The position numbers were made by a program, and so were the translations under genes. Shown in pieces: positions 1 through 43,485 of a stretch of DNA of 43,485 nt (positions are counted from its first letter, which is position 1; each line of letters starts with the position of its first letter). Under the pieces are notes generated by a model that saw nothing but the letters and a program-made list of their open reading frames with translations, ran no database searches and was not told the origin of the DNA. Source of the DNA: Syntrophobacterales bacterium (GTDB lineage: Bacteria > Desulfobacterota > Desulfobaccia > Desulfobaccales > 0-14-0-80-60-11). The stretch lies in contig JAGVAH010000113.1 of NCBI GenBank assembly GCA_020060385.1, forward strand, positions 1 through 43,485. Direction: 5' to 3'.

Positions 1-94
1 ACTCGTCTGGGCACGCATCCAGGAAAGCATATTTTTCACCAAATGTCGCGTAAATTTTCTTAAGGCTTTATCGGAAAAAACTTTTGGCAATCGC

Positions 95-100
95 TATAAT
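95..100 (+). promoter_or_regulatory. -10-like element upstream of mnmA
   Basis: A perfect TATAAT lies 40 nt before the mnmA start. No convincing -35 hexamer stands at the usual distance, so only the -10 is proposed. Nothing else is recognisable in the first 139 nt. Confidence 0.3.
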
Positions 101-139
101 TGGCATCTCCCGGGATAATCACCACCATCCTGGGAATAA

Positions 140-1219
140 ATGATGGTAATGGCATATATGGGTCTTAAGGATTTTCTGGCAGGCACCCAGGTGGCGGTGG
201 CTCTAAGCGGCGGCGTGGACAGCGCGGTGGCCGCAGCCTTGCTCCAAGAGCGAGGCATGAAGGTGGTGGGGGTGCATCTGCGCCTGGCGGCCGGGGGCCC
301 GGCAGCGGAGCACCTCTCAGCCCTGGCCCAAGGTCTGGGCCTTTCCTGGTGTGAAGTGCAGCTTCAGGAGGATTTCTCCCTGGAGGTATTGGATTATTTT
401 ACCGGGGAGTATGCCCGGGGGCGCACCCCCAACCCTTGCGTCCGCTGCAATGCCGCCATCAAGTTCGGCCGGGTCTGGGAGTTGCTGCAAGAGGCCGGCG
501 TCCCTTATCTGGCCACCGGCCATTACGCCCGGCTGCAACCGGGTGCCAATGGGACCCTGGAGCTGCACCGGGGCGCGGACCGCACCAAGGACCAGTCCTA
601 TTTTCTGCAACGCCTCCCCCGGGAACTACTGCCCCGGCTCCTTTTTCCCCTGGGGGAGATGGCCAAGAAGGAAGTGCGCCGGCGCTACCTGGACCTGGGC
701 TTGCCCCTGGCCGGTGATTACCGGGAGAGCCAGGAACTCTGTTTCATCCCCCAGGGCCGCTATCAAGAGTTTCTCCTGGAGCGACTGGGGAGCTTGGGCC
801 CCCCCGGGGACTTGGTGGACTGCCGGGGCCGGGTCCTGGGCCGGCATAAGGGCCTGGAGTATTACACCGTGGGCCAGCGCCGGGGCCTGGGGGTGCCCGC
901 GGCCGCGGCCTACTATGTGGTGGAGATCCGGCCGCAGACCAACCAGGTGGTGCTGGGGCACCGGGAGGAACTCTTCTCCCCGGGCCTTTTGGCCACCGGG
1001 GTGAACTGGCTCATCGACCCTCCCGGCCCCGAGATGACGGCCCGGTCGGTGATCCGCTACCGCCACCCCGGGGTGGCGGCCCAGCTCTACCTGGAAAATC
1101 CTGGAGAAGTAAGGGTGGTTTTTGCCAAACCCCAGTCCGCGGTGGCCCCCGGCCAGGCCGTGGCCTTCTACCAGGGGGACCGGCTCCTGGGCGGCGGCTG
1201 GATTGAGGAGAGGATATAA
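140..1219 (+). CDS. mnmA: tRNA-specific 2-thiouridylase MnmA
   Basis: Cytoplasmic enzyme that adenylates and thiolates U34 of the Lys, Glu and Gln tRNAs, using persulfide sulfur from a cysteine desulfurase relay. The protein has 359 residues, normal for the family. The ATP-binding PP-loop SGGVDS is at residues 23-28. The first catalytic cysteine region NPCVRC has C100 and C103, and the second catalytic cysteine is C201 in SQELCFIP. The C-terminal third has the expected beta-barrel region with the YYTVGQRRGLG motif. The start is uncertain among ATG codons at 140, 143 and 149; a GGGA at 132-135 suits 140 or 143. The next gene, mtaB, also modifies tRNA, but a REP pair separates them. NifS, a possible sulfur donor, is encoded at the far end of the window. 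Confidence 0.95.
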   Translation: MMVMAYMGLKDFLAGTQVAVALSGGVDSAVAAALLQERGMKVVGVHLRLAAGGPAAEHLSALAQGLGLSWCEVQLQEDFSLEVLDYFTGEYARGRTPNPCVRCNAAIKFGRVWELLQEAGVPYLATGHYARLQPGANGTLELHRGADRTKDQSYFLQRLPRELLPRLLFPLGEMAKKEVRRRYLDLGLPLAGDYRESQELCFIPQGRYQEFLLERLGSLGPPGDLVDCRGRVLGRHKGLEYYTVGQRRGLGVPAAAAYYVVEIRPQTNQVVLGHREELFSPGLLATGVNWLIDPPGPEMTARSVIRYRHPGVAAQLYLENPGEVRVVFAKPQSAVAPGQAVAFYQGDRLLGGGWIEERI

Positions 1220-1221
1220 TA

Positions 1222-1283
1222 GGGCGGGCGTCTTCGCCTGCCACCATTAAAAAGTATTGGTGGGGCGGGCCTCCGTGTCCGCC
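1222..1283. repeat. REP pair (two inverted hairpin repeats)
   Basis: Two REP-like units in opposite orientation fill the mnmA-mtaB gap. The left unit (1222-1245, minus) folds as GGCGGGCG, loop TCTT, CGCCTGCC and ends in CCACC. The right unit (1259-1283, plus) begins GGTGG and contains GGCGGGCCTCCGTGTCCGCC. The right unit is nearly identical, one base different, to the unit at 33655-33679. Both carry the GGTGG box found beside the other REPs in this window. Confidence 0.7.
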
Positions 1284-1299
1284 AAGCTAATATCCCCAA

Positions 1300-2634
1300 A
1301 TGGCAACGAAAAACGAAAAACGAAAAGCGAAAAACAGGCTTTTCCGCATCATTACCTTCGGCTGCAAGGTGAACCAGTGCGATTCCGTGGGCCTGGCCCA
1401 GGAACTGGCGGCCCAGGGCTGGGAGGCCGCGCCCTCGGGAGCGGCCCCGGACTTGATCCTGGTGAACACCTGCACGGTCACCGCCCGGGCGGACCAGCAG
1501 GCCCGCCAGGCCCTGCGCCGCCTGGCCCGGGACTATCCGGGGGTGCCCCTCTGGGTCACCGGCTGTTACGCCCAGCGGGCCCCGGGGGAGCTGGCCGCGC
1601 TCCCCGGAGTGCAGGCGGTCCTGGGGAACCGGGAAAAGGCTAGGCTGACCTCTTATCTGGCGCAACTTCAGGAAGACCAGCAGCCCCGACTGCAAGTGGG
1701 GTCCTTTGTTCCCTGCGAAGAATTTCAGACCCTGCCGGCCCCCATCTCCCCCGGCCACACCCGGCCCCGGCTGAAAATCCAGGACGGCTGCGAACATCAC
1801 TGCACTTATTGCATCGTCCCCCAGGTGCGGGGCCCCCGGCGCAGCCTCCCCCCCGGGGAGGTGGCCGCGGCCCTGGAGCAGCTGGCCGCCGGGGGCTACC
1901 AGGAAGTGGTGCTCACCGGGGTCAACCTGGGGCAATACGGCCTGGACCTGGCGCCGCCGCTAACTCTAGCGGCCCTGCTGGGGGCAGTCCGCTCCCGGCC
2001 CCGTCCGCCCCGGCTGCGCCTCAGCTCCCTGGAGCCCCAGGAGGTGACCACCCCGCTGCTCCGGGAACTGGCCGCGTTTCCCGGTTTCTGCCCCCATTTC
2101 CATCTGCCCCTGCAAAGCGGCGCGGCCCCGGTCCTGGCGGCCATGGGCCGGGATTACACCCCCTCCGAATTTCACGATTTGGTCCAGGAAATCTGCCGCT
2201 GTTTTCCCGGCCCGGGTCTGGGCCTGGACATCCTGGTGGGCTTTCCCGGCGAAACCGGGGCCGACTTCGAGGCCACCCGCTCCCTGGTGGCGTCCCTGCC
2301 GGTGACCTATCTCCACGTCTTTCCCTTTTCCCCCCGGCCCGGCACCCCTGCGGCCCGGCTGCCCCGGGTACCGGCCCAAGAGGTCCAACAGCGGGCCCAA
2401 GTCATGCGGGAGTTGGGACAGGCCAAAAAGAGAGAATTTTTGGAGGCGCAGATGGGAAAGACCGGGGAGGTCCTGGTGGAAGCCTCTGCGCCGCAAGCTG
2501 GCCTCCTCCGAGGTCTCAGCGACCATTACCTGCGGGTATTAGTCCCCGGTTCCTTGTCCTTGCAAAACCGCATTCTGCCGGTGCGCTTCCAGGAGGTGCG
2601 GGGGGAGGCCCTGGTGGGGGAGATCATCGGGTAA
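1300..2634 (+). CDS. mtaB: tRNA t6A37 methylthiotransferase MtaB (MiaB-like radical SAM)
   Basis: Radical SAM enzyme that adds a methylthio group to N6-threonylcarbamoyladenosine at position 37 of ANN-decoding tRNAs. The N-terminal UPF0004 domain shows the second cluster's cysteines, C22 (in TFGCKVNQ), C58 and C89. The TFGCKVNQ form points to MtaB rather than MiaB or RimO. The radical SAM CxxxCxxC is C164, C168 and C171. A TRAM-like domain ends the 444-residue protein. The first dozen codons are a heptanucleotide tandem repeat (1306-1333), giving an unusual Lys/Asn/Glu-rich N-terminus. No Shine-Dalgarno precedes ATG 1300; a TAATAT box ends 6 nt before it. Because L14 already leads into the conserved core, the start cannot lie much further in. 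Confidence 0.92.
   Translation: MATKNEKRKAKNRLFRIITFGCKVNQCDSVGLAQELAAQGWEAAPSGAAPDLILVNTCTVTARADQQARQALRRLARDYPGVPLWVTGCYAQRAPGELAALPGVQAVLGNREKARLTSYLAQLQEDQQPRLQVGSFVPCEEFQTLPAPISPGHTRPRLKIQDGCEHHCTYCIVPQVRGPRRSLPPGEVAAALEQLAAGGYQEVVLTGVNLGQYGLDLAPPLTLAALLGAVRSRPRPPRLRLSSLEPQEVTTPLLRELAAFPGFCPHFHLPLQSGAAPVLAAMGRDYTPSEFHDLVQEICRCFPGPGLGLDILVGFPGETGADFEATRSLVASLPVTYLHVFPFSPRPGTPAARLPRVPAQEVQQRAQVMRELGQAKKREFLEAQMGKTGEVLVEASAPQAGLLRGLSDHYLRVLVPGSLSLQNRILPVRFQEVRGEALVGEIIG
1306..1333 (+). repeat. Heptanucleotide tandem repeat at the start of mtaB
   Basis: Four consecutive 7-bp units (ACGAAAA three times, then GCGAAAA) begin six bases into mtaB and encode residues of its N-terminal tail. Seven is not a multiple of three, so gain or loss of one unit would put the annotated ATG out of frame. 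Confidence 0.75.
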
Positions 2635-2646
2635 ATCAGGTGCACT

Positions 2647-2838
2647 TCAGGTTTGCACCAGCTTGATGTCCGGTGCGGGAGCCGGGGCCTTGAACCTGGT
2701 GGCTACCACCAGGATCGCCCCGCCGGCCATGAACAGGGCGCTCACCAGCAGCCCCCCGCAATAGCCGTTGGGGGAATCTTGGAGCGCGCCGATGATCCTG
2801 GAGAGGTGAATGGCGGCCGCGAAACTTTGGAAGCGTCC
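2647..2838 (-). pseudogene. 3' remnant of an MFS-type transporter gene
   Basis: Read on the minus strand, an open frame with no usable start ends at a TGA at 2647-2649. It translates to a piece resembling the last transmembrane helix of a major facilitator transporter: a loop with HLSRIIGALQDSPN, a hydrophobic stretch GGLLVSALFMAGGAILVVA, and a basic tail. The frame is closed upstream by a TAG at 2839-2841, so no more than about 60 codons survive. No SD or start is visible. The assignment rests on pattern only. Confidence 0.4.
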
Positions 2839-2848
2839 CTATGTGTTC

Positions 2849-3049
2849 CTATCTCCCGGATTTTTGGAAATCATCATCGCAGGACCAGAATTTCTCGGAG
2901 TCTGGCCCCACCACCCGCTCTTGGGAGTAGTGCCATTGACCACCAAATCCTGTAATCCTGCTTTTTTCAAGGAAATATTCCGTCACCTCGAGGTGATGGG
3001 TGGTTTCCAACCCGGCGCAGGCGTTCAACCAGAGAGCCAGCAAGATCAA
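2849..3049 (-). CDS. Possible small lipoprotein, 66 aa, related in its C-terminus to the upstream gene
   Basis: A short frame beginning at a TTG encodes a hydrophobic start with a lipobox-like LNAC at residues 8-11, then a polar, aromatic-rich tail ending in EKFWSCDDDFQKSGR. The upstream gene (3129-3581) ends in a similar AQFWSCYQEYEIRQK, so the two may be divergent tandem duplicates. No ATG is in frame and no good SD is seen; the frame is open for about 14 codons upstream of the TTG. It may therefore be a decayed copy. Function unknown. Confidence 0.35.
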   Translation of the reverse strand: MILLALWLNACAGLETTHHLEVTEYFLEKSRITGFGGQWHYSQERVVGPDSEKFWSCDDDFQKSGR

Positions 3050-3128
3050 AAGGGGTGCGGCAACCAGCTCACGAGGTCGTAAGACCGTTTATGGACAACG
3101 GCGGCCAAGGTTGCCGCATAATCCCGGC

Positions 3129-3581
3129 TTATTTTTGGCGAATTTCATACTCTTGATAACATGACCAAAATTGGGCGTTATCGGTGCCATGCACCCTGCG
3201 GCAGACATTTTTGCCCCGGGCCAGGGCCAGATATCTTTCATAGGCAGCCTGGTCTCCAACGTATAAGGCATTGTGGTTTTGGTCGTTATACACGTGGTAA
3301 ACCTTGCCATTCATTTCAAAGGTCGTAATTTGCCCTATGGGCACACTGTCAGCCAGCGCCGCCCGTTTGGGGGTCTGATCGTTAATAGGCCACTTTTGGA
3401 ATCCGGCCTGCTCTAGAATATATATCGAGACGACCATCTGATCGAGGGTCGGCCGGCCGGTAAGGCCGGCTATGTTGTCACCGGTGCCAACCCTGTCAAC
3501 ACCGGCGCACCCGCTCGACAACATGATACAAAAGACTATTACCAACGCCCCGCCCAGCTTGGCTTGCCAACCGTTTGCCAT
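3129..3581 (-). CDS. Putative small lipoprotein of unknown function
   Basis: Encodes about 150 residues. A hydrophobic N-terminal segment (GALVIVFCIMLSSGC) ends in a lipobox-like LSSGC, suggesting lipid attachment and export; position -3 is Ser, so the box is imperfect. The mature part is soluble and ends with two late cysteines (NVCRR and FWSC) that could form a disulfide. The start is chosen at the second of two adjacent ATGs because GGAGG lies 5 nt before it; the first ATG (3584) is only 2 nt from GGAGG, and a TTG at 3593 is less likely. I do not recognise the family. Followed 80 nt downstream by a short frame with a similar C-terminal FWSC segment. Confidence 0.65.
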   Translation of the reverse strand: MANGWQAKLGGALVIVFCIMLSSGCAGVDRVGTGDNIAGLTGRPTLDQMVVSIYILEQAGFQKWPINDQTPKRAALADSVPIGQITTFEMNGKVYHVYNDQNHNALYVGDQAAYERYLALARGKNVCRRVHGTDNAQFWSCYQEYEIRQK

Positions 3582-3758
3582 CATGCCCTCCAAATCTCTG
3601 GATAACCTGCTGCTGTTAAGCCCCCCTCCGCCATTTTTGACAGGCGGCTATATATCATAGACTATGGGTTACCGTTGTCAAGGAGGACCGTGGAAGATCA
3701 GCATAATGCTGGATCAGGGGAGAAAGGCCTTAACCCGGAAACCCCACCCTGGTCAACC

Positions 3759-5246
3759 TCATCCCCCCGCTGGAAGATAAGAGTTTTTTTCCCAGCCGCC
3801 ACCCAAGGCTTTGTATAAGGCGATGAGGTTGGTGCCCAGGGTGCGGGTGCTCTGGGTCAGGGCGTCTTCGGTGACGAACAGCGCGCGCTGGGCCGTGAGC
3901 ACGTTGAGAAAGTCCGTCTTCCCGGCCAGGTAGAGCCGCATGGACAGGTCCACGGCCTGGCGGTTGCTGACCACGGCCTCAGACAGAGAGCGGCGGCGCT
4001 CCTGTTCCTTGGCGTAGGCCACCAGGGCCGTCTCCACGTCCTTCAGAGCGGTGAGCACGACCTGTTCATACGCGGCCAGGGCTTCTTGCTGGATAGCGTC
4101 CTGGAGTTTGATATTCCAGCGGATGCGGCCCCCGGCAAAGATCGGCCAGGTGACGGAGGGGCTGAAGGACCAGAACTTGCTGGTGCTCACTTTGCTGATC
4201 CGGGTCAGGTCATCCGCGGAAATGCCCACACTCCCGGTCAGGTTGAACTTGGGGAACAGGTCCGCGGTGGCCACGCCGATGCGGGCGGTGGCGGCATGGA
4301 GTTTCGCTTCGGCCCGGCGGATATCCGGGCGCCGCCGCATCAGGTCCGAGGGCAGGCCCACGGGAATCTCCGGGGGAGTGGGGGGAATGGGAGAGGCCTT
4401 AATCAGGTCTTTTTCCAGGGCTGCAGGCGGCCGTCCCAGGAGCACCCCCAAGCTGTAAATCGCGGCCCGGGCCGAGGACTCCAGCAAGGGAATCTGGGCG
4501 GCGGTGGTGGCCACCTGGGCGTCGGCGTTGGCCACGTCCAGGCGGCTGACAAACCCGGCCTCAAAGCGCCGGTGGGTAATGCGGGCCGTCTTTTTCTGGG
4601 CCTCCAGGTTCTTCCGGGCGATGGCGATCTGCTGCTGGAAGCCCCGGAGGTTCAGATAGTTGGTGCCCACGTCCCCCACCAGGGTGATCAGGACGTCCCG
4701 GCGGTCCTCCACCGCGGCCCGGAGATCGGCGGTGGCGGCTTCGATGCTGCGCCGGGTGCCCCCGAAGATGTCGATTTCCCAGGACGCGTCCAGGCCCACC
4801 TGGAATAATTCCCTGACTCCCCCCACAGTGGCGATGGCCCCGCCACCCGCAGCTTCGCTGGAGCCTTGACTCTTTTGGTAAAGGGCCGAGGCATCCGCCT
4901 GGGGCAATAAAGGCGCGCCCGCCACTCCCCGGGCGGACCGGGCCTGGAGGATGCGGGCTTCGGCCTGGCGCAGATTGAGGTTGGCCCGGAGGGCCATTTC
5001 CACCAGGGCGCTGAGCCCGGGATCGTTAAAAGCCTGCCACCATTCCACCAGGGTCACCGGATCGGGGATGGTCTTGCTGGGCTGCTCCTTGGTGACCACC
5101 TCCTGGCCGTTCCAATTTTCCGGGACCTTCACCTCCGGCGGCCGGTAATCCGGGCCCACCGCGCAGCCGGCAGCGGCCATTAAGCCAAGAGGAATCATTA
5201 CTATCAACAACAATATTTTTCGTTTTATAATGACATCAGCTATCAT
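3759..5246 (-). CDS. NodT/OprM-family outer membrane efflux lipoprotein (TolC-like)
   Basis: Outer-membrane channel component of a tripartite efflux system. The N-terminus has a lipoprotein signal (IPLGLMAAAGC) followed by AVGPDYRPPEVKVPENW, the standard opening of the NodT family. Two OEP repeats follow, with the expected motifs LVEWWQAFNDPGLSALVEMA, GLPSDLMRRRPDIRRAEAKL near the middle, and LGTNLIALYKALGGGW at the end. Length (495 residues from ATG 5246) is normal. The start is ATG 5246 rather than the upstream TTG; only a weak purine stretch serves as RBS. The natural partners macA and macB lie upstream on the same strand but are separated from it by a transposase, REPs and an orphan gene, and a REP hairpin stands 19 nt before its start. 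Confidence 0.93.
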   Translation of the reverse strand: MIADVIIKRKILLLIVMIPLGLMAAAGCAVGPDYRPPEVKVPENWNGQEVVTKEQPSKTIPDPVTLVEWWQAFNDPGLSALVEMALRANLNLRQAEARILQARSARGVAGAPLLPQADASALYQKSQGSSEAAGGGAIATVGGVRELFQVGLDASWEIDIFGGTRRSIEAATADLRAAVEDRRDVLITLVGDVGTNYLNLRGFQQQIAIARKNLEAQKKTARITHRRFEAGFVSRLDVANADAQVATTAAQIPLLESSARAAIYSLGVLLGRPPAALEKDLIKASPIPPTPPEIPVGLPSDLMRRRPDIRRAEAKLHAATARIGVATADLFPKFNLTGSVGISADDLTRISKVSTSKFWSFSPSVTWPIFAGGRIRWNIKLQDAIQQEALAAYEQVVLTALKDVETALVAYAKEQERRRSLSEAVVSNRQAVDLSMRLYLAGKTDFLNVLTAQRALFVTEDALTQSTRTLGTNLIALYKALGGGWEKNSYLPAGG

Positions 5247-5264
5247 GGACAAATATCTTTCATT

Positions 5265-5291
5265 GGTGGCGCAGGCTTTCCAGCCTGCGCC
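5265..5291 (+). repeat. REP hairpin between the transposase and efflux genes
   Basis: GGTGG box followed by a perfect hairpin: GGCGCAGGCT, loop TTCC, AGCCTGCGCC (5268-5291). It lies directly beyond the stop codon of the REP-associated transposase gene (5295) and just upstream of the outer-membrane-factor start. Confidence 0.8.
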
Positions 5292-5294
5292 CCT

Positions 5295-5834
5295 TTAGCT
5301 TGATGGTTCTGGAAGTTCTCCAGGTTCCCAAAGGAATTCATATTCTTCCGGAGCTTGGCATAATTCAGCCCGCACAGGATTGTCTCGGATATAATTCCAT
5401 TTCTCCAGGTATTCATCATAATCTCTGATGATGCGGTCATAACTTTCATCCAGCCACAGCGCGCCTTTTCTTCCCCTGGATTTATTGATTTCCCGGGCGC
5501 TGAAGCCTTTGATGCCCTGCAAAATCTTGCTTAGGGAAAAATCATCATCAGATTCGAAGACGACAGGTTTCAGCAACAGGTGTACATGATCTGGCATTAC
5601 TATGGCTACGGTAATCCAATATCTGATTGCATGAAAATGCTTTGTCGCATCTAATACGATTCTCCTTTCAACCTCAGAAAGAATCCCTGATTTAAGGCGA
5701 AAAGTTACAAAATAAGTGCTGGCAGGCAATTGCCAGTGGGGCAAATCCCGCCGTCTAATTGATAATTCATCCTCTTTTGCGCAGGCTGGAAAGCCTGCGC
5801 CACCAGATTTTTGAGTTTTTTCTTTGTCTCCCAT
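5295..5834 (-). CDS. REP-associated tyrosine transposase (RAYT, Y1/HUH-like)
   Basis: Single-strand DNA transposase of the Y1_Tnp/IS200-like superfamily, of the type associated with REP palindromes. The core begins RRRDLPHWQLPASTYFVTFRL. The HUH metal-binding motif is seen in MPDHVHLLL, and the family's end motif is ESYDRIIRDYDEYLEKWNYIRDNPVRAEL. The helix usually written KsYTAREIN reads KGFSAREIN here, so the catalytic tyrosine assignment is uncertain. ATG 5834 is preferred to the TTG at 5846. Residues near the N-terminus (GGAGFPACA) are encoded by a REP hairpin inside the frame, so translation may begin later or the REP may have inserted into the gene's start. REPs flank it on both sides. 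It sits within the macAB efflux locus. Confidence 0.88.
   Translation of the reverse strand: MGDKEKTQKSGGAGFPACAKEDELSIRRRDLPHWQLPASTYFVTFRLKSGILSEVERRIVLDATKHFHAIRYWITVAIVMPDHVHLLLKPVVFESDDDFSLSKILQGIKGFSAREINKSRGRKGALWLDESYDRIIRDYDEYLEKWNYIRDNPVRAELCQAPEEYEFLWEPGELPEPSS
5779..5804 (-). repeat. REP hairpin inside the 5' end of the transposase gene
   Basis: Perfect hairpin GCGCAGGCT, loop GGAA, AGCCTGCGC followed by CACC, i.e. the complement of the GGTG box. It is an inverted copy of the REP at 5265-5291 and contributes codons to the transposase N-terminus. Confidence 0.78.
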
Positions 5835-5867
5835 ATTGCGTGTCAACTTAAAGTGTCCATTATTCTT

Positions 5868-5894
5868 GGTGGCACAGCCTTTCCAGGCTGTGCC
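5868..5894 (+). repeat. REP hairpin upstream of the transposase gene
   Basis: GGTGG box and perfect hairpin GGCACAGCCT, loop TTCC, AGGCTGTGCC (5871-5894). The stem differs from the 5268 copy at compensating positions (CGC to CAC paired with GCG to GTG), so structure is kept while sequence varies. Confidence 0.78.
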
Positions 5895-5930
5895 TCAATA
5901 GTTTCAGTAGTTAGAACGCAGTATGGCTCA

Positions 5931-6611
5931 TTAAGAATTTACAGTCCAATTATTTCCGGTAACAAAAGATAGTTTATCGTAAATACTGGACATGGGGGAG
6001 CCTCTCTCAAGAGAGGAAAAATTATTAACTCCAAAATTATTTATATCTCTCTGGGCAAATTCCAAGCAGTCCAGGTATTTCTCAGCTGAATATCCTGGTT
6101 GTGTAGAGTTGCGGAAATTAATGTTATGACTATTTCTAAATGCCCTCGCGGCATTACTGTCAATTATTAAAAACAAATCTGGATTAATAAAATGAAAAAT
6201 CTTGGTGGCTCCGACATGAAATTCTTTGCCCTGTTGGTGTAAACCACCTTCTTCCCCCAGGGCCAGTCTATTATAAGCATCTTTGATGTTTGCTCTTTCT
6301 ATCGAAAAATCGGCATCACACAACTTAATCCCGCATAGATGTTTGATTTTTGGCTCGATAGCCTCAAGTTTTATTTGAAGTCTCCTGGCAAACCCTCCCG
6401 CTTGAAGGTCATATCTGTTAATAAGACCTTGACCCATCATGCGACCCAGATCAAATGAAATAAGCGCAGCAACTAAATAGGGAATGAAGTCAATACCGAA
6501 AAGATTATGCGACGAACTATGAGCCTTATAAACCCCATTCGCAACGAGATTGTAATAAACGCAAAATCGATTATAACAGTCTATCTTTTCAGGTGCATTG
6601 TCAGTGATCAT
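5931..6611 (-). CDS. Orphan protein of unknown function, 226 aa
   Basis: Soluble protein with no signal peptide or membrane helix that I can see. Its most family-like stretch is GATKIFHFINPDLFLIID (roughly residues 133-150), followed by SNAARAFRNSH. Similar "HF..PdlF.i.Ds" segments occur in uncharacterised accessory proteins, but I cannot name a family. It is clearly more AT-rich than the surrounding 60+% GC genes and uses A/T-ending codons, suggesting recent acquisition. ATG 6611 has GGAGG 10 nt upstream; that GGAGG lies just past the stop of the outer-membrane-factor relic. It is embedded between macB and the efflux channel gene, next to a REP transposase, and has no obvious link to efflux. 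Confidence 0.7.
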   Translation of the reverse strand: MITDNAPEKIDCYNRFCVYYNLVANGVYKAHSSSHNLFGIDFIPYLVAALISFDLGRMMGQGLINRYDLQAGGFARRLQIKLEAIEPKIKHLCGIKLCDADFSIERANIKDAYNRLALGEEGGLHQQGKEFHVGATKIFHFINPDLFLIIDSNAARAFRNSHNINFRNSTQPGYSAEKYLDCLEFAQRDINNFGVNNFSSLERGSPMSSIYDKLSFVTGNNWTVNS

Positions 6612-6651
6612 TGTCCCGCTTCCTCCGGAAGACTTTCACCTTTTTCCCACC

Positions 6652-6727
6652 TCAGACCAGGACATTGTAAAGGGCAATAAGGTTGGAGGTAAGCCGAGAT
6701 TGCTCCGGTCACCACCAGACACAACTA
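6652..6727 (-). pseudogene. Relic of the 3' end of an outer-membrane-factor gene
   Basis: Directly behind the macB stop codon, the minus strand encodes LTSNLIALYNVLV followed by TGA (6652-6654). This matches the C-terminus of the intact channel gene in this window (LGTNLIALYKALGG), and the nucleotide similarity reaches further upstream (TGACC..GAGCA). A stop 8 codons before the motif shows that it is not translated as such. It suggests that a nodT-like gene once directly followed macB and was deleted, or that the 3' end was duplicated. Confidence 0.6.
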
Positions 6728-8866
6728 TCATTCATACCTTAGCGCATTGATGGGGTCCAGCCTCGAGGCCTTCCAGGCCGGGTAGTAGCCGAAGATAACA
6801 CCCACGCTCACCGACACGGCAAAGGCCGCCAGGATGGCGTCCAGGGACATCTCCGTGGGCCAGTGGAGCAGGGCAGTGATTAAAAAGGAAATCCCCCGGC
6901 CCGCCAGGATGCCGGCAATGCCGCCGCAGAAGCAGAGCAACACGGCTTCCACCAGGAACTGCTGGAGGATGTCCCGGCTCCAGGCCCCCACCGCCATACG
7001 CAAGCCGATCTCCCGGGTCCGTTCGGTGACTGACACCAGCATGATGTTCATGATGCCCACGCCCCCCACCAGCAGGGAGATCAGGGCCACGGCCAGCAGC
7101 AATTTGGTCATGGTGGTGGCGGTGGAACTTAGAGCCTTGGTCATCTCCGTCATGTCCCGGATATAAAAGTCTTCCGGTTCGCCGGGCCGGATGCGGTGCC
7201 GCTCCCGCAGCAGTTCGGTAATCTGCCGGATGGCATCGGGAATCTCCGGGGCGGAGCGGGCCGCAGTCAGGATCTCGTCCACATTGGCGAACCTTCTGGG
7301 TTGGGGGGTGTCCGCGGCCTGGGTGGTGGATTGCTCCGGATAGAGTTGCAACTTGGTGCTGGGATAAATCTGGCTCAAGGTGTTGACTTTATCGGAAGTA
7401 CTGGAGCTGGTGGAACTCTGGGAGCTTTGATTGGTGACGGACAGGGAGGAGCCGGTGACCCGGTATTTGATGGTGGTCCAGGGCGCCAGCAGGATGTCGT
7501 CCTGGTCCATGCCCACCATATTGGCCCCTTTGGGGCTGAGGATGCCGATGACCTTGAAGGCCACATTGTTTACCCGCACTTCCTTGCCCAGGGGATCTTC
7601 CCCTTGGAAGAGCTCGTTGACCAGGCGTTGGCCCAGCACGCAGACCTTGCTGGCATTGCGGACGTCCTGATCGGAGAACATCTCCCCTGCGGCCAGGGGC
7701 CATTCCCGCACCTCCAGGTAGGCCGGGGCGCTCCCCTGGATGAAGAAAGGCACCCAGTTGCGGTTGCCGAAGACCACCTGGGTGCGGGCCCGGACTATGG
7801 GAGCCACCGCCCTGACCGCGGGACACTCCTTCAAGATGGCCTCGGCATCCTGGGGGGTAAGGGTCATGACGCTGCCCATCCCATGGCTGACGCCGCCGCT
7901 GGACGCGGTCCCGGGTCTGATGAGCATGACATTGGCCCCCATGCTGGCGATGGTCCGCTGGATGCTGCTGGAAGAGCCCCGGCCGATCTCCATCATGGCA
8001 ATGACTGCGGCCACCCCGATAATGATGCCCAGGGTGGTGAGCGCGGCTCGCAGGACGTTGCGGCGCAGGCCGTGCAGGGCGGTGCGGAGCATCCACCGGA
8101 GCCGGGGCAGGCTCCAGATGGCCCGCTGCGCGGCTTCGCTTTTCTCTTCCGGGACGGGGGACGCGGCTGCCGGCGGTGCGGGCGGGGCTTCGTCGGCCTC
8201 CACCACCCCATCACGGATGCGGACGATCCGCCTGGCGCTGCGGGCCACCTGCTCGTCATGGGTGACCAGGATGATGGTCACCCCTTCGGCGTTGAGTTGC
8301 TGAAACAGGGCCAGCATCTCTTCGCTGGTCTTGGAGTCTAAATTGCCGGTGGGTTCATCCGCGAAGAGGACCGAAGGATGATTGACCAGGGCCCGGGCAA
8401 TGGCCACCCGCTGTTGCTGGCCCCCGGAGAGTTGGGAGGGTTCGTGGTCGAGCCGGTCCCCCAGTCCCACCCGCTGCAACAACTCTTCCGCCTGGTGTTG
8501 CGCCTCCTGGTCGGAAAGGTTGACGCCGTTGTAAGACAGCGGCATGACTACGTTTTCCAGGGCGCTGGTGCGGGGCAGGAGATTAAAGATTTGGAAGACA
8601 AAGCCCAGCTTCTGGTTCCGCAACTGCGCCCTCTCATCCGGGGAGAGGGCGGTCACGTCCTGCCCCTCCAGCCAATACTGGCCGGAGGAGGGACGGTCCA
8701 GGCACCCGAGGATGTTCATCAGGGTGGTCTTGCCGGAGCCCGAAGTTCCCATGAGGGCCACGAATTCCCCTTGGGAGACGGTGAGGGAGACGCCCCTGAG
8801 CACCGGCACGTCGATCTCGCCCAAGTGGTAGGTTTTATGCAGGTCTATGAGTTCGATGAGTTTCAT
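6728..8866 (-). CDS. macB: MacB-type ABC exporter (fused ATPase and permease)
   Basis: Inner-membrane ABC transporter that works as a dimer with MacA and a TolC-like channel to expel macrolides, lipopeptides or other envelope substrates. The N-terminal ATPase has Walker A GTSGSGKT (residues 40-47), signature LSGGQQQR and Walker [14 protein letters not shown] linker leads to the first membrane helix (near [17 protein letters not shown]), the large MacB periplasmic domain, and three C-terminal helices ending in NALRYE. At 712 residues it is longer than E. coli MacB. Part of the excess is a Ser/Thr-rich insertion (encoded about 7384-7450) and a PQPRRF segment in the periplasmic domain. It lies 34 nt downstream of macA and is surely co-transcribed. 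Substrate is not predictable from sequence. Confidence 0.93.
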
Positions 8867-8900
8867 CTGGCGTGACTCAGGCCCACGGTTATCGATTATC

Positions 8901-10298
8901 TCAATGTGACGGCCGCGGCGGCGATGAGCTACGGCCCTTAAAGATTTGCGGGGTAAAGGGGCTGGAGGAGGCGGAACGATCGGCCCCCTTCTCCGCCTGG
9001 GCCACCACCACCTGCATCCCTGCTTTCAGTCCGGGGCCCTGAACTTCCGTCATGGCTCCGTCACTGGGCCCGAGGCGCACCTTCAGCGGTTGGACGTAAG
9101 CGCCCTGGGGAAGCCACAGAGTTCCCTGTCCTGACTTGTCATGCTTATCCTCGGCCTTGGCCGTGCCCGGCTGGTGGGCGCGGGGCTGGCCTTTGGCCTT
9201 GGACTGATGGCGCCAGGCGGGGTCGATCTGGCCTGGCTGGGGGCCCCAGCGCAGGGCGGCGTTGGGGACCAGGAGGACGTCTTTATGCTCCGCCACTTTG
9301 AACTGCAGATTGGCGGTCAGGTAAGGAATGAGCTTGCCATCGCGGTTATCGGTATTGACCTCCACCGTATAGGTCACCACGTTCTGGGTCATGGTGGCGT
9401 TGAGCCGGATCTTGCCCACCTCCCCTTGGAAGGTGATCCCGGGATAGGCATCCACGGTGAAGGTCACCGGCTGCCCCGGGCGGATACTGCCGATATCCGC
9501 TTCGTTGACCGAGGCCCAGACCTGCAAGCGTCTCAAGTCCTTGGCCAGGAGGAAGAGACTGGGGGCGTTAAGGCTGGCCACCACCGTCTGGCCGATATTC
9601 ACCCGGCGGTCAATGATGACGCCCCTGACCGGAGATCTGATGGTGCAATAATCCAGGTTCTGTAAGTTTCTTCTCAGAGTGGCCTGGGCCTGAGCCACCG
9701 CGTCTTTCGCCTGGACGATGGCCGCTTGCCCCACGTTGACGTTGGCCTTGGCCACCTCATAGGCAGCCTGGGCCGCGTCGAAGTCGCTTTGGGACAGGGC
9801 GTCGGAAGGACCCAGCTTCTTGGCTCGCATCCATTCCCGGTCCGCCTGGAAGAGTTTGGCCTTGAGCTGCCCCAGGTCGGCTTCGGCCCGCTTCAGGTTG
9901 GCCTGGGACTGGGCCACCGCGGCCCGGGACTGGGAGACGTCCGCGGCGTAAAGCGCGTCATCGATCCGGGCCAGGACCGTCCCCGCTTCCACCTGGGAGC
10001 CATAATCCACGGTCTTGCCGTCCCGGTCTTTACCGAAGGAGACTATCTTCCCGGCCACCTGGGCGCCGATATCCACCACCTCTTCCGGCTCCACCGTACC
10101 GGTGGCGCTGATGGTGGCCAAAAGATCGCCCCGGGTTATGGGCGCGGTGCGAAAGCCGCTGCCATCATTATGGTTCCGGTGCCAGAACCAAAAAGACAGG
10201 ACCAGCGCCAACACCGCCGCCAAGGCAATCAGGGCCTTCTGTTTGGGGGAACGCTCTTTGAGAGTCAGTATCAGTTTATCCAGGAAGTTTCGCCACAT
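8901..10298 (-). CDS. macA: MacA-type periplasmic adaptor (HlyD family)
   Basis: Membrane-fusion protein linking MacB to the outer-membrane channel. One N-terminal membrane helix (ALIALAAVLALVLSFWFW) is followed by the lipoyl-like half motif SATGTVEPEEVVDIGAQVAGKI, a long alpha-hairpin rich in Ala/Gln/Lys, and the second half motif IRSPVRGVIIDRRVNIGQTV, then beta-barrel domains. A His/Lys/Gln-rich low-complexity insertion (about SKAKGQPRAHQPGTAKAEDKH) interrupts the membrane-proximal part. The start is placed at ATG 10298 because AAGGA lies 7 nt before it and the membrane helix follows soon after; an ATG at 10349 would add 17 residues. Expression probably begins at the extended -10 element at 10442-10450. 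Confidence 0.92.
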   Translation of the reverse strand: MWRNFLDKLILTLKERSPKQKALIALAAVLALVLSFWFWHRNHNDGSGFRTAPITRGDLLATISATGTVEPEEVVDIGAQVAGKIVSFGKDRDGKTVDYGSQVEAGTVLARIDDALYAADVSQSRAAVAQSQANLKRAEADLGQLKAKLFQADREWMRAKKLGPSDALSQSDFDAAQAAYEVAKANVNVGQAAIVQAKDAVAQAQATLRRNLQNLDYCTIRSPVRGVIIDRRVNIGQTVVASLNAPSLFLLAKDLRRLQVWASVNEADIGSIRPGQPVTFTVDAYPGITFQGEVGKIRLNATMTQNVVTYTVEVNTDNRDGKLIPYLTANLQFKVAEHKDVLLVPNAALRWGPQPGQIDPAWRHQSKAKGQPRAHQPGTAKAEDKHDKSGQGTLWLPQGAYVQPLKVRLGPSDGAMTEVQGPGLKAGMQVVVAQAEKGADRSASSSPFTPQIFKGRSSSPPRPSH

Positions 10299-10441
10299 GC
10301 GCTTATCCTTGCCATGAGCCGGGTGGGGCGCCATAACCGTTGCCGGCAATCGGGGCTTTATCCTGCCGAAACAGCCTGAAAAACGGACGCCTGTCCCGCC
10401 CCTGACCTTCTTCCCCTAGCTCTTGGGTATGGTTTCACTTA

Positions 10442-10450
10442 ATTATAACA
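10442..10450 (-). promoter_or_regulatory. Extended -10 promoter for macA-macB
   Basis: On the minus strand the sequence TGTTATAAT is a perfect extended -10 (TGnTATAAT) in an AT-rich patch. It lies about 145 nt upstream of the preferred macA start. No good -35 hexamer is visible, as is usual when the extended -10 is perfect. Confidence 0.55.
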
Positions 10451-10592
10451 CTGGAAATCGCTATTTACGGCGGGGGAGGATAATTTTTTGCAGGCGGCAA
10501 AGGGGCCAGGGGCTTCCGCAAACCTCTGCTGGAGGTGCAGAGGGCAGGGGCGAGGAGCAGGGAAGGTGGGAGAGCCGCGCCCGGCTGTTCCG

Positions 10593-10614
10593 GAGCAGGC
10601 GCGGCCGCCTGCTC
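10593..10614. other. Strong GC hairpin
   Basis: GAGCAGGCG, loop CGGC, CGCCTGCTC: nine perfect base pairs just downstream of the stop of the minus-strand gene at 10645. There is no T-tract on either side, so it may protect a 3' end rather than terminate by itself. Confidence 0.5.
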
Positions 10615-10644
10615 TGCCTCACTGGCCCTTCTCCTACTCCTCCG

Positions 10645-12123
10645 TCATTGCTTGTAGCCGGTTGGTGGGTAGACGTTGCGGGGGTTCCAGAACATCCAGC
10701 CGCTGGAGCCGAAATCGTCCACGGCCTTGATCTGGATGCGCATCTCCGCTTCCGCGAAGATCTTTCTGCCGAAGGCGTAATCCCGGAAGGCCTGGAGCCA
10801 GGGACGGAAGCGCAGGGGTGAGGCCTGGGTGCGCTCCTGGGCCTTCTTCAGGGAGAGGTAAACGATCTTATAGGGATGCTGCACCGGATTGCGATAGTTG
10901 GGAATCCCCAAGTGGTAACCGGAAGGATAGACCATGGGGCAGACCACGTCCACCGCGTCGATGGCCGGCTGGATCTTCTGGCCGATGTCCGTATCATTGG
11001 TGTTCCAGTAGACGTAGCCGAAGATATCGGCGGCCACCATCACGTTGTAGGGTTCCAGGGCCTTGTAGGCCGCCTTCAGGAAACCGGTGATGGCCTCCGT
11101 GCGGGTGTCCTCGTTGGCGGGCTGGGAGAAGCCGGTGCCCCGGTTATCGGGGAAACGGACGTAATCGAACTGCACCTCATCGAAGCCCACTTGCGCGGCG
11201 ATCTTGGCGATGGCGATGTTGTAATCCCAGACCTCGCGGATGAAAGGATCGACCCAGCGCAATTTCTCCCGGTCCCGGAAGACGCCGCCCCCCTTGGCCT
11301 TGACGGCCCACTCCGGTTTGCCCGCGGCCAGGGGATCGTCTTTAAAAACGACGATGCGGGCGATGAGATAAAGCCCCAGTCCCTTCAGACGGTCCATGAG
11401 CTCCTTGATGTCCTTGATGAGGATGGGCTTATTGGCGCCGATCTCTTCAGCCAGGGGGAGATCCACCTTGAAAGGAATAAACCCTTTATCGCCCTTGACG
11501 TCGATGACCAGGGCATTCAGGTTATTTACCTTCACGGCCTCCAGCACCGCGGTCCGCAACTTCTTGCTGGTGACCCCGTAACTGGTGAGATAGAGCCCCT
11601 TGACCTTGAAGGGGGTGAGGGGAATCTCCGGATTAGCCCCGGTTAACTGGGCGATGGGGATCTCCCGCTTGGCATAGCCCGGGGCCCGCAGTTTCAGGGT
11701 CTCTCCTTTTCCCTCCAGACGGAAGGCCCCCTCCTTGTCGGTGCGCACCGCTTTCTCCCCCAGGGTGACCGCCGCAGCCTCAATGGGCCTCTTGGTTTTG
11801 GCGTCAATGACCTTGCCGGCAATGCCCGGTGACGGGGGCGCCCCTTCTGTCTTCGGGGGGACGGCTGGCGCTGCTTCTTTCTTGACCGGGACCACCGGTG
11901 TCGTTGCGGTTTTTGCGGGGGTGACCGGCGTCCCTCCGATCTTGGCGGGAGTGGCGGGCGCCGCTTCTTTCCCAGTGGGGGCGGGGGGCGCTGCTTCAGT
12001 CTTGGCCGGAGTTGCCGCTGCAGCTTCGGTGCTAGCCGGGGCGGCCGGTGTCTTTTCTCCCCTGGCAGGCGTGGTTCCCGCCACCACCGCCAGGATCAGA
12101 AAACAGGTGATCAACCTTTGCAT
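10645..12123 (-). CDS. Secreted putative glycoside hydrolase (DUF4015) with carboxypeptidase-regulatory-like domain
   Basis: Exported protein of 492 residues. A signal peptide (MQRLITCFLILAVVAGTTPARG) is followed by an Ala/Pro/Thr/Lys-rich region of degenerate decapeptide repeats (about residues 22-100). Next comes a carboxypeptidase-regulatory-like beta-sandwich (GKVIDAKTKRPIEAAAVTLG to LKLRAPGYAKREI). The rest is a TIM-barrel DUF4015 domain with the family motifs GLYLTSYGV, NALVIDVKGDKG, LIARIVVFKD, FDEVQFDYVRFP and a C-terminal GSSGWMFWNPRN. Acidic residues in VQFDYVRFPD are likely in the active site; the substrate is unknown. RBS GGAG stands 5 nt before the ATG. It lies 104 nt downstream of a polysaccharide deacetylase on the same strand, a pairing that recalls the two-domain PgaB protein. 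Confidence 0.85.
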   Translation of the reverse strand: MQRLITCFLILAVVAGTTPARGEKTPAAPASTEAAAATPAKTEAAPPAPTGKEAAPATPAKIGGTPVTPAKTATTPVVPVKKEAAPAVPPKTEGAPPSPGIAGKVIDAKTKRPIEAAAVTLGEKAVRTDKEGAFRLEGKGETLKLRAPGYAKREIPIAQLTGANPEIPLTPFKVKGLYLTSYGVTSKKLRTAVLEAVKVNNLNALVIDVKGDKGFIPFKVDLPLAEEIGANKPILIKDIKELMDRLKGLGLYLIARIVVFKDDPLAAGKPEWAVKAKGGGVFRDREKLRWVDPFIREVWDYNIAIAKIAAQVGFDEVQFDYVRFPDNRGTGFSQPANEDTRTEAITGFLKAAYKALEPYNVMVAADIFGYVYWNTNDTDIGQKIQPAIDAVDVVCPMVYPSGYHLGIPNYRNPVQHPYKIVYLSLKKAQERTQASPLRFRPWLQAFRDYAFGRKIFAEAEMRIQIKAVDDFGSSGWMFWNPRNVYPPTGYKQ

Positions 12124-12227
12124 GCAGGCTCCATTTCAAAAAGTGATCAATAATCAATGATCAATAAAAAGATTAAGATTTTTTTGACTAACGGCTGACC
12201 CCCGGCCCCTGATCCCTAACCCCAATC

Positions 12228-13025
12228 TTAATAAGTCTTGTGTCCCTTCTCCTGAATCTTGCCGCTGACGATGGCGGCAAAGTTTTTGATGCCGTCGCCG
12301 TTGGTCATCAGGTACCGGGGCTGGGCCATCATCTTTTCGGACTTATTGGCAAAACGGCGATCGATGCTGAAGGCCGCCACGTAGCCCGCCTTGGCGGCTT
12401 CCTTCTCCAGGTAGTCGTCGTAGATGCCGAAGGGCCAGGCCAGCAGGTCCACCTTGGTCCCCAACCTTTTTTCCAGTGCGGCCTTGGACTTACTCAATTG
12501 GGTATGCACCGACTTTTCATATTCCCCGGGCTTCATCTTTTTCTTGTCCTTCTTGAAATTGGGATGCCAGAAGGTGTGGGACTGGATATCGAAGAGGCCG
12601 GTTTGCTGCAATTCTATTAACTGCTCCCAGGTCATGCATTTAACGGAGGAAACCCTGGAAACGCAGGAAGGATAGGCGAATAAGGTTACGGGAATGTTGT
12701 ATTTCTTCACCAGGGGGAGCATGTCGGAATAGACCGTCTGATGGGCGTCGTCCGCGGTGATCACCACCGATTTGGCAGGGGGCGCAGGGCCCTTGCCCAA
12801 CAGGTAATCCACCAGGGTCCGCAAGGGAATAACGGTGTAGCCGTTGTCCTTCAGCCACTTAAGCTGGGCTGCAAAGACCTGGGTCTTCACGGTCATGCCG
12901 TCGGTCACGGCGGGGCCGAAACGATGGTAGCACAGCACCGGCACGCCGACGGGCTCGGCGGCCAGGGCCACAGGGCCGCAGAAAGACACGGCCACCCAGA
13001 GAAGAGCGGCAAGCACTCGGATCAT
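12228..13025 (-). CDS. Polysaccharide deacetylase (NodB/CE4 family), exported
   Basis: A signal peptide (MIRVLAALLWVAVSFCGPVALAA) precedes a CE4 deacetylase domain, 265 residues in total. Early motif VPVLCYHRF is typical of PgaB/IcaB-like enzymes. The catalytic/metal aspartates are D92-D93 in VVITADDAHQ, where most relatives read TFDDGY; so the region after the aspartates is unusual. The metal histidines are H150 and H154 in SHTFWHPN. LLAWPFGIYDDY supplies the late conserved motif. The likely role is removal of acetyl groups from an N-acetylhexosamine polymer in the periplasm. The RBS is AAGGA. The downstream gene is a DUF4015 hydrolase-like protein, possibly in the same transcript. Confidence 0.88.
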   Translation of the reverse strand: MIRVLAALLWVAVSFCGPVALAAEPVGVPVLCYHRFGPAVTDGMTVKTQVFAAQLKWLKDNGYTVIPLRTLVDYLLGKGPAPPAKSVVITADDAHQTVYSDMLPLVKKYNIPVTLFAYPSCVSRVSSVKCMTWEQLIELQQTGLFDIQSHTFWHPNFKKDKKKMKPGEYEKSVHTQLSKSKAALEKRLGTKVDLLAWPFGIYDDYLEKEAAKAGYVAAFSIDRRFANKSEKMMAQPRYLMTNGDGIKNFAAIVSGKIQEKGHKTY

Positions 13026-13235
13026 TTAAGGCTTCCTTTGGGGCATGGAAAATTGTTGCCGGGGTAAGGGGGCAATCCGCGGTTGCTCCACTTGCTCCTG
13101 GGCCAAAAAACTTTATGGGAATATACCAGAATCGAGGCCAAACGGAAGGTTAGAAATCCAGCGGCGGAATAATTTCCAGGATCGGCCAAAAAATGCAGAT
13201 CTGCCAGCAGGGGCGCCCCTCTAACGGGCTCAGTA

Positions 13236-14156
13236 TCAATAGTATTTGTATTCGGCGGGAAGGAGGCTCTGCCGCTTGGCTTTAAGTTTGCCCTTGGCGA
13301 AACGGAAGACAATAGCCCGGTCGCCCTCTCCTTGCTGGAGTCGCCGCAGCAGGCGGTCGTCTTGCAGAAGCCTTAGAAACTCTGCCTCTCCCCTCCGGTC
13401 TTGGAGAGGCGCGATCTTTTCCTCCACCCCGGCAAAGGGCTGCAGCCGGGCCAGATGCTCCAGAAAGAAGCCCTCCAGCACGGATTGGGGTATGACATTA
13501 GGCGCCAGACTTTCTGCTGCTTCCGGGCCTCTCAGCTCTTGAGCCCGTTGCTGCAGTTCCGGGGCCAGATTGCTGAAGTCAAGGTAGCAGGGGCCGTGGC
13601 CAAAGAGGTAGAAACTGCTGATGAGGGTTTCCCGGGTCCACATCTGTTTGAGTCGAACCATGATCCCGGCCCGCTCCGGGGAGAGCAGCAGGGGGGCCTG
13701 AAAACAGAGATAATCCCGGAAATGCTCTTTCCGGGCCTCGGCCTCGAATTTTCCCTCCGCCGCCAGATATTCGGGAAAAAGGATGCAGGGCAAGGGCCGC
13801 ACCGAATAAATGCCGCAGAGATCATTCTTCAGAAAAGTGCAGGGTTTCTGGAGCCTCAGGGCCACCACCCTGATCCAATCGTTCCTCTCGTTGGGGAACA
13901 CTCCCAGGGAATAGTAACGCCGGTAAACCGTGGCTACCGGCTCCCCCAACTGTCCGGCAGCGCCCAGGAGATCGACGATGCTCACGGGGACCAGCATCTC
14001 CGGATTCTTGCACCCCGGCCGGGTGCAGGCCGGATCGCAGTGAAAATCAGACCCCTGGGAGGCCAGGTGCGCGCGGGTGCGCAGATAGCCGGTCAGCCAT
14101 TGACCGGGGTCTCCCCCGGGGGCGAAAAGCGCCTGCAGGTTTTCCTGGTCTTTCAT
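13236..14156 (-). CDS. YkgJ-type cysteine-cluster protein (putative Fe/Zn binding)
   Basis: Cytoplasmic protein of 306 residues in the YkgJ family, whose cysteines are thought to bind iron or zinc. Visible cysteines come in the expected order: DFHCDPACTRPGCKNPE near residue 39, then KPCTFLKNDLCGIYSVRPLPCILFPEY in the middle. The C-terminal half is helical without known motifs. The start ATG is assigned from the length of the family; its RBS is poor. It ends 210 nt before the deacetylase gene. That gap holds nothing I recognise. Physiological role unknown. Confidence 0.8.
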   Translation of the reverse strand: MKDQENLQALFAPGGDPGQWLTGYLRTRAHLASQGSDFHCDPACTRPGCKNPEMLVPVSIVDLLGAAGQLGEPVATVYRRYYSLGVFPNERNDWIRVVALRLQKPCTFLKNDLCGIYSVRPLPCILFPEYLAAEGKFEAEARKEHFRDYLCFQAPLLLSPERAGIMVRLKQMWTRETLISSFYLFGHGPCYLDFSNLAPELQQRAQELRGPEAAESLAPNVIPQSVLEGFFLEHLARLQPFAGVEEKIAPLQDRRGEAEFLRLLQDDRLLRRLQQGEGDRAIVFRFAKGKLKAKRQSLLPAEYKYY

Positions 14157-14488
14157 GGGTGCAAGAATGATAGCATATTATTGGGGTCCTTAGGGATTTT
14201 CTTCCCGGAGAGGCGCAAGCCTAAACTCCCGGAGAAACAGTAATACCTGACAGCCGCATACCTTAGGCTGGGTCCACCCCGGCCTCAGCCCCCGGCAAAT
14301 TCTATCAAAAAACGAATTCACCAAAAAGACATTATGATATCAATGAGTTCTGATAAATCTTTCCCCCTCCCCAATTATGGAAGTGAAAATGACCAGATTT
14401 CTTCCCTTACTTTTTTATTTGTGCTAAGATGAACATAGTCAGGTAATATCGCTATTTTATTGCTAATATAACCATTCAGGAGCTATCT
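14157..14488. other. AT-rich divergent intergenic region upstream of fdhA
   Basis: About 330 nt between two divergent genes, AT-rich from 14290 onward. It holds the fdhA promoter candidate (14421-14430) and the fdhA ribosome binding site (CAGGAGC at 14475-14481). No further gene or clear operator was seen. Confidence 0.55.
14421..14430 (+). promoter_or_regulatory. Candidate extended -10 promoter for fdhA
   Basis: GTGCTAAGAT contains an extended -10 (TGCTAAGAT) about 58 nt before the fdhA start. The -35 region is poor. The same TGCTAnnAT form appears in the two promoter-like elements at 34991 and 35376. Confidence 0.4.
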
Positions 14489-16528
14489 ATGGATTTTCGC
14501 ACCGTCAATACCACCTGTTCCTATTGCGGCTGCGGCTGCGGTATCTTGCTGGAGGTGCTGGACGAAGAGGTCATTGGCTCTTTGCCGGTGAAGACCCACC
14601 CGGTCTCCGAAGGCAGCCTGTGCATCAAGGGCTGGAATATCCACGAATTTATCGGCAGCGACCAGAGGTTAAAGCGGCCCCTCCTCCGGAAAAACGGCGA
14701 ACTCCAACCCGTGAGTTGGGAAGAGGCCATGACCGCCGCGGCCGCTGGCCTGAAAAATGTGGTGGAGAAATATGGCCCGGACGCGGTGGCGGTCCTGGCC
14801 TCCGCCAAGGTGACCAATGAGGAGAATTACCTCATCCAGAAATTCACCCGGGCAGCCATCGGCACCAACAACGTGGACCATTGCGCCCGCCTCTGACACA
14901 GCTCCACCGTGGTCGGTCTGGCCGCGGCTTTTGGTTCCGGCGCCATGACTAACTCCGTCCCGGAGTTGGCGGACGCCAAAGTAATTTTTATCATCGGCTC
15001 CAACACCACGGAAAACCACCCCATTGCCGCCAAGTGGATCATGCGGGCCAGAGAGAAAGGGGCCAAGATCATCGTCGCCGACCCCCGCTGGATCCAGATG
15101 TCGGACCTGGCGGAGATCGCCGTGCAGCAGCGCCTGGGCTCGGACGTGGCCCTGATCAACGGCCTGATGCACATCATCCTCAAGGAAGGCTGGCAGGACC
15201 AGGCCTACATCGATGCGCGCTGCGAGAACTTCGAGGCCCTGAAAGCCAAGGTGGAGGAATATCCCCCGGACAAGGTGGCCCAAATCACCGGCATTCCGGC
15301 GGAAACCCTGCGGCAGATGGCGGAAATCTACGCCAAGAACAAACCCGCGTCCATCGTCTACTGCATGGGCATCACCCAGCACACCACCGGGGTGGACAAC
15401 GTCAAATCCCTGGCGAATTTGGCCATGATCACCGGCAACGTGGGCGTCGCCTCCGGGGGGGTCAACCCCTTGCGGGGCCAGAACAACGTCCAGGGGGCCT
15501 GCGACATGGGGGGCCTGCCCAACGTCTTTACCGGTTATCAGCCAGTGGCGGACGAAGCGGCCAACAAAAAATTCTCCGAGGCCTGGGGCAAACCCCTGCC
15601 CAACAAGCCCGGCCTCACCATCCTGGAGATGTTCAACGGCATCGATGAGGGAAAGATCAAGGCCCTGTATGTGGTGGGGGAAAACCCCATGGTCACCGAT
15701 CCGGACCTGCACCACGTGGAAGCCGCGCTCTCCAAACTGGAGTGCTTCATCGTCCAGGACGTCTTCCTCACCCAGACCGCCAAACTGGCCCACATCGTCC
15801 TCCCCGGCACCTCCTTCGCGGAAAAGGACGGGACCTTTTCCAATACCGAGCGCCGGGTGCTGCCGGTGCGCCAGGCCATCAAGCCGGTGGGTGAATCCCG
15901 CCCCGATTGGCAAATCACCGCCGATCTTTCCACCCGGGTGGGCTATCCCATGCAATACGACTCACCGGAAGAAATTTTCGAGGAAATCAAAAAACTCACT
16001 CCCAGTTACGCGGGCATGAGCTACAAGCGCCTGGAAGAGAAGGGCCTGCAGTGGCCCTGTCCCACCGCGGACCACCCCGGCACCGTCTTCCTGCACAAAG
16101 ACCGCTTCAGCCGGGGCCAGGGCATGCTCCACGCCATTGATTACAAGCCGCCCGCAGAAGAGCCGGACGCGGATTACCCCATGTTCCTGACCACCGGCCG
16201 GGCCTTCGTGCACTACCACTCCGGCACCATGACCCGGGTCTCCCCCACCCTGCACCGGGAAATGGAGACCGGCTACGTGGAGATCAGCCCCACGGACGCC
16301 AGAAACTTGGGCATCAAGAACGGGGAACGCATCAAGGTCAGCTCCCGCCGGGGGGAGATCCAGATCAAGGCCAAAATCAGCCGCAAGGTGAACCGGGGCG
16401 TGGTCTTCATCCCCTTCCACTTCGCGGAGGCCGCGGCCAATATGCTCACCAACCCGGCCTACGACCCCACGGCCAAGATCCCGGAATATAAAGCCTGCGC
16501 CGTGAAAGTGGAGAAGCTGGCGGCGTAG
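14489..16528 (+). CDS. fdhA: Formate dehydrogenase catalytic subunit, selenoprotein
   Basis: Molybdo/tungstopterin enzyme that interconverts formate and CO2. The N-terminal [4Fe-4S] site is C10-x2-C13-x3-C17 with a fourth Cys in GSLCIKGW. Codon 136 is an in-frame TGA (14894-14896) in HCARL-U-HSSTVVGL, exactly where FdhH-type enzymes carry selenocysteine. The frame continues without break to 16528, giving 679 residues, a normal length. A SECIS hairpin begins 10 nt after the TGA. C-terminal motifs (MFLTTGRAFVHYHSGTMTRVSP, MLTNPAYDP) are those of the molybdopterin-dinucleotide binding domain. Good RBS, own promoter candidate, and a strong terminator after it, so it is transcribed alone; electron-transfer subunits must be encoded elsewhere. 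A naive annotation would split it into two pieces at the TGA. Confidence 0.95.
14907..14927 (+). promoter_or_regulatory. Bacterial SECIS element of fdhA
   Basis: CCGTGGTC (14907-14914), loop GGTCT, GGCCGCGG (14920-14927): eight consecutive pairs with two G-U wobbles. The GGUCU loop is that of the E. coli fdhF SECIS, which SelB binds. It starts 10 nt after the UGA, the known working distance. Confidence 0.88.
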
Positions 16529-16620
16529 AGAAGAGAAGAGTAAAGAATCTGGGGAGGGGGCTAAGGGCCACAGGCCCTTACCCCCTCCCCAAACCCCTCC
16601 CCCAATCCCTTATAAGAAAA

Positions 16621-16659
16621 ATGAGGGCCGGCAGCAGGCTGTCGGCCCTCATTTTTTTT
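16621..16659. terminator. Bidirectional intrinsic terminator
   Basis: ATGAGGGCCGGCAG (16621-16634), loop CAGG, CTGTCGGCCCTCAT (16639-16652), then eight T. Fourteen pairs with one G-U. An A-run before the stem gives a T-tract on the minus strand, so it can also stop the convergent gene ending at 16703. Confidence 0.93.
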
Positions 16660-16702
16660 GAACGTCCGTGGGTTGGGACGGGGTGGAGGGAGGGCAAGGA
16701 CC

Positions 16703-18097
16703 TCAGGTCCCTGGCCCTCCCCCCAATTCCTTCACCCCCTCCCCCAGCAACAGCGCGGCCACCGGCGTGATATGCAGCAGCAGCCGGTCCAGGGTGTTGC
16801 GGATGTAGCTGGGGAATTCCTCGGCGGAAGTGGGAGCCACGCCGTAGGCCACCAGGATGGCCAGGAGGTTGCCCCCCAGGAATAAGGCCAGAAAAAGCCG
16901 GGGAGAACGCCACAAAGAGCGGCCGCAGAAGATCAAGGCCAGAACCAGCCCGGGCCACAAGAACCCGAAGTAGAAAGGGTCCACCAGGGCGGCGCCGAGG
17001 TAGGAGAAGGCTTGCAGGAACTGCTGGGGATAGAGGCTGTGGACATGGTCCGCGCCTATCTCTATATGGCGCCAGGCGGAGAACAAGCGCCAGGGGAGGT
17101 AGCCTGCCCCCAGGCCCAGGAGGGGCAGGCCCAGGTTTATAAAACGGCTCTTGAGGTCCGGGGGGCGCAGCCAGGCCAGGGTCAGGGCCGCGGCCAGGAG
17201 CACGGTCCCCGCCAGGGGCGGGCCTTCATATTTGCACCAGGCCAGGCCCGCAAAAAAAGAGGCCGCCAGGGCCAGACCGCCCCGGGGAGCCTTGTCCATG
17301 AGCCACAGGTAAAGGAGCCCGGCCGCGGCCAGGGTAAAGTAAGCCAGGGGCAGGTCGGCATAGGCGATGTAGAGATGCACCACGAAGACCGTGCCGTTTA
17401 ACGCCAGGAAGGTGGTGACCCCCAAAGCCTGGGTGCGATTCAGACCCATTCTCCGGAGCAAAGAATGGAGCAGAGTCAGAAGCAGGGCGCCCCACAGGGG
17501 GAAGAGACCCTGGGCCAGGTGGTCGTTCACCCGGCCCAGACAGAAGTAGAGATAACTCAAAAGCAAGGGCACCAGATTGGGGTAGTAGTTGTGGGCCTCG
17601 ATGCAGGCCAGATCCACCCCCCGGCTCTGGTAAAAGACCTTGGCCTTGCAGCCCCAGGTGGCAATAGTGTCCCAGGCCCACATGGGGTAAAGCGCGGCCC
17701 GGAAAGTGGCGAAAAGGAAAAGAGCGGCTAATAAACCAACAAAGAGCCAATCCCAATCCGTAAAGGGGCTGGGGGGGGCAGGGGTCAGCGGCGTTTCGTC
17801 TGGAGAAAGCCCCCGGCTCCCGCCGCTGACCATCTTTTTGACCGATAGCGCCACCCCGGTCAGGGCCAGGGGCGGGATGATAATCAGGGGCAGACTGAAA
17901 TTATGGCCCAGCCAGGTGAGGACCAGCATCCACAGGGTGAGCAGGGTGGCGCCGCTGCCCCAGGAGAGGGCCACCTTCTCCAGCCCCCGGAAATCCAGGG
18001 GGCGGGGAACCAACAGGGCCAACCAGCCGTAACCCAGGAGCAAGACGGCCCCCAGGCCCAGCAGCAGGCGGCAGACCAGCAGGGCCGGGTCAATCAT
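16703..18097 (-). CDS. Multi-pass membrane protein, GT-C glycosyltransferase-like
   Basis: Polytopic inner-membrane protein of 464 residues with about ten hydrophobic helices. The first periplasmic loop after helix 4 has an acidic, aromatic motif, YPMWAWDTIATWGCKAKVFYQ, followed by AHNYYPNLVPLLLSYLY. This arrangement is like GT-C enzymes, which use polyprenyl-phosphate sugars; the Asp of WAWD would be the catalytic candidate. The start is ATG 18097, which overlaps the last 8 nt of the upstream gene and so is translationally coupled. An in-frame ATG at 18121 is also possible. The GT2 enzyme encoded upstream on the same strand could make its lipid-linked sugar donor. The precise acceptor is unknown. 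Confidence 0.7.
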   Translation of the reverse strand: MIDPALLVCRLLLGLGAVLLLGYGWLALLVPRPLDFRGLEKVALSWGSGATLLTLWMLVLTWLGHNFSLPLIIIPPLALTGVALSVKKMVSGGSRGLSPDETPLTPAPPSPFTDWDWLFVGLLAALFLFATFRAALYPMWAWDTIATWGCKAKVFYQSRGVDLACIEAHNYYPNLVPLLLSYLYFCLGRVNDHLAQGLFPLWGALLLTLLHSLLRRMGLNRTQALGVTTFLALNGTVFVVHLYIAYADLPLAYFTLAAAGLLYLWLMDKAPRGGLALAASFFAGLAWCKYEGPPLAGTVLLAAALTLAWLRPPDLKSRFINLGLPLLGLGAGYLPWRLFSAWRHIEIGADHVHSLYPQQFLQAFSYLGAALVDPFYFGFLWPGLVLALIFCGRSLWRSPRLFLALFLGGNLLAILVAYGVAPTSAEEFPSYIRNTLDRLLLHITPVAALLLGEGVKELGGGPGT

Positions 18098-18590
18098 AGA
18101 ATCGTCCCAGGAGCCGGGCATAGTCCACCCGGAAGAGCAGCCCCGGGCCGGGGACCGGCACCGCCCGGAAGGCCGGGGATTGGGCCACTGCCTCCTGACT
18201 GTCCCAGGATTTGTCCCCCTCCCGGATAATCAGATAGGAGGCCCTTTCCTGGCGTAGGGCATAAAAGAGAAAATCAGGGGGGACCGCAGGCGGCAGCAGC
18301 ACATGGCGCCTGGGCGTGAGATGGTAGCGGGCCTCGATCTCTTTACCGGCCTCGTAATTATCTAAAAAGACGTAGGTGGCCTGGGGGGGAATTTTATCCG
18401 CCAGAACCAGCAGCCACCGGTAAAAGGGGTCTTCCTGGCGGATGGCGGCGCCGATGCGGTGGCTTGCCAGCCTCCAGGCCAGGTCCTGGACCTCAGGGGC
18501 GAAGAACCAGCCCAGCCAGATTATTTGCAAACCCCAGAGGCCCAAAAAAAGCCGAATCAGCCAGCGACGCCAGGTTTGGGAGAGTTTCAT
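18090..18590 (-). CDS. Small membrane-anchored protein of unknown function
   Basis: Encodes 166 residues with one N-terminal membrane helix (LIRLFLGLWGLQIIWLGWFF) after a basic start, then a mainly soluble domain predicted outside the cytoplasm. Its end overlaps the start of the GT-C-like gene by 8 nt, so the two are probably made together and may form a complex. The soluble part includes a PPQATYVFLDNYEAGKEIEA segment, resembling the small soluble modules that accompany membrane glycosyltransferases, but I recognise no family. Confidence 0.65.
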   Translation of the reverse strand: MKLSQTWRRWLIRLFLGLWGLQIIWLGWFFAPEVQDLAWRLASHRIGAAIRQEDPFYRWLLVLADKIPPQATYVFLDNYEAGKEIEARYHLTPRRHVLLPPAVPPDFLFYALRQERASYLIIREGDKSWDSQEAVAQSPAFRAVPVPGPGLLFRVDYARLLGRFYD

Positions 18591-18602
18591 CGTGGATGAG
18601 AA

Positions 18603-18724
18603 GGGGAAAAGGGGAAAAGGGGAAGAGGGGAAAAAGGAAAGCGCAGAATAGAAGAAAGGACAGAAAATTGATAATTTTTCATTTCCTTTCCCTTTTAACC
18701 TTTTCCCCTTTTAACCCTCTTCCC
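18603..18724. repeat. Octanucleotide repeats and imperfect inverted repeat
   Basis: Four tandem 8-bp units (GGGGAAAA, one with a G change) at 18603-18634 form a purine tract. A complementary pyrimidine tract built of CCTTTTAA and CCCCTTTT units follows at about 18680-18724. The arms could pair across the AT-rich middle. The block separates the GT2 gene from the small membrane protein gene. Confidence 0.55.
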
Positions 18725-18729
18725 ATTTG

Positions 18730-19419
18730 TCAATCCCAAAAGCTGAAGCGGATGATGTGAAAGACCGCGGCGACCCCGTCTCTCCAGGTGATCTTTTTCC
18801 CGTGCGCGTAATCCCGGCCGTGATACTGGATGGGCACCTCGTAGATGCGGCAGCGCTTCTTGGCGATCTTGGCGGTGAGCTCCGGTTCCACCCCGAAGCG
18901 GTTGCATTTGATGGTAATATCCTTCAAGACTTCCGCCTTAAAGACCTTATAGCCCACCTCCATGTCCGAGAGATTGAGATTAGTGAACATGTTGGAGAGA
19001 GTGGTGACCATCTTGTTGCCCATGTAGTGCCAGAAGAACAGGACCCGGTGCGGACGTCCGCCGATGAGGCGGCTGCCGTAGACCACGTCCGCCACGTCTT
19101 CTTCGATGGGCGCCAGGAGGGCCGGGTAATCCACGGGGCGGTATTCCAGGTCCGCATCCTGAATAATCACCACCTCGCCGCTCACCTGGGCAAAGCCGGT
19201 GCGCAGGGCCGCGCCCTTGCCCTGATTGCGTTCGTGAAAAAAGGCCCGGACATTATCATACTCTTCCACCAACCGCGCCAGGATGTCCCGGGAGCCGTCC
19301 GTGGAGGCGTCATCCACGGCGATAATTTCTTTATCGTACGGGGTCTCCTGAACCAGCCGGAAAATCTCCTCCAGGGTGTCTTTCTCGTTGTACACCGGAA
19401 TGACAATGCTCAGCTTCAT
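18730..19419 (-). CDS. Family 2 glycosyltransferase, dolichol-phosphate mannosyltransferase-like
   Basis: GT-A fold enzyme of 229 residues that transfers a sugar from a nucleotide donor, probably to polyprenyl phosphate. It opens with LSIVIPVYNEKDTLEEI, has the DDASTDGSRDIL and GKGAALRTGF motifs, and the metal-binding DxD as QDADLEYRP. There are no C-terminal membrane helices, as in the soluble DPM1 class. The start has only a weak RBS. It precedes the GT-C-like gene on the same strand, consistent with a donor-synthase and transferase pair, though a repeat tract lies between them. Confidence 0.88.
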   Translation of the reverse strand: MKLSIVIPVYNEKDTLEEIFRLVQETPYDKEIIAVDDASTDGSRDILARLVEEYDNVRAFFHERNQGKGAALRTGFAQVSGEVVIIQDADLEYRPVDYPALLAPIEEDVADVVYGSRLIGGRPHRVLFFWHYMGNKMVTTLSNMFTNLNLSDMEVGYKVFKAEVLKDITIKCNRFGVEPELTAKIAKKRCRIYEVPIQYHGRDYAHGKKITWRDGVAAVFHIIRFSFWD

Positions 19420-19558
19420 ATAGGCCAGATCGCTCCTAGATCCTGCGCCTCGGCTTTTGGAGGGGAAAAATCCCCGCTTCCGTAGGCCAAGGTCGCCAAG
19501 ATTAATCTTTTCATTATAGAGCTTAATTAAGAGAAATGGTTAGATTTTTTCTCAGGGA

Positions 19559-20509
19559 TCAGCCGCCGATGCTGACCATGGACCAGCCGGGGAGAAAATC
19601 GTCCCTGACCGCCACCTTCCGGCGCCTGGCTTCTTGAAAAATCTCCCCCAGGGCGGCATCGGTGGCCCCCCGCCGGAGCGGCCCCTTCAGGTCCAGGGCC
19701 TCCGCCCCGAAAAGACAGGGACGCAGGTAACCCGCGGCGGTGAGACGGAGGCGATTGCAAGCGTGGCAGTGATGCTCGCTGATGGTGCTGATAAAACCCA
19801 GCTCCCCCAGGAAACCGGGGAAGCGGAAAATCCGGGCCGGACCGGCATCAGCCGCCGGGGCCACGGGCTCCCCCGGCCCCAGGCCGGCCAGCCGCCGGCG
19901 CACCTCGGCCATGGGGAGAAAATGGCGGGTCCATTTGCCCCGGTCCACCGCGGGCATGAATTCAATGAACCGCACCTGGAAGGGTCGCTCCCGGGCCAGA
20001 CGGACAAAATCCCACAGCTCGCCGTCGTTTAAGTCCTTCAACACCACGCAATTGATCTTTATGGGTGAAAACCCCAGGGATGCAGCCTTCTCCAGGCTGG
20101 CCCTCACTTCCTGGAAATTATCACTGCCCGTGAGTTCCCGGTAACGCGCCCGCTTCATGGTATCCAGGCTCAGGTTGAGGTGCCGCAGGCCCGCGGCGTA
20201 GAGGGCCGGGGCCAGATCTCCCAGGAGCACCCCATTGGTGGTGAGGCAGACTTCCTGGAGTCCTGGCACCTGGTGCAGCCCGTGGATGAAGTCCACCACC
20301 CCCCGGCGCACCAGGGGCTCGCCCCCGGTGACCCGGATCTTGCGGAGGCCTTGGGCCACCGCCACCCTGGCCAGGTGCAGCATCTCCTCGTAACGGAGGA
20401 TCTCCGTCGCCGGCAGCTTCTCCCACTTGCCCCCCGGGATGCAATAAAAACAGCGGAGATTGCAGCGGTCGGTAATGGAAAGGCGCAGGTAATTGACATT
20501 ATTGGCCAA
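19559..20509 (-). CDS. moaA: GTP 3',8-cyclase MoaA (molybdenum cofactor synthesis)
   Basis: Radical SAM enzyme that converts GTP to the cyclic precursor of molybdopterin together with MoaC. The N-terminal cluster is C16-x3-C20-x2-C23 in SITDRCNLRCFYC. RVTGGEPLVRRG and NLSLDTM follow. The C-terminal cluster is in HHCHACNRLRLTAAGYLRPC, and the protein ends in the expected GG. No ATG is in frame; TTG 20509 is used here, but family alignments suggest the coding region starts about 5-8 codons earlier, perhaps at CTG 20524. It follows tamB at close range. Its product is needed by the selenocysteine formate dehydrogenase in this window. Confidence 0.93.
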   Translation of the reverse strand: MANNVNYLRLSITDRCNLRCFYCIPGGKWEKLPATEILRYEEMLHLARVAVAQGLRKIRVTGGEPLVRRGVVDFIHGLHQVPGLQEVCLTTNGVLLGDLAPALYAAGLRHLNLSLDTMKRARYRELTGSDNFQEVRASLEKAASLGFSPIKINCVVLKDLNDGELWDFVRLARERPFQVRFIEFMPAVDRGKWTRHFLPMAEVRRRLAGLGPGEPVAPAADAGPARIFRFPGFLGELGFISTISEHHCHACNRLRLTAAGYLRPCLFGAEALDLKGPLRRGATDAALGEIFQEARRRKVAVRDDFLPGWSMVSIGG

Positions 20510-20565
20510 AATATTCTCCGCCAGAGGGCAGGAGCCGGGGCCCTGCCCCCTTCCCTCGAAAAGGC

Positions 20566-23500
20566 TTAAAAATCCAAATTAAACAGGACGTCGCCCCCGG
20601 AGTTGCGCCGGCCCACCTGGGATTCCACACTGAAGTACTTGTTCACTTTATATTCCAGGCGCACCTGGTTCGTATCGTCCCGGTAGAGGGGACTGGTCTT
20701 GCGTTCAAAGGTAACGGTGAGGTCTTTGGTAATGGGCTTGGCGATGCCCATGGTTTGCCGTCCTTCAGATTGGCCGCTTTGTAAAGAAACATTACCCACC
20801 AGGGGGAAATCCTTCCCCAAAATCTCCTGGATCTTCTGGGCGGTGACCCCCCCAGGATGCCCAAGGCCTGTTGGCCCACGGTGAGATATTCTTCCCGGGT
20901 GAGGGTCTGGGCGGGGCGGCCGAACATCAGGTAGGCCAGCATATCCGGGGGAGATAAGGGGGGAATGCTCTCCATCTTCACCTGGGGTTTGTTGGCGGGA
21001 CCGGAGGCGGTCAGGATCAAGGTGATATCGGCTATCTCGTAGGTGGCCCGGCCTTCGAGGGTCGCCTCCCCCTGGGGTTTTCCCGGGAAGCGGATCTCGG
21101 CCCGTTCTATTTTAAAAGGGCGCCTCTGCAATTCATAGGTGCCCTTCAAGGCCCGCAGCGTCCCGGACATGTAAGTGGGCTCACCTGGCCGTTTCCGGGC
21201 CTTGATGGTCCCGGCCAACTCCACCCGCAGGCGTTTGTCAATGATCCAGGCGTCGCCAGGCGCGTCCAGGGTGATATCCATCCGCATATTTTTCCACAGG
21301 GCCGGTTCCCCGGCCTTAGGGGCCTTGGCCCCGGGGGGCGATGGGGGCTTTTTCAAAACGATGTCCTGATGAATGCCGGTCTGGAAGAAGCCCGGGTGAA
21401 AAGAGGACTTGGAGACCACCAGCCGCCCCTTCAGAAGGGGGGCGGAACTGGGGCCGGTTAAGGCAACGCTGCCGCTGCCGAAGGCCTCGGCGCCCCCTCG
21501 CCCCAGGCCATGAAAATCCTGGAGCTGGGCCCGGACATCAAACTTTTGCGGCCAAAACGCGGCCATGGTGATGGAACCGTGGATGTGGGCGGTACCGCCG
21601 CTCTCCAGGGCGATATCGGGGATGACCAGCTTTTCCCCTTGCAGGGAGGCTTCCCCCGGCAGGAGCTTAAAGGGCGGGCCCGCCACCCGGAGCTGCAGCG
21701 TTCCCTCCCCCCAGCGGATGGTGCCGGATACCCGGGGGTGACGTGGATCCCCCTGCCACTGGGCCTTAATATTAAGGGCCCCGCTGGCGCTCTGCACCCC
21801 CGGAGTCAGGGCGGTAAGCAAAGCCAGATTGGCGTTTTCACCCTGGACTCGAAAATCCAGGTCCCGCTCCCCCCAGTCCCATCCCAGGGGGCTGAAGGAC
21901 AACTTCAGGGGAATCCTGCCGTCCCAGACCAGACGCGGCCCTGAAGGTTTTTCTTCCACGCTTCCCTTTAAAATCAGGTTCCCTTCCCGGTAGTTTAAAG
22001 AGGTTTGCAGAGAGCGGAAAGGAAAGTCCCCCCATTTACCGGGTCCCCAGGTAAACTGGCCTTCCATGGCGGGATGCCGCAGACTGCCGGTGAGATCCAA
22101 CTGGCCCTGGATCTTCCCTGCCAGCGACGCCCCTTTGAACTCCAGGAGACTGGCGGGGAGGTCCACAGCCTCCAGGCGGGCGGCCAGCCCCTCGCCCTGG
22201 GATTGGGCCCTGAGGGTGAGGCGGCCAGCATTGACGCGCCAGGTGGCCGGCCCCAATTCCAGGCCGGGCTGGAAACGGAGGTGGATGGGGCTGGTGTTCA
22301 TGGCCGAAACTCTGGGAGTGTCCAGACTGCAGCGCTCAAAGGTGAGGACCCGGGGTTGCGCCAGCAGATCGGCCCTTCCCTGGATCTCCGCCCGCAGTCC
22401 CTGGGGGGAGGAGGCGGTGAAACGGAGCCGCCACTTCCCCCCATCCCCCTGGCTGTGGCCGGCTGCCTGGGCAAAGACCCCCACCGGGGTCTTTAGACCC
22501 TGGCCTTGAATCTCCAGGCTGCCGGCAGAGGGCGGCCAGCCCCGGCCCCCGGCCTTGAGGGCGACCTTTTCCCAGGCGAAATCGTGCCAGGAAAGCCTCT
22601 GGCCTTGGGCCTGGCAGGTGAATTGGGGGGCGGCCCAGGGGCCTTTCCACGCGCCTTCCCCGGCCACCCGCCCCCCCAAGGACTTGGGCAGAAGCGGCCA
22701 GGTGCCGTCCAGGGTCAGGCTCCCTTTGCCTTGCAGATCCACTCCCTGGGGATCCACCGCACCTTTCAGGTCCGCGGCCAGGGTCCCCAATTTGACCTGG
22801 GCCTGGGCAATCTCCAGCCTGGAGCCCTTTAAAGAGAGGCGGGCCCGCAGATCCTTCAAGGGCTGCTGCCCCCACTGGCCCCGGGCTTCCAGGTCCCCGG
22901 CCAGCGCCAAGGGAGCGGCCGGGAGAGCGCCCGGCAATTGGCATTTTCCGGAAAATTTACCACTGAGAAGGCTGTTGGCGGTTGCGGTTAGACCCCAGAG
23001 TTCGGGCCGGAAGCCTTCAGCCTGAATCTTCACCTCCCCGGCCCGGGAAGAGAGCAAGGGGCCGGACAGGGTGGCGCTCAAGACCCCGAAGTTGCCCCGC
23101 AAGTCTCCCTGGAGCCGCTGCTCCCGGCCATCGGCCTTCAAGGTCAGCCGCAGGTGCTCCACTTTGGCCGTCTGGCAGGTGAAAGGGCGGCCTTGGAGGG
23201 TGCACTCCAGGTTCCGGGGGGGCCAGGACAGACCTGCGCCTTGCACCCGGAGCTGCAAGCCCAGGGGCGGCAGTTTTTTCAGCCTGGCAGCCCAGCTGCC
23301 TTCACCCACGGCCAAGATTTGGGGCCGCAGGCCGTTGAGGTCCAGGTCCACCGCATAATGCCACTCCCCGGCCCGGTGTTGCACCTGACTTTTAAAAGAG
23401 AATCCCCCTGGGGTCAGGGGACCTTCGCCGCTGATGTCCAAGAGGGAAGGAGTGCCGGTGAGTTGAAACTTCCCCCCCAGAGAAAGGGAGGCGGGCCAAT

Positions 23501-24278
23501 GCCGCCAGACCCGGCGCATCTCTGCCCCGGGGAGGGGGCCCACCTCCCCCAGGAGCTTGCATTGGGGCTCGGCCTCATTAAAACGCACTTCCCCGGCCAG
23601 GGACACCAGGGGGTGGTTGGCCGCGGTTACCGACAAGGACAACAAATTAAGGAGATTGGAGCCATAAGTGAGGCGGGTTTGCAGGCCCAGCCGCCCCCAG
23701 GGGGTCTCGCCGCTGATGGAGGCCCGGCGCACCAGGATGGCTTGATCGGGCCGTTTGGGATGCAGCACGGTGAGAATCAGTTGCAAGTCCAGGTCCCGGT
23801 AATTTTGGGTGGTCCCGGCCCGGGTCAGGGTAACCTCTCCGCGCTTGATGGTGATCCGGGGAAAATCGAGGGTGTGGAAAGGAGGAGGAGGCTTGGGGCG
23901 GAAGAAGTTGCTGACGTTCCAGCGGCCTTCCCGGTCTGCGGTGAGGGTGAGGTGCGGCTCGTAAATGGCCAGGTTGGCGATCACCGGCTGCAGTTTGATA
24001 AAGGAGAGGAGAGAAAAGCGGATATCCAGCCCCGCAGCCCGGAGCACCTCCCCCTGGCGGCCCCGTATGGTCACCCCCCGGAAATGGAGGCCGGTGAGGT
24101 AGTTGCCCCGCACCTCCTGGACTTCGATCTCCCCGTAGATGCGGCTTTGGGCGAAGTCCACCAGGCGGTGGCCCCCCCAGGTCCAGACCGCGTCGGTCTG
24201 CAAAAGCGGCCAGAGGGCCAGGGCCCCCACGATGATCACCGCCGCCAGGGCCAGGAGGAGATACCGGAGACGCCGCAT
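20566..24278 (-). CDS. tamB: TamB, translocation and assembly module, with an apparent -1 frameshift
   Basis: Large inner-membrane-anchored protein spanning the periplasm as a beta-rich conduit; it works with TamA in outer-membrane assembly and lipid transport. An N-terminal helix (RYLLLALAAVIIVGALALWPLL) is followed by AsmA-like and long repetitive beta segments. The C-terminal DUF490 region has TYEIADITLILTASGPANKPQVKMESIPPLSPPDMLAYLMFG. In the C7 run at 20847-20853 (G7 in the coding strand) the frame breaks: the conserved end, VTAQKIQEILGKDFPLVGNVSLQ to a final GGDVLFNLDF, is in the -1 frame and stops at 20566. Joined, the protein would have about 1237 residues. Read straight, it ends at 20643 in an unrelated tail. 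No SD precedes the ATG; TGATAGAAT ends 5 nt before it. Confidence 0.88.
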
Positions 24279-24283
24279 AGTTT

Positions 24284-24292
24284 ATTCTATCA
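24284..24292 (-). promoter_or_regulatory. Extended -10-like element at the tamB start
   Basis: On the minus strand TGATAGAAT has the extended -10 form and ends only 5 nt before the tamB ATG, with no Shine-Dalgarno between. If active, its transcript would start at or very near the start codon. Confidence 0.4.
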
Positions 24293-24450
24293 CATTGTGA
24301 CTTCTGGATAAAGGTTTGGTAAGGAGCCAATCCACGCCCCACTCTGGGGTGAGAGCAGTGGCCCCGGGGACGAACTGGGGACCGTCTGCGAGCCCTGGGG
24401 GTCGAATTATGGCCGCAGGCGATATGCGCTGCGCTTTCCCGCCCTACAAT

Positions 24451-26367
24451 TCAAAAAGCCTGGCCGATGGTGAAATGGAAGCGGTACTTGTCCCGGCTGG
24501 GGTCGATGGGGTTCAACGGAAAGCCCACGTCCACGCCGATGGGGCCGATGGCGGTTTGATAGCGCAGGCCCACTCCGGAACTGTATTTCAACTGGCCCGG
24601 ATCCAGGTCCTTGATCTCCAGGTAGACATTGCCGAAATCCAGGAAGGCCACGGCCCGGAATTCCTTATAGATGGGGATGCGGGCCTCCAGGCTCCCTTCC
24701 AGGAGGGCTTGCCCGCCGATGGGGTTGCCGCTGGCGTCCCGGGGGCCCAGGTAATCCAGGCGATAGCCCCGGACGCTGTTATAGCCGCCCGCGAAAAAGC
24801 GCCGGTAAATGGGGATATCCGAGGTGGCTTGAATGGGATCGATGATGCCGCATTTGAGCTTGCCCGCCATGATGTAGTCCGTCTTCCCCAGGCTCTGGTA
24901 ACGCCGGATTTCGGCGATGGTGCGGAAAAATTGAATCTGGGAGCCCAGGAAGGTGGGGGCGAATTCCTGGTTCAGAAAGAGCTGGCCCCCCCGGTGGGGG
25001 TCGGCGACGTTGTCCATGGTTTCCTGGCGCACCCCCAGGAGGGCCATGGAGGCCCGGTAGAGCTTCCCGGCCTGGGTGGTTTGGCTCAAGAGGGCCAGGG
25101 TATCCTCGGAAATATTGAAGGGCCGGGTGAACTCCAATCCGTGGCCCACATAGCCCCGGAACTTCCAGGGCAGGTCCCGTTCCAGGCGGACCTGGGAAAA
25201 ATAGGCCTTATCGGTGAATCCCGGCAAGTAGCGCCGCACCCAGCCGGTCTGATAGACGAAATCGAAATTGCTGCCGAAGACCAGGGGGTTGAGGAAGGTA
25301 CCCTCCACCCTGTATTCCAGGCGGGAGAACTTGGTGTCCACGTCCAGCATGCGGCCGCCCCCGGCCAGGTTGCGGAAGCGCACGGCCAGGCGGGCCCGGA
25401 ACTGGTCCTCATCCCCATAGCCCAGCCCCACCTTCAGAGAGCGCTTTTTCTTTTCCTGGACCTCCACGGTGACCGGGATATGGCGCGCCGTATCCGGCAC
25501 CTCCTCAGGGGTCAGGTTGACGCTCTTAAACAGGTCCAGGCCGTAGATGCGCTGTTGGCTGTCGTAGAGTTCCTTAAAGGAGAAGGGCTCGCCCTTCTTA
25601 AAGGTAATCTTATGGAGGATCACCCGTTTGGGGGTTTCCGGCTGGCCCTTGACCGTGACCGGGCCGAAGTGGCACAAGGGGCCGGCTTCGGTGGTCACCT
25701 CCACCTGGGCGGTGTTTTTCTCCGGGTCCAGCAGCACCCGGCCCTGGACCTGACCCCGAGGATAACCGTGATCCAACAGGTAGTTCAGGTACAGGCGCTT
25801 CAGGGCCTCATATTTTTCTTCAGTGAATCGCTCCCCCACTTTCACCGGGGTTTTGGACTGCAAGTCGGCCAGTGCCCAGGGCGGGAAGACGGCCCCGGTG
25901 TCCACCTCCACCCCGGTCACCAGCACCGGGGGGCCCTCGACGATGTTAATCTGCACTTTCGCGTGCCGGTCCTTGATCTCCACCTGGGAGGTGATGCGGG
26001 CGTGATAGAACCCATGGCGGCGGTAGAGGCCCTTGAGGCGCTCCAGGTCGTCTTTCAGTTCTTGGGGTTTAAACACCGGGGGCTTTTTCCAGGGCCAGAA
26101 GGAAGGCAGGGGAGTGATTAATTCCTCCTGGATATCTTGCTTGGGCACGGCCTTGGCGCCGGTGATTTTCAGGGAGCGGAGGGTGACGGGATTCTCGGGG
26201 GGGCCCGGGGCCTTGGCCCAGAGGTTACCGGCGGCGGCCAGCAAGATGAAGGCCGCCAGAGCGAGGATTCCAGGGAGAATAAGCAACCGCGGCCGGTTCC
26301 GGGGAAGACGGCCTGTCCCTATTCCCCCCAACATCCTTTTTTTCCCCAGGAACCAGTAGCCAGGCAT
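24451..26367 (-). CDS. tamA: TamA, Omp85-family outer-membrane protein
   Basis: Outer-membrane beta-barrel of the BamA/TamA superfamily. A signal/membrane segment (LLILPGILALAAFILLAAAGNLWA) is followed by about three POTRA domains (residues roughly 60-310; motifs include GLYRRHGFYHARI, LLDHGYPRGQVQG and VTVKGQPETPKRVI). A 16-strand barrel follows, with the lid-lock motif VRGYR in FFAGGYNSVRGYRLDYLG and a C-terminal Phe (FHFTIGQAF), the usual signal for barrel assembly. Total 638 residues. The start is either ATG 26367 or the internal ATG 33 nt later. It lies upstream of tamB on the same strand with a 172-nt gap. It follows the endonuclease Q-helicase gene by 18 nt, so these two are probably co-transcribed. 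Confidence 0.92.
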   Translation of the reverse strand: MPGYWFLGKKRMLGGIGTGRLPRNRPRLLILPGILALAAFILLAAAGNLWAKAPGPPENPVTLRSLKITGAKAVPKQDIQEELITPLPSFWPWKKPPVFKPQELKDDLERLKGLYRRHGFYHARITSQVEIKDRHAKVQINIVEGPPVLVTGVEVDTGAVFPPWALADLQSKTPVKVGERFTEEKYEALKRLYLNYLLDHGYPRGQVQGRVLLDPEKNTAQVEVTTEAGPLCHFGPVTVKGQPETPKRVILHKITFKKGEPFSFKELYDSQQRIYGLDLFKSVNLTPEEVPDTARHIPVTVEVQEKKKRSLKVGLGYGDEDQFRARLAVRFRNLAGGGRMLDVDTKFSRLEYRVEGTFLNPLVFGSNFDFVYQTGWVRRYLPGFTDKAYFSQVRLERDLPWKFRGYVGHGLEFTRPFNISEDTLALLSQTTQAGKLYRASMALLGVRQETMDNVADPHRGGQLFLNQEFAPTFLGSQIQFFRTIAEIRRYQSLGKTDYIMAGKLKCGIIDPIQATSDIPIYRRFFAGGYNSVRGYRLDYLGPRDASGNPIGGQALLEGSLEARIPIYKEFRAVAFLDFGNVYLEIKDLDPGQLKYSSGVGLRYQTAIGPIGVDVGFPLNPIDPSRDKYRFHFTIGQAF

Positions 26368-26385
26368 CTGACCGCTATGTCCCCC

Positions 26386-29328
26386 CTAGCCCGACTGTTT
26401 GCGGCGGGGTCCGATCTCTGGAAACAATTGGGGCTGCCGCGTCTTCCGGCCGGAGACAGCCGGGGACTCTTCCCGGCGCTCCAGTATATCCGGGGTGAGG
26501 GCCTGCACCAAGGGAGAAAGAAGGGTGCGCCGTTTTTTCCCCCAGAGGCTCCGGGTCCGGGCCCGGGTCAGGAAGACCTGCCGGGAAGCCCGGGTGAGGC
26601 CCACGTAAAAGAGGCGGTTCTCCTCCTCCGGGTCCTGATGGCCGTCGCCTTCCGGTTCCCAGGGGAGCAGGCCCGCCTCACAGCCGGCAATAAAGACATA
26701 GGGAAATTCCAGGCCCTTGGCCCCGTGCAGGGTGAGGAGCTTCACCTTTTCCGCGGCCAGGTCCAAACCGTCCAATTCCGGACCCACACCCTCCCGGGGG
26801 AGCTGGCAGGGGATGCCCTGGGCGGTGAGGCGCCGCTCCAACTCCGGGCCCAGGGCATGGAGACGGTAGAGCACCGCCACGTCCCGGAACCCGGCCTTCT
26901 CCTCGGGGGTCCGGTGCCGCACGGCCGCGTCCTCCAGGGCAAGGTGGCTCAGGCCCCCCACCAGCCTTTCAATTTCTCTGGCAATGGCCCGGGCTTCCGC
27001 GGCCGCAGTGGCCCGCTCCAGAAGGAGCACCGGCTGCGCCCCGTCCTGATGGGTTATCAGGGGGCCGATGGCCGCCCCGGCCCTGGTCTGGACTTGGCGG
27101 GCGGCCTCCAAAACCGGGGGCGGCAGGCGATAGGTCTCCCCAAAATTGAGGGTCACCGCGTCCGGCCAATCCTGGCGGAAATGGGTGAAATACCGGGGCG
27201 AAGCCCCCCGGAAACCATAGATGGCCTGATCCGGGTCGCCGATGACCATGATCTCCGCCTCAGGCCCGGCCAGGGCTCGAAAAAAACGGTATTGGGCGGC
27301 ATTCAGGTCCTGGTATTCATCCACCAGCAAATGGCGGTAGCGCCGCCGGTAGGTTTCCTGTAGGCCCGGCTGCCGGGTGAGGAGCAGGGTGGGCCGGGCG
27401 ATCAGGTCCTCGTAGTCCCAAAGTCCCTCCCGGAGCAGTTGGGCCTCATAATCTTTGAAGGCCGCCGCCTCCGGTGCGTCACCCGCCCCCAGGTCTTCCG
27501 GGTATTTCAGGTCCTGCTTCCACTTAATGATGCAGTCGTCCAAAAGGGGGACGGAAACCTTACATTTCTTGGCAGCCAGACGGAGCATCTGGCGCCGCTG
27601 CTCTTCATCTGCCACCTCCCGGGCCGGGTCCTCCTGGGCGGTCAGGATCTGGTGGCCCAAGGCATGGAAGGTCTTGATGGTCAGGCGCTCCAGGCCCGGA
27701 AAATCCGGGAGCAAGGCTTGAATGCGGGCCTCCATCTCCCCCGCGGCCTGGCGGGTGAAGGTGAGGGCCAGAATCTCCCGGGGAGGCACGCGGCGACGGG
27801 CCAGCAAGTGGGCCAGGCGATGGGTCAGGGCCCGGGTCTTGCCGGTGCCCGGACCGGCCTGGACGATGAGGGGCTGCCCCTTATGGAGCACGGCTTGCCT
27901 TTGGGCCGGGTTCAGTCCCGCCAGCAAAGGGTCGGCCGGGGTTGCCGCAGCGGGCTCCGCCACCCGGTGACTGGGGGCCTCCTCCGCCTTTGGCGGCGGG
28001 GAGGCGGAGGCAGCAGGGCCGGGCGCGAGATCAGGGGCCGGAGGGCTCCAGAGGGCCCCTTGCCCCAAAACTTCCCGGCGTTCCTCCGGGGTGAAGAGGC
28101 GAATCTCCCCATAGACCCCGTCAAAACCCCCAGCAATGTGCACCCGGCCCTGGCGCATCTTGTCGATGCCGTAGGCCAGCAGGCTGCCCCCCTCCCGGGC
28201 CAGGTCAGGAAGGGCGGCGCGGCGCAGAATCTCCAACTCCGGCCCCAGTTTTTCCAGGAGGCGGAAATATAGTTGGTTCACCTTTTTGGTGCCGGGGTTG
28301 GCCTCCAGCACCTGGCCCAGCACCTCGGGCAGGGGAATCAGGGACTCGAAGGGCCGGGCCTGGGGCGGCGGCTCACCTATCCGCCGGTCCGCCAGGTCCA
28401 GGACCCGGTGCATCACCCCGTAGGTCAAGGGTTTGCGGCAATGGGGACATTTGCCCCCCCAGGCTGCGCTCTCTTCCGGACTGGCCCGCAGGCCGCAGGC
28501 CCGGTGGCCGTCCAGGTGGTACTTGCCTTCCTGGGGGAAAAATTCGATGGTGCCGGCAAAGCCGGCCTGGGTGCGCAAGGCCCGGGCCAGGTCCGGAAAG
28601 GCGGGGGGGACCTGGAAAATATTGGCCTCCCGGGCCAGTTTCTGGGGGGAGTGAGCGTCGGAGTTGGAGACCAGGGCAAAGCGGTCCAGGCTGCTCACCC
28701 GCCAATTCATGGCCGGATCGGAGGAAAGCCCGGTCTCCAGGGCGTAGATCTGGGAAGTATGCTCCTCAAAGCATTCTTCCAGGGAATCGAAGCCGCTCTT
28801 GGCCCCCAGCACGGAAAACCAGGGGGTCCAGATGTGCGCGGGGATCACCAAAGTTGTGGGATCGATCTCCAGGGCCAATTCCAGGATGTATTTGGCGTCC
28901 AGGCCCAGGATGGGGCGCCCGTCCGCGGTGATGTTCCCCAGTCGCCCCAGGCGGGCCGAAAACTTCTGGGCCGCTTCCAGGCTGGGAAGCAGCAGCAACA
29001 GGTGCACCTTGCGGACCTGCCCCCCCTTTTTATAGATGCAGCTCACCTCGCCGCTAATGATAAAACGCACCGCCGGCACCCCCTCCCAAAGGGGACCCTT
29101 AAGTTGCAGGGGCAGGGTCAAATCCGGCCGCAGCTCGTAAGTCCCGGGGGCCACCGGCGCCAACTTGGCGGCCAACTCCTTCAGCCACTCCGGGTGGGTG
29201 CAATCCCCGGTGCCCACCACCTGCACCCCTTTATAACGGCCCCAGAGATCCAGGTGCTCCAGGTCCGCGGCTTTCCCGGTGGCGATGGAAAAGCGGGAAT
29301 GGAGATGCAGGTCGGCGATCACTTCCAT
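26386..29328 (-). CDS. Endonuclease Q - UvrD-family helicase fusion protein
   Basis: A 980-residue fusion. Residues 1 to about 426 are endonuclease Q, a PHP-domain enzyme that cuts DNA 5' of deaminated bases, notably hypoxanthine and uracil. H8 and H10 are in DLHLHSRFS, followed by GTGDCTHPEW (42-45 core), VIPAHIWTPWFSVLGAKSGF (H164), NSDAHSP (D224, H226) and a zinc ribbon (C278, C294, C297 in CPHC). A Pro/Ala-rich linker spans about 427-466. The helicase shows Walker A AGPGTGKT (491-498), DEYQD (670-674), IGDPDQAIYGFRG (696-708), LLTLHGAKGLEF (864-875) and YVGLTRAS (908-915). The usual 2B subdomain between motifs IV and V is reduced to some 20 residues. A function in repair of deaminated DNA, nicking then unwinding, is inferred. 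Start ATG 29328. Confidence 0.9.
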   Translation of the reverse strand: MEVIADLHLHSRFSIATGKAADLEHLDLWGRYKGVQVVGTGDCTHPEWLKELAAKLAPVAPGTYELRPDLTLPLQLKGPLWEGVPAVRFIISGEVSCIYKKGGQVRKVHLLLLLPSLEAAQKFSARLGRLGNITADGRPILGLDAKYILELALEIDPTTLVIPAHIWTPWFSVLGAKSGFDSLEECFEEHTSQIYALETGLSSDPAMNWRVSSLDRFALVSNSDAHSPQKLAREANIFQVPPAFPDLARALRTQAGFAGTIEFFPQEGKYHLDGHRACGLRASPEESAAWGGKCPHCRKPLTYGVMHRVLDLADRRIGEPPPQARPFESLIPLPEVLGQVLEANPGTKKVNQLYFRLLEKLGPELEILRRAALPDLAREGGSLLAYGIDKMRQGRVHIAGGFDGVYGEIRLFTPEERREVLGQGALWSPPAPDLAPGPAASASPPPKAEEAPSHRVAEPAAATPADPLLAGLNPAQRQAVLHKGQPLIVQAGPGTGKTRALTHRLAHLLARRRVPPREILALTFTRQAAGEMEARIQALLPDFPGLERLTIKTFHALGHQILTAQEDPAREVADEEQRRQMLRLAAKKCKVSVPLLDDCIIKWKQDLKYPEDLGAGDAPEAAAFKDYEAQLLREGLWDYEDLIARPTLLLTRQPGLQETYRRRYRHLLVDEYQDLNAAQYRFFRALAGPEAEIMVIGDPDQAIYGFRGASPRYFTHFRQDWPDAVTLNFGETYRLPPPVLEAARQVQTRAGAAIGPLITHQDGAQPVLLLERATAAAEARAIAREIERLVGGLSHLALEDAAVRHRTPEEKAGFRDVAVLYRLHALGPELERRLTAQGIPCQLPREGVGPELDGLDLAAEKVKLLTLHGAKGLEFPYVFIAGCEAGLLPWEPEGDGHQDPEEENRLFYVGLTRASRQVFLTRARTRSLWGKKRRTLLSPLVQALTPDILERREESPAVSGRKTRQPQLFPEIGPRRKQSG

Positions 29329-29698
29329 GGGTTGTCAACTTATCACAAAAGGCGGGGGGATGCCAGAATCGCGACCCCTGGTGAAATTCCCCGGGCCCCC
29401 TGGACGGTGAGAAAATGATGCTTACTTATAAATCAAGCCATCTTCCAGGAGTAAACCTTAAAGCCCTGGGCGGGGGAGGGCGGCAGGCCTGGGAAGGGAA
29501 GAAATTCCCCGGGGTTCCCCAAGAAGGGGATGAGGGAGGATGGTCGTCCTGGGCCACCTTAGCGCCCCATAACCGGTTTGGCGGCGGTGTCCCCCACTTC
29601 TAAGGATGAAGCCCGGGAGTCAAATAATAGACAAAAACCCCGCGGCCAGGTCCCCTGCTGGCGGGGCGCTAATGAAAAGATTCACAAGCCGCAGGCAT
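29329..29698. other. Intergenic region with a second terminator-like hairpin
   Basis: About 370 nt upstream of the endonuclease Q-helicase gene and downstream of fmdB. Apart from the hairpin at 29633-29666, no gene, operator or repeat is recognised. Confidence 0.5.
29633..29666 (-). terminator. Second terminator-like hairpin behind fmdB
   Basis: On the minus strand CCCCGCCAG pairs with CTGG and GCGGGG (imperfect, with a small bulge), then TTTTT. It stands 33 nt beyond the main fmdB terminator and could act as a backup. Confidence 0.5.
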
Positions 29699-29728
29699 AA
29701 AAAAGCCCCCACTTCCCAGGGGGGCTTT
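29699..29728 (-). terminator. Intrinsic terminator of the FmdB-like gene
   Basis: Minus strand: AAAGCCCCC, loop of about 9 nt, GGGGGCTTT, then six T (A-run at 29699-29704 on the plus strand). It lies 18 nt beyond the stop codon of the zinc-ribbon gene. Confidence 0.88.
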
Positions 29729-29745
29729 CCCAATGCATTTGCGGT

Positions 29746-29931
29746 TTATAATGACGCCTTGGCAGGCCAGGCCGGTGGTGATTCTTTCTCAAAATACGGC
29801 TTAAAGACATCTTCATCCAGGCGGAGCATCAGACTGCCGCACTGGGTGCAGAGAGCCGTATGGTCATCCAAACCGGCCACCCTTTGGTCCCGACTTCTAC
29901 AGTCGACGCATTGATAATCGTAGATCGGCAT
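29746..29931 (-). CDS. FmdB-family zinc-ribbon protein
   Basis: Small protein of 61 residues beginning MPIYDYQCVDCRSRDQ, the signature opening of the FmdB/CxxC_CXXC_SSSS family. The cysteine pairs C8-x2-C11 and the later CTQCG form a zinc ribbon. The second half is a short acidic, aromatic tail. The family is widespread and thought to be regulatory, but no defined role is known. RBS GGGGGAG precedes ATG 29931, and a strong terminator follows. It is divergent from pyruvate kinase across a 245-nt gap. Confidence 0.88.
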   Translation of the reverse strand: MPIYDYQCVDCRSRDQRVAGLDDHTALCTQCGSLMLRLDEDVFKPYFEKESPPAWPAKASL

Positions 29932-30175
29932 AAACTCTCCCCCTTTGCTATGCCTTTTAAAATAGCAATAATCATGCCCAATATTAGAGTCAAGGGGGGC
30001 AAATATTTTTTTGTAGATATTTTAGGCAAATAGCGTCACAATGAGATTCATCTGACTGCTGCTAAAGACCGCAGAGGTGTGGGGGTTAATTGACATGTGT
30101 TACTTTTTGCATCATGGACGTTGGTATATTCACCCCATTATCCGGGAATCCCGGTCAGTCTACTAAGGAGGCTAA

Positions 30176-31606
30176 GTGTCTGTTTTAAAACATAAAAGAC
30201 GCACAAAAATCGTCTGCACCCTGGGGCCGTCTTGCCGGGGCGAGGTCCTTCTGAGATTGATCAAGGCCGGGATGAACGTGGCCCGCCTCAACTTCTCCCA
30301 CGGCACCCTGGAGGAACACGAGGCCTGGATTCGCCAAGTCCGGGAGGCCGCGGCCGCAGTGGATCATCCGGTGGCCATTCTCCAGGACCTGGCCGGGCCC
30401 AAGTTGCGTGTCGGCCTCTTTACTGAGGGACAGGTGACGCTGCAAGCAGGGCAATCCTTCACCTTGAGCACCACCATCCAGAGGGGCGACGCCTCCGGGG
30501 TAGGGGTGGGTTTCCCGGAAATGATCACCGAGATCCCCCCGGGGGCCCGGGTCCTCCTGGCCGATGGGCAGATCGAGCTGCGGGTGGAGAGCAAATCCGC
30601 AGACGCCCTCCTGTGCCGGGTTTTAGGGGGTGGGGTATTACGTTCCCATGCGGGGGTTAATTTCCCCTCCCATTCCCTGTCAATCCCTGCCCTTACTGCC
30701 AAGGATAGGGAGGACCTCCGCTTTGGTGTAAAGATGGGGGTGGATTACGTGGCCCTCTCCTTTGTACGTTCTCCCCTGGACCTGCTGGAGGCCCGGGACC
30801 TGATTCGCTCCCTGGGCGCCCACCTTCCCATTATTGCCAAGATCGAAAGACATGAAGCCCTGGAGCACCTGGACGGCATCCTGAAGGCGGCCGACGGTCT
30901 GATGGTGGCCCGGGGGGATCTGGGGCTGGAGGTTCCCCTGGAACGGGTGCCGGTGCTCCAAAAAGAGCTCATCGCCGCGGCCAACCACGCGGCCAAGCCG
31001 GTGATCACCGCCACCCAGATGTTGTTGTCCATGGTGACCCATGCCCGTCCCAGCCGGGCCGAGGCCACGGACGTGGCTAACGCCATCCTGGACGGCACCG
31101 ACGCGGTGATGCTCTCGGAGGAGACGGCCACGGGCCAATATCCGGTGGACGCGGTCAATTTCCTGGATCAGGTGAGCCTGGTCACGGAGGCCCACTTCCC
31201 TTACGTGCAGTGGCTCCGGGAGCGGGCCTTCCGCAGCCGTCAGGACATCTCCGAGGCCATCAGCTACGCGGCCTGCGAAATGGCCCTGGACCTGGAGCCG
31301 GGGGCCATTCTCACCAGTACGGACCAGGGGGGCACCGCCCGCCTGATCAGCCGCTTTCGGCCCCGCACTCCCATCATTGCCGTCACCCCCCAGCCGGAGA
31401 CCTGGCGCCGCCTCAGTCTGGTATGGGGGGTTTTTCCACTCTTGACTCCTCAAATTGAGAATACCGATCACATGCTGCAGGTGGTGAAAGAGGAGGCCCT
31501 GAAGGCCGGCTGGCTCAAACCCGGAGAGCGGGTGGTAATCACCGCCGGCACCCCCATCGGCACCCAGGGCAGCACCAATCTCATCAAGGCGGACATTATC
31601 AATTAG
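30176..31606 (+). CDS. pyk: Pyruvate kinase
   Basis: Last enzyme of glycolysis, transferring phosphate from phosphoenolpyruvate to ADP. Its 476 residues match the usual length. RRTKIVCTLGPSCRG and MNVARLNFSHG open the TIM barrel. The active-site signature is IIAKIERHEALEHLDGI with the catalytic lysine, then GLMVARGDLGLEVPLE. The MLxSM motif near NHAAKPVITATQ reads MLLSM, with Leu where Glu is more usual. The B domain and the C-terminal regulatory domain are both present. The start is GTG 30176, chosen because AAGGAGG (30165-30171) stands 4 nt before it. It is flanked by its own leader and is followed by a separate gene. Confidence 0.95.
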   Translation: MSVLKHKRRTKIVCTLGPSCRGEVLLRLIKAGMNVARLNFSHGTLEEHEAWIRQVREAAAAVDHPVAILQDLAGPKLRVGLFTEGQVTLQAGQSFTLSTTIQRGDASGVGVGFPEMITEIPPGARVLLADGQIELRVESKSADALLCRVLGGGVLRSHAGVNFPSHSLSIPALTAKDREDLRFGVKMGVDYVALSFVRSPLDLLEARDLIRSLGAHLPIIAKIERHEALEHLDGILKAADGLMVARGDLGLEVPLERVPVLQKELIAAANHAAKPVITATQMLLSMVTHARPSRAEATDVANAILDGTDAVMLSEETATGQYPVDAVNFLDQVSLVTEAHFPYVQWLRERAFRSRQDISEAISYAACEMALDLEPGAILTSTDQGGTARLISRFRPRTPIIAVTPQPETWRRLSLVWGVFPLLTPQIENTDHMLQVVKEEALKAGWLKPGERVVITAGTPIGTQGSTNLIKADIIN

Positions 31607-31724
31607 AGAAAGTTTTCGGTTTTCGAATGCCTGTTTTTTAGGAAATGATAATAAAGACAGTTAAAGCCGGGGACAGGGAGCGGCCGGGAGAAACTCGGTA
31701 ACAATGTAAAATATGGACAATTAA

Positions 31725-31749
31725 CCAGACAAAAATGAAAAAAGTCTGG
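31725..31749 (+). promoter_or_regulatory. Small hairpin ahead of the branching-enzyme RBS
   Basis: CCAGAC (31725-31730) and GTCTGG (31744-31749) can pair around an A-rich loop, 6 nt before the GGAGG of the next gene. A TAAAAT box lies upstream at about 31707. A regulatory role is only a possibility. Confidence 0.3.
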
Positions 31750-31765
31750 CCCCTCGGAGGAGATA

Positions 31766-33502
31766 ATGCCTGAAAATTGGGGATTTTTTACTTTCGTGCT
31801 CCATTCCCATCTGCCCTATGTTATCGGTCACGGCCGCTGGCCCCACGGCATGGACTGGCTCAACGAAGCCGCCGCGGAATCCTATATCCCTCTGCTCCAG
31901 GTCTTTAACCGTCTGGCCGGGGCAGGGGGACCCTCCGGGGTGACCCTGGGCGTCACTCCCATCCTGGCGGAGATGCTGGCCTCCGATGCCTTCCGGGTGG
32001 AGTTCAAGGATTACCTGGATAACAAGGTGGACGCGGCCCGGGAAGACCTGGCCGCGTTCCAGCGGCTGGGGGAGAAGCATTTCGCCTCCGTGGCCCAGAT
32101 GTGGGAGACCCATTACGGGGAATTGAAACGGGTCTTTTGCGAAGACTTTAAGGAAGACCTCCTGGGGGTCTGCCGGCGGCTGATGGATCAAGGCCATCTG
32201 GAAGTGATCACCTCCGCGGCCACCCACGGCTATTTGCCCCTCTTGGGACGGGACACCGCGGTCCAGGCCCAGGTGAAACAAGGGGTGGCCGCCTACCGGC
32301 GCCACTTCGGCCGGGAGCCCCGGGGTTTCTGGCTGCCGGAATGCGCCTACCGGCCCCGCTACGAATGGTTGCCCCCCCTGCCGGGGATCACCACCGAGCC
32401 GGTGCTGCGCAAGGGAGTGGAGGAGTTTCTCTCGGAAAACGGCCTCCGCTATTTCCTCATCGATTCCCACCTCCTCAAGGGGGGGAAGGCCATCGGCGTG
32501 TACAAGGACCGCTTTGAGGCCCTGGAGCGTCTCTGGGAGCGGTTCGCGGCCCAATACCAGGAACGGCCGGAAGACCAGGAAAAGTCCCCTTACCTCCCCT
32601 ACCTGGTGAGTTCCGTCCCGGACCCCAAACAACCGGAAGCCATCTTCACCCGGGACCCCAAGACCGGTCTTCAGGTCTGGAGCGGCGAATGGGGTTACCC
32701 CGGAGACGGCAATTACCTGGATTTTCATAAGAAACGGTTCCCCGGCGGCCTGCGTTACTGGCGGGTGACCAGCGCCAAGGCCGATCTGGCGGACAAAGGC
32801 CCCTACCATCCGGAATGGGTCACGGGCCGCATCCACGAACAGGCCGATCACTTTGTCTCCCTGATCCACGACCTCCTGGGGGAATTCCGGGCCATCCATA
32901 ATCAGCCCGGCATTATCGTTTCTCCCTACGACACCGAGCTTTTCGGCCACTGGTGGTTCGAAGGCCCGGAATGGCTCTACCAGGTCTTGATACGGCTGCA
33001 AAAAAGCAACCGGGTGCGCCTGACCTCCGCGGGCAGCTTCCTGGAAGAGGCCGCGCCCCAGGCCATCATCTCCCTGCCGGAAGGCTCCTGGGGGGAGGGC
33101 GGCTATCACTGGATCTGGCTCAATGAGATGAATGACTGGACCTGGCGCCACATCTACCCCGCGGAGCAGGAGATGGAAGAGCTGGCCCAGAAGTGGGCCG
33201 ACGACCCTGACCCCCGGCTGCAGGATCTGTTAAGGCAATGCGGCCGCAGCCTCTTTCTCCTGGAGGCCTCGGACTGGCAGTTTCTCATCAGCACCTTCGC
33301 GGCCAGGGATTATGCGGAGTTGCGGCTGGTGATGCATCATGACGATTTCCGGCGCCTGGCGGCCATGACCCGGCAGTATGCTGGGGACCGGGACCTGTCC
33401 CCGGAAGATTGGAACTTCCTGCAACTCTGCCGGGAGCGGGACGCCGTTTTCCCGGATATCGACCCCCAGTGGTGGGCCAAGCTGCAATATCCCCCGGAGT
33501 AA
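31766..33502 (+). CDS. GH57 1,4-alpha-glucan branching enzyme
   Basis: Glycoside hydrolase of family 57, of the subgroup that makes alpha-1,6 branches in glycogen (Thermus/Thermococcus type). At the N-terminus, FFTFVLHSHLPYVIGHGRWPHG holds the family's conserved His. The catalytic nucleophile is E192 in GFWLPECAYRP and the acid/base is D389 in SPYDTELFGHWWFEG. The C-terminal helical region characteristic of the branching subgroup follows (WGEGGYHWIWLNEMNDWTW, LLEASDWQFLI). 578 residues. The start ATG 31766 has GGAGG 5 nt upstream. It stands alone after pyk; no other glycogen gene is in the window. Confidence 0.93.
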   Translation: MPENWGFFTFVLHSHLPYVIGHGRWPHGMDWLNEAAAESYIPLLQVFNRLAGAGGPSGVTLGVTPILAEMLASDAFRVEFKDYLDNKVDAAREDLAAFQRLGEKHFASVAQMWETHYGELKRVFCEDFKEDLLGVCRRLMDQGHLEVITSAATHGYLPLLGRDTAVQAQVKQGVAAYRRHFGREPRGFWLPECAYRPRYEWLPPLPGITTEPVLRKGVEEFLSENGLRYFLIDSHLLKGGKAIGVYKDRFEALERLWERFAAQYQERPEDQEKSPYLPYLVSSVPDPKQPEAIFTRDPKTGLQVWSGEWGYPGDGNYLDFHKKRFPGGLRYWRVTSAKADLADKGPYHPEWVTGRIHEQADHFVSLIHDLLGEFRAIHNQPGIIVSPYDTELFGHWWFEGPEWLYQVLIRLQKSNRVRLTSAGSFLEEAAPQAIISLPEGSWGEGGYHWIWLNEMNDWTWRHIYPAEQEMEELAQKWADDPDPRLQDLLRQCGRSLFLLEASDWQFLISTFAARDYAELRLVMHHDDFRRLAAMTRQYAGDRDLSPEDWNFLQLCRERDAVFPDIDPQWWAKLQYPPE

Positions 33503-33503
33503 A

Positions 33504-33534
33504 AGTTCAAAGTGCCAGGTTCAAAGTTCAAAGT
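33504..33534 (+). repeat. Heptanucleotide tandem repeat after the GH57 gene
   Basis: Four 7-bp units of AGTTCAA type (the second and third degenerate) follow the stop codon directly. The period equals that of the repeat at 1306-1333 although the unit differs. Confidence 0.6.
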
Positions 33535-33621
33535 ATGATAGCCGCAGGCTTCCGCCGGCGCTGCCCCCCGGTTGAAAATACTTTTTTACTGTCCGAAAAA
33601 TTAATAAACCAACAGTGACTC

Positions 33622-33679
33622 GGTGGGGCGGCCGTCCCTGGCCGCTTGACGCATGGCGGGCACGGAGGCCCGCCCCACC
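33622..33679. repeat. REP pair (inverted)
   Basis: Left unit (33622-33645, plus): GGTGGG then GCGGCC, loop GTCCCT, GGCCGC. Right unit (33655-33679, minus) is almost identical to the right unit of the pair at 1222-1283. The two stand head to head across a 9-nt spacer. Confidence 0.7.
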
Positions 33680-33737
33680 CTTTTCAGGCTTTATGGGTGG
33701 GCCAATGGCCCATGAGCAACTGCCCTGAATGCACATT

Positions 33738-33759
33738 GCACAGGCTGGAAAGCCTGTGC
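33738..33759 (-). repeat. Single REP hairpin
   Basis: GCACAGGCT, loop GGAA, AGCCTGTGC: perfect 9-bp stem of the same family as 5779-5804 and 5868-5894. The GGTG box is replaced by AAGC on its outer side, so it may be inactive. Confidence 0.6.
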
Positions 33760-33997
33760 AAGCAGCACTTTCAGAGCAGGGAGCATTGATTTCTGAAGAG
33801 GTGACGCCTACCGTGGGTTTTTTGCCACCAAAGCTAAACGATTGTGGCTTTTTTGCCACAAACAAGAAAGGGCGGGCTTGCCTCTCAAGCCCTCTGGAGT
33901 TTCGGATTTTCCGCGTTTCTTCAGGCCGTTAACCCTCAACTGCGCCCCAGGATTGTATTTGCCGGCCCCTGGTATAGGGATTGCACCCTAAGAGGTC

Positions 33998-34915
33998 ATG
34001 TTCTGGCAAAAGACCCTGGCGCGTCCATTAAAATTTGCCGGCATCGGCCTCCACGGGGGCCGGCCGGTAGCAGTGACCATGCATCCGGCCCAGGCTAATC
34101 AGGGGCTGCGGTTCATACGCACCGATCTTCCCGGACGCCCCCAGATCCTGGCCCATTACTCCCGGGTGGTGGATACCACCCGGGCCACTACCTTGGGGGA
34201 GGGAGACTGCACCCTGTCCACGGTGGAACACCTCCTGGCCGCCTTGCGGGGGCTGGGGGTGGACAACGCCCTGATCCACGTGGCAGGCCCCGAACTCCCC
34301 ATCATGGACGGCAGCGCTGCCCCCTTTGCCCGGCTCCTGACGGAGACGGGTCTCCGCTCCCTGCCCTGGCCCCGGCCCCATCTCCTGATTGAGAGGCCCG
34401 TGGAGCTGCGGGTAGGAGACCAATGCATGCGGGTGAGCCCTGGAGACCCCCGCATCACTTATACCATTGACTTTCCTCATCCTTTAATCCGCCGCCAGCG
34501 CTTTACCGTCCCCATGAAACCCGGAGCCTTCCGCCGGGAGATCGCTCCGGCCCGCACCTTCGGCTTTTTAAAAGAGGTGGAGTACCTCAAGGCCCACGGC
34601 CTGGCCCTGGGAGGGTCCCTGGACAACGCCGTGGTCCTGGACGACACCAGGGTCTTAAATGCCGGAGGCCTGAGATTTCCAGAGGAGTGCGTGCGCCACA
34701 AGATTCTGGACGCGGTGGGGGACCTGGCCCTCCTGGGCCTCCCCCTGCTGGGACGCCTGGAGGTGACCCGGGGCAGCCACGCCCTGCACCTCCGCTTCTT
34801 GGAGGCCCTGGTGGCCCGGGAAGACGCCTGGCGCCTCTGGGTGCCTTCCGCCCGGGAGAGGTACGCCCAGCCCCACTGGGCCGCCGCGCCCCTTTGGGAG
34901 GGCGTGCCGGCTTAA
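33998..34915 (+). CDS. lpxC: LpxC, UDP-3-O-acyl-N-acetylglucosamine deacetylase
   Basis: Zinc amidase that commits UDP-3-O-acyl-GlcNAc to lipid A synthesis in the cytoplasm. 305 residues, normal. GIGLHGGRPV opens domain I. The zinc ligands are H78 (STVEHLLAAL), H234 and D238 (CVRHKILDAVGDLALLG), and the catalytic His is H261 (SHALH). The SLDNAVVLDD loop is present. AGAGG precedes ATG 33998. A strong terminator follows 36 nt after the stop, so it is transcribed as a single gene, apart from other lipid A genes. Its presence shows a lipid-A-bearing outer membrane. Confidence 0.95.
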   Translation: MFWQKTLARPLKFAGIGLHGGRPVAVTMHPAQANQGLRFIRTDLPGRPQILAHYSRVVDTTRATTLGEGDCTLSTVEHLLAALRGLGVDNALIHVAGPELPIMDGSAAPFARLLTETGLRSLPWPRPHLLIERPVELRVGDQCMRVSPGDPRITYTIDFPHPLIRRQRFTVPMKPGAFRREIAPARTFGFLKEVEYLKAHGLALGGSLDNAVVLDDTRVLNAGGLRFPEECVRHKILDAVGDLALLGLPLLGRLEVTRGSHALHLRFLEALVAREDAWRLWVPSARERYAQPHWAAAPLWEGVPA

Positions 34916-34950
34916 CAGTCGGTTTTCGGGCTGCAGTTTTCATTTGCCAT

Positions 34951-34984
34951 AGGGCAGGTCAATTGCTTGACCTGCCCTTTTTTT
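34951..34984 (+). terminator. Intrinsic terminator of lpxC
   Basis: AGGGCAGGTCAA (34951-34962), loop TTGC, TTGACCTGCCCT (34967-34978), then a run of seven T. Twelve perfect pairs. Confidence 0.95.
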
Positions 34985-34990
34985 AATGCC

Positions 34991-35017
34991 TCGACAGGCC
35001 GGTCTTGGTGCTACAAT
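34991..35017 (+). promoter_or_regulatory. Promoter with extended -10 (copy A)
   Basis: TCGACA (34991-34996), 15-nt spacer, TACAAT (35012-35017) preceded by TGC. The same layout, CCTCGACAGG to GTGCTACAATC, recurs at 35376-35403. An ATG (35024) begins 6 nt after the -10; it opens a 39-codon frame overlapping the next gene. Confidence 0.65.
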
Positions 35018-35103
35018 CGGAGTATGCGCCTGGTGCTCAACCTAATCATTTTGCCATCTTTCTTCATAATCTTCCAAAGGTTGGGCTTCAGGGAGGAAAA
35101 GAT

Positions 35104-35313
35104 ATGGGAATTCGTTATCTTGCCGATTCAGATACGGCGCTGATTGAGTTCTCCTCTGCACCAGTGGTGGAAACCAGGGAAATCACAGAGAACCTCTATA
35201 TTGATTTGGATCAGCAAGGCAATCTGGTAAGCATGACCATCGAACACGCCAAAGTGCAGGCCAATATTTGCGAAGTGTCATTTTTGCAAATGGAGAAAAG
35301 CATTGTCTCATGA
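35104..35313 (+). CDS. DUF2283-family small protein
   Basis: Protein of 69 residues matching the DUF2283 pattern: an early DSDTALIEFSSAPVVETREI, then ENLYIDLDQQGNLVSMTIEHA. The family consists of small single-domain proteins, often found beside toxin-antitoxin-like DUF4258 genes, with unknown function. The start is ATG 35104, since GGGAGG lies 7 nt before it; longer versions from 35005 would overlap the promoter. No partner gene is adjacent. An out-of-frame 39-codon frame from ATG 35024 (hydrophobic, MRLVLNLIILPSFFIIFQ) overlaps its first 13 codons. Confidence 0.75.
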   Translation: MGIRYLADSDTALIEFSSAPVVETREITENLYIDLDQQGNLVSMTIEHAKVQANICEVSFLQMEKSIVS

Positions 35314-35375
35314 AACAGTATATTTCCTAAGAATACTTGGTACTTATCAAAACCTTCTTCCACCTCTTTAATTCC

Positions 35376-35403
35376 TCGACAGGTCCCCCCTTTGTGCTAC
35401 AAT
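35376..35403 (+). promoter_or_regulatory. Promoter with extended -10 (copy B)
   Basis: TCGACA (35376-35381), 16-nt spacer, TGC then TACAAT (35398-35403). It resembles copy A at 34991. The ATG of the next gene begins at 35410, where transcription would be expected to start, and no Shine-Dalgarno is present; this suggests a leaderless mRNA. Confidence 0.65.
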
Positions 35404-35409
35404 CTCCCC

Positions 35410-37848
35410 ATGCTCCAGACATCTTTTAGTATCCCTTTCATACCTTTCCGTAAGTATCTTCATTTATTAAAATTAATAACTGCTTTGGCGATCCTCGCCT
35501 TTCTGGCTGGCTGCGCGCCGGCCCTGCCGCCAGCGGCACCGCCGCCGGAGGTGGAGCTCCCGCCCCCGCCACCCCCGAAACCCGCAGCCGGCCTGCCCAA
35601 GGTCCAGGACCCCCGCTTTGCCCGCCTGGATGGCGTGGCCCGGCAGGAGCTGGCCGCCGGGCAGGTCCCCGGGGCCGTCATTTTTGTGGGCCACCAGGGC
35701 GAGATCGTCTATCACCGGGCCTTGGGCCAGCGCACCGTGGAGCCATATTTCCAGGCCATGACCGAAGACACTATCTTTGATCTGGCCTCCCTCACCAAGG
35801 TGGTGGCCACCACCACCGCCATCATGCAGCTGGTGGATGAGGGCCGGGTGCGGTTGAAAGATCCCGTGTCCAAATACTGGCCGGAATTCGCGGCCAACGG
35901 CAAGAGTCGCATCACCATCCGCCACCTCCTGACCCACACCTCCGGTCTGCGGGCGGAGGTGCGGTCCCGGCCCCCCTGGCATGACTACCAAGGAGGCATG
36001 GCGGCCATTGTCGCCGACCACCCCGTCAATCCCCCGGGCACCCATTTCCGTTACAGCGACGCCAATTTCATCGTCCTAGGGGAGATCGTGCACCGGGTCT
36101 CGGGCCTGCCTCTGGACGTCTACTGCACCCGGGAGATCTTCAGGCCCCTGGGCCTCAGGGATACGACTTTCAGGCCCAAGGGCAGCCAGAAAAACCGCAT
36201 CGCCCCCACGGACCTGCGCTGGGGCAAGGTGCATGATCCCACGGCCCATCGCCTGGGCGGGGTGGCCGGTAACGCCGGGGTCTTCTCCACCGCGGACGAC
36301 CTGGCCGTTTTTGTGCAAATGCTGCTGGACGGCGGCGTCAGCCGGGGCCGGCAGATTCTCAGCCCCCAGGCAGTGGCCGCCATGACCAAACCCTGCCAAA
36401 TCCCGGGGAACGCCACCCGCCGGGGCCTGGGCTGGGATATCTGCTCCCCCTACAGCCGGGTCTTCAACGCCGCCTTCCCCATGGGCTCCTTCGGGCACAC
36501 CGGCTATACCGGCACCTCCCTGTGGGTCGATCCCAAGTCCAAGACCTTCGTGATCATCCTCACCAACCGCCTGCATCCCCACGGCCGGGGGCAGGTCAAG
36601 GCCCTGCGAGCCCGCATCTCCACGGCCGTAGCCCAGATCATGCATTTGGGAAAACCGGCCAGGGCCGCCTTGGGGGGAGCGGAGCCGGTAATGGAGGGCC
36701 ACGGCGCCAGCGATTCCCCGGATAAAGTGCGGAGCGGCCTGGAAGTCCTGGCGGCCTCCGGCTTCGCCCCCCTCAAGGGCAAGAATATCGGGGTAATCAC
36801 CAATCACACGGGGGTGGACGGGGCCAGGCGCTCCACCCTCAGACTGCTGCTCCAGGCCCCGGGAATGAAGGTCAAGGCCATCTTCAGCCCGGAGCACGGG
36901 CTCTCCGGCAAGCTGGATGAGAAGATCGCCTCCGGCAGGGACGGGGCCACCGGGCTGCCGGTCTACAGCCTCTATGGCAAGGTCATGAAGCCCACGCCCG
37001 GGATGCTTAAGGGACTGGACGCCCTAGTCTATGATATCCAGGACGTGGGCGCCCGTTACTATACCTATATAACCACCATGGCCTATGCCATGGAGGCCGC
37101 GGCCGCCGCGGGCCTGGATTTTTACGTGTTGGACCGGCCCGACCCCCTGACCGCGGCCAGCGTCCAGGGGCCGGTCCTGGACCCGGATCTGCGCTCCTAT
37201 ATCGGTTATTTCCCGTTGCCGGTGCGTTATGGCATGACCGTGGGGGAGCTGGCCCAGCTCTTTAACCGGGAGAGACATATCGGCGCCCGGTTGCAGGTGG
37301 TAAAGATGGCGGGCTACCAGCGGGGGGCCTGGTTCGATGAGACCGGATTGCCCTGGATCAATCCCTCCCCCAATATCCGCTCCCTGGCCCAGGCGATCCT
37401 TTACGCCGGGGTGGGCCTGGTGGAATCCGCCAACGTCAGCGTGGGCCGAGGCACGGCCATGCCCTTTGAAATAGTGGGCGCGCCCTGGATTTCCGGGGCC
37501 CGGCTGGCCCGTTACCTGAACCAGCGGCAAATCGCCGGAGTCACCTTTGAACCGGTGACCTTTGTGCCTGCGGCCAGCCCCTACCGGGGGCAGAGATGCG
37601 GCGGGGTGCGCCTGCGCCTGGAGGACCGGGCCGCCCTGGATGCGCCGGCAGCGGGCATCGAATTGGCGGCCGCCCTGTACCATCTCTTTCCCGGCAAGTT
37701 CCAAATCGACCGGACCCTGGGCATGGTGGGCTCGCGGCGGGTCCTCCAGGAGATCAAGAACGGCCAAGACCCCCGGGAGATTAAACGGAAATGGCAGCCC
37801 GGGCTCAACGCCTTCTGCCGCCTGCGGTCCAAGTATCTGCTCTATTGA
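35410..37848 (+). CDS. Lipoprotein: serine hydrolase (class C beta-lactamase fold) fused to NamZ/DUF1343 muramidase
   Basis: 812-residue two-domain envelope protein. The lipoprotein signal has its lipobox LAGC at 32-35, followed by a Pro-rich linker (about 37-63). The first domain is a class C beta-lactamase/penicillin-binding-like serine hydrolase, with nucleophile S127 and K130 in SLTK, YSDAN as the Tyr motif, and GHTGYTGTS as the third motif. From about residue 450 comes a DUF1343 domain, the family of the exo-N-acetylmuramidase NamZ: NIGVITNHTGVDG, IFSPEHGLSG, YDIQDVGARYYTYITTM, DRPDPL and WINPSPNIRS. Together they suggest trimming of peptide and sugar parts of peptidoglycan in the periplasm; specificity is unknown. 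The start ATG 35410 is used because of the promoter position; an upstream in-frame start at 35392 falls inside the promoter. Confidence 0.9.
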   Translation: MLQTSFSIPFIPFRKYLHLLKLITALAILAFLAGCAPALPPAAPPPEVELPPPPPPKPAAGLPKVQDPRFARLDGVARQELAAGQVPGAVIFVGHQGEIVYHRALGQRTVEPYFQAMTEDTIFDLASLTKVVATTTAIMQLVDEGRVRLKDPVSKYWPEFAANGKSRITIRHLLTHTSGLRAEVRSRPPWHDYQGGMAAIVADHPVNPPGTHFRYSDANFIVLGEIVHRVSGLPLDVYCTREIFRPLGLRDTTFRPKGSQKNRIAPTDLRWGKVHDPTAHRLGGVAGNAGVFSTADDLAVFVQMLLDGGVSRGRQILSPQAVAAMTKPCQIPGNATRRGLGWDICSPYSRVFNAAFPMGSFGHTGYTGTSLWVDPKSKTFVIILTNRLHPHGRGQVKALRARISTAVAQIMHLGKPARAALGGAEPVMEGHGASDSPDKVRSGLEVLAASGFAPLKGKNIGVITNHTGVDGARRSTLRLLLQAPGMKVKAIFSPEHGLSGKLDEKIASGRDGATGLPVYSLYGKVMKPTPGMLKGLDALVYDIQDVGARYYTYITTMAYAMEAAAAAGLDFYVLDRPDPLTAASVQGPVLDPDLRSYIGYFPLPVRYGMTVGELAQLFNRERHIGARLQVVKMAGYQRGAWFDETGLPWINPSPNIRSLAQAILYAGVGLVESANVSVGRGTAMPFEIVGAPWISGARLARYLNQRQIAGVTFEPVTFVPAASPYRGQRCGGVRLRLEDRAALDAPAAGIELAAALYHLFPGKFQIDRTLGMVGSRRVLQEIKNGQDPREIKRKWQPGLNAFCRLRSKYLLY

Positions 37849-37959
37849 AAATTTTTATAACCAAATGGGGTGCGCGCAAAAGGGCTTTAGAGCCAGAGTT
37901 CCAGCCCGCACCCGGGACCCTGGCCTCTCTCCCCAACCTGGTATTTTGGGTTTCTCCGG

Positions 37960-39651
37960 ATGACGCCGCGCCACTGGCAACTAATAGCCTGTATCGCCCT
38001 GGTTCTGGCCACCTTGGCCGGGTTTGGGGGGGTAGTCAACCATCAGTTCATTCAGTTTGACGACCTTTATTACCTCACGGAAAACCCCGCGATCCAGGAT
38101 GGCCTCACCCTGAAAAGCCTCACTTGGGCCCTGGCCACCACCCGGGCCGGCAACTGGATCCCCCTGACCTGGCTCTCCCACCTGCTGGACGTCCAGCTCT
38201 TCGGGCTGCGCCCCGGGGGGCATCACCTCACCAGCTTAGCCTTCCATGTGGCCAACACCCTGCTGTTATTCCTCTGGCTGCTCCGGGCCACCCGGTCTTT
38301 GGGGCCCGCCTTCCTGGCGGCCGCCCTCTTTGCCTGGCATCCCCTGCACGTGGAGCCGGTGGCCTGGGCCGCGGCCCGGAAAGACGTCCTCAGCACCTTT
38401 TTCTGGCTCCTCACTTTGTGGGCCTATCTCAGGTACGGGGAACGCCCGGGCGGGGGCAGATACACCCTGGTGTTCCTCTGCTTCCTCCTGGGGCTGCTGG
38501 CCAAACCCATGCTGGTGACCTTGCCCTTGGTCCTCCTCTTGCTGGATTATTGGCCCCTGGGCCGTTGGGGGTCCGGAGACATAACCCACAAGAGTTTGAT
38601 CCTGGAGAAATTGCCCCTCCTGGTGCTATCTGCGTTTTTTGGCCTGGTCGCTCTCTATGCCCAACAGGCAGTGGGCGCCGTGGCCCCGGTGGGGGAGATT
38701 TCCCTGGGCAGCCGGGTGGCCACCGCGTTGGTGGCCTATATCTGGTATCCCCTGAAGATGTTTTGGCCCACGGGCCTGGCCGTGCTCTATCCCCATCCGG
38801 TGGAGGCCCTCCCCCTCTGGCAGCCTCTGGGAGCATGCTTCATCCTGATCCTCGTCTCCTTCCTGGTGGTTTGGGGAGCCCGGCGTTCTCCTTACTTGCC
38901 GGTGGGCTGGCTCTGGTATCTGGTTACTCTGCTGCCGGTCATCGGCCTGGTGCAGGTGGGCAACCAGGCCTGGGCGGACCGCTACACCTATGTGCCCCTC
39001 ATCGGCCTCTTTATCATGGGGGCCTGGGGCGTCCGGGATCTGACCGCGGACCTGCCGGGGGCCAGGGTCATCCGTCCCGTGGGGGCCGGCATTATTCTCA
39101 CCGCCTTGCTCATCTTAACTTTGGTCCAGGTCCGCTACTGGCGGGACTCCATGACCCTTTTTGTACATACTCTGGAGGTCACCACGGACAACTACGTGAT
39201 CCATCATGACCTGGGGGTGGCCCTGGCCAAAGAGGGAAAGGGGGAGGAGGCGGCCCGCCACTTCTACCAGGCCTTGCGCCTCAACCCCTATAATGCCCGG
39301 GCCCAGAATAAGCGGGGGGAAGAACTGGTGGCCCGGGGCCAAGTGGCGGCGGGTATTGCCAGGTTCCAGGCCGCGGTCAGGCTCAAACCCGATTTCGTGG
39401 CCGCCTACAACAACCTAGGGCTGGCTTATGCCCGCCAGGGGGAGATGGACCGGGCCCTGGCCATGTTTCAGAAGACCATCGCCCTGGACCCTAATTTCGT
39501 CCCGGGCTATAAAAATCTGGGTCTGACCCTGGCCTGCCAGGGGAAGAAACGGGAAGCCAGGGAGATGCTGACCAAAGCAGTGGAGCTCCAGCCTAATGAC
39601 CTTGAGGCCCAAAATATTTTGCGGGATTTAACAGGTCGGGGCCGGGATTAA
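37960..39651 (+). CDS. Multi-pass membrane protein with C-terminal TPRs (TMTC-like, GT-C superfamily)
   Basis: 563 residues. About ten membrane helices come first. Near the start is the acidic motif NHQFIQFDDLYYLTENP, the typical first-loop Asp pair of GT-C glycosyltransferases. HHLTSLAFHVANTLLLF and AALFAWHPLHVEPVAWAAARKDVLSTFFWLL follow, motifs shared with the TMTC O-mannosyltransferase-like group. From about residue 400 there are three to four tetratricopeptide repeats (VIHHDLGVALAKEGKGEEAARHF, AAYNNLGLAYARQGEMDRAL, PGYKNLGLTLACQGKKREA). A role in protein glycosylation is plausible but not shown. The RBS is weak. It runs convergent to nifS with 24 nt between them. Confidence 0.82.
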   Translation: MTPRHWQLIACIALVLATLAGFGGVVNHQFIQFDDLYYLTENPAIQDGLTLKSLTWALATTRAGNWIPLTWLSHLLDVQLFGLRPGGHHLTSLAFHVANTLLLFLWLLRATRSLGPAFLAAALFAWHPLHVEPVAWAAARKDVLSTFFWLLTLWAYLRYGERPGGGRYTLVFLCFLLGLLAKPMLVTLPLVLLLLDYWPLGRWGSGDITHKSLILEKLPLLVLSAFFGLVALYAQQAVGAVAPVGEISLGSRVATALVAYIWYPLKMFWPTGLAVLYPHPVEALPLWQPLGACFILILVSFLVVWGARRSPYLPVGWLWYLVTLLPVIGLVQVGNQAWADRYTYVPLIGLFIMGAWGVRDLTADLPGARVIRPVGAGIILTALLILTLVQVRYWRDSMTLFVHTLEVTTDNYVIHHDLGVALAKEGKGEEAARHFYQALRLNPYNARAQNKRGEELVARGQVAAGIARFQAAVRLKPDFVAAYNNLGLAYARQGEMDRALAMFQKTIALDPNFVPGYKNLGLTLACQGKKREAREMLTKAVELQPNDLEAQNILRDLTGRGRD

Positions 39652-39675
39652 GAACCCTAAAAATCTCATCCCTCC

Positions 39676-40863
39676 TCACCCCTCCCCCCGGGCGCAGAGG
39701 GCGTCCCCCGCTTCCCAATAAGGGGACAGGGCCCGGAGGTCCTCGATGATGCCCGGCAGGGTGTCGCTGACGAAGTCGATCTCCTCCTCCGTGTTATAGA
39801 TGCTGAGGCTGAAGCGGATGGAGCCGTGGGCCATGGTGAAGGGCACGCCCATGGCCCTCAGCACGTGGGAGGGCTGCAGGGACCCGGAGGTGCAGGCGGA
39901 GCCGGAAGAAGCGCAGATGCCGTATTCATCCAGCCGCAGGAGGATGGCCTCCCCCTCCACGAATTCGAAGCTGATATTGCTGGTGTTGGGGAGGCGCTGC
40001 ACCCGGTCGCCGTTCACCCGGCAGCGGGGCACCCGGTCCAGGAGTGCATTTTCCAATTTGTCCCGCAATTCCTTGACCACCGTGTTCTCCGTGGTCAGCT
40101 TCTGGGCCGCCAGGTCGCAGGCCAGGCCCAGGGCAATGATGCTGGGAACGTTTTCCGTGCCCCCCCGGCGCCCCTTTTCCTGGTGGCCGCCGATGAGGAA
40201 GGGGGAAAATCGGGTGCCTTTGCGCAAGTAGAGCGCGCCCACCCCCTTGGGCGCGTGCAGCTTGTGGCCGGACAGCGACAGCATGTCAATGCAATTGGCC
40301 CGCATATCAATGGGAATCTTGCCCACGGCCTGCACCGCGTCCGTGTGGAAGAGGATGCCCCGGTTATGGGCCAGGGTGGCGGCCTCCTCCACCGGGAAGA
40401 TCACCCCGGTTTCATTGTTGGCCCACATCATGCTGACGATGGCCGTATCCGGGGTCAGGCTCCTGGCGTACTGCTCCAGGTTGAGGCGTCCTTCGCTGTC
40501 CACCGGCAGCTCGGTGAGGCGGTAGCCTTCCTGGGCCAGGCGGGCCGCCAGGGAGTGGACCGCGGGGTGCTCCACCCGGGTGGTGACGAGGTGGCGCTTC
40601 CCGGGATTGGTGGCCAGGGCCGAGCGGATGGCCGTATTGTCGCTCTCCGTGCCGCAACTGGTGAAGATGATCTCCTCCGGCTGGGCGCCGATGATTTTGG
40701 CCACCTGCTCCCGGGCCTGGCGCACCCGGCGGCCCACCTGGCCCCCAAAGGTGTGCATGCTGGAGGGATTGCCGTAATAATCCTGGAGATAAGGGAGCAT
40801 GGCCTCCAGGACTTCCGGGGCCACCCGGGTGGTGGCGTTGTTGTCCAGGTAGATGGTCTTCAC
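39676..40863 (-). CDS. nifS: Cysteine desulfurase NifS
   Basis: PLP enzyme that takes sulfur from cysteine for Fe-S cluster assembly. 395 residues. IYLDNNATTRVAPEV opens the protein. The PLP lysine is K201 in SLSGHKLHAPKG, and the persulfide cysteine is C324 in ASSGSACTSGSLQPSHVL, in the loop length of the NifS/IscS class. Its start overlaps the nifU stop by 4 nt, so translation is coupled. As the only desulfurase in the window, it may also serve MnmA and other sulfur-using enzymes. Confidence 0.93.
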   Translation of the reverse strand: MKTIYLDNNATTRVAPEVLEAMLPYLQDYYGNPSSMHTFGGQVGRRVRQAREQVAKIIGAQPEEIIFTSCGTESDNTAIRSALATNPGKRHLVTTRVEHPAVHSLAARLAQEGYRLTELPVDSEGRLNLEQYARSLTPDTAIVSMMWANNETGVIFPVEEAATLAHNRGILFHTDAVQAVGKIPIDMRANCIDMLSLSGHKLHAPKGVGALYLRKGTRFSPFLIGGHQEKGRRGGTENVPSIIALGLACDLAAQKLTTENTVVKELRDKLENALLDRVPRCRVNGDRVQRLPNTSNISFEFVEGEAILLRLDEYGICASSGSACTSGSLQPSHVLRAMGVPFTMAHGSIRFSLSIYNTEEEIDFVSDTLPGIIEDLRALSPYWEAGDALCARGEG

Positions 40864-41684
40864 GAGGTCACCTCCTCCACCTCCAGCTCCGGCCAGACCA
40901 GTTCCCGGAGTTTGGCCTCCACCACCTGTTTCAGGGTGAGGTGGGAGGCGGCGCAGGAGGCGCAGGCCCCCCGGGTGGCCACCAGCACCCGGTTGCCCAC
41001 CACGTCGATGAGCTCCAGGTCGCCCCCGTCCTGCTGCAGCGCCGGCCTGATCTCCCGGTCGATGGTCTCTTCGATCATCTTGATCTTCTGGATATTGGAG
41101 AGCTTGGGCCGGGTCACCACCTTGCCCTGGGAGCGCACCCGGTCGATGATCTCCTGGATGGCTTCGTGGCAGTTGCCGCAGCCGCCCCCGGCCTTGGTGT
41201 AGTTGGTCACTTCCTCGATGGTCCTGAGGTTGTTTTCCTTAACCACCCGGGCGATCTCCTCTTCCGTGACCCCGAAACACTCGCAGATGATCTGTCCTTC
41301 TTCCGTGGGCGCGGGTTCCCCCCGGTAGTGGGCGATGGCGGCCTCCAGGGCCTCCCGGCCCATCACCGAGCAGTGCATCTTTTCCTCGGGGAGCCCCCCC
41401 AAATAATTGGCGATGTCCTGGTTGGTGATCTTGGCGGCCTCTTCCACCGTCTTGCCCTTGATCATCTCGGTGAGCGCGGAGGCCGAAGCAATGGCGCTGG
41501 CGCAGCCGAAGGTCTTGAAGCGGGCGTCCTTTATGCGGCCGTTTTCATCCAGCTTGAAGGTCAGCTTCAGCGCGTCGCCGCAGGCCAGGGAACCCACGGT
41601 GGCCGCGCCGTCGGGATTCTCCACCTCTCCCACGTTCCGGGGATTCAAGAAATGCTCTTTGACCTTATCCGTATATTCCCACAT
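40860..41684 (-). CDS. nifU: NifU, Fe-S cluster scaffold
   Basis: Three-domain scaffold of 274 residues on which NifS assembles Fe-S clusters. The N-terminal IscU-like domain has C35 (LACGD), C61 (FGCASA) and C105 (MHCSV). The central [2Fe-2S] BFD-like domain has IICECFGVTEEEI and GGGCGNCHEAI. The C-terminal NifU domain has the CxxC of GACASCAASH. The gene has AAAGGAG in front of ATG 41684. The full-length NifU form with NifS is common in anaerobes even without nitrogenase, and no nif structural genes are present here. Confidence 0.94.
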   Translation of the reverse strand: MWEYTDKVKEHFLNPRNVGEVENPDGAATVGSLACGDALKLTFKLDENGRIKDARFKTFGCASAIASASALTEMIKGKTVEEAAKITNQDIANYLGGLPEEKMHCSVMGREALEAAIAHYRGEPAPTEEGQIICECFGVTEEEIARVVKENNLRTIEEVTNYTKAGGGCGNCHEAIQEIIDRVRSQGKVVTRPKLSNIQKIKMIEETIDREIRPALQQDGGDLELIDVVGNRVLVATRGACASCAASHLTLKQVVEAKLRELVWPELEVEEVTS

Positions 41685-42310
41685 GGGCGCACTCCTTTGA
41701 TATTTACTTATGCACAGTGAGCCGGGGCCGAAGCCCGCTTAGAAGTTGACTGCATCAATATAGTTCAGGCCGGGCCAAAAGACAATGGCCGCTGACAGCC
41801 CTGGGCGTTAAGGCCTGGCAGTATGGGCGTCACCAATGCCTTCGGACCCAAGGCAGAAAAATGCTTTTTCTTTCCCGGGCCCCTCCGGCCTGACCCGGAA
41901 AATCACCAGGCCCACCATTAATCCCAAGTTGCCATCAAAGAAGTAATTTTTAGCTGTCATTCTGAACGGAGCACAGCGGAGTGAAGAATCTCGTATTTTG
42001 AGATTCTTCGCTGCACTCAGAATGGCAAAATTACTCGTTTGACCGCAACTTGGTATAAGCCCCTTGGTCAACAATTTTCACTATGGGTCTTGCCAAAATA
42101 AAAATCATGGATAAAATTCAACGCAAGGGGAGCTTGGGAGGTTATCCTCTTTTTATTTTTAGGGCTGCTGAACTCATTTTCGCCCCGCCCCATTTTTTTC
42201 TTTACCTTCAAACCGATTTTATTTATTATTTACGTCAATTAGCCCATTGGCGGCCTAAGCTCGCCACAAAGCGGCGGGGAAAGGCGGCCCACTCCAAGGA
42301 GTATCCCGGG
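41685..42310. other. Intergenic region between nifU and the HU gene
   Basis: About 625 nt between two divergent genes. It holds the nifU RBS, a 73-nt palindromic repeat (41955-42027) and an AT-rich leader before HU. A frame that would extend HU upstream to 42083 has no RBS and no HU-like sequence, so it is not used. Confidence 0.6.
41955..42027. repeat. Long palindromic dispersed-type repeat
   Basis: Left arm TGTCATTCTGA to GAAGAATCTC (41955-41992), 7-nt AT loop, right arm GAGATTCTTC to TCAGAATGGCA (42000-42027). The arm ends pair perfectly; the left arm has extra bases in the middle. CATTCTGA-to-GAAGAATCT repeats of this kind are known as dispersed palindromes in many bacteria. No T-tract follows, so it is not a standard terminator. 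Confidence 0.7.
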
Positions 42311-42586
42311 ATGAATAAATCGCAGCTCATCGAGGCCCTGGCCAAAGCGGAGAATCTTACTTTAAAGAAAGCGGAAATGGTGGTCAACGCCATGTTCGAG
42401 AACATGGCGGAAGCCCTGGTGCAGAAGGAACGCATCGAGATTCGCGGCTTTGGCAGCTTTAAAGTCAAATTCTACAATGGCTACAAAGGCCGTAACCCCA
42501 AGACCGGGGACCTCATCGAAGTGGAGGGCAAGAAATTGCCCTTCTTTAAGGTGGGCAAAGAGCTGCGGGAACGCGTCGATCGCTGA
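42311..42586 (+). CDS. HU/IHF-family DNA-binding protein
   Basis: Small histone-like protein of 91 residues that bends and compacts DNA as a dimer. It opens MNKSQLIEALAKAENLTLKK, with a helical dimer core, then the IEIRGFGSFKVKFYNGYKGRNPKTG arm region, in which the conserved GFGSF and GRNPKTG are visible. It ends KVGKELRERVD. AAGGAG lies 12 nt before ATG 42311. HU and IHF cannot be separated with certainty. The SRP RNA gene begins only 14 nt after the stop codon. Confidence 0.93.
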   Translation: MNKSQLIEALAKAENLTLKKAEMVVNAMFENMAEALVQKERIEIRGFGSFKVKFYNGYKGRNPKTGDLIEVEGKKLPFFKVGKELRERVDR

Positions 42587-42600
42587 GTTTTTGGTAACCT

Positions 42601-42865
42601 GGCCGTGCTAGACGGGGAGCTAGCGGTGCCCTGTGACCCGAAAGCCGCTTATGCGGGGTTGAAGTCCTTTCCGAGGGTTGCAGCGCATCCGGAGACGGCT
42701 GTCCCGGACGGCGGATTGGACCCCACGCAACAGACGCTGGTGAACCCCGTCAGGTCCGGAAGGAAGCAGCGGTAAATCAGGCGGTCTGTGTCGCGGCGGC
42801 TGCTAATCCTTGAACCCCCGGGCGGTCCCTCCGGATGAGGCGGATTCGAAGACGGGTGCACGGCC
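42601..42865 (+). ncRNA. ffs: Signal recognition particle RNA, large bacterial form (6S/4.5S-like scRNA)
   Basis: Identified by the domain IV signature GGTCCGGAAGGAAGCAGC (42753-42770), to which Ffh binds. The 5' part, CCGTGCTAGACGGGGAGCTAGCGGTGCCCTG-like, matches the Alu-domain-bearing Bacillus-type RNA. The ends pair: GGCCGTGC (42601-42608) with GCACGGCC (42858-42865), giving a 265-nt molecule, far longer than the roughly 114-nt 4.5S RNA of E. coli. It targets membrane and secreted proteins to the translocon with Ffh. No T-tract terminator follows directly, and no promoter was identified between it and HU. Confidence 0.93.
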
Positions 42866-42924
42866 AGGCTAATCTTGTCACTTCCATATTCCCCTTCCCC
42901 CATAAAAAGAAGGTCTATTTATCC

Positions 42925-42948
42925 GTTCCCCAGCCCCTGCTGGGGAAC
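42925..42948. other. Hairpin downstream of the SRP RNA
   Basis: GTTCCCCAGC, loop CCCT, GCTGGGGAAC: ten perfect pairs, no T-tract. It is 60 nt beyond the mature SRP RNA end and could mark a processing or 3'-end element. Confidence 0.4.
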
Positions 42949-43081
42949 GCCATTGGCTGCGAAACCCCTGCGGCCCGAGAAGATCAGTGCCCAGGAAAGG
43001 CAGGAGCTTTTTTCCCTAGTTAGGTTCCCAAGCACAAGCCTGGCAACCAGAAGATCGGTCACAAGTTGGAGGCAGCAGGAT

Positions 43082-43485
43082 ATGTCCATGGATCCCGAGT
43101 TATGGTTGCAACAATGCCGTATCTATCAAAATAAGGATAAAGAGGCCATCACTCTTCCTTATGCCGATGAGGATGATTTTTATAAGACTTTGGACAGGTA
43201 TATTTTTGAAGGCTATAAATTAAAAATTAATTTTCTTAACACCAAACTGGCTAAAGGCTCCGGGCTCTTTGAACGAATTTTTTCCTGTTTGAATGGTCAA
43301 ACATTAATTGATGACCATAAAAATATCTATGATAACCTGCACAACATCTTGGCATTCAATAGTCCGGAAGATTTCGTTGAAGCCTTGAGGCAATACAGCG
43401 AAGCCAACAATAAAATATATCGTAGTTACCTATTTAACTATCAGAAGGACGCGGACGGCAAGCCTATCCTTGCCCTGGAGCCGGC
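43082..43485 (+). CDS. Hypothetical protein, partial (runs off the window)
   Basis: Open from ATG 43082 (alternatively ATG 43088, with AGGA suitably placed before it) to the window edge: at least 134 codons, no stop. The visible part begins MSMDPELWLQQCRIYQNKDK and contains LPYADEDDFYKTLDRYIFEG and ILAFNSPEDFVEALRQY. It looks soluble and helical, with many Lys, Asp, Asn and Tyr residues. It is clearly more AT-rich than most of the window. I do not recognise a family. Confidence 0.65.
   Translation, partial: MSMDPELWLQQCRIYQNKDKEAITLPYADEDDFYKTLDRYIFEGYKLKINFLNTKLAKGSGLFERIFSCLNGQTLIDDHKNIYDNLHNILAFNSPEDFVEALRQYSEANNKIYRSYLFNYQKDADGKPILALEP

Follow-up and report, generated by a model that had tools for sequence, protein, structure and literature searches.

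Two cell-envelope genes of the window, by which we mean the whole stretch of 43,485 nt analysed here (contig C14 in a genome of 4.15 Mb and 175 contigs, from a relative of sulfate-reducing bacteria), are very probably expressed from leaderless mRNAs, as predicted from sequence comparison: a namZ-type gene starting with the ATG at 35410 and a tamB-like gene starting with the ATG at 24278. We give a probability of about 0.78 to a reading in which these two genes are leaderless, the first of two promoter copies (copy 1) is a duplicate of the namZ promoter driving a DUF2283 gene with its own Shine-Dalgarno (SD) sequence, a box before mtaB is due to chance, and leaderless genes are a minority. An earlier note on this DNA had proposed that leaderless mRNAs are common in the organism. 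This general claim is narrowed to a precise one, namely that two genes are kept leaderless across a genus or a family.

At both genes the gap between the end of a -10 hexamer and the ATG falls within about 4-8 nt, and an SD sequence is lacking. The ATG is secured by in-frame stops in several species and by aligned starts, and the layout is kept under divergence: for namZ in 10 of 14 orthologs of the order, and for tamB in 6/6 orthologs of the genus and in one further genome (G011), i.e. 7 of the 20 loci overall. In the proposed mechanism, a promoter of the housekeeping sigma type would abut the coding region. With the hexamer ending 5-6 nt before the ATG, RNA polymerase would start at the A of the ATG or within 1-2 nt of it, and the mRNAs would be translated by leaderless initiation without SD. 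Transcription start, mode of translation and the duplication of the promoter are what we infer. The layout helps to fix the two start codons, and the set of orthologs is clean material for studying why single genes stay leaderless in a bacterium in which SD-led genes prevail. Coordinates are listed in Table 1.

Table 1. Coordinates of the features discussed; prefixes L mark loci outside the window.
Feature	Position	Strand	Remarks
TAATAT box	1288-1293	+	Ends 6 nt before mtaB ATG; weak (4/6), not conserved
mtaB	1300-2634	+	TIGR01579, above cut-off
tamB-like gene	20643-24278	-	PF04357; predicted leaderless; in-frame TAA 6 nt before ATG
Extended -10 TGATAGAAT	24284-24292	-	Ends 5 nt before tamB ATG
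Intrinsic terminator after lpxC	34951-34985	+	12-bp stem, T run, z -5.38
Promoter copy 1	34991-35017	+	-35 TCGACA 34991-34996, TG 35009-35010, -10 TACAAT 35012-35017
39-codon ORF	35024-35143	+	ATG 6 nt past -10 of copy 1; overlaps DUF2283 start; probably not a gene start
Shine-Dalgarno GGGAGG	35091-35096	+	7 nt before DUF2283 ATG
DUF2283 gene, 69 aa	35104-35313	+	PF10049, E 2.1e-13
Promoter copy 2	35376-35403	+	-35 TCGACA 35376-35381, TG 35395-35396, -10 TACAAT 35398-35403
namZ-type gene	35410-37848	+	Beta-lactamase domain and NamZ; lipobox by eye; ATG 6 nt past -10; predicted leaderless
Bacterial large SRP RNA	42603-42863		RF01854, 137 bits
Dispersed element, examples	L164:15098-15223, L018:19030-19156, L157:8444-8554, L198:7125-7250, others		

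The twin promoter

Two promoter-like copies, each with an ATG exactly 6 nt past its -10, had been described in the earlier note, and their positions are confirmed. The copies are near-identical (34991-35018 and 35376-35404), with blocks that are 16/17 and 14/15 identical and start 385 and 386 nt apart, and the gap from the end of TACAAT to the ATG is 6 nt in both (ATG 35024 and ATG 35410). The pattern TCGACAGG-N(8-10)-GTGCTACAATC matched twice, at 34991 and 35376, compared to no match in 100 shuffles; the twin promoter is beyond chance. A generic sigma-70 scan of 34850-35500 listed copy 2 alone, its hexamers being 16 nt apart, while the 15 nt of copy 1 lie outside the range of the scan. As this single match is no more than the shuffle mean of 0.7, the strength of the case is drawn from the repetition and from the orthologs. 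Our promoter scheme gave a score of 12.2 to copy 2, 10.7 to copy 1 and 3.4 to the element before mtaB.

The namZ-type gene

The promoter of the namZ-type gene, TCGACA/TGCTACAAT, ends 6 nt before the ATG at 35410. The 5' end of the gene was read in 14 genomes of the order, the window's own included, and ten of them have, close to the aligned start, an in-frame ATG that follows the end of a -10 (at least 5/6) at a distance of 5-7 nt. The gap is 6 nt in G000, G001, G003, G004 and G006, 7 nt in G002 and G013, and 5 nt in G008, G016 and G019. Sorted by kinship, the layout is found in 6/6 genomes of the genus, 10/12 of the family and 0/2 of the other family of the order. It is missing in G014, G022 and G024, whose 5' ends were read, and G007 has only a TATTAT, placed 8 nt before an ATG that precedes the aligned start by 24 nt. 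None of three more distant loci that were read (L052, L053 and L064) shows the layout, and L064 has an SD sequence.

Nine orthologs, chosen for having the motif, were aligned. All nine have promoter-scheme scores of 10.7-13.0, and TCGACA is found upstream in seven of them. In G008, G016 and G019 an in-frame stop stands 6 nt before the ATG, so that no earlier start is available. In ungapped columns the -10 hardly stands out (identity 0.43-0.48 versus 0.22-0.55 elsewhere), and a simple coding-score start caller placed the start of namZ 75 nt too far in. With the layout recurring in this way, a leaderless namZ is well supported by comparison.

The protein has 812 aa and consists of a beta-lactamase-fold domain joined to a full NamZ muramidase. 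The best NCBIfam match of the beta-lactamase-fold domain is PBP4B, below the cut-off of that family. Relatives of the protein are found in several phyla, judged by record title.

The tamB-like gene

The extended -10 that the earlier note had placed 5 nt before the tamB ATG is found at exactly that position, and the leaderless reading of this gene is likewise well supported by comparison. In all six genomes of the genus with a tamB match (G000-G004 and G006; no match was found in G005), exactly 5 nt separate the end of TGnTAnnAT from the aligned ATG; in G011 the gap after the extended -10 is 6 nt. An in-frame stop stands 6 nt before the ATG in 5/6 genomes of the genus, and G003 has two further in-frame ATGs upstream of the aligned start. 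The other 13 of the 20 loci read are without the layout: twelve have no fitting -10 at a spacer of 4-8 nt, and G028 has TATTAT at 7. G024, which is without the layout at namZ, is without it at tamB too. In windows of 6 nt, the mean pairwise identity is 0.55-0.77 over the last 18 nt before the gene versus 0.25-0.40 further upstream. This box, conserved amid upstream DNA that has diverged to near chance identity, we regard as the strongest single piece of evidence for the predicted leaderless mRNAs.

The AT-rich box before namZ and tamB could instead be an unstructured or S1-binding enhancer of translation, with transcription starting further upstream and yielding leaders without SD. According to PMC5397173, a bias towards AT before gene starts without SD is connected with leaderless mRNAs or with S1. 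Of the 834 called starts, 357 are without an SD match of 4 nt, so that either initiation without SD by other means or misplaced start calls have to be frequent. We nevertheless hold an enhancer to be unlikely, because TG-n-TAnnnT at tamB and TAnnAT together with the upstream TCGACA at namZ recur at a nearly fixed distance, and because the sequence around the tamB box is at chance identity. In addition to the abutting promoters, which we prefer as explanation, a promoter further upstream may be present at either gene.

DUF2283 and the ATG at 35024

For promoter copy 1 the earlier note had also proposed leaderless transcription, from the ATG at 35024, and this is not supported. The gene there is DUF2283, with its start at 35104 instead of 35024 and preceded by the SD sequence GGGAGG. 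Consequently, the statement that all of these genes lack a Shine-Dalgarno stands for namZ and tamB and falls for DUF2283. The only close ortholog of DUF2283 among 21 genomes is that of G002 (74-75% identity), located on the same contig as namZ and upstream of it. It starts at the same codon and has an SD-like AAGGAG at the same place; no copy-1 promoter was seen in the 180 nt upstream of it. A leaderless start at 35024 was rejected on the grounds that an SD-led gene follows just downstream and that the ORF has only 39 codons.

We see little prospect that the ATG at 35024 is a true leaderless start after all, of a hydrophobic small protein of 39 aa that overlaps DUF2283 and is coupled to it. 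The exact spacing of 6 nt and the intact ORF speak for such a protein; its first 38 codons found no match in a Pfam search, and the sequence differs at the G002 locus. With the SD-led DUF2283 downstream, copy 1 most likely gives an mRNA of this gene with a leader of about 80 nt, and the ATG found where transcription from copy 1 would start is probably there by accident. G001 has no DUF2283 between its namZ promoter and what seem to be the end of lpxC and the terminator, which the promoter follows directly; copy 1 (34991-35017) therefore probably arose by local duplication of the namZ promoter.

The box before mtaB

The TAATAT that had been noted to end 6 nt before the mtaB ATG at 1300 is indeed located there, and it is the leaderless reading of it that fails. 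When TANNNT (at least 4/6) was sought at spacers of 4-8 nt in 20 mtaB loci, it was found in the window's own locus and in 0/19 others, and none of the six other genomes of the genus has a box before the ATG. Identity upstream of mtaB is 0.19-0.39 within the genus. A leaderless mtaB was rejected, as the box is not kept in orthologs, and the element would be a product of chance.

The first codons of mtaB (1300-1345) consist of a low-complexity aacgaaaa repeat. Species of the genus differ in this repeat and share the first ATG.

Frequency of leaderless genes in the genome

The earlier note had suggested a genome-wide search for TGnTAnnAT-N(5-7)-ATG. It gave 42 matches, or 14.0 per spacing, and is not specific to the spacing: N(8-38) gave 367 matches, or 11.8 per spacing, from which 35.5 are expected at N(5-7) (p 0.16). 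The reversed pattern, used as a control, gave 15 matches for N(5-7) and 126 for N(8-38), both below the real pattern, and an excess at both spacings is as expected of promoters standing before genes at any distance. The window holds three of the 42 matches versus 0.44 expected by its length (p 0.01, post hoc).

Gene starts were called in 26% of the genome; these 1.10 Mb gave 860 genes and are 75% coding. The simple gene caller misplaces some starts, and therefore all candidate ATGs were taken in the later promoter counts. Before 837 called starts, SD core 4-mers peak at spacers of 5-10 nt, with 140 at spacer 7 compared to a background of about 12 per position. The 175-contig assembly has no match to a 16S 3'-end pattern, and this peak therefore stands in for the anti-SD. 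An SD match of at least 4 nt precedes 477 of the 834 called starts. Among 82 ortholog pairs with G001, the SD core is kept in both members of 30, and a -10 at a spacer of 4-8 nt is conserved in three, which are namZ, tamB and one pair for which an SD-led ATG downstream is the better start. Conserved -10s at spacings of 9-45 nt were found in seven pairs.

Promoter scores at spacers of 4-8 nt were compared to shuffled sequences. At a threshold of 9, all own stretches gave 13 versus 4.0 (757 genes), the own stretches without the window and one set picked by matches 5 versus 2.2 (513 genes), and 20 stretches taken in contig order 3 versus 1.2 (248 genes). G001 gave 4 versus 1.6 (165 genes, without contig C71) and G024 5 versus 1.6 (236 genes). 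At a threshold of 7 the numbers were 26 versus 14.7 (757 genes), 14 versus 9.8 (513 genes) and 6 versus 4.8 (248 contig-order genes) in the own genome, 8 versus 4.5 in G001 and 7 versus 5.7 in G024. The own stretches apart from the 20 lie on contigs bearing TGnTAnnAT-N(5-7)-ATG matches or, for C74, a match of another search; the 20 have the weakest signal. A cruder shuffle gave a larger excess (30 versus 6), and we relied on the finer one, which gave the 26 versus 14.7. As a share of genes, the excess of promoter-abutting starts comes to 0.5-1.5% with the threshold of 9; with that of 7 it is 0.8-2.1% in those rows for which it was calculated. Loose -10s (at least 5/6) at spacers of 4-8 nt show no excess in the own genome (14 versus 13.9 per five bins) and number 11 versus 5.1 in G001; extended -10s number 5 versus 0.9 and 3 versus 0.2, respectively.

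That leaderless mRNAs are common, making up tens of percent of the genes, is on these data highly improbable. It draws on the whole own sample, in which promoter scores exceed the shuffles at both thresholds, on the called starts without SD match and on the layout seen in some relatives at three further genes (see below). Against it stand the p of 0.16 for the pattern, the dominance of SD cores before called starts, the counts in the 20 stretches that were not picked by pattern matches, and the conservation of a -10 at spacers of 4-8 nt in three of the 82 pairs, compared to seven at 9-45 nt. With the SD peak strong and the promoter-abutting excess at about 0.5-2% of genes, the earlier claim of commonness is not borne out. 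Leaderless genes are by present evidence a small minority beside SD-led ones, roughly 0.5-2% of genes.

Relation to known leaderless systems

Many bacteria, among them delta-proteobacteria, have been described as having leaderless genes, and namZ and tamB would be new instances of this known kind. Table 2 of Zheng et al. 2011 (PMC3160421) gives leaderless genes in 8 of 33 delta-proteobacterial genomes, with a mean of 15.8%. The bacterial 'TA-led' genes described there have no SD and carry a TANNNT box some 12 nt ahead of the start codon. The namZ and tamB genes resemble them in having a TANNNT box before the start codon without SD, but the share of leaderless genes is far lower here, and it is orthologs of one family that give the support, not a signal across the genome. 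In Deinococcus-Thermus, as described in PMC12340547, a -10 motif abuts ORFs and yields leaderless mRNA for about 30% of them. The -10 abuts the ORF at namZ and tamB as well, whereas here this concerns a small minority, and at namZ a -35 recurs as well. PMC9581028 describes a class of genomes with abundant leaderless transcription. In such genomes the -10 should peak strongly right ahead of the starts across the whole genome; no such peak was found in the 26% covered here with the simple gene caller. Neither a transcript map nor a leaderless study for the order Desulfobaccales was among the literature matches listed, which is no proof of absence.

Further candidate genes and a dispersed element

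From 26 candidate rows and a further list, three genes outside the window were checked for conservation. For a gene of 358 aa at L161:4389, whose product found no Pfam match, the aligned ATG follows a -10 at a distance of 6 nt in 3/4 genomes of the genus with a match, the start being unreadable in the fourth. The leaderless layout was found for a radical SAM gene in 3/7 and for recO in 3/6 genomes of the genus. The layout in these relatives indicates that a small class of promoter-abutting genes exists in the genus. It is a doubtful idea that the leaderless genes form a set of envelope and repair genes (the tamB-like and namZ-type genes, perhaps with recO and the radical SAM gene), kept across a genus or family of Desulfobaccales in a genome dominated by SD-led genes, which would allow them to be translated separately from the majority, for instance under limited 30S initiation.

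Additionally, a dispersed palindromic element was observed between genes, with outward arms ATTCACCACAGAGRCACAGAG...CTCTGTGYCTCTGTGGTGAAT mostly placed around a terminator-like hairpin. Places with two arms measure 94-135 bp from end to end. We counted 15 arms in 1.10 Mb of the own genome, 19 in 0.32 Mb of G001 and 0 in 0.40 Mb of G024, and at 16 of 21 places a called gene boundary lies within 20 nt. An Rfam search with three of the loci gave no match, and the arm strings were found in no bacterial paper by title. At L014:15280-15319 and on the minus strand of L198 near 18512, the arm end TGTGGTAAAAT has the form of an extended -10. It ends 6 nt before the ATG of recO and, in G001, 4 nt before an ATG, and the terminator-like repeat may therefore double as a promoter abutting a gene.
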